From Acidimicrobiia bacterium (GTDB lineage: Bacteria; Actinomycetota; Acidimicrobiia; Acidimicrobiales; Poriferisodalaceae), in NCBI GenBank assembly GCA_022821985.1, contig JAJECP010000015.1, forward strand, positions 1 to 64,000: a stretch of 64,000 nt of DNA. The letters run 5' to 3'. The notes beneath the pieces are model-generated. The model was given only the letters and a program-made list of their open reading frames with translations, was not told the DNA's origin and searched no databases. How positions within the stretch are numbered: position 1 is the stretch's first letter; every line of letters begins with the position of its first letter. Positions 1-64,000 of the stretch are shown here, piece after piece. The position numbers and the translations under genes are program-made.

Positions 1-1
1 G

Positions 2-118
2 CTCCGACGAAACACCGACCGCGAACCCCGCCACCGGCTCGCCCAGGTCGCCCTCGCCGTCGCCTTGATCATCACCATCAAACTCATCGACCACCGAGAC
101 CGCTGGCAACCCCGATAA
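2..118 (+). pseudogene. C-terminal fragment of an IS transposase (5' end outside window)
   Basis: The frame is open from the window edge to a TAA at 116-118 and encodes about 38 residues reading RRNTDREPRHRLAQVALAVA and on to LIDHRDRWQPR. The Arg/Asn/Thr-rich start followed by an aliphatic helix resembles the C-terminal end of DDE transposases of the IS5/IS4 type. The rest of the gene and any left terminal repeat lie outside the window, so intactness cannot be judged, and I saw no clear right terminal repeat. Its 3' end overlaps the 3' end of the opposite-strand RDD gene, as expected if the element landed there. The family assignment is by resemblance only. Confidence 0.45.
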
Positions 119-839
119 CCCACCTATCGGCGCATCCTCTAGGTCCCTCAGCAGCCCGCTTCGTCCACCAGTCCTTGCGGGGCGAAGCGCCCTTGATGAC
201 GACTGTGCCGGCGAGCTTGTCGTGCCAGCCGCGCCCGTGATCGTCCCAGAACGACATCGCGTAGACGAGTGCCCACAAAGCGGGTCCTGCCACCAGCCCC
301 AGCGGAGCGGCCGACGGAATCGAAGCTCCGAGCATGAAGCCGACGATCCCTGCGACGACGGGGAGGATCGCCCGCCCGAACGATGCGATATAGCCAGGCG
401 GTTGACCATCCCGCAAGCGGACAACGCGGGTTCCGGCTCTGGCATCTCTCCATCTCGGTTGGTCCTTGGACGTCGACCGTGCCTCGTACACCGCGACCGC
501 CAGCAGCGCTGCCACCAAGGCGGTGAGGTAGAGCCACAGGGCCGTATCGAACGTGCCCGGATCGGCCGCAGGTGCGTACGCCATCAATCCCAACAGGAAT
601 CCGATGGGGAGGGCTGGGGCAACCAGTATGACCATCACATAGAGAGCCTCGGCGAGCCTGCCGCCGCGGCGGTCGTCGAACGTCGCCGAGGCGACTGTCT
701 CACCATTGCCGAGCGTTACTTCGGGATACTTCGGCCCACGGTGAGTGTGGTCCGAGCCCTCATTCGCTTCAGGACGCAGCGTCGATGCGGCGCCGCGCGG
801 AGGGCGACCAGGCACAGGTCGACGGCCTGAAGGCCTCAT
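84..839 (-). CDS. RDD-family integral membrane protein
   Basis: The 251-residue protein has a charged N-terminal tail (about 1-65), a hydrophobic hairpin (about 66-115, from ALYVMVILVAPALP) and then an RDD-type segment (about 140-220). That segment contains VVRLRDGQPPGYIASFGRA and ends in GRGWHDKLAGTVVI, the usual family ending. RDD proteins are small polytopic membrane proteins, some involved in transport or cation tolerance; the role here is unknown. The last dozen codons run antisense over the end of a transposase fragment, so the natural C-terminus may have been replaced by an insertion. The start is uncertain because the first 60 residues are low complexity. A second RDD gene lies at 50034-50444. 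Confidence 0.7.
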   Translation of the reverse strand: MRPSGRRPVPGRPPRGAASTLRPEANEGSDHTHRGPKYPEVTLGNGETVASATFDDRRGGRLAEALYVMVILVAPALPIGFLLGLMAYAPAADPGTFDTALWLYLTALVAALLAVAVYEARSTSKDQPRWRDARAGTRVVRLRDGQPPGYIASFGRAILPVVAGIVGFMLGASIPSAAPLGLVAGPALWALVYAMSFWDDHGRGWHDKLAGTVVIKGASPRKDWWTKRAAEGPRGCADRWVIGVASGLGGR

Positions 840-927
840 GGCGCCAGCCTATGCAAGCCCTGATCGGCGCATGTCTGGCGCGTCCCGCGCTCCTGGTGAT
901 TGCCCACGGTCGCTCCGCGCGCCGGCT

Positions 928-1554
928 TCAGTAGATGTACTCGAAGCCGAGCTTGTCGCAGAGGTAGCCGTAGTTGTCGTACATGTGCCGCGCAGGCGCA
1001 CCGGTCTGGCGGTATCTGCTGAGCGCTTCGAGAAGAAGCAACTCGAACGCGGTCAGCTCTAGGTCGTCGTAGACGGTCTTGCGGTACCCGATGACGGCGC
1101 GTGCTCGAGTGCGCCTTCGGAACTCGCGCAAACGTGCTTCGCCGGCGCGCAGAACGGAACAGGATCCGAAGTGGATGACTCGACCTTCGGCTCGTCCGTT
1201 GATCATCGTGCCGAGATCTTCGAGCGAGACGCGGTTCCGGCCGTCGAGCCACAGATTGCCCGGGTCTCCGTGGAAGCTGAAGTAGCCGACTTGGTAGGTG
1301 GCGTATCGCTTCAGGAGCCACTTGTCGATGTAGTACTTCAGCTCGGGCACGGTTCCGATGTCGCGATGGATGTGCCTGATTCGGCCGAAGTCATGTATCG
1401 CACCGAGCATCGTGTCGACGTTCCACCGTTGCCGGAGATCTGTATCCGCGTCGCCCTCAAACGCAAACACCCCAGTTGCGATGGGCTCGGACGGGGCGGT
1501 GCCTCGTGTCGACCCTCCGGACTTGCCTGTCTTCTTCGCCATGTGTTGGCTCAC
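928..1554 (-). CDS. DUF6642-type caspase-like (His/Cys dyad) protein
   Basis: The protein has 208 residues from a GTG; an ATG four codons later is an alternative start. After a Lys/Ser-rich N-terminus the sequence follows the DUF6642 pattern I recall: FAFEGDAD, IHRDIGTVPELKYYIDKW, then YFSFHGDP with His95 and VIHFGSCSVL with Cys132. A His at the end of one strand and a Gly-Ser-Cys at the end of the next is the arrangement of clan CD (caspase/CHAT-like) cysteine peptidases. Peptidase activity is inferred, not shown. It is divergent from the DUF4268 gene, with about 160 bp between them, at the left edge of a defence-rich region, so a role as an immune effector or regulator is plausible. The HG and SC motifs make a structural assignment fairly firm. 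Confidence 0.6.
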   Translation of the reverse strand: MSQHMAKKTGKSGGSTRGTAPSEPIATGVFAFEGDADTDLRQRWNVDTMLGAIHDFGRIRHIHRDIGTVPELKYYIDKWLLKRYATYQVGYFSFHGDPGNLWLDGRNRVSLEDLGTMINGRAEGRVIHFGSCSVLRAGEARLREFRRRTRARAVIGYRKTVYDDLELTAFELLLLEALSRYRQTGAPARHMYDNYGYLCDKLGFEYIY

Positions 1555-1718
1555 TCGTATCGCTCCCGCGCGCCGCGGGGAGGCTACGAACCGGCCGGCC
1601 TCGCTGCCGCGACAAATCAGGGCTAAGACGCCGGCGGCGACCTGTCGGCCACTCGGCGCGCCCGAGCGCGAACTGTCGATACCTTTCCGATGCTGGTATG
1701 AGCACGGGGGCGAGATCC

Positions 1719-2660
1719 ATGATTGAAGTTGCGTCGCTAGTAGAGGTACCGCTGCGCGATGTCTGGCCGGACGAGGCCAAGCACTTCACACCGTGGCTTG
1801 CAGCGCACCCTGACCATCTCGGCAAGAAGCTCCAGATGGACCTGGAGTTGGAGGGCGATGAGGTTGCTGTCGGACAGTTCTCGGCCGACGTCGTGTTTCG
1901 TGATGCGAATACCGGTCACCGTCTCGTCGTCGAGAATCTCCTTGAGGCGACCGATCATGACCACCTCGGGAAGCTGATCACCTACGCCGCAGGGCTGGAA
2001 GCGCATTGGGCGGTGCTGGTCGCGAGGGCGTTCCGTCCCGAGCACCGCTCGGCGCTGAATTGGCTGAACTCGTTGTCGGGCGAGGGGAGCGGCTTCTTCG
2101 GAATCGAAGTGCATGCGGTGCGCATCGGCGACTCACCGGCTGCTGTCCAACTCGATGTCGTCGTCGAACCAGATGACTTCTCACGCCGTGCCCGTGCTGC
2201 GGCCAAGCCGATCTCAGGCATGACTGCCCGGTACATCGAATGGTGGACAGAGTTCCTGCCCGCCTTTCACGAGGCACATCCGGGCTGGAGCAACGCCCAG
2301 GCACCGTCCACCAACAATTGGACGAACTTCCCCAGCGGGCGCAGCGGTGTCAGCTATGTGCTCAGCTTCTCCTACCCGACCGGGGCGACGAACTACAGCC
2401 TGCGCGCCGAGGTGTACCTGAGAAGCGGCGAGCCCGTGTACGAGGCGCTGAAGGCGCAGCGTGCAGAGATCGAAGCGGCGTGTGATCTTGAACTGGTCTG
2501 GGAGCCGCTGGAGCACGCCACAGCCTCACGGATCGCGACCTACCTCGACCCGGTAGATCCCGAGGACAGCAAGAGCTGGCCACGGTACCGAGCCTGGGCC
2601 ATCGAGGCCTTAGGTGAACTGCGCCGGGTCTTTGCTGAACCCATCAAGAATCTGCCGTAG
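1719..2660 (+). CDS. DUF4268 domain protein with N-terminal nuclease-like fold
   Basis: The protein has 313 residues from the ATG at 1719, which has a GGGGGCGAG ribosome-binding site upstream; an ATG at 1698 would add seven residues. The N-terminal half (VEVPLRDVWPDEAKHFTPWL, FSADVVFRDANTG, VVENLLEATDHDHLGKLITY) is typical of DUF4268 proteins and looks like a PD-(D/E)XK-type core with Asp57 and Glu72. In relatives I remember, the ENQLE motif carries Gln where this protein has Leu74, so catalysis may be altered. The C-terminal half (about 175-313) is the DUF4268 domain proper, including WWTEFLPAFHEAHPGW and NNWTNFPSGRSGVSY. Function is unknown; such genes are common in mobile and defence regions. 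It is divergently placed from the caspase-like gene. Confidence 0.75.
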   Translation: MIEVASLVEVPLRDVWPDEAKHFTPWLAAHPDHLGKKLQMDLELEGDEVAVGQFSADVVFRDANTGHRLVVENLLEATDHDHLGKLITYAAGLEAHWAVLVARAFRPEHRSALNWLNSLSGEGSGFFGIEVHAVRIGDSPAAVQLDVVVEPDDFSRRARAAAKPISGMTARYIEWWTEFLPAFHEAHPGWSNAQAPSTNNWTNFPSGRSGVSYVLSFSYPTGATNYSLRAEVYLRSGEPVYEALKAQRAEIEAACDLELVWEPLEHATASRIATYLDPVDPEDSKSWPRYRAWAIEALGELRRVFAEPIKNLP

Positions 2661-2970
2661 CTGTTGCAGCCCGGCCATTTGCGTAGTGCAGGTGACCCCG
2701 AGCTGTCCCGCTCGGTTCGCGCCGTTGCGATCAAGAGACGCCGTCGACAGTCGGTCTTGCTCAGGCCCGGTAGCGCCTCGCGGTCATGGTTGATTACGTT
2801 CCATGGCTGCGGGCAGGCGAGTTGCTTGCAGACGGCCGTGTCGCTCTACACGAGGGCAACATCTGGGATGACCTGCATGCTGGCGCCGACATATGGGGCG
2901 CAACAGCGTCCGGGGCTCACGCGAACCGAGGGGCGTGTGCCGGCAGGGGAGCGCCGGCACCGGTGGCGGA
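2661..2970. other. Intergenic stretch with no supported gene
   Basis: About 310 bases lie between the DUF4268 stop and the broken AhpD-like gene. Short ORFs exist on the plus strand (2664-2990, 2786-3064), but neither shows recognisable motifs. I see no RNA gene or convincing terminator. The stretch abuts a truncated gene and is probably recombination debris. Confidence 0.5.
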
Positions 2971-3216
2971 TCAATGGCAGTGGTTGGTGAGGCTGACGGC
3001 TAGGGCGATGAGCTCGCGTTCGACCTTGCGCAGCGTGGCGGTGCCGGCCATGGCCGATTCGTAGAGGCCTTGGTGTGCGGCCATGGAGCGGGGGTTGAGC
3101 GAGTGGGCGGCCAGGATGTTGTCGACCCGGCGGTGGGTGGGGTGCACGACTCGGGGGTGCAGCTCGCCGAGTTCGCCGTCCCAGGAGTCGTCAGGGATCA
3201 TCTCGATACTCGCCAT
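2971..3216 (-). pseudogene. Truncated AhpD/carboxymuconolactone-decarboxylase-family (peroxidase-related) gene
   Basis: From the ATG at 3216 the product reads MASIEMIPDDSWDGELGELH, then RVDNILAAHSLNPRSMAAHQ, and ends RELIALAVSLTNHCH followed by TGA. This matches the N-terminal half of AhpD-like peroxidase-related enzymes, whose active site continues as NxCxYC...H. Here the reading frame stops right after NHCH, so the second redox Cys and the downstream His are missing. No continuation is visible in any frame to the left. The gene is therefore a 5' fragment, probably truncated by recombination at about 2970, and is not expected to be an active peroxidase. The family call is fairly secure; the cause of truncation is inferred. 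Confidence 0.6.
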
Positions 3217-3363
3217 GGACCAGCGTGACAAACCACTGGACGAGTTGGCGTATCAAATGCTCGTCAGAATCGAAACCCATCCAAGACGACTGGAGTCAGC
3301 GCGGCGAAATCTAGTGGTAGCTTGACTACTCGCCCGAGACGCTGAGACAAACAACGCCACAAC

Positions 3364-3924
3364 ATGGATAACTCAGAATTGATAACGAGCCTCGCCGAGA
3401 GCCTAGCTTGGCCAGTATCTGTCCTGTTAGCGATATTGGTGTTGAGAAAGCCGATTGGGGATCTCCTGCGTGCTATACGACGTCTGAAGCTTCCAGGCGT
3501 CGAATTGGACGCAGATCAACAGATCGAAGATGTTCGCGAGAGCGCCTATGTACTTGACGAGAAGACACAGTCCATCGCAGATCTACCGGAACTCTCTGAT
3601 TTGTCCGCTATCCGTCCAACTGGTGCAATATTGGAGGCGTGGAAAGCCGTCGAACAATCTCTCCGAAGGCTCGCCGTGGCGCACGGCGTAGATCAGCCTC
3701 ATCGGCGACAGTCAAGCGCACTTATTGCTAGAGAATTGCAAAATATGGGAGTGCTCGATCCCCAGTTGTCGTCGATCATCTTCGACCTAAGGGTCCTTAG
3801 AAACAGGGTCGCTCATGAACAGGACGTTATTTTGTCGCAACATGGTGCCAAGGACTACGTTGGTATGGCAGAACGCCTCGTCTACTTGCTTGAGTCGATG
3901 ACGGACAAGCACCAAGTGGAATGA
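3364..3924 (+). CDS. Membrane-anchored HEPN-like (DUF4145-type) protein
   Basis: The 186-residue protein has one transmembrane helix near the N-terminus (about 13-28, WPVSVLLAILVL). A short charged linker is followed by a helical domain (about 85-180) with ILEAWKAVEQSLRRLAVAHG and IIFDLRVLRNRVAHE. The segment RNRVAH (Arg146 to His151) is an Rx4H motif, the catalytic signature of HEPN ribonucleases, placed in the last long helices as in DUF4145/HEPN proteins. The gene is visibly AT-richer than the flanking DNA, which points to recent transfer. It converges on the CBASS operon and is not co-transcribed with it. RNase activity and a defence role are inferences. Confidence 0.5.
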   Translation: MDNSELITSLAESLAWPVSVLLAILVLRKPIGDLLRAIRRLKLPGVELDADQQIEDVRESAYVLDEKTQSIADLPELSDLSAIRPTGAILEAWKAVEQSLRRLAVAHGVDQPHRRQSSALIARELQNMGVLDPQLSSIIFDLRVLRNRVAHEQDVILSQHGAKDYVGMAERLVYLLESMTDKHQVE

Positions 3925-4113
3925 ATATTGCCAACCATTCGATGCCGGTATTGATGGCTGGTTCTCCAGTGGCCTAGCATTTGGAGGACGCGGAGCGGTG
4001 TATCTCAAGGATAGGAGTCAGACTCAACTCTGGAGCCACCGAATCATAGTCGTTGTTCACGGGCTCGGCCAAGACGCAGAGTAGGCCTGACGTCTGAGGC
4101 CGAGTCGCTCACT

Positions 4114-4133
4114 GTAGCTCCGTTAGCGGCTAC
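4114..4133. terminator. Weak hairpin between convergent genes
   Basis: GTAG (4114-4117) pairs with CTAC (4130-4133), and CCG (4120-4122) pairs with CGG (4127-4129) around a TTAG loop, with a two-base bulge. It lies about 45 bases beyond the stop of the last CBASS-operon gene and between two converging transcription units, where a bidirectional terminator would be expected. There is no T-run and the stem is short, so this is only a candidate. Confidence 0.25.
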
Positions 4134-4179
4134 AGGTACCGATACATGGCGACACGCAACTCGATGGCGAGGATAGCGA

Positions 4180-4734
4180 CTAACCGGTGCTCATGAGGTT
4201 CAGTTGTGCAATAGCATCTAGTTGTTGTACAACCTGCCAGAAACTGATACTCTGATACCAGATTGCTAGCAGTATTGCGGTGGCGACTACTTCTCGAATC
4301 TTGTGCCATGCGCGCGGTGCAGCAATTAGGATGCCACAAAACAAGAGGCCGGCACCACCCAGCATCAAAAGGCTCCGAACGCCGGATGTCGGAACGATTA
4401 TAAGACGGAATAGATCTTCTTGACTTAGAGTGTTCCAAAGCGCACTGTCGACTGTTGCAGCCATAACCGAGAAGCCGATGAATCCAGCACCGGTAATCGC
4501 ACCCAAGATAGTTGCGGCAACGCCTAACCGATTTGTCACAATTTCAGCTACAGTCCGCCCTTTTTCTTTTAGGACTTTCGGTAGCTTCCTCAGCGCCCAA
4601 CCGCCCCTTCGTTGAAGAATATGCTCGTCAGGAAGGCTGCATAACTTCCTCGTGCCAGCTATGCCTAAGAGAAGAACGATTGCAAGGAAAATCAGCCCTC
4701 CAGCTTGCGAAACCTGCGCATCGAGGTGGCTCAT
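4180..4734 (-). CDS. Unrecognised four-helix membrane protein, last gene of the CBASS operon
   Basis: The 184-residue protein has four predicted membrane helices at about 12-28, 70-94, 119-139 and 148-168, with a basic loop (about 38-62, QRRGGWALRKLPKVLKEKGR) between the first two. I do not recognise the family. Its ATG overlaps the TAA stop of the E2-E1 gene by one base (TAATG), so it is almost certainly translated with the CBASS operon. It is clearly AT-richer than the three upstream genes, which suggests it joined the operon separately. It sits where a Cap3 JAB isopeptidase is often found in type II CBASS, but it has no JAMM motif and no sign of an enzyme. It could be a membrane effector, an anchor or an accessory factor. 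Confidence 0.6.
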   Translation of the reverse strand: MSHLDAQVSQAGGLIFLAIVLLLGIAGTRKLCSLPDEHILQRRGGWALRKLPKVLKEKGRTVAEIVTNRLGVAATILGAITGAGFIGFSVMAATVDSALWNTLSQEDLFRLIIVPTSGVRSLLMLGGAGLLFCGILIAAPRAWHKIREVVATAILLAIWYQSISFWQVVQQLDAIAQLNLMSTG

Positions 4735-6368
4735 TACGGCGTCGCTCGTGTTTCGCTCAGGGGTGTTTCCGAATCCAATCGAGTCTCACGCCCACAACTG
4801 GGTGATACACCCAGTCGCGAGCGCGGCATCAGCCTGCCGATTTGATCAAATGGAGGCTCATTGTGAAGTGCGCGCAGAACGTCAACCACTTCGTCGCCCT
4901 GGTCGAATCGCTCTGTGAGAGCATCGATGACGACCTCGGTGATCATTGCCGAAGCGGCCAATACCGTGCTCGGTGGTGCGTTGGTGACAGGTCCTGAGCA
5001 GCCGACAGCTGGCAAGATCTTGTCGTCATGACTGCCCGGGGGAATCAGAAGGTAGCCGAGGTCTTGAGTGCGCTGAAGTACTGGAGTGTCAGCTGGGAAC
5101 CCTTGCCGCCGTGCGCGAGAAACGGATCCGCCGCGGTATAGAGCTCCGGACACCACCGGTATGGAATGAGTGATGCCGGATATGCAGAGCGCCTGAGTCG
5201 TCGCCTCAGTGCCTGTGGCATCGACGACGAGGTCTACACCGGCGATGGCCCCCGCAACTTCTGCGGGGGTTGTCAGAGATCGTGGGATCTCCTCGACTTT
5301 GGTCCATGGAGCATGCTCACGTATCACACTGGCGACTGCCGCCGGTTTCGGTGAGCCGGCGAAGCGCCTGCCGGCGACATGTCTGACTGCGTTCTCTGGC
5401 AGGAGGTTGTCGCCGTCGACGAGCCGGAGCCGCGTGACGCCGCTCTCCGCGAGGGAGAGTGCGACGTGTCCACCCAGCGCACCGGCGCCGAACACGGCGA
5501 GGGTCTTGTTCTTGAGCAGTGCGGCGTCAGGGCCTGCCCTAAGCATGAGCGACTCCTTGTCAGTCGGGCCGGGTTTGAGCGCTCCGGCACTGATCTCTTC
5601 GCCAGCGCCCTTCAGCGCGAGCACGAGCAAGTGCCGTGTGCCCTCGTGATTCCACGCGAACAGGATCAGGTCGACTGCACCGCTTCGTTGGAGTGGGCCG
5701 ACATCTTGTCGGGACGCCAGGTCACGCTCGAGGCCGCGTGCCTGAGATCGGTTGAGTGCCTTTCGCAACTCCGTCAGGTTGCGAGGGGGGACGTCGAGGG
5801 AGTCCGTCTGAAACCAAAGCCCTCGGAGACGATCGCCCTCGCGCCGGTACCCGTAGTGCAGTGACACGCGTTCCACGGAGTTGAGCGTTCCGTGGAACGA
5901 CCCCCAAGCGCCTGGAGTACCGACTCGCAGCTCGTCTAGGTCGAACGTCGCGACCGCGGCAATCTTTGGCATGAAGTTCAGATAGGCATCGCGCGCGAGC
6001 CCGTCAGGGTCCCAGCCGTGCTCCGCGTCGTGACACCACTCAGCGAGTCGCTTGAGGAAACCGTCGAGAGTGACCCATTCGCCGGAGCCATCGCCGTCGT
6101 GCCAGAGGCACACGTAACCCCCTGCAGTTTGGTGACTCGTGTGGAGGCCGTCTACGACAAGGCGCGGAAACTCGATGGGCCACCCATCTTGAAGCACCAA
6201 CTGCATCCGCGTGGCGTGCGTCAGTGGGGCCAAGGCAGGGTCCACGGGCCCTTCCCAGACGCGACGCTTGGTGCCTGGCACCGGTTCGAATCCGGCAACA
6301 ACCAATTCGGAGGTGAACGACTCAAGCGACGCTTGGTCGTAGCTCTCCACTTCGCGCGCGTCGCTCAT
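4734..6368 (-). CDS. cap2: Cap2-like E2-E1 ubiquitin-transfer-type protein of type II CBASS
   Basis: The protein has 544 residues from the ATG at 6368, which overlaps the CD-NTase stop as ATGA. The N-terminal E2-like domain (about 1-145) has the catalytic Cys87 in GGYVCLWHDGDG. A linker follows, then a ThiF/E1 domain with the nucleotide-binding loop FGAGALGG (293-300), acidic VDGDNLLPENAVRH (318-330) and VVDATGTEATTQ. The likely E1 active-site Cys457 lies in GCSGPVTNAPPSTV. In characterised type II CBASS, Cap2 conjugates the C-terminus of the CD-NTase to targets and so primes cyclic nucleotide synthesis; both active cysteines appear present here. An upstream in-frame extension is Arg-rich and overlaps the CD-NTase gene, so I reject it as coding. 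No Cap3 gene is adjacent. Confidence 0.85.
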   Translation of the reverse strand: MSDAREVESYDQASLESFTSELVVAGFEPVPGTKRRVWEGPVDPALAPLTHATRMQLVLQDGWPIEFPRLVVDGLHTSHQTAGGYVCLWHDGDGSGEWVTLDGFLKRLAEWCHDAEHGWDPDGLARDAYLNFMPKIAAVATFDLDELRVGTPGAWGSFHGTLNSVERVSLHYGYRREGDRLRGLWFQTDSLDVPPRNLTELRKALNRSQARGLERDLASRQDVGPLQRSGAVDLILFAWNHEGTRHLLVLALKGAGEEISAGALKPGPTDKESLMLRAGPDAALLKNKTLAVFGAGALGGHVALSLAESGVTRLRLVDGDNLLPENAVRHVAGRRFAGSPKPAAVASVIREHAPWTKVEEIPRSLTTPAEVAGAIAGVDLVVDATGTEATTQALCISGITHSIPVVSGALYRGGSVSRARRQGFPADTPVLQRTQDLGYLLIPPGSHDDKILPAVGCSGPVTNAPPSTVLAASAMITEVVIDALTERFDQGDEVVDVLRALHNEPPFDQIGRLMPRSRLGVSPSCGRETRLDSETPLSETRATP

Positions 6369-7411
6369 CCGAAGCCAGAGGCTTCCTGCGGGCCTGTCGT
6401 CATTCCGAGGTTGACAACCCCAGCGGCGGGGATGGCGAACCCTGCGGCGTCGCAACCGGGTGGCAACGGGAACACTTGACCTCGGCTGTTCCGCCCGAGG
6501 ATTTCCCGCCAGACCTTGGCTGCTGCACACCGGCTAGCGAGGAGAGCGCCCTCGGCACGTTGCGCTAGTCCGTGAAACACATGGGCCGCTTGAAGCCACT
6601 CCGGCTCGCTGAGTGCCGGGTGCACTGGAGTGTCAAGCCCAGGGTCACAGAGAGGCCTGTTGGGCACTTGACTAAATCGGTCGGCCACCCTTCGCAACGT
6701 GGCCGCGAGCAGCACGCCCCACTCATTGCCCCTGACGAGGCCGCTTCGCCATACGTCGTAGACGGCGAACTCGACATAGAGGCCACCTGGCTTTCGGTCA
6801 CCCAAGTGAATCTCTCGGACTTGGCGCAACAGCTTCACGGTTGGCTTGTAGGCGCCCTGACCGTTGACCGATGGACTCCAGGCCGCCTTGTTGAGCTCAG
6901 TTGACAGGTCACCAAACCGCTCAGGGTCTGTGGTGAACCAGCGGGACGAGATCTGAGCCCAGAGGCTGCGGTCGCGGGCAGGAATCGCCCAACGCAAGCC
7001 GTTGCGGACTGCGGGGACGGCATCCACCGCAAAGTCAGCGCGTCCTTGAGCATCTGGGAAGTCCACCTTGATGCTTCGTGCCTGTGGCGTAACCCGACCT
7101 CCGTCGCGAACGTGGCCGTACTGACGCACGAGCACCGATTCGACGGCGTTGTATACGGACTCTGGGTTCGCGGATGTGTCGAGTCCCTCGAAGCGCGCGA
7201 AAACGTCGACGTCTTTACCTGGGTAGATGGCGGTTTGGCGTCCGTATGAACCGATCAGCCGCGTGCTGATTCCCCAAGCGCGAAGCCGGTCATCCGCATT
7301 GAGGACAGCCTGAATCTCGGTGTGGGCCCTTATGGCACGTTCGCGTTTATCGCCGTTGACCTCGACGTTGGTAAGGGCTTTCTCAAACTGGGTGTGGAGC
7401 AAGTCCATCAT
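6365..7411 (-). CDS. CD-NTase (cGAS/DncV-like nucleotidyltransferase) of CBASS
   Basis: The protein has 348 residues from the ATG at 7411, whose ATGA overlaps the TIR-SAVED stop. The polymerase-beta-type core is intact: GSYGRQTAIYPGKDVDVF with Gly54-Ser55 and metal ligands Asp67 and Asp69, and the third Asp130 in FAVDAVPA. The C-terminal helical part includes YKPTVKLLRQVREIH. The protein would make a cyclic oligonucleotide that activates the TIR-SAVED effector. A TIR-SAVED CBASS from Microbacterium responds to cyclic tri-adenylate, so a trinucleotide is a reasonable guess here, but the product cannot be read from the sequence. The protein ends in ...EASGFG; a small C-terminal residue suits it as a Cap2 conjugation substrate. 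Confidence 0.88.
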   Translation of the reverse strand: MMDLLHTQFEKALTNVEVNGDKRERAIRAHTEIQAVLNADDRLRAWGISTRLIGSYGRQTAIYPGKDVDVFARFEGLDTSANPESVYNAVESVLVRQYGHVRDGGRVTPQARSIKVDFPDAQGRADFAVDAVPAVRNGLRWAIPARDRSLWAQISSRWFTTDPERFGDLSTELNKAAWSPSVNGQGAYKPTVKLLRQVREIHLGDRKPGGLYVEFAVYDVWRSGLVRGNEWGVLLAATLRRVADRFSQVPNRPLCDPGLDTPVHPALSEPEWLQAAHVFHGLAQRAEGALLASRCAAAKVWREILGRNSRGQVFPLPPGCDAAGFAIPAAGVVNLGMTTGPQEASGFG

Positions 7412-8742
7412 CGATCCTTTCCGTTTCGGTCGACGTTCGGAGGAGCTGTGACGCTGCTGACCGGCGAACCCCCGGAGCCGGAGCGCAACACAAGGCTCGG
7501 CACATACCTTGGGCGCACCTCTCCGTCGGAATCGGGTTGGTCTTCCCATTCGTAGAGATGCACGGTGAGTGTGTTGAGGGTGCGCCCGAGCAGCAGTGCG
7601 ATCGGGTACGGACAGCGCAGCAACAGGTGGATTTCCGTAGTGCGGTGCGTGTTCGCCAGAGTCCGCATGTGTTCGCTGAGTTCACCGACGATCGCAGCGG
7701 CGCCGCGCGCCTGAAGGAGATGGTGGCCTCGGCTTCGGACGTGCATGATCCCGGCGAAGGACTCTGAGCGCGATGCAAGTGCCTCGAACGCTCCGTCGCT
7801 CCGTTGCGGCAACAGGTCGACGTAGACGAGCACAGGGCCATGCTCAAAGTTGTAGGTGGGGGGTGTGACAAGCTCGCATTGCCGGTCCTTGGAAGGCGCT
7901 GGGGCTTGGCCGGTCAATGCCCAGGAATCACCTCGAGTATCAACGGCTTCGACCCGACTAACGAGCGTGGTCGGCAATGCCGCTCCGAGAGCGCAGGCGA
8001 CTGACAGGTGCGCGCCACCGCGGACGCGGACTTCATCGGCGCCCGCAACTGCGACGAGTCGCGGCAGCTGTCCCAGGAAGTGCTGGAGGTCTTCGAGGCC
8101 CCCTCGATGAGGCCGACGCTCTCCATACACAGGTGGCCGTAGGCGAAGCACGAGATCGCCATCAAGGACCGTCGCCGCTGGCGGCACGCGAGTCTGGAGA
8201 TCAAGAGTCAGCCTCCTACCCGATGATTCGATGTCACTCCGAAGATGCTGAAGTCGCTGCCTCGCCAAGCTGTTGGCGAGATCGGCACGATCCTCGGCCC
8301 CCGCGATCGAGTATTGGTTCAAGCTGGACAACGTGCCTTCGGGTTGCCCAAGCAGGCGGTCGGATCCTGCGTAGTCGAGCTTGCCAGAGCTGTCTGCTCG
8401 AGAAATCGTCGTACCAATGGCGAGGGTGAACCGAGAATCTTCCGCAAGCTCCAACAGCCGCGGGAGCTCCAGCTCTCGAACGAATTCGGAGTCTGCAATC
8501 TCCGGCGTGATCAAGAGCACCGCGCCCGAAAGACCCGATCTCAGCGCTTCATTGAGTCGCTGACCGGTGTCACCAGGCGGAAGGTCCGTCACGTCGTGCC
8601 AGACCGGGACACCGGCAGCTCGCAGCGCCCAGGCCATTGATTCCGCCAGGTGTCTTCCATCGCTCTGCCGATACGAAATGAAGATCGGCCCATGCGCATT
8701 GACGACGGCTTCGGCCGTAGGCGCGTGCTGTGAGGAATTCAC
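7408..8742 (-). CDS. TIR-SAVED CBASS effector
   Basis: The protein has 444 residues from a GTG at 8742, preceded by a GAGGG ribosome-binding site. A TIR domain (about 18-110) starts FISYRQSDGRHLAESMAWAL and contains WHDVTDLPPGD and LLITPEIADSEFVRELELP; Glu90 is in the position of the catalytic NADase glutamate. A linker leads to a SAVED domain (about 225-430) with the usual late motif EIHLLLRCPYPIALLLGRTL followed by VHLYEW and YVPSLVLRSG. Proteins of this build bind a cyclic oligonucleotide through SAVED, polymerise and degrade NAD+, which arrests infected cells. It is the first gene of the four-gene operon and is joined to the CD-NTase by a 4-nt overlap. The domain calls are strong; the ligand is unknown. 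Confidence 0.88.
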   Translation of the reverse strand: MNSSQHAPTAEAVVNAHGPIFISYRQSDGRHLAESMAWALRAAGVPVWHDVTDLPPGDTGQRLNEALRSGLSGAVLLITPEIADSEFVRELELPRLLELAEDSRFTLAIGTTISRADSSGKLDYAGSDRLLGQPEGTLSSLNQYSIAGAEDRADLANSLARQRLQHLRSDIESSGRRLTLDLQTRVPPAATVLDGDLVLRLRPPVYGERRPHRGGLEDLQHFLGQLPRLVAVAGADEVRVRGGAHLSVACALGAALPTTLVSRVEAVDTRGDSWALTGQAPAPSKDRQCELVTPPTYNFEHGPVLVYVDLLPQRSDGAFEALASRSESFAGIMHVRSRGHHLLQARGAAAIVGELSEHMRTLANTHRTTEIHLLLRCPYPIALLLGRTLNTLTVHLYEWEDQPDSDGEVRPRYVPSLVLRSGSGGSPVSSVTAPPNVDRNGKDR

Positions 8743-8902
8743 CGGGTGCCCTCGGTCTGTGGCAAGACGCAGTCGCTGTGAGGCTCTTGGCCGGGCACGG
8801 TTCGTGTGCCGCGCATCAGGCGTCGCCGCGCGCTGATCGTTGATGCGACAAGTGTTCTCGCTACATCGAGTCTGTCCATGATCATCGCCCGCACAGTTGA
8901 AC

Positions 8903-8914
8903 TACACATGTGTA
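8903..8914. promoter_or_regulatory. 12-bp palindrome TACACATGTGTA in divergent intergenic region
   Basis: TACACATGTGTA is a perfect palindrome in a 299-bp AT-rich gap between the divergent CBASS operon (start 8742) and the PIN toxin-antitoxin operon (start 9042). A dyad here is a natural operator for the excisionase-like antitoxin, which could repress one or both directions. The surrounding bases (8900-8990) include AT-rich stretches such as GCGAATATTTCGATAATTGC that could hold promoters. The binding protein is inferred. Confidence 0.4.
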
Positions 8915-9041
8915 AGCATAGCTTGCGCCTGCATCGTTTACTGCGAATATTTCGATAATTGCAGAATCACGCGCGCATCCAGCGGCAATCGGTCGCTAGG
9001 TGCTATCAACTGGCTCTAGAGCGGATCCAGGAGGGGGCGAG

Positions 9042-9494
9042 ATGGCGACTGCGATGGCTGTGCGCGAGTACGAGGTGCCGACGCCCGACGTGGTCGATGG
9101 AGCGGGCACGGCCTTGGCTGCGCTTGTAGATCAAGAAGATTGGTTCGGAACAAAGCCGCCAGGGGAGATCCTCGAGTTGGAACTCTCGCTGCCGACATTT
9201 GCCGCTCGGCTGCTTGTGGAAGCACTCAAGGCGTTGGCGAGCGGCCATGCGGTAACGGTCGTCCCCGTGCCAGCCGAACTCACGACACAGGAGGCGGCCG
9301 ACATCCTCAACGTGTCCAGACCCTTCCTGATCAAGCTTCTCGATGATCGACAAATCCCATACCGGCGGGTCGGCAACCGGCGCAAGGTGCACTTGGAGGA
9401 TGTCCTGCGCTACAAGCAGAGGGACGACCAGGTGCGACAACAGCTTCTCGACGACCTGGCCCGTGAAGCGCAGGCCCTTGGGCTCGACTACTAG
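9042..9494 (+). CDS. Excisionase/MerR-type DNA-binding antitoxin of a PIN toxin
   Basis: The protein has 150 residues from the ATG at 9042, chosen because AGGAGGGG lies 6-8 bases upstream; the longer frame from 9000 lacks this. The N-terminal half is unremarkable. Residues about 87-135 form an excisionase-type winged helix-turn-helix: LTTQEAADILNVSRPFLIKL, then RQIPYRRVGNRRKVHLEDVL. Such proteins are regularly paired with PIN-domain toxins, neutralising them and repressing the operon. The PIN gene follows after 17 bases, and the upstream palindrome at 8903-8914 is a candidate operator. The identification as antitoxin rests on this pairing. Confidence 0.75.
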   Translation: MATAMAVREYEVPTPDVVDGAGTALAALVDQEDWFGTKPPGEILELELSLPTFAARLLVEALKALASGHAVTVVPVPAELTTQEAADILNVSRPFLIKLLDDRQIPYRRVGNRRKVHLEDVLRYKQRDDQVRQQLLDDLAREAQALGLDY

Positions 9495-9511
9495 CTGAAT
9501 GGTCTGGGCTG

Positions 9512-10072
9512 ATGGCCTTCACGGCGGTCTTCGATGCCAGCGTCCTTGAGGCGAGCGCGACGAGGGACTTGCTCGTGCAACTTGCCCAGATGGCGATCTT
9601 TCGAGGTCGCTGGACCGAGAAGACGATCGAGGAGATGGAACACACTTTGGTCACGCAGCGGCCGAGCATGGCTGGCAGGCTCGGCTCCGTTCGAAGACAG
9701 ATGCGCGAGACCGTGCGCGACTGCATGGTCACCGGTCACGAGGACTTGATCGAAGCGGTCAAGCCTCCGGACCTTGGTCGCCGCCACGTCATTGCCGCGG
9801 CCATCAAGTGTGGTGCCCAAGTCATCGTGACCGACAATCCAGACCAGTTTCCGGACGGTGCCATGGATCACTACGGGATCGAGGCGCAATCAACTGACCA
9901 ATTCGTACTTCATCTGATCAGCCTCAATGTGTCGATCGTGTCGAGGGCCGTACAACTACGCGCGACTGAGCTCACCCACCCACCCATGACTCTTGGCGAG
10001 TACCTGGCGGCCCTTGAGAACGACGGCCTAGTCGAGACTGTGCTCGAACTTCGACGTCACATGCACGCTTGA
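9512..10072 (+). CDS. PIN-domain toxin (VapC-like ribonuclease)
   Basis: The 186-residue protein begins MAFTAVFDASVLEASATRDL, the standard PIN first strand with metal-binding Asp8. Further acidic positions follow in KTIEEMEHTL, in PPDLGRRHVIAAAIKCGAQV and in VIVTDNPDQFPD. PIN toxins cleave RNA, often tRNA. It follows the excisionase-like antitoxin gene by 17 bases in the same direction, forming a two-gene toxin-antitoxin operon. The C-terminal 50 residues (HPPMTLGEYLAALENDGLVE and on) are typical of the longer actinobacterial PIN toxins that pair with excisionase-type antitoxins. The target is not predictable from the sequence. Confidence 0.78.
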   Translation: MAFTAVFDASVLEASATRDLLVQLAQMAIFRGRWTEKTIEEMEHTLVTQRPSMAGRLGSVRRQMRETVRDCMVTGHEDLIEAVKPPDLGRRHVIAAAIKCGAQVIVTDNPDQFPDGAMDHYGIEAQSTDQFVLHLISLNVSIVSRAVQLRATELTHPPMTLGEYLAALENDGLVETVLELRRHMHA

Positions 10073-10321
10073 CGTCGGCGATCTCCCGGCGGCAAGCCGA
10101 TGAATGCCAACAACAGGTCCGAGACTCACCGAGACGTCGGACCGGTCCTGTGTCGCGGACCTATTGTGCGGTTCCATTTTTGAGCCTCTCGTCGCCTGTC
10201 GAGGCCGGCATGGGTCTGAGGAGCACCCACTGCAGGGGCATGCGGCGAAGTCGCAGCACGCACGCGCTTCTCTGGCGGCATCCCGGAGTCACGATGTCAA
10301 CACATGTAGGCTCGCCCGCGC
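10073..10321. other. Intergenic stretch upstream of the restriction-modification locus
   Basis: No gene is supported in these 249 bases. Near the right end, TAGGCT (10309-10314) lies 7 bases before the ATG-proximal region of the HTH gene, inside CACATGTAGGCTCGCCC, and could be a -10 element. The CACATGTA there resembles half of the palindrome at 8903-8914, which might mean shared regulation. Confidence 0.3.
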
Positions 10322-10528
10322 ATGGGCCGCTGGGTCGACACCGATGACCTAATCGACGCGCAAGGCGTTGCGGACCTCCTCGGACTCGCGCAGCGCAACA
10401 CGGTGTCGTCGTATCAACGCCGCTATTCGGACATGCCGAGATCGGTGGTCGATCTCGGGAAAGGCCGCTGCAAGATGTGGCTACGTTCAGAAGTGCTCCT
10501 CTGGTCGGCGAAGCGTCAGGCGCGGTGA
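10322..10528 (+). CDS. Small helix-turn-helix DNA-binding protein upstream of the methyltransferase
   Basis: The 68-residue protein contains DLIDAQGVADLLGLAQRNTV and SSYQRRYSDMPRSVVDLGKG, followed by RCKMWLRSEVLLW. This is the layout of AlpA/excisionase-like winged-helix domains: a helix-turn-helix, a basic wing, and a final helix ending in W. Its TGA overlaps the ATG of the DNA methyltransferase by one base (TGATG), so the two are translationally coupled. It may act as a controller of restriction-modification expression or as a remnant element regulator. This role is inferred from position only. Confidence 0.6.
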   Translation: MGRWVDTDDLIDAQGVADLLGLAQRNTVSSYQRRYSDMPRSVVDLGKGRCKMWLRSEVLLWSAKRQAR

Positions 10529-12246
10529 TGGATGTCACAGGCGTCAGCGATGCTGCGGAGATGGGCACACAAACGCTCATCGAACGTCACCGCGCCAACC
10601 CGGCCAAGGCGGGTGGGGTGGTGTATACGCCGCCTGCCCTCGCACGATTTCTGGCTGCACAGGCATTCGATGCCTACGAGGGAGTCGGCCCCGTCAGCAT
10701 CCTCGACCCGGCATGCGGCGACGGCGAGTTGCTCGTCGCTGCGGTGGCTGAGGCCGGACGACGCAAGGTCAGGGTCGAAGCCGTCGTTGGCTACGACATT
10801 GACGCGGATGCCGTCGAGCGCGCATCAACACGACTGGCTGAGACGAGAGGCGTCCAACTTCACGTCGCCGACTTCATTGCTCAGCAGGCCAAGTGCAGTC
10901 GACATCGGGATCTGTTTGACATGGATCGGCCGATTGAGTCTCTCGGCTTTGATCTTGTGATCTCGAACCCGCCGTATGTGAGAACACAAACTTTGGGATC
11001 GGACCACGCTCAGTCGTTGGGCAAGCGGTATGGGCTCACAGGAAGGGTCGATCTCTACCAGGTGTTCGCGGCGGCGATGATCCAGGCACTGGCACCCGGC
11101 GGCGCGATCGGGCTGCTCTGCTCGAACAAGTTCCTCACAAATCGAGCTGGCAGCTCGATGCGTCGGTTGTTGCTCAACGAGCTCGTGCTCCGTGAGCTAG
11201 TGGATCTTGGCGATACGAAGCTCTTCGAGGCAGCGGTGCTGCCGGTGATTGTCTCAGGGGTGCGTGCGCCCCTGTCTGAGAAATGCGTCGAGGCTCCGCG
11301 TTTCCGGGCTGTCTACGAAGTCAAGCCAGATCTGACTGTCTCGAAACCAAAGACAACACCAGTCTTGGAGGCACTGCGCGGGCGAGTTTCCGGACTCATC
11401 GAAGACTCAGGGCGGACCTTCGCTATTCGTGAAGGCCTCCTCGACGGTGATGCCGGCCCGGATCGACCTTGGAATCCCGTCGACGAAGAAACTCGGCGGC
11501 AATTCGAAGTGCTACGACGCTCGGAGACGATGGAGCTGGGGTCCGTCGGAAAGATCCGAGTTGGGATCAAGACGACCGCTGATTCCGTTTTCGTCCGTTC
11601 GGACTGGTCGCATCTTCCGGATGATCTACGGCCCGAGCAGGCATTGATCCGTCCACTCCTGACTCACCAAGACATCGAGCCTTGGTCCGCGGTCCCTGGC
11701 CAGCGGCAGATTCTGTACCCGTACCAGTCCAGCGATGGACGAGCGACACCCGTGGATCTCAGTTCATTCCCGCGCACAGCGGCCTACCTTGAGCAGCACC
11801 GCGACCAACTCGCAGGGCGAAAGTACGTCGTCGATGCCGGCAGACAGTGGTTCGAGATCTGGGTGCCGCAAAGACCGTCACTCTGGGCGAGACCGAAGGT
11901 GGTCTTCCCGGACATCGCAGACGAGCCCAGATTCGCCTTCGACAGCTCTGGAGCGATCGTCAACGGCGACTGCTATTGGGTCATCATCGAGGACGAGGAT
12001 TTGGCCGAGGTTGTGACGGCTGTGGGCAACTCGAGCTTCTGCACGTGGTTCTACGACCGGGCCTGCGGCAATTTTCTGTACGCCGGACGTCGACGATTCA
12101 TGACCCAGTACATGGAACGGCTGCCGATCCCCAAGCCAAGTCCTGGGCTCGCGGACGAGTTCCGAGCGATGCGCCGTGAGAACGCGCCCGATCATCTCGA
12201 TGCGCTCGTGTGGTCCTCGCTAGGCCTCGAACAAATCGGACGGTAG
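10528..12246 (+). CDS. Type II N6-adenine DNA methyltransferase (Eco57I/TaqI-like)
   Basis: The protein has 572 residues from the ATG at 10528, coupled to the HTH gene; an upstream in-frame ATG overlaps that gene and is less likely. SAM-binding motif I is ILDPACGDGELL (58-69) and the catalytic motif is SNPPY (146-150), which mark an amino-methyltransferase of the gamma/N6-adenine group. The C-terminal half has the TaqI-C-like target-recognition signatures IRPLLTHQDIEPW, RPKVVFPDIADEPRF and FCTWFYDRACGNFLYAGRRR. It protects host DNA from the convergent restriction enzyme encoded at 12220-13281, whose 3' end overlaps this gene by 27 bases. The recognition site cannot be predicted. Confidence 0.85.
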   Translation: MDVTGVSDAAEMGTQTLIERHRANPAKAGGVVYTPPALARFLAAQAFDAYEGVGPVSILDPACGDGELLVAAVAEAGRRKVRVEAVVGYDIDADAVERASTRLAETRGVQLHVADFIAQQAKCSRHRDLFDMDRPIESLGFDLVISNPPYVRTQTLGSDHAQSLGKRYGLTGRVDLYQVFAAAMIQALAPGGAIGLLCSNKFLTNRAGSSMRRLLLNELVLRELVDLGDTKLFEAAVLPVIVSGVRAPLSEKCVEAPRFRAVYEVKPDLTVSKPKTTPVLEALRGRVSGLIEDSGRTFAIREGLLDGDAGPDRPWNPVDEETRRQFEVLRRSETMELGSVGKIRVGIKTTADSVFVRSDWSHLPDDLRPEQALIRPLLTHQDIEPWSAVPGQRQILYPYQSSDGRATPVDLSSFPRTAAYLEQHRDQLAGRKYVVDAGRQWFEIWVPQRPSLWARPKVVFPDIADEPRFAFDSSGAIVNGDCYWVIIEDEDLAEVVTAVGNSSFCTWFYDRACGNFLYAGRRRFMTQYMERLPIPKPSPGLADEFRAMRRENAPDHLDALVWSSLGLEQIGR

Positions 12247-13281
12247 GGGAATTTGACGCTTCGAGTTCGTGACCAGGCCGCCGAACTGGACAAACTCATC
12301 AAAGAAGTCGGCACCGCTCGCAACCACAATCTCTGTGATCTCGGTTTCCCCTGACGGCATGATCTCGCCGTACGCAACCAGGTAACGCGCATCACAGTGC
12401 CGAAGGCCATAGCCGACCGCCACCGCCGGCCCGGTGTCCGTTGGCAAGACCAATCCAAGGTCAATGGTTGGCGAAGTCTGGAGCTTCACTTCCAAGGCTT
12501 GAGAAACAAGATCTGGCCACTGACCATGGTTGTCATGTCGGCCGACTCCCAACGCCGAAGTGACAGCTTCCTGCAACTGCTCACCGCGGACACGGTCCTG
12601 CTCTGCACCTACGGCTGGGAGACGCGAGCCAGCCAGCGCGAGCGCCCGGCTGTAGATCTCGGAGATCGCAAGAACCTCGCCCGGCACAGGCCGGGCACCA
12701 GAACTCTGCGCGGCGAGCACATAGGCGGAGACTAGTCCTGGTCTGAGAAGCCGAGTTAACGGGATCGTGTCGACCTCGCTGACCAGCGTCGAACCCGTAC
12801 GTCCGGGGATCCGCTTCGCTTGGAACTTGGAAGTCAGAGTCCCTGTCCGGTCCCACCGCGCTACCTGCTGGCCCCGAACCACCTTGACAGCCCGGACGAT
12901 TCCCAAGTCGTCAGGGCGAATCAGCACATACCTACGCTCGGGTGATACCTCCTGATTCCAGATCTGCAGGTTGTTGCTTACTTGGACATGAACATCGAGG
13001 TCTTGGCTTGGAAAGCGCGGATTGGTCCTCTTGAACGAGGCCGGAGGCCTATATCCGAGCGCCTCCGCGACGACCTGCTTGGCAACTTTGGACCGAGTTC
13101 GGATTGGGCCTGACACTTCTTGGCCCAATAGACGGTCCACGAGCAACGCCTCGAGTTCACCGTCCGAGAAGAAGAGTTCAGGATGCTCCAGGAGAACCGA
13201 GTCGTAGATCGAGTGACCGGACGCTCGGATCGCATTTGCGCGGCGTTGCGCCGAGTTCAGCAGGGGATTCACGGAAGCCAT
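12220..13281 (-). CDS. Type II restriction endonuclease, PD-(D/E)XK family
   Basis: The protein has 353 residues from the ATG at 13281 (MASVNPLLNSAQRRANAIRA). An alternative upstream start would add 16 poorly coding residues. Near the C-terminus WPDLVSQALEVKLQTS gives Pro256-Asp257 and Glu264-Val-Lys266, a classical PD-x6-EVK nuclease centre, followed by DLGLVLPTDTGPAVAVGYGL. The gene converges tail-to-tail with the N6-adenine methyltransferase and overlaps it by 27 bases, the common organisation of a type II restriction-modification pair. It should cleave unmethylated foreign DNA at the site the methyltransferase protects. The family is not one I can name; the enzyme call rests on the motif plus context. 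Confidence 0.7.
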   Translation of the reverse strand: MASVNPLLNSAQRRANAIRASGHSIYDSVLLEHPELFFSDGELEALLVDRLLGQEVSGPIRTRSKVAKQVVAEALGYRPPASFKRTNPRFPSQDLDVHVQVSNNLQIWNQEVSPERRYVLIRPDDLGIVRAVKVVRGQQVARWDRTGTLTSKFQAKRIPGRTGSTLVSEVDTIPLTRLLRPGLVSAYVLAAQSSGARPVPGEVLAISEIYSRALALAGSRLPAVGAEQDRVRGEQLQEAVTSALGVGRHDNHGQWPDLVSQALEVKLQTSPTIDLGLVLPTDTGPAVAVGYGLRHCDARYLVAYGEIMPSGETEITEIVVASGADFFDEFVQFGGLVTNSKRQIPLPSDLFEA

Positions 13282-13429
13282 GGCGCGACAGCATCGCGCG
13301 CGTCGGTGATCGCGACGCCAGTAAGCCACACGCGTTCGTCGTGCGCGTGGCGATGTTGCGCCCCATTGGCCAAGCCAGGCTGCCGAGTCCGACCCTCTGC
13401 CCGTCGCAGCCCGTCTCTACGGTTGGGGT

Positions 13430-13990
13430 GTGGCTGACAGGTCGGGGATCGAGTGGACCGAGGCGACGTGGAACCCGACCACGGGCTGCGATCGGGTGTC
13501 GCCGGGCTGCGACCGCTGCTATGCGCAGACGCTGGCCAAGCGGCTCAAGGCGATGGGGTCGCCGAAGTACCAGAACGACGGCGACCCGTCGACGAGCGGG
13601 CCGGGCTTCAGGCTCACCTTGCATCGGTCGTCGCTCGATGTGCCTCGACGCTGGAGCGCACCCCGCCTCGTGTTCGTGGACTCGATGAGCGATCTCCTTC
13701 ACGACGATGTGCCGCCGGGGTTCATCGCGCAGGTCTTCGAGGTGATCCGCGAGACGCCCCAGCACACCTACCAGGTGCTCACCAAGCGAGCGCAGCGGCT
13801 GAGCCGGATCGCACCTGAGCTCGACTGGCCGCCGAACCTGTGGATGGGCGTGAGCGTCGAGACTCGCCGATACCGGTTCCGCATCGACCACCTGCGCCAG
13901 GTTCCCGCAGCGGTGAGGTTCGTCAGCGCCGAGCCGCTGCTCGGCCCGATCGGCGAGCTAGGGCAACGGCGATGCTTCAGGGCGGAGTGA
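13430..13990 (+). pseudogene. 3'-truncated DUF5131 (phage Gp37/Gp68-like, three-Cys) gene
   Basis: The product starts VADRSGIEWTEATWNPTTGC from a GTG and has the diagnostic cysteine cluster GCDRVSPGCDRCYAQ, followed by SPKYQND and LVFVDSMSDLLHDDVP. It continues normally through TYQVLTKRAQRL, NLWMGVSVE and RFVSAEPLLGPIGEL, then ends after a dozen unrelated residues (GQRRCFRAE). Full-length relatives continue with a WVIVGGESG segment and are longer, so about the last third is missing. No continuation is visible in other frames, which places a recombination joint at about 13960. The family has a radical-SAM-like Cys cluster and is found on phages and in accessory regions. The gene is probably inactive. 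Confidence 0.7.
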
Positions 13991-14018
13991 AGATCCGATT
14001 CGGCGCCAATTAATTCGC

Positions 14019-14056
14019 TCCGCAAGTGTGAGAATTTATCGATACGATTTCTTCTC
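14019..14056 (+). promoter_or_regulatory. AT-rich promoter/operator region of the AbiE operon
   Basis: A short AT-rich island lies immediately before the AbiEi start. It contains GAGAA (14031-14035) and TTCTC (14051-14055) as inverted half-sites, with TATCGATACGAT between them giving a plausible -10. AbiEi antitoxins are known to bind inverted repeats in their own promoters, which this dyad would suit. The element is a candidate only. Confidence 0.35.
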
Positions 14057-14653
14057 ATGAGCGTTGCTAAGACGGTCCGTGAGCATGTCGAGCGCCTGCC
14101 GGTGCGGTCGTTTCTGTCGCGAAGCGACCTGCCGACACCAGGTCACGCAGTCGATTGCGAGCTGGCGCGGCTGGCAGGCCGGAATGAGCTGATGCGCGCC
14201 CACAAGGGCCTGTACTGGAAGGGGCCCCAGACACGGGCTGGGATGGTGCCTCCGGCGCCACTCGCGGTCGGGATGGCAGTAGCGGGCGCCGGGGCCGGCC
14301 CAGCTGGCTTCTCGGCTGCAACAGCACTGGGCTTGACGACGCAGGTTCCCTCTGTGGAGGCGGTGGCGGTTGCCGGCCGTGCTCATCGGCCTCCCCGAGG
14401 AGTGGTGTTTGCGGCGAGGTCTGTCGAGCGTCGGTTCCGGGAGCTGGAGCCGCTTGAAGTCGCCGTGATCGAGCTGATGCGCGACGGCACTCGATACGTC
14501 GAGGTCAGCTGGGACGATGTCGAGGCTGCTGTCGTAGGCCTGGTTGAGTCCGAAGCCGTCCGGCCGCGTGCGGTCTGCGAGCAGATCGACGACGAGCATC
14601 ACGTGGCAGCCCGCACACGCTGGCAGGCCATCGAACGTCGGCTCGGCTTGTGA
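14057..14653 (+). CDS. abiEi: AbiEi-type antitoxin (type IV toxin-antitoxin)
   Basis: The 198-residue protein has an N-terminal winged-helix (about 1-60: VREHVERLPVRSFLSRSDLP, CELARLAGRNELMRAHKGLYW). A larger C-terminal domain (about 65-198) has GFSAATALGLTTQVP and VEVSWDDVEAAVVGL. This is the layout of AbiEi-like antitoxins, which autorepress the operon and counteract AbiEii without binding it. Its TGA overlaps the GTG of the toxin gene by four bases (GTGA), so the two are translationally coupled. The upstream gene is a truncated DUF5131, so the AbiE pair probably arrived with its own promoter. The family call is good; phage-abortive activity is known for the family and not shown here. Confidence 0.78.
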   Translation: MSVAKTVREHVERLPVRSFLSRSDLPTPGHAVDCELARLAGRNELMRAHKGLYWKGPQTRAGMVPPAPLAVGMAVAGAGAGPAGFSAATALGLTTQVPSVEAVAVAGRAHRPPRGVVFAARSVERRFRELEPLEVAVIELMRDGTRYVEVSWDDVEAAVVGLVESEAVRPRAVCEQIDDEHHVAARTRWQAIERRLGL

Positions 14654-15594
14654 GCTTCCGACTGCGCGACGACCTGGACGAACTAGCGGCGTACGCGAGC
14701 GCGGTGTCAGATGTGTCGGGGATCCCTGCGTCACATGTGGAGAAGGATTACTGGGTGACCGAGACGCTGCGGGGTGTCGCGGAGGTCTCGCGCCGCAACG
14801 GCTGCTCGGTGATCTTCAAAGGCGGGACGAGCCTGTCGAAGGCGCATCGGCTCATCGAGCGTTTCTCCGAGGACGTCGACCTCTTGATTGTGCTGCCGGA
14901 GGCTGGCAAGAAGCGGCGCGACGGCATGCTCAAGGAGTTCATCGCAGGAGCCGAAGCGGCGACCGGCATCGAGGGCCGTCTGGACGTCGCAACGGCCACA
15001 GCAGGTGTCAAGCGTTCGGTGAGGCTGCACTATCCGACGGCAGCGCCGAGCGAGGGCGTGACCAGCGGAGTCTTGCTCGAACTCGGAACTCGCGGCGGTG
15101 CCCTGCCGTGCGATCGGCGACCGATTCAATCTCTCATCGCCGAGTATTCCCAGCGAGCCGGCCTCGCCTCTGACTTCGAAGAGGTCGAGCCGATTTCATT
15201 GCTCGTGTTGGATCCTGTTCGCACGCTCGTCGAGAAGATGATGATCCTGCACCACGCGGCGACCGACGGGGACTCCGAACGGCGCCGCCAGACTGCGCGC
15301 CATTACTACGACGTTGATGCGCTGCTGCGGAGCCCTGCCGTCATGAGCAGCCTCGAACAGCACGAGACCGATGTGCTTGCTCGTGAAGTTGCACGGCACT
15401 CGATGGCTGCGGGCCTTCCCAGCATCGACCGGCCACCGGCTGGGTTCTCTGCCAGCCCAGCCTGGCGGGAGGATCAGCCGGACATCGAGCGAGCTTACGA
15501 AGATGTGCTCGAACGGCTTGTGTGGCCGAGTGCGCTCACGTCAGCGTTCGCGCAATGCTGCCAACGCGTACACGATCACGCGCACCTGCTCTGA
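14650..15594 (+). CDS. abiEii: AbiEii-type nucleotidyltransferase toxin
   Basis: The protein has 314 residues from a GTG that overlaps the antitoxin stop. Motifs of the AbiEii/MenT nucleotidyltransferases are all present: VEKDYWVTE (30-38), FKGGTSLSKAHRLIERFSED (56-75) with the Gly-Gly-Thr-Ser loop and Lys64, then EDVDLLI with Asp75 and Asp77. Further along, PISLLVLDPVRTLVEKMMIL and ARHYYDVDALL match the family pattern. These toxins transfer nucleotides to acceptors such as tRNA and stop growth. With the preceding AbiEi gene this is a complete type IV system. The substrate is unknown. Confidence 0.82.
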   Translation: MSFRLRDDLDELAAYASAVSDVSGIPASHVEKDYWVTETLRGVAEVSRRNGCSVIFKGGTSLSKAHRLIERFSEDVDLLIVLPEAGKKRRDGMLKEFIAGAEAATGIEGRLDVATATAGVKRSVRLHYPTAAPSEGVTSGVLLELGTRGGALPCDRRPIQSLIAEYSQRAGLASDFEEVEPISLLVLDPVRTLVEKMMILHHAATDGDSERRRQTARHYYDVDALLRSPAVMSSLEQHETDVLAREVARHSMAAGLPSIDRPPAGFSASPAWREDQPDIERAYEDVLERLVWPSALTSAFAQCCQRVHDHAHLL

Positions 15595-15642
15595 GCGTGG
15601 CGGCTTGGGCTCTTGAATCGCCAAAATTGCTTTGATGGCATT

Positions 15643-15658
15643 ATCGCATTAGTGCGAT
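15643..15658. promoter_or_regulatory. Inverted-repeat operator ATCGCA-N4-TGCGAT
   Basis: ATCGCA (15643-15648) and TGCGAT (15653-15658) form a perfect dyad with a TTAG spacer, 36 bases before the GTG of the XRE regulator gene. Size, spacing and position suit autoregulation by a homodimeric XRE-family protein. No other gene starts nearby, so the XRE protein is the most likely ligand. Confidence 0.5.
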
Positions 15659-15694
15659 GATGGGCTGTGCTGCCGATCGTGACGGAGTCGAGCT

Positions 15695-16015
15695 GTGGCT
15701 AATCGATCTCGCTGGGAGGATGTCAAGGCTGGCCGCGGCGAGCCTTCCCCGTCGACGCGAGCTGTCGTCGAGCAGGATCTTGCGTTGGGTCAGCTCATCC
15801 ATGATCTGCGAGTGCAGGCGGGCCTGAGCCAGCGCGAGCTGGCCGAGCGCATGGGCACGACGCAATCGGTGATCTCGCGCCTTGAGGAAGGCGGGGGAGC
15901 ACGTAACCGGATCGACACCCTTGCTCGCGTTGCGTCCGGGCTGAACCGGCACCTCGTGCTGTCGTTTCCGGCGGAACTGCCGAGCCGACTCCACGACGCT
16001 GTCCAGGTCGCCTGA
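15695..16015 (+). CDS. XRE-family helix-turn-helix regulator (HigA-like)
   Basis: The protein has 106 residues from a GTG with GGAG nine bases upstream. Residues about 32-88 are a standard XRE helix-turn-helix: LIHDLRVQAGLSQRELAERM, GTTQSVISRLEEGGGARNRI, DTLARVASGLNRHLVLSF. The length, and a C-terminus ending shortly after the domain, match HigA/antitoxin-type regulators that normally accompany a RelE/HigB toxin. No toxin gene is adjacent on either side, so it is an orphan antitoxin-like regulator or a regulator of the island. A perfect dyad 36 bases upstream is its likely operator. Confidence 0.75.
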   Translation: MANRSRWEDVKAGRGEPSPSTRAVVEQDLALGQLIHDLRVQAGLSQRELAERMGTTQSVISRLEEGGGARNRIDTLARVASGLNRHLVLSFPAELPSRLHDAVQVA

Positions 16016-16168
16016 GTCGGCCGGTTTTCCGTCGAGGCCGAACCGCCGCCGCGAAGAGGAATTGGCCGCCAGGCAGACGCTGGCGGCCCGATGTCGGGCG
16101 TGTGCCGAATAAGCCCGGCGGGCACGCCGCAGCTGGCTTCTGGGATGCCGTCGTCCTGGCGCTGGCGC

Positions 16169-16899
16169 TCACTCGCCGAGGAAGCTTTCCTTTGGCTTGT
16201 GGGCTCGGAATTGCCACAGGGTGATGGCGGTGAACAGCACTGCGAACCCGACGAGCATGGCGATGGCGCGGCCGAAGCCTTGCTCGCCGTTGAGCACGCT
16301 GCGGTAGGCGTCGATCACCCAGTACACGGGGCTGGCTGGAGCGATGGCCTGCACCCAGCCCGGCAGCGCTGCGATCTTGGCGATGCCCCGCCGGCGCCTG
16401 CGATCGCCATGGTGCCGAGCATCGAGGCGGCGTTGAGCTGAGACATGGTCCGGCACAGCGATGTCAATGCGATCGCCAGGGCGACGTACATCGCCGCGCA
16501 GACCAGCGCCGTGATGATGAGCTGGGCCGCACCGCCGGGCACATCGAGGCTGAACACGGCGATGCCGATGGCCACCATGATGAGCTGCGGAGCGGCGGTC
16601 ACGGCCAGCATCGGGATGGCCTTGCCGGCGACGAGTTCGATCGTGCGCACCGGGGCGATGCGCAGCCGGTCCCAAGTGCCCCAGCCGTGCTCTCGGAAGA
16701 ACGAGAACCCCATCGACCCGGTGCCCATGAGGGCGAACAGCGAGGCCAGGGCGGGCACCGAGTGAGCCGGTCCGCCGATGAGCGCGTCGGTCACGAAGAA
16801 CAGCAGCACGCCTGGCATGCCGATCAGCACGAACAGTGGGAACGGGTCGCGCTGCAGCAGGCGCAGTTCGTTGCGGGCGATAAGGAGCGTGCTAGTCAT
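16169..16899 (-). pseudogene. ABC-2 type permease, frameshifted
   Basis: From the ATG at 16899 (MTSTLLIARNELRLLQRDPF) the frame encodes four to five membrane helices of an ABC-2 permease up to MLGTMAIAGAGGA. It then runs into a different frame. The true ending (IAALPGWVQAIAPASPVYWV, then a final helix AIAMLVGFAVLFTAITLWQF and KPKESFLGE) lies in the neighbouring frame and stops at 16169. The switch falls at the C4 run 16385-16388; one more base there would restore a single protein of about 243 residues. The ATG overlaps the end of the ATPase gene by eight bases. It is either a genuine frameshift mutation or a homopolymer sequencing error. With the ATPase it would form a small-molecule exporter. 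Confidence 0.75.
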
Positions 16900-17836
16900 C
16901 GGCGCTGCTGCTTCCGTCGCCGGTATCGCTGCTGGCTTCGGTGCTGGCGTTGCCCGTGCCGGCGCTGCCCTTGCCCGCGCTGGCGCCGTTTGCGCTGCTG
17001 TCGATGACCCGCTCGTACAGCCTTCGGACCGACGGCCGCTCCACCACCACTTCGGCGATCTGTTCCTGATCGACGGAGTTGATGGCCGCCATGAGGTCAC
17101 GGTCGTCGAATGACACCGTGTCACCGTTGCCGAGCCGGATGATCGTGGCCGGGTCGGGGTAGGCGGCGAGCAGGTCCCCGAGCGGCCCAGCCGCGACCCT
17201 CCGGCCGTGGTCGATGATCACCAGCGAGTCGCACGCCTCGTCGGCTTCCTTGAGGTAGTGGGTGCTGAAGATGACCGCAGTGCCCCCGGCTGCGAGCCGT
17301 CGGATGGCGTCGATCACCCGTCGTCGCGCCGACACGTCGAGAGCCGCGGTCGGCTCGTCGACCAGCAACAGCCTGGGTTCATGGATCACCGCCGACGCCA
17401 GGTGAACCAGCTTCGCCTGCCCCACGCTCAGGTCGTTCACCCGGCGGCCGGTCAGCGGGTCGAGGTCGAACAGGTCGACGATCTTCGCTACCGCCTCTGC
17501 CAGCGCCCGGCCCCGCAGCCCGTACAGGCCGCCGAAATAGGCCAGGTTCTCTGACACACGCAGCGACAGGTACAGCGCTGTGCGCTGGGCCGCATACCCG
17601 ACCATGGCGCTGACCGTCTTCGACTTCGGCGCCAGCCCGTCGACGGCGATGTGGCCGCCGTCGGGTTCCAGCAGGCCGACGATGCAGCCCATCGTGGTCG
17701 TCTTGCCGGCACCGTTGGGGCCCAGCAGCCCGAGCGTTTCGCCGGGGGCCACAGAGAACGACAGATCGTCGACGGCGGTGATCGAGCCGTATCGCTTGGT
17801 CAGCGATTCGACCTCCAGCAACGTCACGGCCGACAT
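16892..17836 (-). CDS. ABC transporter ATP-binding protein (exporter, drug-resistance type)
   Basis: The protein has 314 residues. Walker A is GPNGAGKT (39-46), the signature is LSVGQAKLVHLASAVIHEP, Walker B is RLLLVDEPTAALD, and the H-loop is FSTHYLKEAD. This set is typical of the DrrA/CcmA-like ATPases that pair with ABC-2 permeases. The last 30 residues are a Ser/Gly/Ala-rich tail unlike the family core and are probably disordered. The gene overlaps the downstream permease by eight bases. Because that permease is frameshifted, the transporter may be non-functional unless the frameshift is a sequencing error. The substrate cannot be inferred. Confidence 0.88.
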   Translation of the reverse strand: MSAVTLLEVESLTKRYGSITAVDDLSFSVAPGETLGLLGPNGAGKTTTMGCIVGLLEPDGGHIAVDGLAPKSKTVSAMVGYAAQRTALYLSLRVSENLAYFGGLYGLRGRALAEAVAKIVDLFDLDPLTGRRVNDLSVGQAKLVHLASAVIHEPRLLLVDEPTAALDVSARRRVIDAIRRLAAGGTAVIFSTHYLKEADEACDSLVIIDHGRRVAAGPLGDLLAAYPDPATIIRLGNGDTVSFDDRDLMAAINSVDQEQIAEVVVERPSVRRLYERVIDSSANGASAGKGSAGTGNASTEASSDTGDGSSSADD

Positions 17837-17882
17837 TCTGGCCGTCCGCGGTGGTCGGCCGACATTGCGCGGGGCCGGCTGG

Positions 17883-18443
17883 CTAGAGCTTGGCTGCGAT
17901 GCGTTCGAGCGTGTTCCAGTTGCGGGCGGTGGCGGTCACGCCGAAGTGGCGCTCGAGATGTGCGTACGTCAGGCGGAGCGCCTTGATGCCCTCGGGGGCC
18001 CAGACGTATGCCTCCGAGCCCTCGACATGGAGGACTTCGGGGGCGTGGTCGGCTTCGGTGAGTTCGCGCACGGCCACGGGGCTCGGTTCGTCCGACAGGA
18101 AGTTGACGAGGTAGCGCGACCCGTCATCGGCGAGGTGGCGGAGGGGATTGCGCTCGAGGATGGCCTCGATCTCGGCGGCGGTGCGGGCCACGCAGGCCAC
18201 GTGGACGTCGAATTCGTCGGCCAGTAGTTGTTGGACGGATGCGGCCACTGCGGCAGCTACTGCGGAGGGGTCCGGGGCATCGTCGGGCTGGTCGGCGGTG
18301 ACGATGATGTTGCCGCTCTGCAGGATCGTGACGGGGTCGGCGTAGCCGGCGTCGACCAGCTTGGGGCGCAGCTCGGCCATGGGGACCCGATTGTGCCTGC
18401 CCACGTTGATGCCCCGGGGAAGGACGACGCAGCGGGCGCTCAT
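17883..18443 (-). CDS. DUF1697 family protein
   Basis: The protein has 186 residues from the ATG at 18443, close to the usual family length. It shows the family opening VVLPRGINVGRHNRVPMAEL, the segment VTILQSGNIIVTADQPD, and the later LERNPL and TARNWNTLERI motifs. The function of DUF1697 proteins is not established; they are small cytosolic alpha/beta proteins. It is followed on the same strand by nothing obvious and preceded by a possible 47-residue ORF ten bases upstream, which may be co-transcribed. A longer in-frame extension to 18779 has no family similarity and was excluded. Confidence 0.82.
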   Translation of the reverse strand: MSARCVVLPRGINVGRHNRVPMAELRPKLVDAGYADPVTILQSGNIIVTADQPDDAPDPSAVAAAVAASVQQLLADEFDVHVACVARTAAEIEAILERNPLRHLADDGSRYLVNFLSDEPSPVAVRELTEADHAPEVLHVEGSEAYVWAPEGIKALRLTYAHLERHFGVTATARNWNTLERIAAKL

Positions 18444-18453
18444 GGCTGGCGGC

Positions 18454-18597
18454 TCACTCGGCCTCGCCGGCGAGGCGATCGAGGATGCGGCGGTGGCGCT
18501 GCATGGAGGCAGCGAGGCGTTCTGGGAACTTGTCGTCGGCGGTGGGGCGGCGAGCTTCGGCGTGTCCCTCACGCGCGCAGGGGGTCGATTCGGCCAT
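18454..18597 (-). CDS. Possible small basic protein upstream of DUF1697
   Basis: The 47-residue ORF starts MAESTPCAREGHAEARRPTA and ends FPERLAASMQRHRRILDRLA plus GEAE. The C-terminal half looks like an amphipathic helix with alternating Arg and Leu. It ends ten bases before the DUF1697 start, so it could be the first gene of a two-gene unit. I do not recognise it, and coding is suggested only by composition and position. Confidence 0.35.
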   Translation of the reverse strand: MAESTPCAREGHAEARRPTADDKFPERLAASMQRHRRILDRLAGEAE

Positions 18598-18790
18598 GGG
18601 GAAACCGTAGGGCGACGGCGGATTCGCGACCGCACCATTTCTGACCGCGGTGGCGCCAGCATCAGATGTGCCCGACAACGGGCGGCGTGATCAGTGCAAG
18701 CAGGCCAAGAACTGGACCACCGCACAGCGGATCGAAGGGCTCCAAAGTGGCCCCGCGACGGCAAGACTGCAACCAGCAAAGGGACGGGCG

Positions 18791-19417
18791 ATGAACGGAC
18801 GGGTCAGCGACTCCACGGCACTGCGGGAGATCTACCGCCAGCCATCCAAGCTGGTGGCCAACAAGAACGTGCCGGCGATCGATGATGAGTCGGCCCAATT
18901 CCTGGCGATGTCGCCGTTGTGCGTGCTGGCCACCCATGGCCCGGGCGGGACCGACGCGTCGCCCCGTGGCGGGCCTCCCGGATTCGCCCGGGTGCTCGAT
19001 GACGGCGCACGCTTGGCCTTCGGCGACCTCGCTGGCAACAACCGGCTCGACTCGTACACCAACTTTCTGGACAACCCCCAAGTGGGTCTCATCTTCTTCG
19101 TACCCGGAAGCGACCACACCGTGCGGGTGAACGGCACGGCATCGCTCACCACCGACTCCGACGTCTGTGCGGCGACAGCGGTGGGGGATCGGGTGCCCAA
19201 GACGGCCGTGGTCGTCGATGTCGACGAGTGCTTTCTCCACTGCGGCAAGGCGCTGATACGCGCCAACCTCTGGGACACGTCGACCTGGCCGGATGGCGAG
19301 GTGCCCACGGCGGGCGAGATCCTCGCCTCCCAGCACGAGCTGCAGGCCGAGCCAAGTGCCATCGACCAAAACCTCGAAGCGGGCTACGAAGCAACGCTGT
19401 GGTCCGACGCGGGTTGA
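18791..19417 (+). CDS. Pyridoxamine 5'-phosphate oxidase-like flavin-binding protein (MSMEG_1061-type)
   Basis: The protein has 208 residues from the ATG at 18791 (AAAGGGA upstream). The split-barrel flavin fold is visible in LAMSPLCVLATHGPGGTDAS, PRGGPPGFARVLDDGARLAF and NNRLDSYTNFLDNPQVGLIF. These are followed by RVNGTASLTTD and the late VDECFLHCGKALIRANLWD. This matches the group of actinobacterial PNPOx-like proteins that begin LREIYRQPSKLVANKNVPAI. Members bind FMN or F420 and reduce varied substrates; the particular substrate is unknown. It is a monocistronic gene between divergent or convergent neighbours. Confidence 0.82.
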   Translation: MNGRVSDSTALREIYRQPSKLVANKNVPAIDDESAQFLAMSPLCVLATHGPGGTDASPRGGPPGFARVLDDGARLAFGDLAGNNRLDSYTNFLDNPQVGLIFFVPGSDHTVRVNGTASLTTDSDVCAATAVGDRVPKTAVVVDVDECFLHCGKALIRANLWDTSTWPDGEVPTAGEILASQHELQAEPSAIDQNLEAGYEATLWSDAG

Positions 19418-19461
19418 CGCGGGGGCTCAAGATTGGGCACAAGCCGCGCCGCCGGCGTGGT

Positions 19462-20214
19462 TCAGACAGTGCGAAGGGTTTCGGTATTGCCGTCCACGCT
19501 GAGGACTTGGCCCGATACATAGCGGGCGGCATCCGAGAGCAGCCAGCAACAGGCTTCACCGATGTCGGTGCCGGTGACGAGCGTGTGCATCGACACCTGT
19601 GCGGTGTAGCCGGCCTTGATCTCTTCGGCAGTAGTGCCGGCGGCGGCTGCTTCCCGCTCGATCACACCGTCCATGCGCGGGCCCTCGACGGTGCCGGGGC
19701 AGACGGCGTTGACCCGGATGCCGCGCTCGCCGAGTTCCATGGCCCACGTCTTGGTGAGGCCCACCACCGCCCACTTCGAGGCGGCGTAGGGGCTCCGCAG
19801 CGGGTAGCCGAAGATGCCAGCGGTGGAAACGATGTTGACAATCGAGCCGCCCGCACCTAGCAGCGGCACCGCCGCCGCAGTGCAGCGGAACGTGCTGCCC
19901 ACGTTCACCTTCACGCAGTGATCGAACGCTGCCGGATCGAGGTCTTCGACGCGGCCTGTCGGGCCGGCGATGCCGACGTTGTTGACCAGTCCGTCGATGC
20001 CACCCATCTGCTCGACGGCGGCTGCGAACAGCTGGGCCACATCGGCCTCGTCGGCGACGTCGTAGTGCCCGTCGACATCGGTGTCCCGGTCGATGTCGGC
20101 ACCGAACACCTTGGCCCCGTAGCCACGTGCCGTTTCCGCAATGGCAGCACCGATCCCGGCCCCCGCCCCGGTCACAACGATCCGCTTGCCCTCCAAGCGT
20201 TGATCGGCCGACAT
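19462..20214 (-). CDS. Short-chain dehydrogenase/reductase (SDR)
   Basis: The 250-residue protein is a classical SDR: nucleotide-binding VVTGAGAGIGAAIAETARGY, then VNNVGIAGPTG, catalytic Ser in IVNIVSTAGIFGYP, and the YAASKWAVVGLTK motif with Tyr and Lys. The C-terminus YVSGQVLSVDGNTETLRTV is normal. It uses NAD(P)H to oxidise or reduce an alcohol or ketone; the substrate cannot be told. Asp at the end of the second strand (VFGADIDRDTD) favours NAD over NADP. It precedes a small membrane protein and a VOC protein on the same strand, but gaps of 28 and 21 bases make co-transcription only possible. Confidence 0.9.
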   Translation of the reverse strand: MSADQRLEGKRIVVTGAGAGIGAAIAETARGYGAKVFGADIDRDTDVDGHYDVADEADVAQLFAAAVEQMGGIDGLVNNVGIAGPTGRVEDLDPAAFDHCVKVNVGSTFRCTAAAVPLLGAGGSIVNIVSTAGIFGYPLRSPYAASKWAVVGLTKTWAMELGERGIRVNAVCPGTVEGPRMDGVIEREAAAAGTTAEEIKAGYTAQVSMHTLVTGTDIGEACCWLLSDAARYVSGQVLSVDGNTETLRTV

Positions 20215-20242
20215 GTCGGAAAAGCGCTCTAGCTCGGGGTCG

Positions 20243-20458
20243 TCAATCTGACGCCTCGAGCATCCATCGGAAAGCGAACCGAGCCATGACGAGCACTGCT
20301 GCGCCGGTCAAGAACATGGCCAGCGCCAATGCGGGGCGATCACCGATCATTGTCGCGGCTGCGGCGATCGGCACGATGGCGCCGACCAGCATGAGCAGGG
20401 TCGTCCAGAAACGAAAGGACGCCGACACAGGAAAACAGTAACTCTTGGGGCGGGACAC
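20243..20458 (-). CDS. Small two-helix membrane protein
   Basis: The 71-residue ORF starts at a GTG and has two hydrophobic segments, FWTTLLMLVGAIVPIAAAAT and ALALAMFLTGAAVLVMARFA, joined by a short GDRP turn. It ends WMLEASD. I do not recognise the family. It lies between a VOC gene and an SDR gene on the same strand with short gaps and may be part of that transcript. Membrane location is clear; function is not. Confidence 0.55.
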   Translation of the reverse strand: MSRPKSYCFPVSASFRFWTTLLMLVGAIVPIAAAATMIGDRPALALAMFLTGAAVLVMARFAFRWMLEASD

Positions 20459-20479
20459 TCCGTTCCTGCTTGACTGCCC

Positions 20480-20923
20480 CTACGGGGCTGCGATGTAACC
20501 GATAGCCGGGTCGTACGGCTGAGTCGGGGGACCCTTGAGCTCTACGGTATTGCCGTCGGGATCCTTGACGTACATCGACGGGCCGCGCCCGTCGGCGCCC
20601 CAGTTGTTGTAGAGGCGGCCGGCTTCGACGCTGTGGGCCGCGAAATGCGCACGCAAATCGGCTTCGTCGAATGGCTCGATCCGAACGCAGAAATGGTCGA
20701 CGTTGTGCGCAGTCGGGCCTGGCGGCGGGCCACCCTCCTGCCCGAGCACGCCAGCCACGTCGACGAGATCGATGATGCAATCGTCGGCCCGCAACTGGTA
20801 CAGACCGATCTCGTCGTTGATGTGCTCGACGCTGCAGCCCAGCACCGTCGTATAGAAGTCCATGCTCCGCTCGACGTCGACGACCCGCAGCACAATGTGG
20901 TCCAGCGATGTCAATCGGAACAT
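20480..20923 (-). CDS. VOC (glyoxalase/bleomycin-resistance fold) protein
   Basis: The 147-residue protein begins MFRLTSLDHIVLRVVDVERS and has DFYTTVLGCSVEH, NVDHFCVRI and a C-terminal MYVKDPDGNTVELKGP. These are the two beta-alpha-beta-beta-beta modules of the VOC fold, with metal-ligand positions His9, His (DHFC) and Glu (VELK). VOC enzymes include dioxygenases, lyases and resistance proteins. This one has the usual His/His/Glu ligands and so is probably a metal enzyme. A GGGAGG ribosome-binding site lies in front of the ATG, unlike the leaderless neighbour at 21098. Confidence 0.85.
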   Translation of the reverse strand: MFRLTSLDHIVLRVVDVERSMDFYTTVLGCSVEHINDEIGLYQLRADDCIIDLVDVAGVLGQEGGPPPGPTAHNVDHFCVRIEPFDEADLRAHFAAHSVEAGRLYNNWGADGRGPSMYVKDPDGNTVELKGPPTQPYDPAIGYIAAP

Positions 20924-21085
20924 CGGGCAACCTCCCGGCGCTCATCGGCCGCTGAAACTGGCACTGCCGACCACGCCAACCGCCGCCCGCAACTGCTCGC
21001 GACCGAGCGTACCGATGAGGCACAAGCAGCTTCGAACGCTGCTCAACGGAAAGGTGGTGAGGGCAGAGTGAACCCTGCCGCGTCA

Positions 21086-21091
21086 TAGGGT
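21086..21091 (+). promoter_or_regulatory. Leaderless promoter -10 element (TAGGGT) of the DUF3179 gene
   Basis: TAGGGT lies exactly six bases before the GTG at 21098, so transcription would begin at the start codon. No Shine-Dalgarno sequence is present. The same TAGGGT hexamer with a 6-7 base spacer is found before fxsA, the serpin gene and the NTF2-like gene. Confidence 0.5.
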
Positions 21092-21097
21092 GGCCGC

Positions 21098-22684
21098 GTG
21101 CGGTTCCGCATCCTCGCCCGATCCATCACGGCGTTGTTTGCAACCACCCTGCTGGCCGCGGCTTGTGCCACTTCCGACACGAGCACGCCGCCGCCGGGAA
21201 CCGGACCCACATCGGATACGTCAGCAGAAGCGTCGGGCGAGGACTCTGACCAACAAGCCACGTCGGCAACGTCTGCCGATGTGACTGCTGATGCCTCGGG
21301 GACCACTGCTGACACGTCGGCAGGGGTCGCCAGCGAGGGTGAGAGCGGGAGCGACGTGGTTCTGGACCCACGCGAAACCGGCCAGCTGCGCAACTTCCTC
21401 GGCTACACGTTCCCTCCCGCACCCGAAGTGCAGACAGGCCCGCTGCAACGCGCCGCGCTCAACGACCTCAACATGATCTGGTCCGGCTTGCAGCGAGGCG
21501 GCATCAGCGGCGACGCCATTGCCCGGCTCGGCCAGACGGGCGACCCTCGACTCGGGTGGATCCTCTCCGACCTGCTCAGGTTCGTCCCTCCCGGCGAACT
21601 CACCGACGGGGCCATCTCGGCCTTCCAGTCGCTCACCGGCGTCAGGCTGGCCGACGACCCCGTCGCCTTGCGCAGCCCATGGCAGTCGGTGACCGACCAC
21701 CTGCTCGCATGGGACCTGCCCGTCTTCGACGGCTACGCCGAATACAAGGAGCGGCTGTTCACGCTGGTCGAGCCCGGCTGGCAGCCATTCTTCGACGACG
21801 CCGACTCAGACATCGACTGGCGCATCGTCAGCTGGGGCGGCGTGCTCATCGACAACCGCGAGCTCGGCGACCCCCGACTGTGTCCCCGAGGCTGCATCCC
21901 CGCCCTCGACAACCCCGGCGTCACCGACGCCGAGGGCGGTTCCTGGTACCCCGACGACGGCATCGTGTTCGCCGTCGTGCTCGGCGGGGAGGCCCGGGCG
22001 TACCCCCGCCACATCATGGAAATCCACGAGATGATCAACGACACGCTCGGCGGTCGCCGCATCGGCATGCCGTATTGCACGCTGTGCGGGTCGGCCCAGG
22101 CGTACCTGACCGAGGAAGTGCCCGACGGCGTGGCCACGCCGGTGCTGCGCACCTCGGGCCTGCTGTCACGGTCGAACAAGGTCATGTACGACCTCGTCAC
22201 CAAGTCGGTGTTCAACACGTTCACGGGCAGAGCCATCTCGGGCCCGCTGCGCCGCCAGGGTGTCGTGCTGCCCCAGACCACCGTGGTCACCACAACCTGG
22301 GGCGAGTGGAAGGCGGCCCATGCCGACACGACGATCATCGCCCCCGACGGGGGGATCGGGCGCAGCTACCCGTTCAATCCGCTGGGCGGCCGTGACGACA
22401 ACGGGCCGATCTTCCCGGTCGGCGACGTCGACGAGCGTCTCAGCGTGCAGGACCAGGTCTTCGGCGTGGTACTTGACGACGGCACGCCGGTCGCATTCCC
22501 CGTCGACGCGGCCGTGGCCGCGCTCGAGGCCGGCAGGACGGTGGAGCTCGGCGGCGTCACGCTGCAGCTCGACGGCGGCGGGGTGCGTGCGGTCGACGCC
22601 GCCGGTGAACCGATCGAAGGCCACCAGTCGTTCTGGTTCGCCTGGAGCCAGTTCATGGCCGACACGCTCCTGTGGGAGCCCTAG
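21098..22684 (+). CDS. DUF3179 lipoprotein
   Basis: The protein has 528 residues from a GTG. A lipoprotein signal (1-23) ends in TTLLAAAC; the mature part starts with a Thr/Ser/Pro-rich linker to about residue 90. The DUF3179 domain follows, with YPDDGIVFAVVLGGEARAYP, RHIMEIHEMINDTLGGRRIG, and the family's cysteine motif MPYCTLCGSAQAY. Then come VMYDLVTKSVFNTFTGRAIS and the Trp in WGEWKAAH. Function is unknown; the CxxC resembles a metal or redox site, and the protein should face outside the membrane. A paralogue is at 59563-60909. The gene has a leaderless-type promoter. Its TAG overlaps by four bases the end of the convergent FAD-monooxygenase gene. Confidence 0.82.
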   Translation: MRFRILARSITALFATTLLAAACATSDTSTPPPGTGPTSDTSAEASGEDSDQQATSATSADVTADASGTTADTSAGVASEGESGSDVVLDPRETGQLRNFLGYTFPPAPEVQTGPLQRAALNDLNMIWSGLQRGGISGDAIARLGQTGDPRLGWILSDLLRFVPPGELTDGAISAFQSLTGVRLADDPVALRSPWQSVTDHLLAWDLPVFDGYAEYKERLFTLVEPGWQPFFDDADSDIDWRIVSWGGVLIDNRELGDPRLCPRGCIPALDNPGVTDAEGGSWYPDDGIVFAVVLGGEARAYPRHIMEIHEMINDTLGGRRIGMPYCTLCGSAQAYLTEEVPDGVATPVLRTSGLLSRSNKVMYDLVTKSVFNTFTGRAISGPLRRQGVVLPQTTVVTTTWGEWKAAHADTTIIAPDGGIGRSYPFNPLGGRDDNGPIFPVGDVDERLSVQDQVFGVVLDDGTPVAFPVDAAVAALEAGRTVELGGVTLQLDGGGVRAVDAAGEPIEGHQSFWFAWSQFMADTLLWEP

Positions 22685-24333
22685 CGCCTGAGCAGGCTGC
22701 CGAGCGCGGTCATAGCGGCAGTGGCCGTCGCCTGCGGATCCCGCCACGCGACATGGCCGTCGGGCCGCACCAGCACGGCACCCATCTGGCCGATGCCGTA
22801 GGCGGCGGCAATCGCGCCGCCTGGATCATCGAGATCGGCACACAAGCGCAGCACGCGCGGCGCCGGATCTGCGCCGGCGCTGCCGAGGCTTGCCTTCGCC
22901 CCGGCTTCTGCCCCGTCAGCGGCGACGGCGATGTCAAAATCGGCACCGCACAGCAGCACGAACTGCGTGTCGTACAGATCCAGCGTTGACGTGGCCCCGT
23001 CGAGATCGATCGGCACATGGGGAGCGCGGTGTCCCGGCCGCGCCGTCGGCACATACTCGGATACCGGGTCATCCACCTGCGGGGGCTCAGTGCCGTCAGG
23101 AATCAGGCACCCCTCGTCGTACCGCAGCCCCAAGTCCATCCCGAGCCAGTTGCCGTACTGCGTGGAAGCTCGCAGGGCCTCCCGCTTCTGCTCGACGGTC
23201 GCCGTGCCAGATTCGACCAACCGCCGGATCCGCCCCACGCTCCGGGAATTCTCACGCGACCGGTCAACGTTGTACTGGGCGACGGGCACCCGCTCGGTCT
23301 CGTAGGTATCGAGCAACCCCTCGCCGGCATGGCCGCCGGCCACCGCAGCGAACTTCCACGCCAAGTTGTGGGCGTCTTGAACCGCCGTGTTCATGCCGAA
23401 GCCGCCCGTCGGCGGCAGCTGGTGCGCCGCATCACCGATCAGGAACACCCGCCCGTCCCGGAACCGCTCAGCCACCGTCGAGGACATGACCCAGGGGATG
23501 ACATCGGTGACCCGCAGGTCGAAATCCTCGGGCAGATCCGGCCCGATCGACCGCCGGATCCACTCTGCCGCCACCTCAGTGTTGAAGTCCTCCGCTCGGT
23601 GCATCGACGGGTCGTAGTTGAGCTGGCACAGCCAACGGTTGTCGACATCGATCTTCTGGAAGACGTTGCGGGCCGGGCTCGTCGTCCAGTACAGCGCAGC
23701 GGGGCGATGATCGGTCCACGGGCCTAGGTCGGCGTAGAACTGGCAGTTGATCATGGTGCCGAAGCTGGCGATGCCGTCCATCTCGATGTCGAGGCTTCGC
23801 CGCACGCTCGAGGCCGCGCCGTCGGCACCGACCAGCCAACGCGCCGTCAAGTGCCGCGTGCCCGATGGTCCGCGCACTTCGGCTGTCACCTGCTCGTCGC
23901 CCTGGGTCACCTCGAGAAGCTCGGTGTCCCAGCAGATCTGCACCCCGTCCATGCCCGCCAGCCGGCGCAGCAGGATTTCCTCGATCCGGTCCTGCGACGT
24001 CAGCAGCCACGGCGCCGGCGACAGCTCCACGCCGTTCACAACCGGCTGCACCCCCGTGATCACGCGGCCGATCTCGGTGCCCGCCAGCGTCTCGCAGTAC
24101 ACGAACTGCTCCGTCCACGGCAGGGGAAGGCTGGCGGCCTCGATCTCATCGAGCACATCCCACTGGCGCATCAGCTCGGCCGTTCGCACGTTGACCGACC
24201 GGGCGCGGGGATGAGGGTTGATGCCGCTGCGACGCTCCACGACGATCGAGTCGAGCCCGAGACGCTCGAGCAGGATCGCCATCGACAGCCCCGCCGGCCC
24301 CGCACCCACGATGAGCACAGTGGTATCAGTCAC
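22681..24333 (-). CDS. FAD-dependent aromatic-ring monooxygenase (PheA/TfdB type)
   Basis: The protein has 550 residues from a GTG at 24333, chosen because VTDTTVLIVGAGPAGLSMAI is the family opening and the upstream gene ends 8 bases before. FAD-binding motifs are GAGPAG, the DG motif WLVGADGAASSVRRSLDIEM, and RVFLIGDAAHQLPPTGGFGM near residue 290. The last 100 residues form a thioredoxin-like domain as in phenol hydroxylases (APHVPIDLDGATSTLDLYDT and VLVRPDGHVAWRD). It hydroxylates a phenol or polyketide-like aromatic with NAD(P)H. It is the third gene of an operon with a hydrolase and an FMN reductase, which together could open and process aromatic compounds. The substrate is unknown. Confidence 0.88.
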   Translation of the reverse strand: MTDTTVLIVGAGPAGLSMAILLERLGLDSIVVERRSGINPHPRARSVNVRTAELMRQWDVLDEIEAASLPLPWTEQFVYCETLAGTEIGRVITGVQPVVNGVELSPAPWLLTSQDRIEEILLRRLAGMDGVQICWDTELLEVTQGDEQVTAEVRGPSGTRHLTARWLVGADGAASSVRRSLDIEMDGIASFGTMINCQFYADLGPWTDHRPAALYWTTSPARNVFQKIDVDNRWLCQLNYDPSMHRAEDFNTEVAAEWIRRSIGPDLPEDFDLRVTDVIPWVMSSTVAERFRDGRVFLIGDAAHQLPPTGGFGMNTAVQDAHNLAWKFAAVAGGHAGEGLLDTYETERVPVAQYNVDRSRENSRSVGRIRRLVESGTATVEQKREALRASTQYGNWLGMDLGLRYDEGCLIPDGTEPPQVDDPVSEYVPTARPGHRAPHVPIDLDGATSTLDLYDTQFVLLCGADFDIAVAADGAEAGAKASLGSAGADPAPRVLRLCADLDDPGGAIAAAYGIGQMGAVLVRPDGHVAWRDPQATATAAMTALGSLLRR

Positions 24334-24340
24334 GGGCGTT

Positions 24341-24907
24341 TTAGGGCAACAGCCCAGACAGCGTGGCCAAGGCCTCCCGCAGCTCGGCGTCGAGCTCGGA
24401 GTCGGACAGAACACCCGCTTCGGTATCGAAGTTCTCGCCGAACCGGGGGACGGCCAGGCTGGCCAGCACCTCGTTGCCGAAGTATCCGGCCAGGTGACCG
24501 GCGGTCCGCAGCACGAATCCGCCCCCGCCGCCGCCGGGCGACGTCGACAGCATCACAATCGGCTTGTCGTGGTACACCCGCATGTCGATCCGCGACGCCC
24601 AGTCGAAGACGTTCTTGAACGCAACCGTGTACGAGCCGTTGTGCTCGGCGAACGAGATCAGCAGCGCATCCGCCGCCCCGAGCGCGTCGTAGAAGTCGTG
24701 CGCCGCCTGCGGGATGCCACCCGCCTCCTGCCGATCGATGCTGTAGATCGGCATCTCGAAGTCGTTCAGGTCGAGCGTGCTGATCTCCAGCGCACCGGCC
24801 GGCACGCCCTCGATCTCGCCGTCGGCAAGCAGCCCGATGGCGTAGTCGACAAGCTGACGGTTGATCGACTGGCTGCTGTTGGAGGCGGCAAAGGCCAAGA
24901 GTTTCAT
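24341..24907 (-). CDS. NADPH-dependent FMN reductase
   Basis: The 188-residue protein has a flavodoxin-like fold. The phosphate-binding loop is AFAASNSSQSINRQLVDYAI, then FEMPIYSID, HDFYDALGAADALLISFAEH and NGSYTVAFKNVFDWASR, the usual NADPH-FMN reductase landmarks. A Gly-rich loop (SPGGGGGGFV) replaces the usual SPG...G turn. It reduces flavin or quinones with NADPH. The ATG overlaps the hydrolase stop as ATGA, and the FAD monooxygenase starts 7 bases downstream. It might supply reduced flavin, although monooxygenases of the downstream type normally reduce their own FAD. Confidence 0.85.
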   Translation of the reverse strand: MKLLAFAASNSSQSINRQLVDYAIGLLADGEIEGVPAGALEISTLDLNDFEMPIYSIDRQEAGGIPQAAHDFYDALGAADALLISFAEHNGSYTVAFKNVFDWASRIDMRVYHDKPIVMLSTSPGGGGGGFVLRTAGHLAGYFGNEVLASLAVPRFGENFDTEAGVLSDSELDAELREALATLSGLLP

Positions 24908-25833
24908 GATGTCTCCGCGTGGGCAGTCTCCGCGTGGGCAGTGTGGCTGATGATCGCATCGATCAGGATCGGCCACAGCGGTTTCGGCAGGTCGTGGCCC
25001 ATGTCGCCCACCATCAGCAGGTTGGCACCCGGCACGAGTTCGGCCGTGCGCTCACCGCCGTTCGGCATGATCAGCGGGTCGTCACGGCCGTGGATCACCA
25101 GCGTCGGCACGCCCAGCCGGCGCAGCGCCTCGACCCCGAGCGGCGAGCACCGCACGGCCGCCATCTGCCGGGGGAGGCCCTCCGGGTAGTACATGCGGTC
25201 GTACGAGGCGGCCACCATCTCGGACGCCTGGTCGGGGTCGAAGTGGCGGGGGCTGGCGCTGATCTTGCGAGAAGCGACGCTGGCCGCGATGTATCCCTCG
25301 CGGTCGGGCGGCGGCGGTGTTGTCAGCGCCGCCATGGCCTCGGGCGTGGCCTCGAAGTAGCCCGGCTCACGGGTCGTCGACATGATCGACGTCATCGACA
25401 GCACCCGGTCGGGGTGATCGATCGCCATCTGCTGCACGATCATCCCGCCCATCGACACCCCGGCGATGTGCGCCGCCCCGATGCCCAGATGGTCGAGCAA
25501 CCCGGCGGCATCATCGGCGAAGTCGGACAGCGTGTACGGCACCGGCGGCATGGGCTCACCGGCGGCCGCAGCCTTCACGGCAGTCTTGCTCACCGCACCG
25601 AGGTCCACGTCGACACCGTCCAGGTGCGTCGACAGGCCGACGTCACGGTTGTCGAAGCTCACAACGAATCGCCCCCGCTCGGCGAGCTGCTCCCGGAAGC
25701 CGGGGTACCAACCCAGGATCTGCGACGAGTACCCGTTCACCAGCAGCAGCGCCGGGTCGGCCGGGTCGCCGTGGGTCTCGTAGTAGAGCTCGATCGCTGT
25801 CGCTTCATGGGTGTTGACGGTCGCATACGGCAT
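24904..25833 (-). CDS. Alpha/beta hydrolase
   Basis: The protein has 309 residues from the ATG at 25833, preceded by an AGGAG site. It has the oxyanion segment LLLVNGYSSQILGWYPGFRE, the nucleophile elbow GVSMGGMIVQ, the acid Asp in VIHGRDDPLI and the His in VGDMGHDLPKPLW. It resembles the actinobacterial hydrolases with the NRDVGLSTHLDG motif (aclacinomycin-methylesterase-like). It hydrolyses an ester or C-C bond in an unknown substrate. The last residues, HTAHAETAHAETS, are encoded by a perfect 15-bp tandem repeat (24911-24940), and the TGA overlaps the FMN-reductase start by four bases. A longer frame to 25935 has no family support. Confidence 0.88.
   Translation of the reverse strand: MPYATVNTHEATAIELYYETHGDPADPALLLVNGYSSQILGWYPGFREQLAERGRFVVSFDNRDVGLSTHLDGVDVDLGAVSKTAVKAAAAGEPMPPVPYTLSDFADDAAGLLDHLGIGAAHIAGVSMGGMIVQQMAIDHPDRVLSMTSIMSTTREPGYFEATPEAMAALTTPPPPDREGYIAASVASRKISASPRHFDPDQASEMVAASYDRMYYPEGLPRQMAAVRCSPLGVEALRRLGVPTLVIHGRDDPLIMPNGGERTAELVPGANLLMVGDMGHDLPKPLWPILIDAIISHTAHAETAHAETS
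24911..24940. repeat. Tandem repeat, 2 x 15 bp, in the 3' end of the hydrolase gene
   Basis: GTCTCCGCGTGGGCA is repeated head-to-tail at 24911-24925 and 24926-24940. It adds an extra HAETA unit to the hydrolase C-terminus. The unit keeps the frame and lies just before the overlapping FMN-reductase start. It looks like a recent slippage duplication. Confidence 0.85.
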
Positions 25834-26013
25834 CGTGGGTGCTGCTCCTGCTGGCGACGCGACGGGCAGCGCGTCGGCAGCGCCGAAGAGTCTGCCGCAA
25901 GAACTGCACGCGAGGGCCATCGCAGTACCCGCCACATCGCCGGATGCCGGCCAGCACCATTCAGGCCAGAGATACGTCCGTCAATGTCCTTTCGTGCGAG
26001 CCATGCCGCGCCC

Positions 26014-26019
26014 TATCGT
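26014..26019 (+). promoter_or_regulatory. Leaderless promoter -10 element (TATCGT) of a VOC gene
   Basis: TATCGT is followed by seven bases and the ATG at 26027, the spacing of leaderless actinobacterial transcripts. There is no ribosome-binding site. Two nearly identical copies of CGAGCCATGCsGCGC occur here (from 25997 and from 26021), only the second of which contains the chosen start. Confidence 0.45.
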
Positions 26020-26026
26020 TCGAGCC

Positions 26027-26431
26027 ATGCGGCGCATGCACATCGGTTTGCAGGTCGACGACCTCGACGAGTCGATCGAGTTCTACACCCGGCTATTCGG
26101 CTGCGAACCCACGATGCGGCGCGCCGACTACGCCAAGTGGATGCTCGACGATCCCCGGGTCAACTTCTCGCTCGACACCCACGGCGACGGGCCGGCCGGC
26201 TCGGCCCACTACGGCATCCAGGTGGAAACGCACGACGAGCTCACCGACCTGCGTTCCCACATCGATGCGGCCGCCCTGCCCCGGTCCGACCAGGACGACT
26301 TGGTGTGCGGCTACCAGCTCCAGCACAAGTCGTGGGTCACCGATCCCAACGGCCTGTGGTGGGAGGCCTTCTTCACCGAAGGTGTGGTGGACGAGGGCTA
26401 CGGCACCGCCGAGATGCCCGACCCCGCCTAG
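26027..26431 (+). CDS. VOC protein of the CadI/ArsI-like group
   Basis: The 134-residue protein starts MRRMHIGLQVDDLDESIEFY; an alternative ATG three codons later would give MHIGLQ. The sequence continues TRLFGCEPTMRRADYAKWML, VNFSLDTHG, AHYGIQVETHDEL and SWVTDPNGLWWEAFFT. This is the pattern of cadmium-inducible CadI and arsenical C-As lyase ArsI proteins. The Cys pair that ArsI uses for trivalent arsenicals is not evident at its usual place, so lyase activity is uncertain. The gene stands alone with a leaderless-type promoter. Confidence 0.75.
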   Translation: MRRMHIGLQVDDLDESIEFYTRLFGCEPTMRRADYAKWMLDDPRVNFSLDTHGDGPAGSAHYGIQVETHDELTDLRSHIDAAALPRSDQDDLVCGYQLQHKSWVTDPNGLWWEAFFTEGVVDEGYGTAEMPDPA

Positions 26432-26436
26432 CTGAA

Positions 26437-27402
26437 CTACAGGTACACCGGCTGCGCTCGTCGCCGCCTCGGGCTGAGCGGGTTCGGCACGAACATCGGC
26501 ACCGCAGCCTGGTAGCGGCTGTAGGCGGGATACCTCTCGCCCGAGATCTGCTCAGTGAGCCTCGTCGAGACAGCGAACAGCAGCAGCAGGATCACCCAGC
26601 CCAGCCCGGTCCAGTGCCACAGCCGGCCCGATGCCGAGATCGCGAACAGGTAGAACACGATCCACATGGCCTGCTCGCAGGTGCAGTTGGGATGGCGGCA
26701 GTAGCGGAACAGCCCCTCGGTGAGGAACGGCCGCTCCACCTCGGCGTCCTCGGCCACGAGCCGCGCCTTGTTCTGCTGGAACCGCCACACCTGCTGGTCG
26801 GCGATGGTCTCGAGTACCAGCAGCACCACGAACGCCACGATCGCGACGTAGTCCAGCCAGCCCAGCGGCACGTCGGCGTGCTGCCACGCCTGGTGCACTG
26901 GCGACGTGAACAGCCAGATGAGCGCCATCTGGCCGAACGACACGAAGAGCACGTTGAATGTCTGGAAGCCCACCTCGCCGATCTGCCAGCCGAGAACTCG
27001 CCGCTGGCTGATCTGCTCTCGGAGATGGCTCCATCGATAATCCTCGCTGTCGCGCCGCCACCCGCCCCGGCGGATGAGGTTGAAGGTGAGCCGTGCTCCC
27101 CACGCGCTCGCCAGCGCTGTCATCACGGTGATCCGAGTCGAGCCGAATCCCACGTCGGCGAGAACGATCCCGCCGTACAGCGCCGGCACGATCGACCACA
27201 GCCGGTCCACCCAGGAGGCATCCCGCGTCAGCATCGACGCCATCCAGCTCAGCACCGCCACCGCAGCGCACACTCCCAGCGCCACGCCGTACGGCGTGCC
27301 CACGAGGGGATGGTCGATGGCTGCGTAGGCGATCCAGCCGGGCACGAAGGCCACGACGCCAACGATGGCGACTACGAGTGCCCTCAGGCGAACGCCGCGC
27401 AC
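26437..27402 (-). CDS. DUF1295 / steroid 5-alpha-reductase-like membrane protein
   Basis: The 321-residue protein has about seven membrane helices. Its C-terminal half carries the DUF1295 signatures LTFNLIRRGGWRRDSEDYRW, ADQQVWRFQQ, and LFRYCRHPNCTCEQAMW, the NADPH-binding region shared with isoprenylcysteine methyltransferases and sterol/steroid reductases. The final segment ERYPAYSRYQAAVPMFVPNP is also typical. Such proteins reduce double bonds in lipids or steroids in the membrane, but the bacterial substrates are mostly unknown. The start is a GTG with GAGAGG upstream. Given the sterol-type genes at 61-64 kb, a steroid or isoprenoid substrate is worth considering. Confidence 0.82.
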   Translation of the reverse strand: MRGVRLRALVVAIVGVVAFVPGWIAYAAIDHPLVGTPYGVALGVCAAVAVLSWMASMLTRDASWVDRLWSIVPALYGGIVLADVGFGSTRITVMTALASAWGARLTFNLIRRGGWRRDSEDYRWSHLREQISQRRVLGWQIGEVGFQTFNVLFVSFGQMALIWLFTSPVHQAWQHADVPLGWLDYVAIVAFVVLLVLETIADQQVWRFQQNKARLVAEDAEVERPFLTEGLFRYCRHPNCTCEQAMWIVFYLFAISASGRLWHWTGLGWVILLLLFAVSTRLTEQISGERYPAYSRYQAAVPMFVPNPLSPRRRRAQPVYL

Positions 27403-27436
27403 GAGAGCCTCTCGGGGTCTGCCGCTGCCGGTGCCG

Positions 27437-28333
27437 TCAGTTGCAGAGACCCTGCGCGCTGACGCCGCGATCGATGTAGCACATCAGGGTGCCTTCGACG
27501 TTGCGCAGCGTGAACGTTCCGTCGCTGTTGCGGGTGGCGAACACGCGCAGCCGGAAGCCGCGGATGGAATCGTCGGGCTGACCGACGATGTCCATCGTGA
27601 CTTCGCTGAGTTCGCCGACCGTGGGCTCGCCTGCGATCCTCACACGCGATTCGGGTTCCTCCGATGCCACGGCGCCGGCGACAGCGCGTCCCAGTGCCGC
27701 CAGGTTCGCCGCGCTGGGTGCTTGGCCGAGGCGTGCCACGATCTCGGTGGTGGTGTCGACGGTCGCGCCCAGCGGCGTCACATAGTCGCCGCTGACCCAG
27801 CCGATCACGCCGGCCGCGTGCACTTCGTGCCAGAGCACCCCGGACACCTCTTGCCTCGTGCCGGTGGGAACGATGCCCGTGCCCATCGAGTCGAGCTTGG
27901 CCACGATCTGGCCGCCCGGCTCCTCGCGCACGTTGAGCGTGCTGTCGTAGCCGATGCCCACGACCGACAGCACCAAGCGCTGCTCGGCATCCTCGTCGGC
28001 TTCAGCCGCCGTCGTGGCGGTCACGACCTGCTGCGCGGATGTCGTCGTGGGCGCGGGCGGCAGCGTCTGGACCGTGCCGATAGTGGTGGTGGGAATCGGT
28101 GCCGGTTCGGTCGCTACAGGCGCCGACGTGACGGCGGTGGCCTCAGGCTGGTCATCGACCGCAGCGGCGCTGTCGTCGTCGGAGTCTCCGAGGGCGACCA
28201 CCAGCGCCGCGATCGCCACGATGAGCGCGAGCAGCGCGACGCCCAGCGGCAGCCGGTCCTTCAGCGCGATGAATCCCTCGGAAGGCGCGCGCTCCATGCC
28301 CTGGGGCTCCGGGAAATCAGTTGGACCGGTCAT
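27437..28333 (-). CDS. Membrane-anchored SH3-domain protein
   Basis: The protein has 298 residues from the ATG at 28333, overlapping the upstream fxsA-like gene by 17 bases. The short cytoplasmic N-terminus is followed by one membrane helix (about 30-48, LGVALLALIVAIAALVVALG). A Thr/Pro/Ala-rich linker runs to about 115. A bacterial SH3 module follows (about 120-190: GIGYDSTLNVREEPGGQIVA and WHEVHAAGVIGWVSGDYVTP). The C-terminal 100 residues carry a separate domain ending in LRNVEGTLMCYIDRGVSAQG LCN, with two Cys that may form a disulfide. It is probably an envelope protein binding cell-wall or protein ligands. Function is unknown. Confidence 0.75.
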   Translation of the reverse strand: MTGPTDFPEPQGMERAPSEGFIALKDRLPLGVALLALIVAIAALVVALGDSDDDSAAAVDDQPEATAVTSAPVATEPAPIPTTTIGTVQTLPPAPTTTSAQQVVTATTAAEADEDAEQRLVLSVVGIGYDSTLNVREEPGGQIVAKLDSMGTGIVPTGTRQEVSGVLWHEVHAAGVIGWVSGDYVTPLGATVDTTTEIVARLGQAPSAANLAALGRAVAGAVASEEPESRVRIAGEPTVGELSEVTMDIVGQPDDSIRGFRLRVFATRNSDGTFTLRNVEGTLMCYIDRGVSAQGLCN

Positions 28334-28787
28334 CGGTGTCCTTCGTGTAGCTCTCGGCGTCGAGGGGGGAGCCGAAGCGACGAGGACCGCCAGGACTGCC
28401 CTGTGCGCCAGGCCAGCCAGCGATATCGACTCGCTTGGCATAGCGACGCACGAGTATCGAGAGTACGACCTTGCGGGTCGGCGGAAAGAGCATGATCAGC
28501 CCGGCAGCATCGGTCAGGAAGCCGGGTGTGAGCATGAACGCGCCGGCCAGCAGGATCAACAGCCCATTCATGAGTTCATTGCCGGGAATCTCGCCCTGTG
28601 CCAAGCGGGTGCGGATCTGGTTCAGCACGCCAAGCCCGGAGCGCCGCACCATCCAGGCACCCACGACGGACACCACGACCAGCAGCAGGATGGTCTGGCC
28701 GGCGCCGAGCCCGCCCGCCACCTGCACGATCACGAACAGCTCCAGCAGCGGCACCGAGATGAGCAACAGGATCAGCACGGCCAGCAC
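28317..28787 (-). CDS. fxsA: FxsA-family membrane protein
   Basis: The protein has 156 residues from the GTG at 28787; this start is chosen because a TAGGGT -10 lies seven bases upstream, and a GTG at 28796 would overlap that element. The FxsA domain covers about 1-120: LISVPLLELFVIVQVAGGLG, VVSVVGAWMVRRSGLGVLNQ, LAGAFMLTPGFLTDAAGLIM, LFPPTRKVV. The rest is a Gly/Pro/charged cytosolic tail. FxsA of E. coli modulates exclusion of phage T7 by F plasmid; the wider family is of unknown function. It is the first gene of a unit with the SH3 protein. Confidence 0.82.
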   Translation of the reverse strand: MLAVLILLLISVPLLELFVIVQVAGGLGAGQTILLLVVVSVVGAWMVRRSGLGVLNQIRTRLAQGEIPGNELMNGLLILLAGAFMLTPGFLTDAAGLIMLFPPTRKVVLSILVRRYAKRVDIAGWPGAQGSPGGPRRFGSPLDAESYTKDTDDRSN

Positions 28788-28792
28788 GCCGA

Positions 28793-28827
28793 CCACCCTA
28801 CGGCTGCCCGCCGGGTCCGCTCCGTCA
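28793..28827. repeat. 35-bp promoter repeat, copy 1 (upstream of fxsA)
   Basis: Bases 28793-28827 match 30153-30187 with one mismatch, at the 31st base (C versus T); the first 30 bases are identical. Read on the minus strand, the copy contains TGAC near its 5' end, a GC-rich core and TAGGGT (28800-28795), seven bases from the fxsA GTG. It works out as a duplicated promoter and not as random repeat DNA. Confidence 0.8.
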
Positions 28828-28848
28828 CGTCCCGTCAGCGCCGGAGAG

Positions 28849-30147
28849 TCACGCTGCCGGATTAACGAGACGCCCGACGAAGAGCACGGCCTGTGTCTCG
28901 CGGTGGATGATCGCCCACAGGAAGGGCCGATCGGCGACCACCGTCAGATCTGGCGGCGGGGGCATGGACTCGGCGAACGCCATGGCTGTTGCTGCGGCCG
29001 CTTCGGTGCCCTTCTCATCGACGATCACCTTGGCGCTGTGCAGCGCAGAGGTGATGAAGATGCCGGGCGCGATGCCGTCGAACGCTGCGCCGGCGCAGAA
29101 CCCTTGCGGGCAGAGCCATTTGAAGAGATCGGCCGGCGGCAGCGTCTGCTCCCACTTCGGCATGGTGATCTTGACCGTGCCCGAAAGCGCATTGCTGGAC
29201 AGCTCGGTCAGAGCCGCGGCGTCGAGCGATGCTTCAACGGGAGCGAGGCCGTCGGGAGCATGGGGGACGATGAGCCACATGGCCAATTCGCTTCTGACAT
29301 AGGGAAGTTCCACGGCATCGGCGTCGTCCATCAGGACGTAGCGGCGATCCACCGCTTCGTGATCGCGCATGAACGGCACGGTCACCGTCTGGCCAGAGTT
29401 GGTGGTGAACTCGCCGTCGCGGGTGAGGTCTGCCAGGAAGGGCTCCAGCCAGTTGGCCTTGAGGTAGACGGTGTTCACCAGGATCAGTTCCTGATCTTGG
29501 ACTGTGGCTTGGTTGACGATGGCGGGGATGAGGCCGCGGGTGCGCCCTGACACCCACTCGTTGATGACAGCGGCCGCCGAGTCGCCGTCGGCCGTGTCGA
29601 CCGGTTGCATCGTCGCGCCGTAGTGCAAGGCGGCCGTCTCGAGGAACTCGGCCAGCGGCGAGAATTCGTCATCGGGGAAGAGGCGGTTGGCTACTTCCAC
29701 AGTGTTCGGCGCAACCGAAGCTTCGGCCAGCATGAGATCGACCGCATTGGCAGCGCTGTGGCTGCCCTCTTCGGGGAACTCGAAGATGTCATCGAGCACT
29801 GCCGCAGAGTCGGCTGACGCGCCGGCCCGGCTCAGGCTGAAGGCGACGCCGATGCTCAACGGGCTGGACACTGCGTTGCCCTCGAGGTGCCGGTGGAATT
29901 CCCATCCGGCCGCGTTCACCCCTGCGACCCACTCAGCCGTCGGAGCACTGCGGTCAGCCGCCAAACGATCAGTGACCGGCTCGATGGCTGCGGGAACGAC
30001 GGGCTCGGAAGCAGTTGCATCGGCAGTGGACAGCGCTGCGGGAGCGTCTCCTCCGTCGGCCGCGGGGTCACCGGCGTCCGTCGAGGTGCCGCAAGCCACA
30101 GCCATGATGCCGACCAGCACCAGCGACCCCATCAGTCGCACCCGCAC
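28849..30147 (-). CDS. Secreted serpin-family lipoprotein (serine protease inhibitor)
   Basis: The protein has 432 residues from the GTG at 30147, seven bases after TAGGGT; an internal ATG at 30132 is the alternative. The signal LMGSLVLVGIMAVAC ends in a lipobox with Cys19, then a low-complexity linker runs to about 75. The serpin fold follows: VSSPLSIGVAFSLSRAGASA, VNTVYLKANWLEPF, KITMPKWEQTLP, and the hinge VDEKGTEAAAATAMAFAESM followed by PPPPDLTVVADRPFLWAIIH and VLFVGRLVNP. The small-residue hinge is that of an inhibitory serpin, with P1 probably at the Ser-Met of ESMPP. It should trap secreted serine proteases at the cell surface. The protein's only obvious oddity is a LCPQGFC loop with two Cys. 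Confidence 0.85.
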   Translation of the reverse strand: MRVRLMGSLVLVGIMAVACGTSTDAGDPAADGGDAPAALSTADATASEPVVPAAIEPVTDRLAADRSAPTAEWVAGVNAAGWEFHRHLEGNAVSSPLSIGVAFSLSRAGASADSAAVLDDIFEFPEEGSHSAANAVDLMLAEASVAPNTVEVANRLFPDDEFSPLAEFLETAALHYGATMQPVDTADGDSAAAVINEWVSGRTRGLIPAIVNQATVQDQELILVNTVYLKANWLEPFLADLTRDGEFTTNSGQTVTVPFMRDHEAVDRRYVLMDDADAVELPYVRSELAMWLIVPHAPDGLAPVEASLDAAALTELSSNALSGTVKITMPKWEQTLPPADLFKWLCPQGFCAGAAFDGIAPGIFITSALHSAKVIVDEKGTEAAAATAMAFAESMPPPPDLTVVADRPFLWAIIHRETQAVLFVGRLVNPAA

Positions 30148-30152
30148 CCTGC

Positions 30153-30187
30153 CCACCCTACGGCTGCCCGCCGGGTCCGCTCTGTCA
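30153..30187. repeat. 35-bp promoter repeat, copy 2 (upstream of the serpin gene)
   Basis: This is the second copy of the 28793-28827 element in the same orientation. Its minus-strand TAGGGT (30160-30155) is seven bases before the serpin GTG at 30147, the identical geometry to fxsA. The copies flank the serpin gene exactly, so the gene could have inserted or duplicated between them. Confidence 0.8.
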
Positions 30188-30354
30188 GGCCCAGCGGCGG
30201 GATGGTCGAATACGCACGACGCCGCGCTGCGCGCGAGCCGTAAGTTGTCGGGTCGCTGACGGGTCGAGAGGCTGCGCTGTGATCGAGTCCTACCTTGCTG
30301 GCGTGCCGTGCTGTCATGCCGTGCCGTCGTCGCCGTGGCAGGGGAGACCGAGCT

Positions 30355-31413
30355 GTGACTAGTCCGAACCTCGAACAGCGGATTCGCAGTGCTTGGATCG
30401 GCCGCATCAGCGGCTGCATGCTCGGCAAGCCCGTGGAACTGCTGTCGATGCGCCAAGGCCCCGCGGTGCTGCAGGACTACCTCGCCCAGGCCGGCGCCCT
30501 GCCGCTGCGGAACTACGTCCCGCTTCTCCCGGGAGCGCCTTCGGCCGTCGAGCGCAACGCCGACGCCTGCAAGGACCGCCTGGTCTCAGCCGTGCCCGAC
30601 GACGACATCAACTACACGGTGCTGTCGCTCATGCTGATCGAAGAGCACGGCACCGGCTTCACCACCGAGGATGTGGCCCGGGCCTGGTTCCGCCTGCTGC
30701 CCGGCGGTCTCACCTTCACCGCCGAGCGGGCCGCCTACGCCGTGCTGATGGCCAAGGCTTCGACGCCATTCGCCTTCGGGCAGCCCGCCGGATTCAACCT
30801 CGACGAATGCAGTGACAACGAGTTCAACGACTGGATCGGGGCGCAGATCCGCGCCGACATGTACGGCTGGGTGGCGCCCGGCGATCCCGCGCTCGCAACC
30901 GAACTCGCCGCCCGTGACGCCCGCCTGTCCCACCGCGGCGAGGGCGTGTACGGCGCCCAAGCCGTTGCAGCGATCGGTGCAGCCATCCCGTCGACCCCGT
31001 CCGTGCTGGCTGCGATCGAAGCCGCCATGGAATTGCTGCCGGCCGACTCGGCGTGCGTCGAAGCCATGGCGCTCGGCATCCGCTGCGCAACGGCCAACGA
31101 CGGCCCGGACCCGATCCATGAGGCCTACGACGGCATGTCGCCGGTGCACACGGTGAACAACTTGGCATTGGTCACATGGGGCCTCCTTTCCGGCGAACAC
31201 GACTTCTCGGCCGCCATAGGCGACACTGTCGCCGCGGGGTGTGACACCGACTGCAACGGCGCAACCGTGGGCGCCCTGTGGGGCCTGACCGGCCGCCCGA
31301 TCCCGGCACACTGGCCCGACGCATGGAACGGCCGTGTGCAGGTCTCCCTCGCCGGCGTCGGCGAACTCGCTCTCGACGATCTCGTCGCCCGAACCGTCGC
31401 CGTCTGCGGTTGA
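30355..31413 (+). CDS. ADP-ribosylglycohydrolase family protein
   Basis: The protein has 352 residues from the GTG at 30355, with AGGGGAG upstream. Family landmarks are IGRISGCMLGKPVELL near the N-terminus, the metal-binding PDDDINYTVLSL, then RADMYGWVAPGD, and the C-terminal GCDTDCNGATVGALWGLTGR with its Asp-Thr-Asp. The fold binds two Mg2+ ions and removes ADP-ribose or hydrolyses related nucleosides and amide-linked sugars. The relatives closest in my memory are annotated only as family members. No linked ADP-ribosyltransferase is visible, so a metabolic role is as likely as reversing protein modification. Confidence 0.87.
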   Translation: MTSPNLEQRIRSAWIGRISGCMLGKPVELLSMRQGPAVLQDYLAQAGALPLRNYVPLLPGAPSAVERNADACKDRLVSAVPDDDINYTVLSLMLIEEHGTGFTTEDVARAWFRLLPGGLTFTAERAAYAVLMAKASTPFAFGQPAGFNLDECSDNEFNDWIGAQIRADMYGWVAPGDPALATELAARDARLSHRGEGVYGAQAVAAIGAAIPSTPSVLAAIEAAMELLPADSACVEAMALGIRCATANDGPDPIHEAYDGMSPVHTVNNLALVTWGLLSGEHDFSAAIGDTVAAGCDTDCNGATVGALWGLTGRPIPAHWPDAWNGRVQVSLAGVGELALDDLVARTVAVCG

Positions 31414-31464
31414 GCGACTGTCTGCGGAGCTCGGCGCGCCTTGCGCGGCGCCCGTGCGACGCGC

Positions 31465-31770
31465 CTAGAGATCGAGTCCGATCGCTGCAATCGGCGTCGT
31501 CATCTGCATCTGCGGCGGCAAACCCATGAGCGGGCCGAACTCCGCCATGGCCTCCTGCATGGCAGGGGTCTGGCCGTGGTGCTGCATCGACTCAGCGTCG
31601 CTCATGAGAGCGAAGAACCAGAACTGGTTTCCCTCGCCCCGGTGGTACGAGTAGATCTCGACGCCCGGCTCACCCTTGGCGGCCTCGACCATCGAAGCCA
31701 GCACCGCCTCCATCTCGTCAGCCTTGCCGTCTTGACACGTAAAGCTGCCGATCACCGTTGCCTTGCCCAT
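31465..31770 (-). CDS. Antibiotic-biosynthesis-monooxygenase (ABM) domain protein
   Basis: The 101-residue ORF starts at the ATG at 31770 after GGGAGCGACAGCT. It has the ferredoxin-like ABM pattern: ATVIGSFTCQDGKADEMEAV, LASMVEAAKGEPGVEIYSYH, and FWFFALMSDAESMQHHGQTP. Such small dimeric proteins include quinol monooxygenases and haem-degrading enzymes; here no cofactor-specific residues can be assigned. It stands upstream of nothing on its strand and convergent to the ADP-ribosylglycohydrolase gene. Confidence 0.78.
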   Translation of the reverse strand: MGKATVIGSFTCQDGKADEMEAVLASMVEAAKGEPGVEIYSYHRGEGNQFWFFALMSDAESMQHHGQTPAMQEAMAEFGPLMGLPPQMQMTTPIAAIGLDL

Positions 31771-31863
31771 AGCTGTCGCTCCCGATGGTGGATTCGCCTC
31801 GGCGCTGTGCGCCGCGGCGGAATGCCTACCACGCTCGCAACTGGCCTGAAGCAACGGCGTCGC

Positions 31864-33279
31864 CTAACCGCCGGCCCATAGGGGAGGGGTGGGCATCGGG
31901 CCACGAGCCGCCTCGTACGCCGCTGCCAGCGACAGGGACAGGGTCTCGTCGCCGCCCCGGCACATGAACTGGATCGATGTCGGCAAGCCGCCCCCCGGTC
32001 CCGCCGGCGACACGCCCGTCGGCACGGTCGTCGAGCACAGTGCCAGGAAGTTGCCGGCCCGAGTGAACAGCGCCGGGGTGTTCGTCTCGTCAGCCTCATC
32101 CACCGGCAACGGCAGCATCGGCGTGGTGGGCGTCACCATCGCATCGAAGCCCTCGAACGCCTCGGCAAATTCGGCAAGGTCGATGCGCCGCTGCACCATC
32201 GCCGCGATGTACTCGCTGGCCGAGATGCCGGCGCCCGGCAGCACCCTGGCCCGCACCCGCTCGTCGACCTTCGAGGCCGGATCCTCCATCATCTCGCCGT
32301 AGTAGTGGTACGACTCGGCCGTCACGATCACGAAGCGGGTGTTCTTCATCTCCTCGAACGACGTCGGCGGGTCGAAGGGCACCACCTCGGCACCCAGCCC
32401 GACCAGCACCTCGAGCGCCGCGTCATAGGCGGCGAGCTGAGCAGCGTCCACACCCACTCGCTCGGCATCGCTCAGGCAGCCGATGCGCCGGCCGCCCAAA
32501 CCGCCGTCGAGCGCTGCCTGCAGCGTCCCGTAACGACCTCCCCCGGCCAACCAGTCACGTTCAACCTCGGCGGCAGGCGTGCCCAGCATGGCGTCGAACA
32601 TCAGCGCCGCGTCCAGCACCGTTCGAGCCAGCGGCCCCGGCGTGTCCAGCGTGTGCGACAGGGGAACGATGCCGTCGATGGGCAGCAAGCCCTCGGTGGT
32701 CTTCAGCCCCACGATCCCGCACAGCGCCGCGGGCAACCGCACCGACCCGCCCGTGTCGGTGCCGACCGCACATGGCGCCATGCCCGCTGCCACTGCCGCG
32801 CCCGACCCAGACGACGAGCCGCCCGGCGTGCGCAAGACATCCCTGTCCCACGGATTCCACGGTGTACCCATGTGCTGGTTGGTGCCCCAGCCGCCCATGG
32901 CGAACTCGACGGTCTTGGTCTTGCCCAGCAACACGCCGCCGGCCTCCAGCAGTCGGCGAGCAACCGTGCCCGTCGCCGGAGACACCCGGTCGGCCCACTC
33001 GGCCGATCCCGCCGTGGTCACCCGGCCCTCCACGTCCACGATGTCCTTCAGCGCGAACGGCACACCCCAGAACGGCCCCACCGGCTCGCCCGCCCCCAGC
33101 GTCAGCGCCACCTCGGCAGCCTCGGCCGACGCCCGGGCCTCATCCGCGTACACCGCTTGCCAAGCCCCCACACGCCCGTCCAGCGACGCAATCGCCGTCA
33201 GGCATTCCTCGGTGGCCTCCACCGGCGACCGGGACCCATCCCGGTAGCCCGCCGCCAGCTCAGCAATCGTCGCCGTCAC
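31864..33279 (-). CDS. Amidase (amidase-signature family)
   Basis: The protein has 471 residues from a GTG with a GGGGGG site close by. The Ser-cisSer-Lys triad is intact: Lys in PFALKDIVDVEG, cis-Ser in GGSSSGSGAAVAAG, and the nucleophile in GTDTGGSVRLPAALCGIVGL. It also shows TPTTPMLPLPVDEADETNTP and FTRAGNFLALC from the C-terminal lobe. These enzymes hydrolyse amides, and some act as GatA in tRNA amidotransfer, but no GatB/C genes are near and the C-terminus fits a stand-alone amidase. The start is set by the conserved TATIAELAAGYRDGSRSPVE opening. The substrate is unknown. Confidence 0.88.
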   Translation of the reverse strand: MTATIAELAAGYRDGSRSPVEATEECLTAIASLDGRVGAWQAVYADEARASAEAAEVALTLGAGEPVGPFWGVPFALKDIVDVEGRVTTAGSAEWADRVSPATGTVARRLLEAGGVLLGKTKTVEFAMGGWGTNQHMGTPWNPWDRDVLRTPGGSSSGSGAAVAAGMAPCAVGTDTGGSVRLPAALCGIVGLKTTEGLLPIDGIVPLSHTLDTPGPLARTVLDAALMFDAMLGTPAAEVERDWLAGGGRYGTLQAALDGGLGGRRIGCLSDAERVGVDAAQLAAYDAALEVLVGLGAEVVPFDPPTSFEEMKNTRFVIVTAESYHYYGEMMEDPASKVDERVRARVLPGAGISASEYIAAMVQRRIDLAEFAEAFEGFDAMVTPTTPMLPLPVDEADETNTPALFTRAGNFLALCSTTVPTGVSPAGPGGGLPTSIQFMCRGGDETLSLSLAAAYEAARGPMPTPPLWAGG

Positions 33280-33340
33280 AGTTCCCCCCGCCAGCCCGGT
33301 CTCATCGCAGCGAGCAGTCTCGCGCCCCGGCCAGTCCCTC

Positions 33341-34444
33341 TCACGCCCGGAAGCTGCCGCGCCGACCGCCGGGGTTCTCGCGCGGCCCGTAGTAGCCGAA
33401 GGTCCAACCCGGCATGTGCTCCCACTCGATGCGCCCGACCGCCTCCGCATAGCGCTCGGTCGCAGCAATCAGCGCGTCCTCGGCGGCGTAGTCGAATGGA
33501 TCCTGCAGTCGGGCCGCCACACCAGCATCGCTGGGAAGGTTCTCCGCCTGCCATCGCACGGTCCGCCGCAACCCGTCCTCGGGGTCGACCTTGTCTCGAT
33601 AACCGAGCTGCTGGCGAATCTTCTCTGTGCTGAGAATCGAGTGCGCCGATGAGTGGTTGAGCAGGAACGGCCCGCCGGTCGCGGCCAGCTCACCCGGCAC
33701 CGAGACGAGCTCGAACGGGTTGCCGAGCTCGTCGCCGATGATCTGCGCGATCTGCGCATACGTGAACTGCCGGTCGTCGCCCACGTTGTAGACCTCACCC
33801 GCCGACGCATCGATGTGATCCACCGCCAGCAGCACCGCTGAGGTGGCGTTCTCGACGAACGCCGACGTAGCGACGGTGAGCCCGCCGTCGGGCACGATGA
33901 CCCGCCGCCGGCCGTCGAGTGCACGCTTGACCAGCGTCCACTCCCGCGGCAGCACCTGGTTGGGGCCGTAGATGTACGGGTACCGGAAGTGCGTCGCATC
34001 CGGATGCAGCGAGAATGTCAGCTCCTCCGACTCGGCCATCTTGAGCGGCTTGGGCCCCGAGCGCTCATCGCCGACCAGCAGATCGTCCTCGTTCGTCGGC
34101 ACCGCCATCCCTTCGGGAAACTCGACAGCAGGCTCGGCGTACCCGCTGTACACCGGCACGCCGCCGATGGAGATGAGACGGGGCGTCCGGCCGACGAGCA
34201 CTTTGACGATCGACCGCAACCGGCCGTACATCGCAAACACCACATCGAAGTTGCGGCCCTCGATCGACGAGCGGAACGCATCCTCGTCGAAGGGATCGGT
34301 GTGGATGTGCTCGAGATGGTCGGGAATGGTGTCGACCTCGTGGCGCCCGGTGTGCAGGATCGTCACGGTGTGACCGCGATCGACCAGACCATTCACAATG
34401 TGGGGCCCAGTCGGCCCCGTCCCTCCGATGACGAGGATGTTCAC
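33341..34444 (-). CDS. NAD-dependent epimerase/dehydratase family protein
   Basis: The protein has 367 residues from a GTG (MNILVIGGTGPTGPHIVNGL), an extended-SDR Rossmann opening. The usual Tyr-x3-Lys is not obvious; RYPYIYGPNQVLPREWTLVK and later EVYNVGDDRQFTYAQIAQII follow the family layout. It is closest to the atypical epimerase-like proteins that contain a C-terminal FGYYGPRENPGGRRGSFRA. The enzyme could act on an NDP-sugar or on a small ketone. It lies 61 bases beyond the amidase start on the same strand and may share its promoter region. Confidence 0.8.
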   Translation of the reverse strand: MNILVIGGTGPTGPHIVNGLVDRGHTVTILHTGRHEVDTIPDHLEHIHTDPFDEDAFRSSIEGRNFDVVFAMYGRLRSIVKVLVGRTPRLISIGGVPVYSGYAEPAVEFPEGMAVPTNEDDLLVGDERSGPKPLKMAESEELTFSLHPDATHFRYPYIYGPNQVLPREWTLVKRALDGRRRVIVPDGGLTVATSAFVENATSAVLLAVDHIDASAGEVYNVGDDRQFTYAQIAQIIGDELGNPFELVSVPGELAATGGPFLLNHSSAHSILSTEKIRQQLGYRDKVDPEDGLRRTVRWQAENLPSDAGVAARLQDPFDYAAEDALIAATERYAEAVGRIEWEHMPGWTFGYYGPRENPGGRRGSFRA

Positions 34445-34568
34445 TCCGTCAGCTTGGCCCACCAGCGCAAACGACGCTCAGTCCCGGCGCACCTCCGGCG
34501 GCGTGAAGCGGGTCGGGGCGGTGGGTTAGCTTCGGCGTTGGCGCGGCGCATCGACGAGGGGGCTTGCG

Positions 34569-34976
34569 ATGGTCGGAGAACTGGACGGGCATGAACTCGA
34601 CAAGATGCGGGGGCTGACGTTCCTGTGGGTGGTGCTGCTGGGCGGCGGCCTTGCGTTGATGTTCGGCTTGACGCAATGGGGCCTGCTCGACGACGTTCCG
34701 ATAAGCGAGAGCGCGGCCATCGCCGTGGGCACCAACAACGGCATCGGGATCGTCGCGTTCGGCGGATGGAACGCCATCGGCATCGTGGCCATCGGAGGAG
34801 CGAACTCCATCGGGATCATCTCGATCGGCGGGCTCAACAGCATCGGGGTGATCTCGTTCGGGGGTCTGAACTCGGTGGGCTTCCTCGCCCACGGCGGCGT
34901 CGGTGCCTTCGGTGCTCGCAGCACACGGTTTCTCGCGTGGTCGCCGCTCAAGATGCGCGGCAGCAAGCCCTGCTGA
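34569..34976 (+). CDS. Membrane protein with five perfect 11-residue repeats
   Basis: The 135-residue ORF has one hydrophobic helix near the N-terminus (about 17-35, TFLWVVLLGGGLALMFGLTQ). Five consecutive 11-residue repeats start at Asn57, 68, 79, 90 and 101, each of the form N-x-I/V-G-x-x-A/S-x-G-G-x (for example NSIGIISIGGL). Such a Gly/Ile ladder predicts a right-handed beta-helix or solenoid stack. The tail ends FLAWSPLKMRGSKPC. I do not recognise a named family. Similar IGG-repeat proteins occur in other bacteria without known function. The start (ATG with GGAG-poor upstream) is uncertain. Confidence 0.6.
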   Translation: MVGELDGHELDKMRGLTFLWVVLLGGGLALMFGLTQWGLLDDVPISESAAIAVGTNNGIGIVAFGGWNAIGIVAIGGANSIGIISIGGLNSIGVISFGGLNSVGFLAHGGVGAFGARSTRFLAWSPLKMRGSKPC

Positions 34977-35075
34977 ATGGACGTGCATCTGCCCGCAGAC
35001 AGTTCGCTCGGCCGACGCCTCACCGGAGCACTCGGTTGCGATGACGGCCCGGCAGTGCCGTTCGGGGCGTAAGCG

Positions 35076-36275
35076 GTGACAGCGGTCGAGTCAGGAGCGC
35101 CGCAGGGACCGCTGGCGGGCATCCGTGTCGTGGAGATCGCCACGTTCATCGCCGCGCCCGGCGGCGCGCACCTGCTGGCATCGCAGGGCGCCGAGGTCAT
35201 CAAGGTGGAGGACCTGGTGGTCGGCGACCCGCTGCGCATGTTCGGGTCGAGCCGGGGCGGCATGTCGGGCTGGTTCGCCAACCTCAATGCGGGCAAGCGC
35301 TCGCTCGCCATGGACATCGCCTCACCCGAGGGCCGCGAGCTCATGGCCGACCTGCTCGCCACCGCCGACGTATTCGTGCAGGCGTACCGCCCGGGCGTGG
35401 CCGAGCGGCTCGGCATCGGCGAAGCCGACGTGCGCAAGCGCAACCCCGACGTCATCTACGTCTCGATCAGCGGTTTCGGCCGTGATGGGCCGTATTCGAA
35501 ACGGCCGGCCTACGACGCCGTCATCCAGGGTTGGTCGGGCATCGCGGCGGTACAGGGCGGCGACGGCGAGCCGCAGTTCGTGAAGAGCTTCATCCCCGAC
35601 AAGGTCACCTCGCTGACGTGGACCCAGGCCGTGTGCGCAGCGCTGTTCGCCCGTGAGCGCACCGGCCGGGGTGAGCACGTCGAGCTGTCGCTGCTCGACT
35701 CGGCGGTCAGCTTCATGTGGCCCGACGCGATGATGGACCACACCGTCCTGGCCGAGGACGCCGACCATCGCCCGAACGTGCTGGCCGGCTACCGCTTGCT
35801 GGCCTGCCGGGACGGCTACGTGGCGGTCATGCCGCTGACTGATGCCCACTGGAAGGGCGTGGCCGATGCGTTCGACCGGCCCGACCTGCTCACCGATCCT
35901 CGCTTCGCCGAAGCGGGGAGGCGAGCGGCGCATTTTGCCGAAATGCTCGACACGCTCGGCGAGGTGGTGGCCGATGTGGCCCGCGATGACGTTGTGGACT
36001 GGCTGGTTGCCGCCGACGTGCCGGTGGCACCGGCGCTGCGCCCCGAAGAGGTGGCCGCCGATCCGCAGGTGCAGCACACAGGCGTCGTGCGAGGAGTCGA
36101 CCACCCCATCGTCGGCCGGATCCGCCAGCACCGCCCCGCTGCACTGTTCGCAGGCGACACGCCCGAGCTGCGCCCCGCCGTCGAGCGCGGTGCCGACACA
36201 GATCAGATTCTCGCTGAGCTCGGCAAGACCTCCGACGCCATCGCCGAGCTGCGTGCCGCCGGAGTCGTGCGTTAG
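35076..36275 (+). CDS. CaiB/BaiF-type (family III) CoA-transferase
   Basis: The protein has 399 residues from a GTG. The family fold is clear: GIRVVEIATFIAAPGGAHLL, GAEVIKVEDLVVGDPLR, SGWFANLNAGKRSLAMD, FVQAYRPGVAERLGIG and YVSISGFGRDGPYSKRPAYD. The catalytic Asp is in ELSLLDSAVSFMWPDAMM. It transfers CoA between carboxylic acids. A flavin-dependent acyl-CoA-dehydrogenase-like enzyme follows after 10 bases and is surely co-transcribed. The donor and acceptor acids are unknown; steroid- or carnitine-type acids are used by relatives. Confidence 0.88.
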   Translation: MTAVESGAPQGPLAGIRVVEIATFIAAPGGAHLLASQGAEVIKVEDLVVGDPLRMFGSSRGGMSGWFANLNAGKRSLAMDIASPEGRELMADLLATADVFVQAYRPGVAERLGIGEADVRKRNPDVIYVSISGFGRDGPYSKRPAYDAVIQGWSGIAAVQGGDGEPQFVKSFIPDKVTSLTWTQAVCAALFARERTGRGEHVELSLLDSAVSFMWPDAMMDHTVLAEDADHRPNVLAGYRLLACRDGYVAVMPLTDAHWKGVADAFDRPDLLTDPRFAEAGRRAAHFAEMLDTLGEVVADVARDDVVDWLVAADVPVAPALRPEEVAADPQVQHTGVVRGVDHPIVGRIRQHRPAALFAGDTPELRPAVERGADTDQILAELGKTSDAIAELRAAGVVR

Positions 36276-36285
36276 GAATAGTGAG

Positions 36286-37479
36286 ATGACGGTCACCGAC
36301 GCACCAGGCGCTGCAGCTTCGGGCGATCCGGCCCCCGACCTGCGCATCGACGAGCATGCCGGCGCGGTCCTGGCCGAGCACGCCGCCTGGAACGAGGAAC
36401 ACCGGCACCTGTCCGAGCACTCCCTGTCGGCCCTGCGCGACTCGGGAGCGCTGCGGCTGCTGGTGCCCGACCGGGTCGGCGGCGACGAGCTCACCTTCGC
36501 CGACATGGTGGCCAACGTGCGCGAGGCCGCCCTGCACGACGGCGCCGCAGCCTGGGTGCTGATGGTGCTGGTCGGCCACAGCTGGATGATCGGCTCGATG
36601 AGCGAAGACCTCCAAGATGAGGTGTACGGGGCCGACCTCGATTCGATCGTGCCGGGCTCGCTGGCCCCGGTCGGCTCGGCCACCGAGTGCGACGGCGGCT
36701 GGCTGGTCGACGGGCGCTGGCCGTTCACGAGCGGAGCGGTCTGGGGCGACTGGTTCCTGCTGGGCTCGCAGGTGCGCGAGCCGGGGGAGCGACCCCGCCT
36801 GATCCACGTGGTGATGCCCCGCTCCGACATCACCGTCGACGACAACTGGTACGCGATCGGCCTGCGGGGCACCGGTTCGTGCGATGTCACCGCCGAGCAG
36901 GCCTTCGTGCCCACCCACCGCATGCTCGACTCCGGCGAGCTGCTCGGCGCCCGTTCGCCGTGGTCAGCCCGCCACCGCACGTCGCTGTACCACACGCCCG
37001 TTCTGCCCGGGCTGGCGGTGCATGTCGCGGCTACGGCGCTCGGGCTCGCCCGGGCCGGGCTCGATGATGCCGCCGACCGCTTCGGTGTCCAGGACGACCG
37101 TTACATGGGCACGGCCAAGTCGCGCCGGCCCGGGCTGCACATGCGCCTCGCCGAGGCCAACACCGAGGTGCGCTCTGCCGAGATGCTCATCGACGACACG
37201 ATCGGCCTGCTCCGCCAAGCCGCCGAAGGAGACGACTCCAAGGCGCTGCGAGCCCACGCCAAGTACCAGGGCAGCTACGCCATCGAGCTGTGTCGGCGGG
37301 CGCTCGACCGGGTCACCACGGCCGCCGGCGGGCGGGCAGTCTTCGACGGCAGCCGCCTGCAGCAGGCCTTCCGGGACGTCACGATGGCCTCCCAGCACCA
37401 GGTCGCCGATCTCGACACGGTGGGCGAGGCCTACGGCCGCACCCGCCTCGGCATGGACCCCGGCCCCCACCCGCTGTAG
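36286..37479 (+). CDS. Acyl-CoA-dehydrogenase-fold flavin monooxygenase (HsaA/DszC-like)
   Basis: The protein has 397 residues starting at the ATG 10 bases after the CoA-transferase stop. Its N-terminal helical domain has LRDSGALRLLVPDRVGGDEL and HDGAAAWVLMVLVGHSWMIG. The middle has GWLVDGRWPFTSGAVWGDWF and WYAIGLRGTGSCDVTAEQAF. This GTGS-D pattern, and the lack of the catalytic Glu motif of true dehydrogenases, is that of group D flavin monooxygenases such as HsaA. A reduced-flavin supplier would be needed, and none is adjacent. It could also be an unusual acyl-CoA dehydrogenase, as its CoA-transferase neighbour would suggest. Confidence 0.78.
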   Translation: MTVTDAPGAAASGDPAPDLRIDEHAGAVLAEHAAWNEEHRHLSEHSLSALRDSGALRLLVPDRVGGDELTFADMVANVREAALHDGAAAWVLMVLVGHSWMIGSMSEDLQDEVYGADLDSIVPGSLAPVGSATECDGGWLVDGRWPFTSGAVWGDWFLLGSQVREPGERPRLIHVVMPRSDITVDDNWYAIGLRGTGSCDVTAEQAFVPTHRMLDSGELLGARSPWSARHRTSLYHTPVLPGLAVHVAATALGLARAGLDDAADRFGVQDDRYMGTAKSRRPGLHMRLAEANTEVRSAEMLIDDTIGLLRQAAEGDDSKALRAHAKYQGSYAIELCRRALDRVTTAAGGRAVFDGSRLQQAFRDVTMASQHQVADLDTVGEAYGRTRLGMDPGPHPL

Positions 37480-37510
37480 CTCGCCAGTCGGCAACACGAA
37501 ATATGTGACC

Positions 37511-37529
37511 GTTGGCGGACATGGCCAAC
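37511..37529. promoter_or_regulatory. Inverted repeat GTTGGC-N7-GCCAAC upstream of a lipoprotein gene
   Basis: GTTGGC (37511-37516) and GCCAAC (37524-37529) form a perfect dyad. GATACT (37532-37537) directly after it could be a -10 element, and GGCCTAAGGCC (37539-37549) is a second, shorter dyad. The layout is that of a repressible promoter for the lipoprotein gene at 37609. The regulator is unknown. Confidence 0.4.
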
Positions 37530-37608
37530 TGAGATACTGGCCTAAGGCCGGTTCGTGTCCGCGACGCCCAGCAGATGGCGCCGCCGTTCCGGCAAGGAGA
37601 TGATGAAC

Positions 37609-38685
37609 GTGAAGGCTCGCAAGGCGAGGCTCGCGGCGGCCGTCGCGGCCGTGACGCTGGTCGCCGCTGCATGCGGTGGCGCCGACGACGGCGATGGGGG
37701 AGATGCCGCGACGCCGGCGACATCGGCGCCGACGACTACCGCAGCGCCTCCGACCAGCGCGGCTCCCACCACAGCGCCGCCGCCGACGACCGAGGCAGCC
37801 AGCGAACTGCCGACCGATGCGATGGGCTTGCTGATAGCGGCAATCGAGAACAGCGCCGCACTATCGGTGCGCGGTGACATGCGCTTGGACATGGCCGAGA
37901 TGGCGAGCGTGGCCGTGCAGTTCGAGGCCGACGCCAACCAGAACCAATCGATAACGATGCAATTCGGGGAGATGATGGGACCCGACGGCGAGGGTCCAGG
38001 AGTCGAGGTCCGATTCGTCGACGGCAACCTGTACCTGCAGTTCGTGGTTCCCGAGGGGATGCAGGGTCTGCTCGGCGGCGCGATGCCGCAGGGCTGGTTC
38101 ACGCTGGATGCAGAGGCCGCTGCCGGGATGGGATTGGTGTGCCCCTCGCCGGTGCCCGGCGGGACGCCGATGGGTGGTGTGTGCCAGCTTCCCAACGACA
38201 ACACCTTCCTGATCGAGCACCTGACGGGCGCCGAGATCGTCGGCCAGGACAACCTCGACGGGCTGGCTGTTTCTCACGTTCGGTTCACGGTCGATGCAGT
38301 GGCCCTGGCGGCGGAAGCCGTCGCCTCATTCGGGGATGACAGCGGCGCTGGGGGCGCAGTTCCCTTCGGCGGCGATTTCGGCCCCGACGAGCTCATCTTC
38401 GACGTCTGGATCGACGCTGATGGTCTGATCAGGCGCCTGAGCCTCGACTTGGGCGCCGTCATGGAAGAGCTCATGGGCGACTCGGACGAGACCGAATCGG
38501 ACAGCTTCGGGGACGCTTTCGCCAGCCTGTTCGACATCACCAACGTGATCAGCTACTACGACTACGGCGCCGACATCACCATCGAGGCACCGCCCGCGGA
38601 CGAGATCGTCGGCGATTTTGGCGACCTGATGGGATCCGACTTCGGCGAGGCTTCAGCCACCGCTCCGGGATACGAGAACTCATAG
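37609..38685 (+). CDS. LppX/LprG-like lipoprotein
   Basis: The protein has 358 residues from the GTG at 37609, chosen because AAGGAG (37594-37599) lies nine bases upstream; the two in-frame ATGs at 37600 and 37603 abut the site. The lipoprotein signal is KARLAAAVAAVTLVAAACGG, then a long Thr/Pro/Ala linker to about 65. The mature domain has VRGDMRLDMAEMASVAVQFE, VRFVDGNLYLQFVVPEGMQG and FDVWIDADGLIRRLSLDLGA. This strand pattern resembles the half-barrel lipid-binding lipoproteins of mycobacteria, but without a family signature. It may carry lipids or glycolipids at the membrane face. The promoter region has a dyad. Confidence 0.65.
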   Translation: MKARKARLAAAVAAVTLVAAACGGADDGDGGDAATPATSAPTTTAAPPTSAAPTTAPPPTTEAASELPTDAMGLLIAAIENSAALSVRGDMRLDMAEMASVAVQFEADANQNQSITMQFGEMMGPDGEGPGVEVRFVDGNLYLQFVVPEGMQGLLGGAMPQGWFTLDAEAAAGMGLVCPSPVPGGTPMGGVCQLPNDNTFLIEHLTGAEIVGQDNLDGLAVSHVRFTVDAVALAAEAVASFGDDSGAGGAVPFGGDFGPDELIFDVWIDADGLIRRLSLDLGAVMEELMGDSDETESDSFGDAFASLFDITNVISYYDYGADITIEAPPADEIVGDFGDLMGSDFGEASATAPGYENS

Positions 38686-38733
38686 CCGCGTGTCAGACTG
38701 CCCCGTGGATGGCGCCGGAACCGGGGAGCGGGC

Positions 38734-39528
38734 ATGTCGCTGGAACTTGAGACCGTGCGGGTGGACGGCGACGGGCCAGTGCGCCACTTGGTGCTCAACC
38801 GGCCCGAGGTTCACAACGCCGTCAACTCCCAGCTGATAGCCGACGTTCACGCTGCCTGCTTGGCGCTCGACGCCGACCCGAGCGTGCGGGTGGTGATCGT
38901 GCGTGGCGAGGGCCGCAGCCTGTCCTCGGGGGCCGATCTCAAGCAGGGGCGGGGCACCAGCCTCGACGCCATGCTCGGCTCCAAGGCGGGCGCCCGCATG
39001 TACGACACGCTGATGAATCTCAACGCGATCACGATCTGCCTCTGCCACGGCTACATGATCGGAGGGGGAGGGGTGCTGCCCGCTGCGTGCGATTTCCGCA
39101 TCGGCAGCCCGTCGATGAGCCTCACGCTCAACGAGGTCAGCATCGGCTTCAACCTCACCTGGCACTCGGTGCCGGCGCTGGTGAACCTGGTGGGGCCGCA
39201 CCGGGCCAAGGAGATGCTGATCCTCGGGCGCACGTATGGCATGGACGAACTCGACGGGTGGGGCTTCTTCACCGAGACCGTGTCCAGCGACAACGAGCTG
39301 GTGCCGGCCGCTGAACGCCTGGCCGCAGCCGTCGTGAACCAGCCGCCGGTGCCGGTCACGTCGTCGAAGGCATCGATCAACGCGCAGGCGATGCCGCTCG
39401 GCCGGGCCATCAACCACCTCGATCACGTGGCCGTCGGCTACATGGGCAAGAGCGACAGCTCCCGCACGGCCGTGCGCAGCTACTTCGACCGGGACGATCC
39501 CGACGCCCGTACCTGGTCCGACGACTGA
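38734..39528 (+). CDS. Enoyl-CoA hydratase/isomerase family protein
   Basis: The 264-residue protein has the crotonase opening RHLVLNRPEVHNAVNSQLIA, the oxyanion segment VRGEGRSLSSGADLKQGRGT and CHGYMIGGGGVLPAACDFRI, and the active-site region LTLNEVSIGFNLTWHSVPAL. The first catalytic Glu (NEVSIGF) is present; the second position is Asn/Trp-type, so isomerase or hydrolase activity is possible instead of hydration. A GGGGAG site precedes the ATG. It lies 48 bases after the lipoprotein gene and 8 bases before the cupredoxin gene on the same strand. Confidence 0.85.
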   Translation: MSLELETVRVDGDGPVRHLVLNRPEVHNAVNSQLIADVHAACLALDADPSVRVVIVRGEGRSLSSGADLKQGRGTSLDAMLGSKAGARMYDTLMNLNAITICLCHGYMIGGGGVLPAACDFRIGSPSMSLTLNEVSIGFNLTWHSVPALVNLVGPHRAKEMLILGRTYGMDELDGWGFFTETVSSDNELVPAAERLAAAVVNQPPVPVTSSKASINAQAMPLGRAINHLDHVAVGYMGKSDSSRTAVRSYFDRDDPDARTWSDD

Positions 39529-39536
39529 GCAAGGCG

Positions 39537-40004
39537 ATGGCTGGGTCCGGCAGCGCTGAGTCTGACGGCGTCGAGCCCGACGACCTCGAGCCCAGCGGCG
39601 CATCGAGCGGCGTGAGCGGGCCGAGCCGGCGCGACCGGGGCTGGCCGAACCAGCGCACCCTGCTGCTGTACTTGCTGGGCGGGCTGCTGATCGCGGCGAT
39701 CCCCGTCATAGTGGCGCGCTTCGTCGACCAGCCCCCCGGCGACACCTACACCATCGACATACCGCCGGGAACGGCCGCCGCCATCGCAGCCGGCCAGGAC
39801 GTAGACGTCGTTCCTGACGAGCTGGACCTCACGCTTCGAGACGTGCTGATCATCGTGAACCGTGACTCGGTGGCGCACACCATCGGCCCGTTCGAGATCG
39901 GACCCGGCGAGCAATCCGAGCACTCGTTCAACGAGGTGGCTGCCATCAGCGCCTATTGCTCGCTGCACCCCTCCGGCAGCATCAGCATCTCCATCGGCGA
40001 GTAG
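39537..40004 (+). CDS. Membrane-anchored cupredoxin-like protein
   Basis: The 155-residue protein has a charged disordered N-terminus (1-40), one membrane helix (about 41-60, TLLLYLLGGLLIAAIPVIVA) and an extracytoplasmic domain. It reads LIIVNRDSVAHTIGPFEIGP with His114 and SAYCSLHPSGSISISI with Cys141 and His144. His...Cys-x2-His is the ligand set of type 1 copper sites; the usual axial Met is absent, replaced by Ser/Gly positions. It would be an electron carrier or copper-binding protein on the outer face. The start follows the enoyl-CoA hydratase stop by eight bases. Confidence 0.75.
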   Translation: MAGSGSAESDGVEPDDLEPSGASSGVSGPSRRDRGWPNQRTLLLYLLGGLLIAAIPVIVARFVDQPPGDTYTIDIPPGTAAAIAAGQDVDVVPDELDLTLRDVLIIVNRDSVAHTIGPFEIGPGEQSEHSFNEVAAISAYCSLHPSGSISISIGE

Positions 40005-40064
40005 CTGAGGCTTCGAAGAATCAGACCCGCAAGCCCAGATGCCACAGCGGGCTCACGTGACTCT

Positions 40065-40943
40065 CTACGACTCCCGGCAGGCCGGCAAGGCCTCATCGGC
40101 GAACTGCACGACCGCATCCTCGGGCCGGCCCATGCGCAGCGCCGCAGTGTTGATCAGCAGCCGCTGCACACCGTGGTCGCGGTACACCTCGAGCCCTTCA
40201 AGGCCCTCGCGGTGGTAGTTCCAGTACGCCGTCAGCGCCAGCTCGGCCGGGTCGCGCCCCTGCCGGTCGCACTCGGCTCGCATCTCGCCGATCAAGCGCT
40301 TGAAGTCGTCGAGATCCTTGTGGATCACATACCAGCCGTCGCCCCGCGCCACCAGGCGACGGATGGCCGGCGGCGTGGTGCCGCCGATGAGCAGCGGCAT
40401 GCGGGGCCGCTGTGCCGGTGTCGGCAGCATCGAGAACCCCGTCCAGTCCAGGAACTCGCCCCGGAAATCGACGTCCTCGCCGGACCACGCAGCGGTCATG
40501 GCGTCGATGTACTCGTCGGCCCGGGCGCCCCGGCGGTCGAACGGCACGCCGAGCGCGTCGAACTCCTCCTCCAGCCAGCCCACGCCGATGCCGAGCTCCA
40601 GCCGCCCGTCCGACAGATGGTCGAGCGATGACGCCTGCTTGGCGAAGTACAGGGCGTTGGCCTGGGTGACGATGTTGACGCCGGTGCCGAGCCGCAACCG
40701 CTCGGTGGCCCCGGCGACGAAGGTCAGCGCGATGAACGGGTCGGTGAAGCCTGCGTCCGTTGGGAGGCCCAGCTTGCCGCTGGGGTTGTACGGGTACCGG
40801 CTCTCGTAGTCGTGCGGCACGATCACGTGCTCGAACGTCCACACCGATTCGTAGCCGAGCTCCTCGAGCTGCTGGGCGAACGACCGCAGGTATCCGGGGT
40901 CGAGGTAGGCGGCCGAGTTGATGGGGGTGATGCCGACGTGCAT
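40065..40943 (-). CDS. LLM-class F420-dependent oxidoreductase
   Basis: The protein has 292 residues from the ATG at 40943, seven bases after TACAGT, a leaderless-type arrangement. The luciferase-like barrel is shown by MHVGITPINSAAYLDPGYLR, GYESVWTFEHVIVPHDYESR, RLRLGTGVNIVTQANALYFA, LDHLSDGRLELGIGVGWLEE and GTTPPAIRRLVARGDGWYV. These match the F420-dependent TIGR03619-type subgroup. It reduces or oxidises a substrate with F420 or FMN; the substrate is unknown. A second LLM enzyme at 53612-54667 is more distant. Confidence 0.87.
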   Translation of the reverse strand: MHVGITPINSAAYLDPGYLRSFAQQLEELGYESVWTFEHVIVPHDYESRYPYNPSGKLGLPTDAGFTDPFIALTFVAGATERLRLGTGVNIVTQANALYFAKQASSLDHLSDGRLELGIGVGWLEEEFDALGVPFDRRGARADEYIDAMTAAWSGEDVDFRGEFLDWTGFSMLPTPAQRPRMPLLIGGTTPPAIRRLVARGDGWYVIHKDLDDFKRLIGEMRAECDRQGRDPAELALTAYWNYHREGLEGLEVYRDHGVQRLLINTAALRMGRPEDAVVQFADEALPACRES

Positions 40944-41130
40944 CTGCGGGACTGTACGCAACACCCGCAGCGGGTGCCGGTGGCTTCGACGGCCCGATCA
41001 GCCGGCTATCCCGATCCGCTTGCCGAGCCCGCTAGCACGCTGAGCTCGCCCAGCCCACCAGCCCGGCGTTCCGCGCAGTCGTGCATGCGGCGGCCCGGTG
41101 CGCCAAGCTGTTGCGGTGCGGGAGGGGACA

Positions 41131-42459
41131 GTGTTCGCGGTACAGCGCGCCTCCGCGTACACGCGCGCCGACCAGGAGCGCGTCCAGCGGCGCACGGTCG
41201 TGGTGCTCATTGCCAGCCAGGCCGCCGGCGGCTTCGGCCTCGTGGCCACCTACATCGTGAGCGCCCTGCTGGCCGAGGACATCACCGGCAGCTCCACGCT
41301 GGCCACGATCGCCGCGAGCAGCCTGTCCATCGGCTCGGCCTCGGTCGCCGCGCCCATGTCCAAGCTCATGAACAAGTACGGCCGCCGTTCGGGCCTGCGC
41401 TTCGGCTACCTGGTGGGCGCGGGGGGCGCCACGCTGGCCGTCCTGGGGGCGATCCTGCTCAGCTACCCGCTGCTGTGCCTGGGCGTGTTCGGCGCCGGCG
41501 CCGGCAACGCCGCCAACCTGGCGACCCGCTACGCCGCGTCCGACTTGGCGCAGGAGAACCGGCGCGCCAGCACCATCAGCATGATCGTGTGGGCCACGAC
41601 GTTCGGGTCGTACACCGGCTCGGTGGTGTCGGGCTATGCGAGCGAAGTGGGCGTCTCGCTGGGCCTGCCCGACAAGACCGGCTCGTACGTGTTCGCCGGC
41701 GTGATGTTCCTGCTGGCAGCGGCGATCGTGGAGATCTTCCTGCGGCCCGACCCGCTGCACATGGCCAACGAGCTGGCGGCCGAGGGAGTTGCCAACGGCA
41801 CCCAGAAAGCCCAGGCCAAGCCCACAGTGCGCGAGGCGGTCTCGCTGATCATGCAGCAGAGCCAGGCCCGTCTCGCCGTGTTCGCCATGATCGTCTCGCA
41901 GGTGACGATGGTGGGGGTGATGGCGCTCACCCCGCTGCATATGAACGCGGGCGATCAGTCCCAGAACGTCATCGGTCACATGATGGGCTTCCACATCCTG
42001 GGCATGTACCTGCTGTCGCCGCTCATCGGCAGGCTCACCGACTCGGTCGGCAAGTACCCGATGCTGTATGTCGCGGGCGGGCTATGTACCTGGGGCGCGT
42101 GGTGGGCGGCGGTGACGCCGCCAGCGGGCGTCCTCGGCGTGTTCATGGGCAACTTCCTGATCGGGCTGGGCTGGTGCTTCGGCGTGGTGGCGGCGTCGAG
42201 CCTGCTGGTGGAGCTGTACCCGATCCATCAGCGGGTGTCGGTGCAGGGCGTGGGCGACTTCGCCATGCTCGGCGCCGGTGCGATGGCAGGGCTCAGCTCG
42301 GGCGCGCTGTACGAGACGTTCCAGTACCGCGGCGTGAACTACGCGAATGCGCTGTTCGGCGTGGCGCTGGTGCTGGTGACGTTCTTCACCTACGCAGGCG
42401 TGCGCCGGGCGATGCGCCGACCCCGCCGCCAGCAGCCCGCAGTCGCCGTCGGCGGCTGA
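41131..42459 (+). CDS. MFS transporter
   Basis: The protein has 442 residues from a GTG preceded by GGAGGGG; the frame opens further upstream but without such a site. It has about twelve membrane helices, e.g. TVVVLIASQAAGGFGLVATY, TLAVLGAILLSYPLLCLGVF and HMMGFHILGMYLLSPLIGRL. The loop MNKYGRRSGLRFG between helices 2 and 3 is the MFS signature. It probably exports or imports a small solute; nothing around it points to one. It is a single-gene unit. Confidence 0.88.
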   Translation: MFAVQRASAYTRADQERVQRRTVVVLIASQAAGGFGLVATYIVSALLAEDITGSSTLATIAASSLSIGSASVAAPMSKLMNKYGRRSGLRFGYLVGAGGATLAVLGAILLSYPLLCLGVFGAGAGNAANLATRYAASDLAQENRRASTISMIVWATTFGSYTGSVVSGYASEVGVSLGLPDKTGSYVFAGVMFLLAAAIVEIFLRPDPLHMANELAAEGVANGTQKAQAKPTVREAVSLIMQQSQARLAVFAMIVSQVTMVGVMALTPLHMNAGDQSQNVIGHMMGFHILGMYLLSPLIGRLTDSVGKYPMLYVAGGLCTWGAWWAAVTPPAGVLGVFMGNFLIGLGWCFGVVAASSLLVELYPIHQRVSVQGVGDFAMLGAGAMAGLSSGALYETFQYRGVNYANALFGVALVLVTFFTYAGVRRAMRRPRRQQPAVAVGG

Positions 42460-42553
42460 GCCGAAGCGCCGCGGGATCGCCGCTCGCCTAGCGGTCGCTG
42501 GACGGAATGCTGTTGCAAGGCCGACCGGGGCGCGTTGTGCGCGGCTCCGCTGG

Positions 42554-43429
42554 CTAGGGCGCGGTGAAGGTGAAGGTGCGCTGGCCATTCAGGACCACCT
42601 CGAACATCTCGCCCGAGATGAATCCGTCGCCGAGGTGGACGATGGTGTCGAGTTCCAGATCTCGCTCCGAGCAATCCTGCGCCCACGGCACCGGTGCCGG
42701 CACCCATGCCGTCACGGCGACCTCGAAGCGGCTGCCGCTGCGCACGGCTTCCTCCCTGCCGATGTGGTAGCAGCCGTCTTCGCTCGAGGTCACGAACACG
42801 ACTTGTAGGTAGCCGCTGCTCTGGCTGCCGGTTGAACCCTCCCAGATCATTCCCACGTCGGTGGCGTGGACGGGTGCCTCGACCCGGTCGGGGTCGGTCG
42901 GGCTCCAGCCGTCGGGCGCCAGCTCTGGCGGCGGCTCCACCATCACGAGCGTCATGTCGACTCTGCGCGGGTTGCCCCGGGTGATCACGTCGTACGCGGT
43001 GTCGTTCGTGAACGCCATCCGACCGCCGCCCTCGGTGATAACTGCCGAGACTGAGTAGACGTTGCGGTCGTCGATCTCGTCGCTGACGTAGCGCAGGTTG
43101 AAGTCGATCGGCACCTGGCCGGGACTGCTGATGATCTGCTCGGCGACGAGCACCGAGGCTGCATCGGCGAGGGACGTGTCGCGCAGCTGCACCGTCACGA
43201 CGGCATCGGGCGTCAGCGCGATGCGCTCGCGGTAAGTGATGGTGCCGCGCACCGACGCGTCGGCACCCGGCGGTGCGGGGGTGACGACCTCAGTGGTGTC
43301 GTCGTAGTAACCGCATGCACTGACGATGAGCGCGACGCAGGCGACCGGCATCGCTGATCGGAGTGCGCGGCGTCGGGCCTGGCTTCGAGCTGCACGCGTA
43401 CGGTGTGCGGACGTCAATGGTGCAGACAT
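42554..43429 (-). CDS. YbaY-type lipoprotein
   Basis: The 291-residue protein has an Arg-rich N-terminal stretch, a hydrophobic signal AMPVACVALIVSAC with a lipobox, and a domain (about 60-165). It reads VRGTITYRERIALTPDAVVT, VQLRDTSLADAASVLVAEQI and PIDFNLRYVSDEI. This is the YbaY/META-like putative lipoprotein domain, which occurs in cell-envelope proteins. A second domain (about 180-291) has DCSERDLELDTIVHLGDGFI and Cys residues. It lies 18 bases downstream of the racemase-like gene on the same strand. Function is unknown. Confidence 0.72.
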   Translation of the reverse strand: MSAPLTSAHRTRAARSQARRRALRSAMPVACVALIVSACGYYDDTTEVVTPAPPGADASVRGTITYRERIALTPDAVVTVQLRDTSLADAASVLVAEQIISSPGQVPIDFNLRYVSDEIDDRNVYSVSAVITEGGGRMAFTNDTAYDVITRGNPRRVDMTLVMVEPPPELAPDGWSPTDPDRVEAPVHATDVGMIWEGSTGSQSSGYLQVVFVTSSEDGCYHIGREEAVRSGSRFEVAVTAWVPAPVPWAQDCSERDLELDTIVHLGDGFISGEMFEVVLNGQRTFTFTAP

Positions 43430-43447
43430 GGGCGCCGTCTCCGAGAA

Positions 43448-44296
43448 CTATCCGGCCGCAGGATCGCTCTGCAGCGAGGCCAGCAGCGAGCCCTGCCGGC
43501 CTAGCGGTTCGACGCCGAGCGTGCGGAAGATCCGCCAGTGCAGGCTGATGTCGGAGGCGATGATCGGAACGCCGAGCTCCGCTTCGATGTCTGCGGCCAG
43601 GCTCACGAAGCGGCGCGGCAGTCCGTCGGAGCCCCGGTAGTTGGACATGCCGTTCACCAGCAGCGCGTCCACGTCGGGCACCTGGCTCAGGGCGTGCGCG
43701 CACGATCGCAGCGCCAGGTCGCCGGGGAAGATCCACGTGCAGTCGTTCACCTCGTCTTGGGTGGCGTACCAGCCCTGGTCGACGAAGTTCCCCGCCCACA
43801 CGACATCGATGCCCGCACTGCGCAGGAACCGCACCACGCCGTCGCGCCAGTCGGGCCAGAAGTACACGGCATTGAGGGCGATCCGCTCGTAGCCGTGGGT
43901 CTCGCAGGCCTCCACCAGCGTCAAGCCGGCCATGTGGAACGGCGTGTCGTACTTCTCGGACATCTCGGCGGTGAACCGGCGGATATCGGCGCAGTCGGTG
44001 CCGGCGGCGTGCACCCAGTTGGTGCCGACCTGGCCCACCACATCGGCGCCGCTGCCCGACAAGCAGTGCACGGTTTCTTCGAGCAGGTGAAACAGCCCGG
44101 CCCGGTCGCTGAGCCGGTGTGCGTAGCCGGGGGCGTGCAGCAGGCGGCCGTGCACGCCCACCGACGGCGGGCACATGCGCAGGAAGTCGGTAGGAGCGGC
44201 GTCGAAATCCATCGGCGGCGCCGTAAAGCCGACCTGGTGCGGGAACAGCTTCTTCGCAGGGTCAGCCCACTTAGCCGGCTTGATGGGCGTACTCAC
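43448..44296 (-). CDS. Asp/Glu racemase-like (maleate isomerase/arylmalonate decarboxylase type) protein
   Basis: The protein has 282 residues from a GTG with GAGGAG upstream. The fold is that of the Asp/Glu racemase superfamily: QVGFTAPPMDFDAAPTDFLR, CLSGSGADVVGQVGTNWVHA, FHMAGLTLVEACETHGYERI, ALNAVYFWPDW, IDVVWAGNFVDQGWYATQDE, DVDALLVNGMSNYRGSDGLP. The usual pair of catalytic Cys is not conserved at both positions: GMSNY carries Ser where a Cys is normal, while CLSG and ACETHG still have Cys. It may be a decarboxylase or isomerase of a malonate- or maleate-like acid. It is the last enzyme of the operon. Confidence 0.7.
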   Translation of the reverse strand: MSTPIKPAKWADPAKKLFPHQVGFTAPPMDFDAAPTDFLRMCPPSVGVHGRLLHAPGYAHRLSDRAGLFHLLEETVHCLSGSGADVVGQVGTNWVHAAGTDCADIRRFTAEMSEKYDTPFHMAGLTLVEACETHGYERIALNAVYFWPDWRDGVVRFLRSAGIDVVWAGNFVDQGWYATQDEVNDCTWIFPGDLALRSCAHALSQVPDVDALLVNGMSNYRGSDGLPRRFVSLAADIEAELGVPIIASDISLHWRIFRTLGVEPLGRQGSLLASLQSDPAAG

Positions 44297-44376
44297 CGGA
44301 TGTGACTCCTCGCGGCCGGTGTTGTGCCGGTGCTCCGTCGGGCCCCGGGTGTGAATGCAGGGCAGCTGGCCGGCAC

Positions 44377-45138
44377 TCAGGCGCTCCAGCCGCCGTCGAC
44401 GTGGATCGTCTGGCCGGTGATGTAGCTGGCGCCGGCGCATAGGAACAGGCATGCGTCGGCGTATTCGGCCGCGGTGCCGGGGCGGCCCAGCGGCAGCGAT
44501 TCGGAGTCTTCGAAGACCGTGGCCCAGCGGATCGGGAAGTTGGTGGAGTCGGGGTGCACGTAGCTGGGGGAGATGGCGTTCACCCGCACCTCCGGCGCGA
44601 GGCCGCGCGCCAGCTCCTTGGTGAGCGTGATGAGGCCGCCCTTGGCAACGCTGTAGGGCGAGCTGGAGCCGCCGCCTCGCCAGCCCGACATGGATGCGGT
44701 GTTCACGATGGCGCCGCGTGCTTCGGTGAGGTACGGCGCAGCGGCCTTGGCGGTGCGGAACGCCGACAGCAGGTTGATCGACAGCGCTTCGGCCCACAGT
44801 TCCTCGGTCTGCGATTCGAGATCGCCGGCAGGGATGGTCTGCAGGGTGACGGGATGCCCGGCGATGTTCAGCAGGTAGTCGATGCCGCCCATCCGGTCGG
44901 CGGCAGCTTCCACCATGGCCACCACCGAGTCGTTGTCGCGCAGGTCGCACGGCGCTTCGAACACGTCGAGGCCGTCTTCCCGCAGCGCCTGAACGGTGCC
45001 GGTGAGCCGTTCGCCGGACAGGTCGGCGATGGCCACCGTGCTGCCGTTCTCGGCGAACGTGCGGGTGACGCCGAGGCCGATGCCGCTGGCCCCGCCGCTG
45101 ACGATGCTGCGCTTACCGGTGAGATCGGCGCTGATCAT
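44377..45138 (-). CDS. SDR family oxidoreductase
   Basis: The 253-residue protein has the standard SDR set: IVSGGASGIGLGVTRTFAEN, NIAGHPVTLQTIPAG, catalytic Ser in IVNTASMSGWRGGGSSSPYS, YSVAKGGLITLTKELARGLA and the ending SYITGQTIHVDGGWSA. ADLSGERL after strand 2 favours NAD. Start codon ATG is preceded by GGAGG. It lies between the dioxygenase and the racemase-like genes in one minus-strand operon and probably oxidises a hydroxyacid intermediate. The exact substrate is unknown. Confidence 0.9.
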   Translation of the reverse strand: MISADLTGKRSIVSGGASGIGLGVTRTFAENGSTVAIADLSGERLTGTVQALREDGLDVFEAPCDLRDNDSVVAMVEAAADRMGGIDYLLNIAGHPVTLQTIPAGDLESQTEELWAEALSINLLSAFRTAKAAAPYLTEARGAIVNTASMSGWRGGGSSSPYSVAKGGLITLTKELARGLAPEVRVNAISPSYVHPDSTNFPIRWATVFEDSESLPLGRPGTAAEYADACLFLCAGASYITGQTIHVDGGWSA

Positions 45139-45169
45139 GTGGCGGCCTCCTTCGTGGATCGCTGAGTGT

Positions 45170-46408
45170 TCATGAGCCCTGCGGCAGGTACTGGTCGTGG
45201 CACCACGGGTCGAGCTGCAGGCTGAACTCGCGCAGGCGGCCGTGGAACTCGTCGCGGGGCACGTGGCACAGGCGGATGTGCCGGCCCGATGCGGGGTCGA
45301 ACTCCGTGCGGCCGTGCATGACGCGGTGGTTGTCGATGAGCACGCCCTGGTCGGGCTCGACCCGGATGGCGGCGGTGAATTCGGGGCTCAGCATGCGGTC
45401 GCTGAAGGCCCGGATGGCGTCGTAGAGGCGGTCGACGTCGCTTGGCGGCACGTCGAGCGGCCCTAGCGCCCGGTCGAAGTAGCGGATGCCGCTGAGGCGT
45501 CCGAACTCGTCGAGCCGGATGACCGGGCTGCGGCTGCGCAGGTTGATCTCGCCGGGGTGGCGCCGCACATGGGTGACGGGCAGCGTGGTGAGGGCCTCGA
45601 ATGCGTCGGGTTCGGCGGCACGCAGCGACTCGGCGATGGCGAAGCCGTCCACGTAGGTGCTCATGCCGCCGACATCGGTGTTGACGAGGCAGTGGAAGAT
45701 GTCGATGCCGGGCGGCGAGTAATAGAAGGCGTCGTCGATGTGGGGCGCCTGGGCCATGCCGGTCTTGGCGCCGAGCTTGGCCACCGGCTCGGCGCGCACG
45801 TCATAGATGCGGCCATAGACGGTCGTCTCGTGGATGGGGCCGACGAGGTTGGCGAGCTGCTCGGTGCACGCGGGGTCGGTGCCCAAGTTGTCGATGCGCA
45901 CGATGCCGTAGCCGGCCAAGAGCCGGTAGGCGTGCAGTTGGCCGGCGCCGCCGTCGCTAGCGTCGGCCCAGTCGTCGGTCGGGAAGTCGTCGGCCAGTTC
46001 GGCTCGCCAGGCGGTGGGCCGCCACGCGGCCCTGCGCTGGCGAGCCTCGTCGTCGTAGGCGTTCGCCGCGAGCCAGTCGCTGCCATAGGTGGAACAGTGC
46101 CCGTCCGGCCACATCAGCACCAAATCGCCGTTGCAGGTCCCGGCGCTCACCGGTGCGATGTCCGGCGGGATGGTCGCCACGGTCGTGAAGCGGATGCCGT
46201 CGGCGGGGTTGCCGCACTCGTCACACCAGCAACAGTGCCGCAGCCACTGCGCCGAGTAGGCGCGCTGGCGGCCGTCGGCGAAGGTGACCTGCACCTGGCG
46301 CTCGTTGATGGTCGCGCCGGTCACGGCAGGTGCGTCACCGATGCCGAGCCGGTTGCCGAGACGCGGGTTGTAGGTGGTGATGCCGCCCACAGCACCGTGC
46401 TCGCTCAC
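45170..46408 (-). CDS. Gamma-butyrobetaine-hydroxylase-like Fe(II)/2-oxoglutarate dioxygenase
   Basis: The protein has 412 residues from a GTG three bases after the enolase-superfamily stop. The N-terminal DUF971-type zinc module has LRHCCWCDECGNP with Cys60, 62 and 65. The TauD/BBOX barrel has the iron ligands His223-x-Asp225 in APHIDDAFYYSPPG and the distal His365 in NHRVMHGRTEF, with Arg376 of RHIRLCHV as likely 2-oxoglutarate binder. It hydroxylates an aliphatic acid using 2-oxoglutarate and O2. Close relatives act on gamma-butyrobetaine or trimethyllysine; others in catabolic clusters act on related acids. It is in an operon with SDR, enolase-superfamily and racemase-like genes. Confidence 0.85.
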   Translation of the reverse strand: MSEHGAVGGITTYNPRLGNRLGIGDAPAVTGATINERQVQVTFADGRQRAYSAQWLRHCCWCDECGNPADGIRFTTVATIPPDIAPVSAGTCNGDLVLMWPDGHCSTYGSDWLAANAYDDEARQRRAAWRPTAWRAELADDFPTDDWADASDGGAGQLHAYRLLAGYGIVRIDNLGTDPACTEQLANLVGPIHETTVYGRIYDVRAEPVAKLGAKTGMAQAPHIDDAFYYSPPGIDIFHCLVNTDVGGMSTYVDGFAIAESLRAAEPDAFEALTTLPVTHVRRHPGEINLRSRSPVIRLDEFGRLSGIRYFDRALGPLDVPPSDVDRLYDAIRAFSDRMLSPEFTAAIRVEPDQGVLIDNHRVMHGRTEFDPASGRHIRLCHVPRDEFHGRLREFSLQLDPWCHDQYLPQGS

Positions 46409-46411
46409 TGG

Positions 46412-47605
46412 TCAATCGCTCCCGTCGCCGGCTGTATCGAGTGTGTGGGCAGCCACAAGTTCTTCGTTCAGTTCCACGCCAAGCCCAGCACCGGTAGGCA
46501 GCGCTGCGTAGCCGTCGACGATCTCGGGCTCGGGCGGGTGCACCAGCTCGGTACGCAGGCGGGACGGTCCCAGCCGCGACGAGCGGAATTCGACCATCGG
46601 GATCGTCAGCGCCGCCGCTTGGAGATGGAAGTTGGCGACATCGGTGATGCCCGTGGCGAAGCTGTGGGGGATGAGCTGCGCGCCGTGCAGCTCGCACAGC
46701 TCGGCGATGCGCATCAGCTCGGTGAAGCCACCGGCGCGGCTGACGCCGGGCTGCACCAGCGACACCCCGCCGGTGGTCAGCCATTCCCGCACTTCCCAGC
46801 GCCCCGCGGCGAACTCGGCACCGCCCACCCGGATGGGCGAAACGGCATTCAAGCGGGCATGGCCGGCCAGGTCGTCGTGGCGCAGCGGGGCCTCAGCGAA
46901 GGCCACGTCGAAGTCCTCGATGCGCCGCAGCGTCCAGGCGGCATCGTGCCAGTCCCACCAGCGGTAGCCGAAGTCGAGCGCCATGGTGAGCTCGTCGCCG
47001 AGCGCTTCCCGGCAACTGCCGACGAAGTCAACGACGGCCCGGTCGGAAACCTCGGCGCCGAACAGCACCGGCACCTTGACCGCGGTGAGGCCCTGGTCGG
47101 CGGCGATGGCGGCCTGGCGGGTGACTTCGTCGAGCACCGCCGACATCGGGCCGTCGTAGATGTCGCCGGGGTAGCAGGTCGCATACGGCCGGATGCGCTC
47201 GGTGCGGGCACCGCCGAGCAGCTTGTACACCGGCAGGCCGAGCTGGCGCCCGGCGAGGTCGTACAGCGCGATGTCCACCGCCGAGTACGCCTGGATGTAG
47301 GTGCCGCGGCGGCCGTGGTAGAAGCTGCCGTGGTACGCCCGGTCGTACAGCGCTGCGGCTTCGATCGGGTCGGCGCCCACCACCACGTCGGCGATGCCTT
47401 GGCTCCAGAAGTGGATGGTGCGCTGGTCGATCATCGCCTTGACGACGGCGGGCGTGCACACCGACTCGCCGATGCCGACCCGCCCGTCCTCGTCGGTCAC
47501 CTTGACGAGCAGCGTTTCCTCGGAGCCTTCGGCGAAGGCGTTCCCGACGGCAGGCACCGACACGATGAGCGCTTCGACGGACGCAACGGCACAGACACGT
47601 CTCAC
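46412..47605 (-). CDS. Enolase-superfamily dehydratase/racemase (mandelate-racemase group)
   Basis: The protein has 397 residues from a GTG at 47605 (VRRVCAVASVEALIVSVPAV). The barrel shows TAVKVPV with Lys177, metal ligands Asp211 (MALDFGYRW), Glu238 (FAEAPL) and probably Glu264 (VGGAEFA), and the catalytic His314 in LIPHSFATG, the mandelate-racemase type. The second Lys of the KxK motif is absent. Such enzymes abstract an alpha proton from a carboxylate to racemise or dehydrate it, often sugar acids. It sits 16 bases after an SDR and 3 before a dioxygenase, in the middle of the operon. The substrate is unknown. Confidence 0.86.
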   Translation of the reverse strand: MRRVCAVASVEALIVSVPAVGNAFAEGSEETLLVKVTDEDGRVGIGESVCTPAVVKAMIDQRTIHFWSQGIADVVVGADPIEAAALYDRAYHGSFYHGRRGTYIQAYSAVDIALYDLAGRQLGLPVYKLLGGARTERIRPYATCYPGDIYDGPMSAVLDEVTRQAAIAADQGLTAVKVPVLFGAEVSDRAVVDFVGSCREALGDELTMALDFGYRWWDWHDAAWTLRRIEDFDVAFAEAPLRHDDLAGHARLNAVSPIRVGGAEFAAGRWEVREWLTTGGVSLVQPGVSRAGGFTELMRIAELCELHGAQLIPHSFATGITDVANFHLQAAALTIPMVEFRSSRLGPSRLRTELVHPPEPEIVDGYAALPTGAGLGVELNEELVAAHTLDTAGDGSD

Positions 47606-47621
47606 CGGACTGTCAGCCAAG

Positions 47622-48380
47622 TCAGCCGCCGATGGGGCTCTGTGCTGTGAGGCCACCGTCCACAGTAAACACGCTGCCTGAGACGAAACTGGCCGCTGGG
47701 CCCGCCAACCAGGCGACCACTTCGGCGACGTCATCGGGGGTGCCAAGGCGGCCGACGGGATGGCGCTTGATGGCCGCCTGCCGGGCCGCGGCGGGGTCCG
47801 CTTCAAGGTCGAACACGGCGTCGGCGAGCGCGGTCGCGATCCAGCCAGGACTGACCGCCACGCAGCGGATGCCCTGGTGGCCGTGGTCGACGGCGATGGC
47901 CCGGGTAAGGGCTTCGACGGCACCCTTGGACGCGTTGTAGACGGCCATGCCAGCGTCGGCGTGGGTTGCGGCGATCGACGCGATGTTGATGATGACGCCA
48001 CCATCGGGCCGACCGGCTCGCTGGCCGTCGGTCTGGCTCGACATGTGACGAACGGCAGCACGGCACATGTTGAACACGCCCCGCACGTTGACGTCCATGA
48101 CGTGATCGAATTCCTCGTCGGAGGTGTCGGCGATGGTCTTCTCCACCTGCACACCGGCGTTGTTGACCACCACGTCCAGGCGTCCGAACCGCTCAACCGC
48201 GGCAGCCACGAGCGCGTCGGCCTGCGCCGGATCGGCGACATCGGTCTGCAGCCACTCGGCGCCTGCAACCGCGGGCTGCCGCCGGCTGCCGGTCAGCACA
48301 TCCCAGCCGTCAGCCACGAACCGCCGAGCAATCGCCTCGCCGATCCCCGAGCTCGCCCCCGTCACCACCACACTGCTCAC
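47622..48380 (-). CDS. SDR family oxidoreductase (first gene of catabolic operon)
   Basis: The protein has 252 residues from a GTG with GGGGAGG upstream. It has VVVTGASSGIGEAIARRFVA, VNNAGVQVEKTIADTSDEEF, catalytic Ser in IINIASIAATHADAGM, YNASKGAVEALTRAIAVDHG and the usual end GSVFTVDGGLTAQSPIGG. TGSRRQP after strand 2 suggests NADP use, unlike the other SDR of the operon. It is the promoter-proximal gene of a five-gene unit ending at 43448. Probably it oxidises or reduces a hydroxyacid or keto acid of the pathway. Confidence 0.88.
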   Translation of the reverse strand: MSSVVVTGASSGIGEAIARRFVADGWDVLTGSRRQPAVAGAEWLQTDVADPAQADALVAAAVERFGRLDVVVNNAGVQVEKTIADTSDEEFDHVMDVNVRGVFNMCRAAVRHMSSQTDGQRAGRPDGGVIINIASIAATHADAGMAVYNASKGAVEALTRAIAVDHGHQGIRCVAVSPGWIATALADAVFDLEADPAAARQAAIKRHPVGRLGTPDDVAEVVAWLAGPAASFVSGSVFTVDGGLTAQSPIGG

Positions 48381-48474
48381 GGCGCCTCCCCAGCGTTCCC
48401 ATCGGGCAGGCTTGCAGCATGTCTCACGGGCGACGTTCTGTTTGCCCATTTGCCGGTGACCAAGGAGCAGACAC

Positions 48475-48840
48475 GTGAAGATCGTCGCCGTAGATCACGT
48501 GCAGCTCGCCATGCCTGCCGGCCAGGAAGCCGCCGCCCAAGCGTTCTATGAGGGCCTGCTCGGGTTGCCGCGAGTGCCCAAGCCGCCTCATCTGGAGACC
48601 CGGGGAGGATGCTGGTTCGAGAGCGACTGCGTCAAGATTCATCTCGGCGTCGAGGACCAGTTCAGCCCTGCTCGCAAGGCCCACCCTGCGCTGCAGGTGC
48701 AGGACCTGCCGGCGCTTGTCGAACAGCTCCGTGGTGCTGGCGTCGCCGTTCGGGACGACGAACCGCTCGAGGGCTACGACCGCGTCTATGTGGACGATCC
48801 CTTCGGCAACCGCATCGAGCTCTTGGAGCCTCAAGCCTGA
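48475..48840 (+). CDS. VOC-family (glyoxalase-like) protein
   Basis: The 121-residue protein begins MKIVAVDHVQLAMPAGQEAA from a GTG with AAGGAG upstream. It continues QAFYEGLLGLPRVPKP, CWFESDCVKIHLGVEDQFSP, and ends YDRVYVDDPFGNRIELLEPQ. This is a full two-module VOC protein with the His8 and Glu metal positions. It is divergent from the catabolic operon that starts at 48380, leaving a 94-bp promoter gap. It could act in the same pathway, but this is a guess. Confidence 0.85.
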   Translation: MKIVAVDHVQLAMPAGQEAAAQAFYEGLLGLPRVPKPPHLETRGGCWFESDCVKIHLGVEDQFSPARKAHPALQVQDLPALVEQLRGAGVAVRDDEPLEGYDRVYVDDPFGNRIELLEPQA

Positions 48841-48858
48841 GTTGCGCCTCCGGCTTCG

Positions 48859-50010
48859 TCAGGGACGGAACGATTCGAGCTTCAGCACCGGGTCGGTCCA
48901 GCCCGCTTCGGTGAAGAGCTTGCCTGCGAGCCGACCGATCTCATCGGCCGACTTGGCGGCGGAACCGCATCCGCCCACCGCGACAGCGACGCGGTCGTCG
49001 ACCCAGTCGATCCACGGCAGGTCGTGCGGCGTGTTCGTGACCACGCAGGGCTTGAAGTCGCGCGACCGGATCGTGCGGTCGGGGAGGAACTCCCGCAACC
49101 GGGCCTCAAGGTCGTCCGCTTCGGCCACGCTCCCGCCGCTGCGGAACCAGTCGACCACGGTGGGCACGTCGTCGGCCATGGTGGCAGCGGGGTCGTAGCC
49201 GCCGATCTTCAGCATGACCCGACCGTCGGGAAAGCGAACGGGCGGCACCCAGTAGACGTCGTGGCGAGGATCTTCCTCGCAGGTAGCCGGGTCGGTCCGG
49301 GAGATGAGGCTCGGCAGCGCCGGGCCGTCGTCGAGTTCGGCCATCAGGATCGTCCGCAGGCTGCGCTCGAGCGGCAGGTCGACCCCGACCAGCTCGGCCG
49401 CCCACGCGCCGGTGCACAGCAGCACGCCTTGGGCGGCGACCGTGTCGTTCCCGACGGCTAGCTGCACGCCGTCGACCGTCGGTACGGCCGCCGAGACGGG
49501 TGCATCGATGACGGTCCCGCCCGCCGCGGCCGTCAGCATGCTCTGCGCCGCGACCATCCGCCGCGGGTTGATGTGCCCCGCCGGCGCGGCTTCGAGGATG
49601 ATCGCGTCCGCGCTCGACATGTCGATCCCGAAGCGCTCTGCGACCTCGTCAGCGGTGACCTCGCGCGCATCGACATCGAGTTCGACCGCATGGGCGAGAT
49701 CCGCATGCGGGTTCGCCCCCGAATAGACAAGCCCGGTGCCCGAATGAAACCCGATGCCCGAGCGTTCCTCGATGTCGGCGTACCTGCCGATCGAGCGGAT
49801 CGCCAGGTGTGACCAGGCGGGATCCGGATCGATCATTCGGGTGATGCGGCCCTCGTCGTAGTGGCTCGCAAACGGACCGTTTGACGAGGCGTAGTCCTCC
49901 GGCTCACCCGGCCCGATCAGCGCCACCGAATGCCCGGCCTCGGCGAGATGCCTCGCGGCAGCACTGCCGATCAGCCCCCGCCCGACAACCGCTACCTCAA
50001 AGCTCGACAC
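48859..50010 (-). CDS. FAD-dependent amino-acid/sarcosine-type oxidase (DAO family)
   Basis: The protein has 383 residues from a GTG six bases after TAGCTT (50017-50022), a leaderless arrangement. It opens SSFEVAVVGRGLIGSAAARH with the FAD-binding GxGxxG, has RITRMIDPDPAWSHLAIRSI and ASGIGFHSGTGL-like segments, and ends RDFKPCVVTNTPHDLPWIDW and VGGCGSAAKSADEIGRL. The pattern is closest to sarcosine oxidase and N-methyltryptophan oxidase (MTOX-like). It would oxidise a secondary amine, giving H2O2. The Cys that holds the covalent flavin is probably the one in FKPCVVTNTP. It does not share a transcript with the catabolic operon. Confidence 0.83.
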   Translation of the reverse strand: MSSFEVAVVGRGLIGSAAARHLAEAGHSVALIGPGEPEDYASSNGPFASHYDEGRITRMIDPDPAWSHLAIRSIGRYADIEERSGIGFHSGTGLVYSGANPHADLAHAVELDVDAREVTADEVAERFGIDMSSADAIILEAAPAGHINPRRMVAAQSMLTAAAGGTVIDAPVSAAVPTVDGVQLAVGNDTVAAQGVLLCTGAWAAELVGVDLPLERSLRTILMAELDDGPALPSLISRTDPATCEEDPRHDVYWVPPVRFPDGRVMLKIGGYDPAATMADDVPTVVDWFRSGGSVAEADDLEARLREFLPDRTIRSRDFKPCVVTNTPHDLPWIDWVDDRVAVAVGGCGSAAKSADEIGRLAGKLFTEAGWTDPVLKLESFRP

Positions 50011-50033
50011 GCCCGCAAGCTAGACGGGCGGGG

Positions 50034-50444
50034 CTAGGACCGCAGTGCCGAGGTGCGGACGATGGTGCTGTCGCGGACTCGGTCTGCAACCGTTCGGGGC
50101 TCGTCGCTGAGCGCGAGCAGTGTGATGTCGATGACGATGCCGAGGCCGAGCGTGAAGCCCCAGGTCATGAGCTTGAAGATCTCGCGCACGAACATCTGAC
50201 CCCAGCCGAACCGCTCACCGTCAGGCGTGACGGCTGCCAATCCGAAGACCTGCTTGCCGGGCGTCTGCCCACGTGTCAGGGCGAAGAGCCACCAGGCGGC
50301 ATAGCCGATCACGATGTACCAGGTCACCAAGGCCGACATCAGAATCGCTGCGTCCAGCGCGATGGCACCGAGGCGGCGAGCCAGTGTGGCGGCCATCCCG
50401 TCAGGATCCGAGCGGTCGTCTGGCGGCTCAGGCTCCCCGGGCAC
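50034..50444 (-). CDS. RDD-family membrane protein
   Basis: The 136-residue protein has three membrane helices. It opens with the family's Arg-Asp region LARRLGAIALDAAILMSALV, then the middle ALTRGQTPGKQVFGLAAVTP and the final ADRVRDSTIVRT. This is a minimal RDD protein; members are putative transporters or stress-tolerance factors. An upstream gene partner is not evident, and the gene ends 24 bases from the DAO gene start. It is shorter than, and not closely related to, the RDD gene at 84-839. Confidence 0.82.
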   Translation of the reverse strand: MPGEPEPPDDRSDPDGMAATLARRLGAIALDAAILMSALVTWYIVIGYAAWWLFALTRGQTPGKQVFGLAAVTPDGERFGWGQMFVREIFKLMTWGFTLGLGIVIDITLLALSDEPRTVADRVRDSTIVRTSALRS

Positions 50445-50531
50445 GAGCGGAGTCTGTCAGCGCGCCACCTTCGACGCTGTGATCGATGTCGCGGGGATGC
50501 CGGATGAGTCGGGACACGGCAGGCTGTGCGG

Positions 50532-51551
50532 ATGGCGGATGTCACGCGACCCACCGATCAGCCGGCCCAGGCAACTCACGACGCCGGCTCCGACGACGCC
50601 GTGTACGACGACGGCTACCGCTTGGCCAATGGTCTGGCGGGCGAAGCGCTCGCCATCCCGTCGGCGAACCCCACGAACTTCCGCCAGGCCATCGCGGACA
50701 CTGCTGCGATGCCCCGCCAGGACATCTGGGCCAAGTTGTTCCTGCCTGACGGCGCCGGGCCGTTCCCGGTCGTCATCGTGGTGCCGGGCAGCCTCGGGCT
50801 GCAGCCCCACCATCTCGCGCACGCGTCGGCCATCGCCGACGCCGGCATTGCTGCGTGCGGCCTCGACCCGTTCGGCCCCCGCAGCGTCACTTCGACCGTC
50901 GCCAACCAGGTCCAGTACTCGTTCGCGGCCAGTGCGTGGGATGTCCTCGCGACTGCCGAGGTGCTCGCGGCCCGCCCCGACATCGATTCGGCACGCGTCG
51001 GCGCGCAGGGCCACAGCCGGGGAGGATCGGCGGTGCTGAGCGCGGCGTCGGTGCACCTCGCGGCAGCTTCCGGCGCCCCGAAGCTCGCCGGCGTGTATGC
51101 GGCCTATCCCTGGTCGGGACACCAGTTCGCTGATCCGTCGATCGGCAGCACCCGAGTACGGGCGATCATCGGCGATCAGGACGACTGGTGCTCGCCAATG
51201 CAGGTCCAAGCCCATATCCACGCCATGCGGGTGGCCGGCGGCGACGCCACGGTGCGGATCGTGCCCGACGCCCACCACAGCTTCGACCGCTCCACCCCGC
51301 TGGAGCACATTCCCGATGCGGCCGTGACGCCGGGAGCACCCACGGTGTACATCGCCGACAACGGAGCCTTCATCCCGCCGACCTCCGACGAGCCAGACCC
51401 ATCAATGGTCGATCTCGACGGTTTCCTCTTCTCGATCAATGCCGGCTACGGCGTCCGCGGCGCCCACATAGGCGGCAGCCCCGAACTCGCCCCCCTCTTC
51501 ACCCAAGACATGCTCACCTTCTGGTCCGCCGTCATGTCCCCAATCCGATGA
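50532..51551 (+). CDS. Dienelactone-hydrolase-family alpha/beta hydrolase
   Basis: The protein has 339 residues from the ATG at 50532; a GTG two codons earlier is possible. Its core has AKLFLPDGAGPFPVVIVVPG, ACGLDPFGPRSVTSTVANQV, the nucleophile in VGAQGHSRGGSAVLSAASVH, the acid in AIIGDQDDWCSPMQVQAHIH and the His in VPDAHHSFDRSTP. It is a serine hydrolase (GHSRGG) instead of the Cys of true dienelactone hydrolases. It hydrolyses an ester or lactone; the C-terminal 60 residues (AYGVRGAHIGG and on) are a family-typical extension. The gene is monocistronic. Confidence 0.85.
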   Translation: MADVTRPTDQPAQATHDAGSDDAVYDDGYRLANGLAGEALAIPSANPTNFRQAIADTAAMPRQDIWAKLFLPDGAGPFPVVIVVPGSLGLQPHHLAHASAIADAGIAACGLDPFGPRSVTSTVANQVQYSFAASAWDVLATAEVLAARPDIDSARVGAQGHSRGGSAVLSAASVHLAAASGAPKLAGVYAAYPWSGHQFADPSIGSTRVRAIIGDQDDWCSPMQVQAHIHAMRVAGGDATVRIVPDAHHSFDRSTPLEHIPDAAVTPGAPTVYIADNGAFIPPTSDEPDPSMVDLDGFLFSINAGYGVRGAHIGGSPELAPLFTQDMLTFWSAVMSPIR

Positions 51552-51590
51552 TCCGGCACATCACATGGTCGCTGACCGCACCGGGGAGAC

Positions 51591-51785
51591 TTACCGTGCC
51601 ACCCCAGTCGTTGTGTCAACAAAGTTGACGGACAGGTCGTCGAGCACGCCCTCGGCCTCGGCCCATTCACGGATGGCATCCATGAGATCCGGCAGTTGGT
51701 CAGCCCCGCCGGTGAAGCCGAGATCGTCCTCCGCCCACCAGTTGGTGCCGTCCTCGGTGTTTCGGTACACGCGCACGGTGTGCAT
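51591..51785 (-). CDS. hicB: HicB-like antitoxin
   Basis: The protein has 64 residues from the ATG at 51785, chosen because GGAG lies six bases upstream; a longer frame opens at 51818. It reads MHTVRVYRNTEDGTNWWAED, then FTGGADQLPDLMDAIREWAE and a short C-terminus. This is the partial RNase-H-like fold of HicB/DUF1902 proteins, with the usual WWAED segment, but without a DNA-binding domain after it. It is downstream of HicA by 23 bases, and the two should form a type II toxin-antitoxin module. The short length means it probably represses only weakly by itself. Confidence 0.75.
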   Translation of the reverse strand: MHTVRVYRNTEDGTNWWAEDDLGFTGGADQLPDLMDAIREWAEAEGVLDDLSVNFVDTTTGVAR

Positions 51786-51808
51786 CTGCCTCTCCAGTGG
51801 TATTGCGC

Positions 51809-52063
51809 CTACTTCCATAGTAGGTCTCGTATCTCGGCCTCAGTCAGGCCGACGCGATCGCTGAGGATGTGCCGGAGCGCCCGCGGCGGCACATCGTCGC
51901 GATCGTGGAACGCGAACCCGATCGGCGGCCGGTTGGGCGCAACGAGCTTGCGATGCGAACCGGCCTGCCGTTCGATCCGGTAGCCCAGCTTGGCGAGCAA
52001 ACGCAGCACCTGTCGCGCCTTCAGTGCCGGGAACTGCGCCGCCGGAATGACCATTCGAGACAC
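51809..52063 (-). CDS. hicA: HicA-like mRNA interferase toxin
   Basis: The protein has 84 residues from a GTG (an ATG three codons on is an alternative). It has the double-stranded-RNA-binding-like fold of HicA with LKARQVLRLLAKLGYRIERQ, the catalytic His in AGSHRKLVAPNRPPIGFAFH, and the family end VPPRALRHILSDRVGLTEAE. HicA cleaves mRNA and is neutralised by HicB, encoded just downstream. It is somewhat unusual that the toxin comes first; this order is common in HicAB. The upstream 40 bp are extremely AT-rich compared with the rest of the window. Confidence 0.82.
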   Translation of the reverse strand: MSRMVIPAAQFPALKARQVLRLLAKLGYRIERQAGSHRKLVAPNRPPIGFAFHDRDDVPPRALRHILSDRVGLTEAEIRDLLWK

Positions 52064-52118
52064 ACTACTGATATATGTTAATCAATTATCTTAATTTTCA
52101 AGATACTTCAATCACTAG
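52064..52118 (-). promoter_or_regulatory. AT-rich promoter region of hicAB
   Basis: A 50-bp AT-rich block, unlike any surrounding DNA, sits directly before the HicA start. Read on the minus strand it has TTGAAG, about 15 bases, then GATAAT, a plausible -35/-10 pair with a short spacer, and GATA...TATC half-sites near the start. The block suggests that the module arrived from an AT-richer genome with its promoter. Confidence 0.4.
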
Positions 52119-52285
52119 AGCACTCGCGTCTGATTCCCCGTCTCCTGCGCACCCGCATTGAACGATCGCGGCCGGTCGCGCCGAGCGTCTACAGCGATGA
52201 CTCATGTATCGGGCGGGTTGCGGGCACACAGCGTCGGAGCGCCGCTCGCGCCCCGGGCGGCATACCCGTGCGGCAGGATGAGGGC

Positions 52286-53059
52286 ATGGCGGATGCGGGA
52301 CGAGTGATTGATTTGTCGGTCGAGGTGATCGGCGATGTTGAGACGGTGTGGCGGGCTGTGGCGACCGGGCCGGGGATCTCGGCGTGGTACGTGCCCCACA
52401 CTGTCGAGGAGCGCGCTGGGGGAGCGGGCGTGGCATCGTTCGGCCCCGAGCCCGAGATGCAGATCGAAGGCCGGGTGGCTGTCTGGGAGCCGCCGCATCG
52501 GGTGACCTTCGACGGGGGCGAGAGCGTCGAAGGGCTGACGTTCGAGTGGATCGTCGAACCGCACGACGACAACACCTGCACCGTGCGGCTGCACAATGCC
52601 GGCTTCGGCGACGACGACCCGCAGTACGACGCCATGGTCGATGGCTGGAAGCTGTTCATGTCCAACCTGCAGCTCCACCTCGAGCACTTCGCCGGCCAGA
52701 CCGCCACCTCCGCGCTCCCGATGGTGATGTGGCCGGTCACTCCCGAGCAGGGCTGGGAGATCCTCGCCGGCGGGCTCGGCATCGGCCAGATGCCCAGCGT
52801 CGGCGACCGGCTCGACGTGGCCGCCGACGACGACACGAAGATGGGCGGCACCGTCGTCGGCATCGGCCCGCGCCGCATCAGCCTGCTGCTCGATACCCCC
52901 GCACCCGGCACCGGCTTTCTGACCTCCGAGGACGGTGGCGGGTTCACGATGGTCTCGGTGTGGCTGTACCTCTACGGCGCCGACGGCGCAGCCGCCGCCG
53001 AGCGCGACGACGCCGGCTGGCGCGCCTGGCTCGACAGCCACGCCCCCGCGACTGACTGA
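52286..53059 (+). CDS. SRPBCC (AHSA1-like) domain protein
   Basis: The protein has 257 residues from the ATG at 52286 with GAGGGC just before it. The START/Bet v1-like fold covers about 1-145: VIDLSVEVIGDVETVWRAVA, ISAWYVPHTVEERAGG, VAVWEPPHRVTFDGGESVEG and YDAMVDGWKLFMSNLQLHLE. A second half (150-257) has VTPEQGWEILAGGLGIGQMP and a repeated strand pattern. These proteins bind hydrophobic ligands or act as Hsp90-activator-like folds. Function is unknown. It is unrelated to the HicAB module next door. Confidence 0.83.
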   Translation: MADAGRVIDLSVEVIGDVETVWRAVATGPGISAWYVPHTVEERAGGAGVASFGPEPEMQIEGRVAVWEPPHRVTFDGGESVEGLTFEWIVEPHDDNTCTVRLHNAGFGDDDPQYDAMVDGWKLFMSNLQLHLEHFAGQTATSALPMVMWPVTPEQGWEILAGGLGIGQMPSVGDRLDVAADDDTKMGGTVVGIGPRRISLLLDTPAPGTGFLTSEDGGGFTMVSVWLYLYGADGAAAAERDDAGWRAWLDSHAPATD

Positions 53060-53105
53060 CGTCTCGACTGTCTTCCCGCTGGCCCGAAACAGGACTCGCT
53101 GCAAC

Positions 53106-53498
53106 TCAGTCGGGGTACACCTGCGTGCGGCGGTGCTTCAGCATGCGGTCCTGCACACGCCAGCCATCCGGCGTCTTCACCACGAGGTCGTGATACGAGG
53201 CGGTGCCGACCTTGCCGCCGCCGAGCAACGCCAGGATGCGGAACTTCAGCTCCACGCCGTCCGCCGTCTCGTTCACGTAGATGTTGGTCATGGTGTGCGT
53301 GCGCGGATGCTCGGCCTCATCGGCCATGAAGTCGCGGATCGCCGTCAGGCCCTCCAGCCGCGGCGCGCCCAGATCGGTCAGATCGAACACCGCATCGTCG
53401 GTGAAGATCGTCCCCAGCCGGTCCCAGTCGCGGTCGTCGATGATGTCGCCGTAGCGGCCCGGCAGCTCGTGCAGTTCCAGACGGTCAGCAATGTCCAT
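53106..53498 (-). CDS. NTF2-like/SnoaL-type protein
   Basis: The protein has 130 residues, with TAGGGT (53510-53505) six bases before the ATG. The cone fold is clear: IADRLELHELPGRYGDIIDD, RDWDRLGTIFTDDAVFDLTD and AIRDFMADEAEHPRTHTMTN, then LGGGKVGTASYHDLVVKTPD, GWRVQDRMLKHRRTQ. It carries the Tyr/Asp/His set of steroid isomerase or dehydratase-like members (Tyr14, Asp32-type). It could be a ketosteroid isomerase-like or dehydratase enzyme acting on small cyclic substrates. It is single and convergent with the SRPBCC gene. Confidence 0.82.
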   Translation of the reverse strand: MDIADRLELHELPGRYGDIIDDRDWDRLGTIFTDDAVFDLTDLGAPRLEGLTAIRDFMADEAEHPRTHTMTNIYVNETADGVELKFRILALLGGGKVGTASYHDLVVKTPDGWRVQDRMLKHRRTQVYPD

Positions 53499-53611
53499 GC
53501 CGGGACCCTACGGCACCGCGGGTGCCGCTGGCCGGGCGTCGAGGCGCTAACTCGGGCGCCGAGGCCTACCGCTGCGCCCACAAGCCGAGCGCGCGAAGAC
53601 GCACAGGGCCG

Positions 53612-54667
53612 CTAGGCCAAGTTGGCGCGCACCCTAGGAATCACGTCACTAGCCATGCGCTCTAGCGAGGCGTTCATCACCGTCGGGGGGAGGCCGGGCG
53701 GGCCGCCCCAGGTGACCAGGTCGGTGACGTCGTGGTCGCGGATCATGGAGGTCAGCTCGGCGACGCAATGGTCGGCGTCGCCGACGGTCCAGACCAGCGG
53801 GTTCAGCGGATCGGGCTGGCGCGGACCGGTGTGGGCCGCACGCTCGCGGGCCGTTTGCTTGTGGTCGGCGCTGGCCTTGATGATGCCGATATAGACATCG
53901 CGGCGGTACTTCTCGGCCGCAGCCACCGCCTCCCAGACGGGGTCGTCGGCCGGGTCGGAGCCGTCGGTTACATACACGCCGCGGATGATCCCCACCCGCT
54001 TGTCGCCGGAATCCCGGCCGTCCGCCGCCAGGGCTTCCTTCCACGGATCCAGCACCGCAGCCTTCGGCCCTTGCGGTAGCAGGTTCGTATCGAAGCGCGC
54101 TGCCCGCAGGGCCCCGGCCTTGCTCGTAGCCGCCACCCACAGCGGCGGCCCGCCTGGCTGCACCGGATCGGGCGTGACCCGCAAGTCCCGGTACGTGTAT
54201 CGCTTGCCCTCGTAGCTGAACGGCTCGCCCGACCACGCCAGCCTCACGATCTCGATGGCCTCCTCGGTCAGCGACACCCGCCGGCTGAGCGGCAGCCCGA
54301 AGCCGGCGAACTCATGCGCCGCATAGCCCATGCCGATGCCCAGCTCCATGCGGCCATCGGAGATGTTGTCGAGCACGGCCAAGTCCTCGGCCAGCCGCAC
54401 CGGGTCTCGGAATGGCATCAGGCAGATGTCGGTGGAGAACCGGATGCTGCTGGTGAGCGCCGCTGCCGCACCCGCCACCGGCACGAAATTCGGCAGGTAG
54501 CCGTCGGCCATGAAGTGGTGCTCGGTGAACCAGCACAGCTCCATGCCGAGCTGCTCGGCCAGCACCACCTGCTCGAACGTTTCGGCGTACACCTGCGGCA
54601 TCGTCACATCGCTGCCCGGCGGGCAGCGGAAGTCGTGCACGATCCCGAACCTGAGCGATTGCGCCAT
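53612..54667 (-). CDS. LLM-class flavin-dependent oxidoreductase
   Basis: The 351-residue protein starts six bases after TAGCTT (54679-54674), a leaderless layout. It has SLRFGIVHDFRCPPGSDVTM, FTEHHFMADGYLPNFVPVAG, SIRFSTDICLMPFRDPVRLA, LDNISDGRMELGIGMGYAAH and GGPPLWVAATSKAGALRAAR. This is the alkanal-monooxygenase-like fold with the family's catalytic His in TEHHF. It uses FMNH2 or F420H2 with a long-chain or cyclic substrate. It shares a 110-bp divergent region with the enoyl-CoA hydratase gene. Confidence 0.87.
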   Translation of the reverse strand: MAQSLRFGIVHDFRCPPGSDVTMPQVYAETFEQVVLAEQLGMELCWFTEHHFMADGYLPNFVPVAGAAAALTSSIRFSTDICLMPFRDPVRLAEDLAVLDNISDGRMELGIGMGYAAHEFAGFGLPLSRRVSLTEEAIEIVRLAWSGEPFSYEGKRYTYRDLRVTPDPVQPGGPPLWVAATSKAGALRAARFDTNLLPQGPKAAVLDPWKEALAADGRDSGDKRVGIIRGVYVTDGSDPADDPVWEAVAAAEKYRRDVYIGIIKASADHKQTARERAAHTGPRQPDPLNPLVWTVGDADHCVAELTSMIRDHDVTDLVTWGGPPGLPPTVMNASLERMASDVIPRVRANLA

Positions 54668-54778
54668 GCGGCGAAGCTAGTTGGGCGGCCCCAGCCCGGC
54701 CCGGGAGAGCTATGGCACCGCTGGCTACTGTGCTGTCGCTGCACACACGCAGCGGCTGCTGAGCGAGAGGATGCCGAG

Positions 54779-55594
54779 ATGTCCGACGGCTACGAGAACC
54801 TGAGCATCGATGCGCCCGCCGACGGCGTTGCCCGCATCACCTTCAACCGGCCCGAACGGCTGAACGCCATCACGCACGGGCTGGTCAGCGATCTCCATGA
54901 CGCGCTCAGCGCTGTCGACAATGACCACAACACCCGCGCCATCGTGCTCACGGGCGCCGGCCGGGGCTTCTGCGCCGGGCTCGACCTGACCGGCTACGGC
55001 ACGGTGCCGGGCACCGAGGATCACGGCGGCCCCCAGCGCGGCATGGCCGTCCAGCAGGAGATCGCCGAGCTGGTCCATCACATGCGAGACGTGCGCCAGC
55101 CGATCATCGCAGCCATCAACGGCGCGGCCGCAGGCGGCGGGTTCGCCATCGCCTGCGCCTCCGATGTCCGCTACTGCGCCGAGACCGCCAAGTTCGGCAC
55201 CGCCTTCGTGCGCCTCGGCATCTCGGGCTGCGACATCGGCGTGAGCTGGATGCTGCCTCGTCTCATCGGCGCCTCCCGAGCGTGGGAGCTGCTGCTCACC
55301 GGCCGGGTCATCGATGCCGCCGAAGCCGACCGCATCGGGCTCGTCAGCGCCGTGGTCCCCGACGACGACCTCATGGACACCTGCCTCGGCGTGGCAGCCG
55401 AGATTGCCGCCAACAGCCCCTTCGGCGTGTGGATGACCAAGGAAGTCATGTGGTCGAACCTCGAGATCGGCAGCTTGCGCGCTGGCATCGACCTCGAGAA
55501 CCGCACGCAGATCATGTCGTCGCTCACCGAGGACAGCCGCGAGGCCATGGCGTCGTTCCTGGAACGCCGTCAGGTCAAGTGGTCCAACCGCTGA
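54779..55594 (+). CDS. Enoyl-CoA hydratase/isomerase family protein
   Basis: The protein has 271 residues from the ATG at 54779 with GAGAGG upstream. It has ARITFNRPERLNAITHGLVS, the oxyanion elements TGAGRGFCAGLDLTGYG and AINGAAAGGGFAIACASDVR, and the active-site region FGTAFVRLGISGCDIGVSWM. The first catalytic Glu is replaced (TAFVRLG), and Asp in GCDIG takes the second position, as in isomerases and hydrolases of the crotonase family. The C-terminal trimerisation helices are normal. It is divergent from the LLM gene. Confidence 0.87.
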   Translation: MSDGYENLSIDAPADGVARITFNRPERLNAITHGLVSDLHDALSAVDNDHNTRAIVLTGAGRGFCAGLDLTGYGTVPGTEDHGGPQRGMAVQQEIAELVHHMRDVRQPIIAAINGAAAGGGFAIACASDVRYCAETAKFGTAFVRLGISGCDIGVSWMLPRLIGASRAWELLLTGRVIDAAEADRIGLVSAVVPDDDLMDTCLGVAAEIAANSPFGVWMTKEVMWSNLEIGSLRAGIDLENRTQIMSSLTEDSREAMASFLERRQVKWSNR

Positions 55595-55661
55595 CCGCGG
55601 TAGCCAGCCAGCAACGGGCTCGACCGGCCCGGCGCAGGGTTAACCGGCGGACGGTTTCGGA

Positions 55662-57581
<1,920 letters not shown>

Positions 57582-57663
57582 GGTGCGACCTCCGTGAATG
57601 CCCCATTCGATGTTAGGGGAGGCGCCCGACGGCGCGCCGGGGTGTGACACCCTTCGCAACGAC

Positions 57664-59526
57664 ATGCAGCGCGACACGCCGCGAACCTTCGTGTGGGCCC
57701 TCACGGGGGCCGGCGTGCTCTTCGCCGTGCTCGCTGTGCACCTGCGCACCGCGATAGCGGCCGGCGGACCGGTCGCGGTCCCCGACATCCCGGCCTATCT
57801 GAGCATCGCCCAATGGGTCGGCGGCGACGGGCTCGCGCTCAGCAACATCCCGTTCCAGCCCGGGTACGGGCTGCTGATTGCGCCGCTGGTCGCCGTCTCG
57901 AAGGTCTCGCTGCTGGAGACTCAGGGCGAGGCAGTGCACTACCTGGCTCTGGTCGTCAACTCGCTGGCGGCAACTGCCGCCGTGGTGGTGGCAGGCCGGC
58001 TCGGCCTCGTGGGCTCGCGGCGCTGGTGGGTGGCCGGGGCGGCGGGACTCCTCGCGGCGGTGCACCCGTCGCTGTCGAGCGCCTCGCGCATCGCCTGGCC
58101 TGAGACCCTGCTCACCCTCGCTGTGCTCGCGGTGGCCTTGGCAGTGGGCTTCGCTGTGACAGTCGACGGCTCAGCCGCGAGCCGACGTGCGTGGGCACGC
58201 GCGGGCCTGTTCGCCACCCTGGCGGTGGCGCTGCATGCCCGCATGATCGTGCTGGTGGTTGCGGTCGTGTTGACGGCACTGCTGTGCCGGATCGGTCGGC
58301 GGGCATGGTCAGCGCTCGGCGCCGGCTTGCTCGTTGGCGGGGCTGCAACGGCAGCGGCCCTGACCCTCACCGACACCTGGCCGACCGAACGGCTGAGCGA
58401 GGCAGTTCAGCTCGACAGGGGAGCGGAGCCGTTCGCCACCGTGTCGGGCCAGCTCTTGGCGCTGGGCGGGGGAACGCTGGGCCTCGGCCTGGTCGGCCTG
58501 GTCACCGGTCTCGGTACGACGCTCTGGTTGATCCGCAGGCGGCGCGACGGGTACCCCAGCGGATCGTCAAGTTCGATGACTCAGACCGTGCAGCAGGGGA
58601 CCGCGCCGGCCCGCCCCGACGCGCTCACTGCCGCATTGCTGTGCCTCTCACTCGGAGCGCTCGGCGCCGTGATGCTCGGCGGCTGGACGCTGACCGGCAG
58701 TGAACGTCCTGACGCGCTGCTCTACGGGCGGTATGTCGACCCGTGGGCTGTGCCGCTCGCCGTCGCGGCGCTGGCGCGGCTCGCGACCCGGCAACGAAGC
58801 CGGCCGGACACGCCCGCTCTGCTCGGCGTGAGTGCGGTCGTGGCGGCTGTGGCATGCGTCGTGGTCGTCGGCGCTGCTGGCGGCTACGGCGCTGCGCCGC
58901 GCCGCATCATGACCCTGTCGTTCAGTCCTGCGTGGAGCTGGCTCGATGAGCGCTTGGGTGCGGTGGCCGTCGCGGCTCTTGTCGTGACCCTGCTCGGAGT
59001 TCTGCTCGCCGCGGTGACCCAGCGCGGGCGTGCACAGGCGGGCCACGGCGAGATCGTGCCGTCAGCCCCACCGCCGACATCAGACGCAGCAACCGTCGCT
59101 GCCCGCGTGCGCACGGCGAATGCCCCCGGAGTTGCCATGGGCGTTCTCGTGGCGGCTGTGCTGGCGCTGGGGGTGATCGCCACCGTGTTGAACCACCGCC
59201 ATCTCGCCGACGTCGGCGCCGTGGCACGCGACCAGGTCACCGCGGCCGCGGCGGTGTCCGACGCGATCGAGGACGACGGGCTGGCCTGTCTCGCCCACGA
59301 CCGCACCGAGGTCCCCGACTACGCGCTGTGGCTGTACCGGCTGGAGCTGCCCCAGATCTCCCACGAGCGCGTCGACATCACCATCGGCGACCGGCCGTGC
59401 TCAGCGATGGTGATCGCCCATGACGACCTGCCGGCGCGCTGCTCGAACGCCCGGCATCTCGTCGACGAACCCGCAGCATCGTGGGCGCTGTGGCACCTGC
59501 CCGAAGGCCGATGCATCGGCTGGTGA
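57664..59526 (+). CDS. Polytopic membrane protein, GT-C glycosyltransferase-like
   Basis: The protein has 620 residues from the ATG at 57664; the frame extends to 57598 but with no coding character. About ten or more membrane helices are visible, e.g. RTFVWALTGAGVLFAVLAVH, LLTLAVLAVALAVGFAVTVD and TPALLGVSAVVAAVACVVVV. An acidic motif near the first loop (VPDIPAYLSIAQW) is placed like the Asp-Asp/Asp-Glu of polyprenyl-phosphate-dependent (GT-C) glycosyltransferases. The C-terminal 130 residues are extracytoplasmic, with Cys residues (LACLAHDRTE and RPCSAMVIA). The function is inferred from topology; a family name is not certain. Confidence 0.6.
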   Translation: MQRDTPRTFVWALTGAGVLFAVLAVHLRTAIAAGGPVAVPDIPAYLSIAQWVGGDGLALSNIPFQPGYGLLIAPLVAVSKVSLLETQGEAVHYLALVVNSLAATAAVVVAGRLGLVGSRRWWVAGAAGLLAAVHPSLSSASRIAWPETLLTLAVLAVALAVGFAVTVDGSAASRRAWARAGLFATLAVALHARMIVLVVAVVLTALLCRIGRRAWSALGAGLLVGGAATAAALTLTDTWPTERLSEAVQLDRGAEPFATVSGQLLALGGGTLGLGLVGLVTGLGTTLWLIRRRRDGYPSGSSSSMTQTVQQGTAPARPDALTAALLCLSLGALGAVMLGGWTLTGSERPDALLYGRYVDPWAVPLAVAALARLATRQRSRPDTPALLGVSAVVAAVACVVVVGAAGGYGAAPRRIMTLSFSPAWSWLDERLGAVAVAALVVTLLGVLLAAVTQRGRAQAGHGEIVPSAPPPTSDAATVAARVRTANAPGVAMGVLVAAVLALGVIATVLNHRHLADVGAVARDQVTAAAAVSDAIEDDGLACLAHDRTEVPDYALWLYRLELPQISHERVDITIGDRPCSAMVIAHDDLPARCSNARHLVDEPAASWALWHLPEGRCIGW

Positions 59527-59550
59527 ACATTCCGTTGCGGTTCACGGGGG

Positions 59551-59556
59551 TAGCGT
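59551..59556 (+). promoter_or_regulatory. Leaderless promoter -10 element (TAGCGT) of the second DUF3179 gene
   Basis: TAGCGT is followed by six bases and the ATG at 59563, with no ribosome-binding site. Spacing and hexamer match those of the other leaderless genes of the window. Confidence 0.45.
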
Positions 59557-59562
59557 CGCACG

Positions 59563-60909
59563 ATGGCTTCACAGCAGCGGCATCCGTTCCGGCTGAGGTG
59601 GCTGCCATCTCGACGGATCGCGAGCGGCGTGATTCAAGCCGCGGTGGCCGCAGCCCTCGCTTTCGTCGCGCTCGGCTGCTCGGACACGTCATCCAGCGAC
59701 GACGAGTCCGCTACCGAGGCACCCGCCACGAGCACCGCCGCGCCCGCGACAACCGCTGCCTCGGCAGAGGCGCCGGCGACGACGCTGGCGATTATCCCGC
59801 TGCGGGTCGAACAGATCCCAGGCGACCCGCCCGAGGTCACCGTCTCGGCGCTGCGCGACGGCATCTCGGCGCCGCTGCTGCCTGAGCCGCTGGTCTCGCC
59901 GCTCGACATCATCTCCGGCGGGCCGCCGCCCGACGGCATCCCCCCGATCGAGGTGCCCGAATTCGAGCGAGCCTCCGAGGTCGGCTACCTGCAGCCCCAA
60001 GAAGCCGTCGTGACGCTCACCCTCAACGGCGACGCCCGCGCCTACCCGGCGCAGGTGATGATCTGGCACGAGATCGTCAACGACACTGTCGGCGGGGAGC
60101 CGGTCACGGTCACCTTCTGCCCGCTGTGCAACACTGCCATCGCGTACCACCGCCGGCTCGGCGACCGCACGTTCGACTTCGGCACCTCGGGCAAGCTCTA
60201 CAACTCCGCACTGGTCATGTACGACCGCCAGACCGAGAGCCTGTGGACGCACTACACCGGCCAAGCCATTGCCGGGGCGCTCACCGGGGCCCAGCTCGAA
60301 CTGATCCCGATGGCGACGGTGGCCTTCGAGACCTTCTTGGCGGAGCATCCCAACGGGCTCGTCTTGAGTCGCCCCGGCGGCTTCGGGCGGTCATACGGCA
60401 CCAACCCCTATGTGAACTACGACACGCCCGATGGCAACCCCGACTTCTTCGCCGACGTGCCCGACGGTCGACTGCCGCCGCAGACCCGCGTGCTGGTCAT
60501 CCGGCACGGCGGGGGCGTTGCCGCAATCGTGCACGACACGCTGCAATCCGAGGGCGTCATGACGGTCGATGTCGGCGGCACCGAGGTCGTGGCCTTCCAC
60601 CTGCCGGGCACCGCAACACCGATCCAGAACCCCCAGGTGGCCTTCGGCCGGGACGTGGGCGCGACGGCCGTCTATGACCCGACGGTGGACGGTCAGCAGC
60701 TCACGTTCGCTCGCAAGCCCGATGCTGCGAGCTCGGCGGAGCCCGGAGCGTTCGTCGACGATCAGACGGGTTCGACATGGTCACTGCTCGGCCGCGCCCT
60801 CGACGGCCCGCTGGCCGGAGCGCAGCTCGCACCCATCGAGCACATCGACACGTTCTGGTTCGCAGCAGCCGCCTTCGACCCCGACCTCCAGCTCCTCGAC
60901 ACCCCGTAA
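59563..60909 (+). CDS. DUF3179 lipoprotein
   Basis: The 448-residue protein has a Lys/Arg-containing N-terminus, signal helix IQAAVAAALAFVALGC with lipobox Cys39, and a Ser/Thr/Ala linker to about 75. DUF3179 landmarks follow: YLQPQEAVVTLTLNGDARAY, QVMIWHEIVNDTVGGEPVTV, TFCPLCNTAIAY with the CPLC motif, TSGKLYNSALVMYDRQTESL and WTHYTGQAIAG. The C-terminal half repeats a RTLVIRHGG/ DDQTGSTWSLLGRALDGPLA pattern typical of the longer members. It is paralogous to 21098-22684. It is a secreted lipoprotein, and its location immediately before the sterol-methyltransferase gene (31 bases) suggests a shared transcript. Confidence 0.85.
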   Translation: MASQQRHPFRLRWLPSRRIASGVIQAAVAAALAFVALGCSDTSSSDDESATEAPATSTAAPATTAASAEAPATTLAIIPLRVEQIPGDPPEVTVSALRDGISAPLLPEPLVSPLDIISGGPPPDGIPPIEVPEFERASEVGYLQPQEAVVTLTLNGDARAYPAQVMIWHEIVNDTVGGEPVTVTFCPLCNTAIAYHRRLGDRTFDFGTSGKLYNSALVMYDRQTESLWTHYTGQAIAGALTGAQLELIPMATVAFETFLAEHPNGLVLSRPGGFGRSYGTNPYVNYDTPDGNPDFFADVPDGRLPPQTRVLVIRHGGGVAAIVHDTLQSEGVMTVDVGGTEVVAFHLPGTATPIQNPQVAFGRDVGATAVYDPTVDGQQLTFARKPDAASSAEPGAFVDDQTGSTWSLLGRALDGPLAGAQLAPIEHIDTFWFAAAAFDPDLQLLDTP

Positions 60910-60910
60910 C

Positions 60911-60924
60911 GCGGTACGTACCGC
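60911..60924. promoter_or_regulatory. Perfect 14-bp palindrome GCGGTACGTACCGC
   Basis: GCGGTAC and GTACCGC form an uninterrupted dyad, two bases after the DUF3179 stop and 16 bases before the sterol-methyltransferase ATG. It has no T-run, so it is more likely an operator or RNA hairpin than a terminator. It could repress or attenuate the methyltransferase separately from the upstream gene. Confidence 0.5.
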
Positions 60925-60939
60925 ACAAAGACCACCGCC

Positions 60940-61965
60940 ATGCCAATCCGGCTCTCACAGATTCTCAGACGATCCTTGGATCCCGAAGACGTCGAGTCGA
61001 GCGTCGGTGCGCACGAAAGCAGTTTCGACTTCGGGCGTCGCAAGGGTCGAGACCGGCGGGCCACCCATCACCGGGGCTTTGTAGAGAACTACTACGACCT
61101 CGCGACCGATCTGTACGAGTACGGCTGGGGTGAGTCGTTTCACTTTGCTCCGCGGGTTCCCGGCGAGAGCCGTCGTGCGTCGATTGCGCGACAAGAGCAC
61201 CTCTTTGCACTCAAGCTCGGCCTGCAGCCCGGCATGCGCGTCGCCGACTTCGGCTGCGGCATCGGCGGCCCGCTGCGGGAGATCGCCCGCTTCTCGGGGT
61301 CGCAGATCGTGGGAATCAACGTCAGCGCGTACCAGATCAGGCGCGCGGTTGCCTATACCGAGGAGGCAGGGCTCAGCCATCTCGGGACCTACCTCGAATC
61401 GGACTTCACCGACATCGACGAAGCGGACGAGTCATTCGATGCCATCTACGCGCTCGAGTCGACGTGCCATGTGCCCGACCGCGTGGACGTTTTCGCCGAA
61501 GCGTTCCGCCTGCTCAAGCCGGGCGGCTGCTTCGCGTCGCACGAGTGGTGTCTCACGGATCGATTCGACACGGGCAACTCGCATCACCGGCAGCTCAAGC
61601 ACGACATCGAGCTCGGCGCCGGGCTGCAGGACATCATCTCGCTGCACGAGGTGGATGCCGCCTTGGACAAGGTCGGCTTTGAGGTGCTCGAAGCACTCGA
61701 CATGGCCGATCAAGCCGGGCCGTCGATCCCGTGGTACGAGCCCCTGGCCGGTCCCAAGCTGTCGCTGACAGGCCTCAGGAGCTCCCGTGCCGGGCGATCG
61801 GCGACCCACACGATCCTCCGGGCGCTCGAAGCGCTTCGGGTCGTGCCGCGCGGCACATCGGGAGCATCGCGAATTCTGAACATCGGCGGGGCTGCCCTCG
61901 CAGAATCGGGGCAGCTGCAGATCTTCACCCCGCTGTACTTCGTGCTCGTGCGGAAGCCGGCGTAG
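60940..61965 (+). CDS. Sterol C-24 methyltransferase-like (Erg6/SMT family) enzyme
   Basis: The 341-residue protein follows eukaryotic SMT closely. Region I is YYDLATDLYEYGWGESFHFA (51-70), the SAM-binding motif is VADFGCGIGGPLREIARFSG (101-120), and the family's ALESTCHVPDR, SHEWCLTDRFD, LGAGLQDI and PWYEPLAGPKLSLTGL segments follow in order. In yeast Erg6 and plant SMT these residues bind SAM and the sterol side chain. The reaction would be transfer of a methyl group to the C-24 double bond of a sterol, or to a close isoprenoid analogue. It precedes, convergently, a sterol-desaturase-type gene pair. A palindrome sits in front of its start. Bacterial SMTs have been described in sponge- and sediment-derived genomes, so the call is plausible but the substrate is not proven. 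Confidence 0.85.
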   Translation: MPIRLSQILRRSLDPEDVESSVGAHESSFDFGRRKGRDRRATHHRGFVENYYDLATDLYEYGWGESFHFAPRVPGESRRASIARQEHLFALKLGLQPGMRVADFGCGIGGPLREIARFSGSQIVGINVSAYQIRRAVAYTEEAGLSHLGTYLESDFTDIDEADESFDAIYALESTCHVPDRVDVFAEAFRLLKPGGCFASHEWCLTDRFDTGNSHHRQLKHDIELGAGLQDIISLHEVDAALDKVGFEVLEALDMADQAGPSIPWYEPLAGPKLSLTGLRSSRAGRSATHTILRALEALRVVPRGTSGASRILNIGGAALAESGQLQIFTPLYFVLVRKPA

Positions 61966-63118
61966 CCGGTCGCCCGGCGCTGCCGCCCAGAGCGCCGAAT
62001 ACGGCGTACAGGGCGGCGATTCCCGCGAGCACCAGACCGCTGACGACGGCGACGTAGGCCGGGTAGTTCGAGTGCTCCTTGCCGCAGACGGTGTACCACT
62101 GCACGTCATGCGCAGGAGGCGTGGTGCACGCAAACGTGAAGTCCTCCGCGTAGTCCTCCACGCACAGGTACTTGTCGCGCGTGTTGCCGGTGATGTCCGA
62201 TTCTTCGACACCGCAGGGGCCGGGCACCTGATGCAGACCGCTGCTCACGTGGGTCTCCGGCGCGAAGAACGCCATGCAGATGACCAGAGCGATCAGGTAG
62301 GCGGCAGCTCCGCGCCCCAGCCAATCCACCGGTTGCCCCTCCGGACGCGCAGTGCGGCGCCCCAGGAAGGAAACAGCGCCGTAGATGACCGCCCCGGTGC
62401 AGAACGCGACCAGTCCAGGCGTTCCCCCGTCGAGCAGCTGCAGAACGAACATCTGCGCCATCATCAACGGCGTCGTGATGCACGCAGTCAGCACGATGTC
62501 GGCGACGAAGCGCCGCCTGGTGACAAAGCTCTGCTGGGTGACATCGTGGCCGCGCAGGACCAGATCGAGCAGCAGCGCGAATGAGCCGGTGAACGTGAGC
62601 ACCCACAGGCTGCTGCTCAGCGGGGCCCCGAAGAGCCGGTCCGCTATGGCGGGATCGGTGTCATGCCATGTCCACCAGAGGAACTTGGCGCCGACGATGT
62701 CGTAGGGCGCGTACAGCACCACCGCCACCAGTCCGGTGAGCGCCGCGGCCGACCACCGCCCCAGTCCGAGACGACGGATGCCGACCGTCGGCCAGTACAG
62801 GAAGACGATGTACACGCACGGGATGTACAGCGGCAGGCGCGGGGTGATCATGATGGTCGCCTGGGCCTGCCAGAAGGTGTCGACGACCGGCAGCGCCATG
62901 AAGATCACGTCGTTGGCTGTGCCCGTGATGAGCGCGGCAACCCAGGTCAGCCGGTCTTTGCGCCCGGCGCGGACAGCGTGGATCAGCGCCAGCACTGCGC
63001 ACGCGATGATGACGTACTCGCCGATCAGGAACGTCGGCTGGTTGGCCCACTGCTCGGCGGGGCTGGTGAACGTCTTCCAAGGAAGGTCTGGCGACACCTC
63101 CCACGGCAGCGTTCTCAC
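61925..63118 (-). CDS. Polytopic membrane protein with conserved WWTWHDTDP motif
   Basis: The protein has 397 residues from a GTG. About nine membrane helices are visible: FLIGEYVIIACAVLALIHAV, LPLYIPCVYIVFLYWPTVGI, LTGLVAVVLYAPYDIVGAKF, and others. A loop between helices 4 and 5 reads KFLWWTWHDTDPAIADRLFG. I recall this WWTWHDTDP-type motif from uncharacterised membrane proteins of animals (DUF7802) and some bacteria, but not a function. A Cys-rich luminal loop lies near the end (GPCGVEESDITG, YLCVEDYAEDFTFACTTPPA). It overlaps the methyltransferase tail-to-tail by 41 bases and follows the sterol-desaturase-like gene by 15 bases, so it is co-transcribed with that gene. Confidence 0.6.
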   Translation of the reverse strand: MRTLPWEVSPDLPWKTFTSPAEQWANQPTFLIGEYVIIACAVLALIHAVRAGRKDRLTWVAALITGTANDVIFMALPVVDTFWQAQATIMITPRLPLYIPCVYIVFLYWPTVGIRRLGLGRWSAAALTGLVAVVLYAPYDIVGAKFLWWTWHDTDPAIADRLFGAPLSSSLWVLTFTGSFALLLDLVLRGHDVTQQSFVTRRRFVADIVLTACITTPLMMAQMFVLQLLDGGTPGLVAFCTGAVIYGAVSFLGRRTARPEGQPVDWLGRGAAAYLIALVICMAFFAPETHVSSGLHQVPGPCGVEESDITGNTRDKYLCVEDYAEDFTFACTTPPAHDVQWYTVCGKEHSNYPAYVAVVSGLVLAGIAALYAVFGALGGSAGRPATPASARARSTAG

Positions 63119-63133
63119 TGTCGGAACGTCCGC

Positions 63134-63958
63134 TCAGTACCTGACGAACGGTTCGAGTTCGCGCCCGGCGACGGCATCGCTGAGGTCTCGTTTGCCGCGC
63201 CCGCCGAAGACCTCTGGGCCGTAGCGCCTGCCGTGCCTGCGCAATGTGCCGTGCAGCCGGTCCCAGATCAGCAGATGCTGGCCGAAATTCACATGGACAT
63301 GGGCGTGATGGTCATCGTGAAACTGCGCCGGCGGCTGCCACGGCAGCACCGACTCCAGCTTGACGCCGGAATGGCCAGCGACGTTGTAGACAACGATGTA
63401 CAGCAACACGCCGACGACAGACAGTGCATGGAAGGGAATGACGAGCAGCGGTGCCAGTGTGGCGGCTTGCAGCATCAGCAGTTCCGCCGGGTGCATTGCC
63501 ATCGTCACGTAGGGATTCGTCGCGACGAACCGATGGTGAAATCGGTGCACGTGGCGGAACATGAACCGTGTGTGCAGTAGGCGGTGCACCAGGTAGGCGA
63601 TGTATTCGGCCAGCAGGAACAGCAAGACGGTGGAGCCGACCGTGTACGCCCAACCGCCCCAGCTCGTGACATCGGTGTAGATGGGCGCGTCGAGGTTGCC
63701 GCTCGCGATGGCGTAGATCAGTGCGCCGCTCAGCAGGCCGCTCAGCAACATGTTGCGGGTGCTGGCCCAAACGGCGAGGCGGTGAAGCTCCGGCGACAGG
63801 AAACGGTCAGGCTGCAGCTTCCACGATTGCGCTGTCGAGGGCTGCCGGACGTAGTACCGGAAGTAGAAGTAGCCGGCAACCGCGTGATACGTGACAATGC
63901 CCGCGAGGCTGGCGCCGCCGATGCACGCAATGAGGAGGCTCCAGTCGACCCCTCCCAT
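63134..63958 (-). CDS. Fatty acid hydroxylase / sterol desaturase family membrane protein
   Basis: The 274-residue protein has four membrane helices and the three histidine boxes of the superfamily. They are HRLLH (125-129, Hx3H), HRFHH (138-142, Hx2HH) and HDDHH (214-218, Hx2HH), plus extra His at 136, 220 and 222. These bind a di-iron centre that uses O2 to hydroxylate or desaturate lipids; family members include sterol C-5 desaturase, C-4 methyl oxidase and fatty acid hydroxylases. The start is the ATG at 63958 after GGACGGAG. It is the first gene of a two-gene operon that converges on the sterol-methyltransferase-like gene. The substrate is likely a sterol or other polycyclic isoprenoid. 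Confidence 0.85.
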   Translation of the reverse strand: MGGVDWSLLIACIGGASLAGIVTYHAVAGYFYFRYYVRQPSTAQSWKLQPDRFLSPELHRLAVWASTRNMLLSGLLSGALIYAIASGNLDAPIYTDVTSWGGWAYTVGSTVLLFLLAEYIAYLVHRLLHTRFMFRHVHRFHHRFVATNPYVTMAMHPAELLMLQAATLAPLLVIPFHALSVVGVLLYIVVYNVAGHSGVKLESVLPWQPPAQFHDDHHAHVHVNFGQHLLIWDRLHGTLRRHGRRYGPEVFGGRGKRDLSDAVAGRELEPFVRY

Positions 63959-64000
63959 GTCGATCGCTCCGTCCCGCGCCGATCCTCGGCGCTAGTCGTC

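Follow-up and report, generated by a model that had tools for sequence, protein, structure and literature searches.

SMT-A, a 341-residue sterol 24-C-methyltransferase (SMT) homologue encoded on the plus strand at 60940..61965 of the window (the whole 64,000-nucleotide stretch of DNA analyzed here), is probably a SAM-dependent sterol C-24 methyltransferase of a genus that tailors acquired sterols, and the hydroxylase/DUF7802 gene pair beside it most likely stands apart from this function. Family membership, intact motifs, purifying selection, genus-wide co-occurrence of SMTs with sterol reductases, and the lack of any detectable oxidosqualene cyclase (OSC), hopene cyclase or squalene epoxidase were observed directly.

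SMT-A and its relatives

The earlier note had proposed an Erg6-like methyltransferase at position 60940, and this assignment is borne out by the Sterol_MT_C domain, SMT regions I–IV, and the place of the protein in the tree. All three genes read there are open over their full spans (341, 397, and 274 aa). Pfam located Sterol_MT_C (PF08498) at residues 277–340 of SMT-A (61768..61959, plus strand; E 3.4e-19, 69.2 bits against a cut-off of 21.7), and class I SAM methyltransferase domains were matched as well (best E 4.5e-19 among the Pfam methyltransferase families). In the alignment with yeast Erg6, SMT-A matched up at region I, YEYGWGESFHF (residues 59–69; 61114..61146), at the SAM-binding motif of region II, DFGCGIGGP (residues 103–111; 61246..61272), at region III, ALESTCHVP (residues 171–179; 61450..61476), and at region IV, EWCLTDRFD (residues 202–210; 61543..61569), all on the plus strand. 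SMT-A shares 40% identity with Erg6 and 45% with plant SMT1, and regions I–IV and the C-terminal domain are common to all three; SMT-A differs from both in sitting in a bacterial clade without eukaryotic rows. Across 37 SMTs, residues D103, G105, C106, G107, G110, and P111 of the SAM motif and E173 and P179 of region III are invariant, and SMT-A keeps every invariant column as well as the canonical region I. No mention of Erg6 Y81F was found in open-licence PMC papers.

The AlphaFold2 model of SMT-A (pLDDT 85) showed a class I SAM methyltransferase fold in Foldseek. Its closest PDB neighbours, both by sequence and by fold, were natural-product or small-molecule methyltransferases, and 6f5z, the one matched chain titled '24-sterol C-methyltransferase', was hit over partial length at E 1e-8. 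As the best 50 rows of the fold search held class I methyltransferases and no SMT by title, this search does not decide the substrate. The dN/dS of SMT-A was 0.12–0.23 (10 pairs from five of the eight SMT-A genomes), and SMT-A, like the DUF7802 and hydroxylase genes, looks protein-coding and under purifying selection. A scan for promoters and terminators returned three terminator-like sites, with 1.5 expected by chance, and no promoter-like sites; a plasmid search with the SMT at E ≤ 1e-20 gave one partial match (30%).

Bacterial C-24 methylation, described as rare in the earlier note, is less so: functional bacterial SMTs active on desmosterol have been published, according to the passages of Brown et al. 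(2023; PMC10070321) cited here, and one scan recovered at least 561 relatives at E ≤ 1e-3, other methyltransferases included. In a tree with bootstrap and SH-aLRT values, SMT-A groups with 25 further bacterial SMT rows inside a clade of 28 rows (the A-clade; support 100/100) that contains no non-SMT row. It thus did not fall among small-molecule methyltransferases, the outcome that had been named in advance as speaking against an SMT, in a tree whose named rows included no tocopherol or UbiE-type enzymes. The hosts of the A-clade belong to at least five phyla among the matches listed, and several are sponge symbionts. Eukaryotic rows fall outside this clade, and their own placement is poorly supported. 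The genus contributed three of eight SMT-A, three of eight SMT-B, and both SMT-C sequences; five of its loci from the SMT scan (L053–L057) were omitted as duplicates. Eight of 19 non-SMT loci were used, and two long-branch non-SMT rows were dropped beforehand. Six non-SMT rows, on very long branches, were split between lineage B (four rows, 81/81) and the second SMT of the myxobacterium Sandaracinus (two rows, 50/0). As they join at two places, the tree does not fix the root or boundary of the SMT family.

Methyltransferases and sterol reductases across the genus

The genus is an uncultured acidimicrobial lineage, probably sponge-associated; named Acidimicrobiia MAGs correspond to five of the ten sister genomes, of which two bear jk18x and three p16x names. 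SMT genes were found in all 11 genomes, one or two in each, and fall into three lineages overall (A, B, and C); the source genome of SMT-A carries a second SMT. Orthologues of SMT-A occur in seven sister genomes at 85–99% identity, one of them split across two contigs. In SMT-B, region I reads LMIYGWG, without the residues YE. Among 50 relatives outside the genus there was no SMT-grade match, the best reaching E 5e-20 and 34% over partial length, and PF08498 was detected in one of 396 genomes of the phylum, namely that of SMT-A itself.

Sterol reductases of the ERG4_ERG24 family (PF01222) showed the same restriction, being present in 10 of the 11 genus genomes, with three or four copies each (three in the source genome), and in none of the 50 other relatives. 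Two of the three reductases of the source genome have 4quv, a delta-14 sterol reductase, as their closest solved structure (E 2e-43 and 2.6e-28). The SMT and reductase genes of this genome are spread over contigs C12, C1, C27, and C22, so no operon joins them; in one sister genome (contig G010:C9), SMT-C and a reductase lie about 8 kb apart.

Two further neighbours accompany SMT-A in all eight of its loci. Directly upstream is a gene for a DUF3179 protein (59563..60909, plus strand), and a gene for a Baeyer-Villiger-type flavin monooxygenase lies nearby (55662..57581, minus strand; truncated in G001, where the contig ends). PDB matches of the latter include 5mq6 (E 3e-104), phenylacetone monooxygenase, and the steroid monooxygenase 4ap3 (E 2e-79), from which a role in steroid or ketone metabolism may be suggested as a lead only. 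By eye, the contigs seem to hold many acyl-CoA, F420, and flavin oxidoreductases.

The monooxygenase and the oxidoreductases bear on a serious rival explanation, namely that the SMTs and reductases serve the catabolism of sponge or dietary sterols, altering double bonds or the side chain either ahead of breakdown or in its course. The monooxygenase, with 4ap3 among its matches, and the seeming plenty of oxidoreductases would both suit such a route. Available portions of the literature point the same way, reporting steroid degradation genes in two actinobacterial sponge MAGs (PMC5790920) and a bacterial 8,14-sterol reductase, treated as a protein apart, that is prevalent in sterol-degrading Mycobacteriales (PMC13277303). 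However, a SAM-consuming addition of carbon at C-24 should hinder degradation of the side chain, and an SMT would therefore not be expected in a purely catabolic route. We consider catabolism unlikely, although it is the rival to be taken most seriously, and favour tailoring of acquired sterols.

The hydroxylase and DUF7802 genes beside SMT-A

The gene at 63134..63958 (minus strand) encodes a 274-residue protein of the di-iron FA_hydroxylase/sterol-desaturase superfamily. The superfamily, which the earlier note had given as a sterol desaturase/hydroxylase with three His boxes, was confirmed by PF04116 (E 7e-24) and by the histidine clusters HRLLH, HRFHH, and HDDHH read by eye. The hydroxylase gene lies 15 bp upstream of a gene for a 397-residue protein (61925..63118, minus strand), which converges with SMT-A such that the 3' ends overlap by 41 bp. 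This protein is polytopic by eye, as had been said; the partner described as having no known role belongs to a family already named, DUF7802 (PF25085, E 3.7e-51), whose function is unknown. Weak matches to DUF7802 were found in four other genomes of 396 and in the control genome of Methanosarcina acetivorans, and there was no plasmid match at E ≤ 0.01 and no PDB match at E ≤ 1. The mean pLDDT of its AlphaFold2 model was 33.8, and no fold was therefore inferred. For the hydroxylase, no PDB match was obtained at E ≤ 0.001, and four plasmid records were matched at 27–35%, three of them annotated 'sterol desaturase family protein'.

The minus-strand run that includes this pair extends past the window. 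It continues with a ferritin-like gene, of which the 3' end occupies 63992..64000 and which runs to position 64474 of the contig (L003:3992-4474), and with BFD (L003:4543-4773) and an iron-dependent repressor (L003:4947-5636) successively upstream, all on the minus strand. The hydroxylase pair probably shares an operon with these genes.

The earlier note had read SMT-A, the hydroxylase, and DUF7802 as one functional locus modifying a sterol or similar isoprenoid. The genes are adjacent and convergent, and the pair is intact beside SMT-A in five of the eight SMT-A genomes. The hydroxylase gene or a close copy occurs in five of 11 genus genomes, these being five of the eight with SMT-A versus none of the three without it, numbers too small to decide. 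Outside the genus, hydroxylase-like genes near an SMT were limited to two weak matches in 75 loci among the matches listed: one of 29% identity in L132, where a B-clade SMT lies about 160 bp away, and one of 28% in L127, at a distance of about 2 kb from the SMT there. Against a single locus, SMT-A and the pair lie on opposite strands, which precludes co-transcription, and the pair continues the ferritin/BFD/iron-repressor run. In three of the eight SMT-A genomes (G005, G006, and G008), the pair has been lost wholly or partly at three different break-points, whereas SMT-A was retained. DUF7802 was near none of the 75 non-genus SMT loci among the matches listed, the flanks of which were often shorter than 10 kb. 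Purifying selection is also weaker on the pair (dN/dS 0.29–0.51 for DUF7802 and 0.20–0.35 for the hydroxylase, six pairs each) than on SMT-A. A consistent genomic link between the hydroxylase and sterol genes thus fails, both across the 75 listed loci and in view of the deletions within the genus. Following these synteny, deletion, and cross-lineage comparisons, we rejected the three genes as a functional unit, a reading that now seems very improbable; most probably, the hydroxylase and DUF7802 genes are iron-linked neighbours outside the sterol function of SMT-A.

Probable origin of the proposed sterol substrate and comparison with known systems

The window had been noted to contain no squalene epoxidase or OSC gene, and this holds for the source genome and the whole genus: searches of all 11 genomes, the source genome included, gave no match to the oxidosqualene/hopene cyclase family PF13243 or to the squalene epoxidase family PF08491, and PF13249 was likewise missing from the source genome. 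The PF13243 search did detect OSCs in genomes outside the genus. Completeness was 89.9% for the source genome and 84–98% for its sisters, with 9 of the 11 at 90% or above; as the genomes are incomplete, failure to find a gene does not prove its absence, but it is unlikely that the same genes were missed in all 11. The substrate had been supposed to be either made by the cell or taken up from a host; given these absences, uptake is the better reading, and synthesis by the cell itself is disfavoured.

The family as a whole is tied to sterols by OSC-like genes in the flanks of approximately 24 of 80 SMT-homologue loci among the matches listed; these were simple gene calls, made on a DCTAE motif in 22 of the 24 and otherwise on several QW-like repeats, and many loci had less than 10 kb of flank on one or both sides. 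Class I methyltransferases vary widely in their substrates, and SMT-A might instead methylate a non-sterol isoprenoid, such as another polyprenoid or a secondary metabolite. Among the matches listed, 16 of 23 A-clade host genomes outside the genus carry hopene-cyclase-like genes and only four carry an OSC, which leaves 19 without a detectable one and makes room for a non-sterol substrate (a further weak cyclase-type match, in G458 at L194, was under the cut-off). The altered region I of SMT-B would also fit. However, SMT-A itself is canonical in region I and departs from none of the invariant SMT columns, and within the genus the SMTs are accompanied by sterol reductases that the 50 other relatives lack. 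A hopanoid substrate was rejected for this genus, where PF13243 is absent, and could still apply to other A-clade hosts. We therefore regard a non-sterol substrate for SMT-A as quite unlikely. De novo sterol synthesis by genes missed in incomplete assemblies or by enzymes of another type, to which OSC-containing sterol clusters reported for some Ircinia Acidimicrobiia (in the cited parts of Kelly et al., 2022; PMC9531527) lend some colour, is scarcely credible given the absence of both families from 11 genomes, and was rejected for the source genome.

If SMT-A tailors an acquired sterol, it would bind a delta-24 sterol of the desmosterol type, and SAM would methylate C-24, followed by a 1,2-hydride shift and proton loss that would yield a 24-methyl(ene) sterol. 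Further alkylation, or action on a different substrate, might fall to the remaining SMT lineages of the genus. Double bonds of the ring or side chain would next be reduced by the ERG4/ERG24-type enzymes, of which there are three or four per genome. The sterol would probably be drawn from the sponge, from what the sponge eats, or from cyclase-bearing symbionts. That the substrate is a sterol of exogenous origin, and the product and order of steps as given, are what we infer.

More tentatively, and with rather more doubt than confidence, A-clade SMTs could be C-24 alkylases of a cyclase-free sterol-remodelling guild that spans at least five phyla, has hosts mostly without a detectable OSC, and is a fixed trait in this genus. 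If so, the host or cyclase-bearing symbionts would make the ring system, which cyclase-free symbionts would alkylate and reduce, and some of the 24-alkyl sterols taken for sponge biomarkers would originate in bacteria that do not make sterols. Side-chain alkylated steranes serve as evidence of early animals, and symbionts may account for part of the sterols of sponges. A genus with SMTs and reductases and no detectable sterol synthesis makes symbiont remodelling of host sterols testable with few proteins. It also cautions that an SMT gene in a genome is not by itself evidence of de novo sterol synthesis.

Bacterial SMTs, including those of sponge symbionts and Ircinia MAGs, are already published, and SMT-A adds to that kind. 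No open-licence PMC paper was found that links Poriferisodalaceae or Acidimicrobiia with 'sterol methyltransferase' or reports an assay of any enzyme from this genus. In the cited passages of PMC10070321, 24 metagenomic SMTs were tested, an OSC was present in the cluster or MAG for 13, and host sterol was suggested for a Chlamydiae SMT without OSC; the stems Actinobacteri and Acidimicro are absent from its main text. Those SMTs and SMT-A share a common family and catalytic regions, and in part come from sponge symbionts. The present case differs in that no cyclase or epoxidase was found in a whole genus, which combines three SMT lineages with sterol reductases numbering three or four in each genome. 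PMC9531527, in the parts cited, found SMT1/ERG6 and TM7SF2/ERG24 enriched, and often scattered, in Ircinia symbiont MAGs. The jk18x names of two sister MAGs are of the series used in that study, whereas its main text has no mention of p16x. The parts cited present these genes as belonging to steroid biosynthesis alongside OSC clusters, and describe no cyclase-free set of genus-wide extent like the one found here. Sterol reductases are also known, from the cited parts of PMC9666466, in sponge Chlamydiae without sterol synthesis, with Coxiella cited there. Those bacteria and this genus have in common sterol-tailoring enzymes without known sterol making, but here the reductases occur together with SMTs, the genus is actinobacterial, and there are several copies per genome.

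Phylogenetic placement of the methyltransferase

The gene at 60940–61965 (plus strand) encodes a 341-residue protein, SMT-A, which the earlier note proposed to be an Erg6-like sterol C-24 methyltransferase (SMT). Pfam analysis revealed a Sterol_MT_C match (E 3.4e-19) together with several class I methyltransferase families; no NCBIfam model matched at or above its cut-off. Alignment with yeast Erg6 showed that SMT-A retains regions I (YEYGWGESFHF), III (LESTCHVP) and IV (EWCLTDRFD) as well as the SAM motif (DFGCGIGGP), and columns W63, H68, F69, D103, G105–G107, E173, P179, T206 and W265 are among those invariant in 37 aligned SMTs. An AlphaFold2 model built from this alignment adopted a class I methyltransferase fold (mean pLDDT 85). 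The closest structures among the best 50 PDB rows were TleD, MitM, AtmM and RebM, and no SMT by title was among these 50. By sequence, 6f5z ('24-sterol C-methyltransferase') matched SMT-A with an E-value of only 1e-8 in the PDB and was outscored by several natural-product methyltransferases.

Scanning GTDB genome contigs gave at least 591 stretches, and relatives (E <= 1e-3) are encoded on at least 561 of these, a figure that also counts other methyltransferases. The analysis retained the best 80 of these at least 561 loci; five belong to the window's genus and the remaining 75 to other lineages. A 98-row tree placed the window SMT inside a 28-row clade (bootstrap/SH-aLRT 100/100), hereafter the A-clade, which quick trees supported at 99 and 100. 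It holds 3 genus rows and 25 rows from 23 other loci, assigned to Chloroflexota (15), Pseudomonadota (3), Actinomycetota (2), Gemmatimonadota (1), Nitrospinota (1) and no phylum (1). None of the six non-SMT rows fell inside this clade; they joined at two other places on very long branches, one beside lineage B (81/81; see below), so the tree does not fix where the SMT family is rooted. The joint placement of three eukaryotic rows was poorly supported. SMT-A shares 56% identity with its best outsider, 45% with AtSMT1 and 40% with Erg6, and 25–34% over partial length with the non-SMT rows. The proposed gene is thus present, and its domain, motifs and nesting among SMTs in the suggested phylogeny make a strong case, at the level of sequence, for SMT assignment.

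The same-genus loci among the best 80 belong to two jk18x and three p16x isolates titled Acidimicrobiia bacterium; six and two, respectively, of the 23 non-genus A-clade loci carry these isolate names. The jk18x names are used in a study of the symbionts of Ircinia sponges (PMC9531527), in whose main text p16x is absent. Because genus members share the jk18x names, the genus is very probably sponge-associated.

Genes around SMT-A

The earlier note had combined SMT-A with a polytopic protein and a sterol desaturase/hydroxylase into a candidate three-gene sterol locus; the latter two are a DUF7802 protein (61925–63118) and a hydroxylase (63134–63958), both on the opposite strand. Past the window end, the strand of this pair runs on into ferritin, BFD and iron-dependent repressor genes. 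DNA-level comparison showed that the pair is kept in sister genomes G001, G002 and G009, and both genes are also kept in G003. At the DNA level, window positions 61997 to 63973 are entirely missing from G008, only 63775–63837 is kept between SMT-A and the ferritin gene in G005, and G006 retains sequence up to 62284 plus 62894–62970. Because the break-points differ, these data suggest three separate losses of the pair, each sparing SMT-A. DUF7802 was found at none of the 75 non-genus SMT loci (from the best 80 of at least 561 relatives), and the hydroxylase had two weak matches there, at L127 (28%) and L132 (29%). The run into iron genes, the losses and the DUF7802 result together argue against the three-gene locus. 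Counting the other way, no close hydroxylase copy was found in the three genus genomes without SMT-A (G004, G007 and G010), which could reflect a link, common ancestry or the region having been lost as a whole. Three genomes from a single further family of the phylum (f57) hold distant DUF7802-like proteins (L135–L138, ~25–28% identity), each gene adjoining a reading frame of ~310–390 aa that looks similar by eye.

A DUF3179 protein gene (59563–60909, plus strand) lies directly upstream of SMT-A in 8/8 loci. Near the window start, a gene resembling Type II DNA methyltransferases (PADLOC E 2e-162) and a DUF5131 gene matching candidate defence models (10525–13990, plus strand) occur together with an AbiEi/AbiEii-like pair (14402–15594, plus strand; PADLOC AbiEi E 2e-9, AbiEii E 3e-53; Pfam AbiEii E 8e-31), which suggests a putative defence or mobile region.

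Sterol methyltransferases and reductases across the genus

SMT homologues (E <= 4e-68) were detected in 11/11 genus genomes, the copy of G001 being split over two contigs, and seven carry two SMTs. Three separate tree groups were recovered, namely lineages A (100/100; 8/11 genomes), B (99/98; 8/11) and C (100/100; 2/11); the B group also holds L132 and a second copy of L074. G001 has an additional SMT fragment not assigned to a lineage, and the B match of G003 contains one TAG, downstream of which the called gene begins. Outside the genus, the best match in 50 relatives (26 from its family and 24 from its order) reached E 5e-20 at 34% over partial length, and such matches are probably other methyltransferases. 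PF08498 (Sterol_MT_C) was detected in 1 of 396 genomes sampled from the phylum, namely the window's own.

In 8/8 loci (four by gene clustering, four by eye), lineage B has an MFS transporter gene on one side and an F420-type oxidoreductase gene on the other, a run that includes the second SMT of the window's genome (G000:C1:121122-122027; L006:1113-2153). The transporter and oxidoreductase genes also enclose lineage C in G007, along with two additional small reading frames. Genes resembling dnaA, dnaN and gyrase by eye lie ~10 to 20 kb from the own B copy, and this locus is therefore probably near the replication origin. Region I reads LMIYGWG (twice) or FMLMGWG in the three B rows of the tree and LYEYGWG in A. 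The Y missing from B is Tyr81 of yeast Erg6, which affects product range, so lineage B may give another product or use another substrate.

ERG4/ERG24-type reductases (PF01222) were found in 10/11 genus genomes and in 0/50 other relatives; G001, the exception, is also the least complete (84%). Eight genomes carry three full-length copies; G006 and G010 carry four, and G002 has a fragment in addition. In the window's genome, one copy (G000:C27:16031-17074; L155:9996-11078) has a 4-bp overlap with an SDR gene; the others form a tandem pair (G000:C22:66490-68718; L156:9416-11722). PDB searches with two of these three gave matches to delta-14 sterol reductases (4quv), and dN/dS among the copies compared was 0.07–0.24.

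The search of the remaining genome for squalene epoxidase and oxidosqualene cyclase (OSC), as the earlier note had advised, found neither. SQHop_cyclase_C (PF13243), a profile that does detect OSCs in other genomes, and squalene epoxidase each matched 0/11 genus genomes, nine of which are >=90% complete, and SQHop_cyclase_N had no match in the window's own. This cyclase-free, genus-wide set of putative sterol-tailoring genes is our main finding.

Sterol source and comparison with known systems

By motif, OSC-like genes flank 24 of the 80 loci (the best 80 of at least 561 relatives); of the 28 tree rows from these, 20 fall in a single 27-row clade separate from the A-clade, and L077 is the sole A-clade locus among them. 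At this alphaproteobacterial locus (L077:1207-9518), three consecutive SMTs from two SMT clades adjoin the OSC-like gene. PF13243 was further searched in the whole genomes, of unstated completeness, of the 23 A-clade hosts and one B-clade host; the latter (G474) had no match. OSCs with the DCTAE motif were found in four A-clade hosts (G451, G469, G470 and G473) and in none of the other 19 of the 23. Hopene-cyclase-like matches above 400 bits occur in 16/23 (L168–L183, L187), of which 14 showed no OSC and two (G451, G473) have both; the DxDDTA motif was not seen in four of these genes (L168, L176, L179 and L183). Five hosts had neither cyclase type, with only a sub-cut-off match in G465.

The main rival explanation is sterol catabolism. 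Degradation genes are reported for two sponge actinobacterial MAGs (PMC5790920), and a Baeyer-Villiger-type monooxygenase gene (55662–57581, minus strand) is conserved near SMT-A in 8/8 genus loci, the closest solved structures of its product being 5mq6, phenylacetone monooxygenase and steroid monooxygenase. Tailoring of acquired sterols is the most likely role of the SMT/reductase set, by analogy with published bacterial SMTs and reductases. PMC10070321 reports in vitro methylation of desmosterol by bacterial SMTs from sponge metagenomes, some of which go on to C30 products, and activity of an SMT from a Chlamydiae genome that has no other sterol genes, for which host sterol use is suggested. 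Sterol reductases also occur in sponge Chlamydiae (PMC9666466), and enrichment of SMT and sterol reductase genes in bacteria of Ircinia had already been reported (PMC9531527). No earlier description of such a genus-wide, cyclase-free setting was found in the accessible text of open-licence PMC papers.
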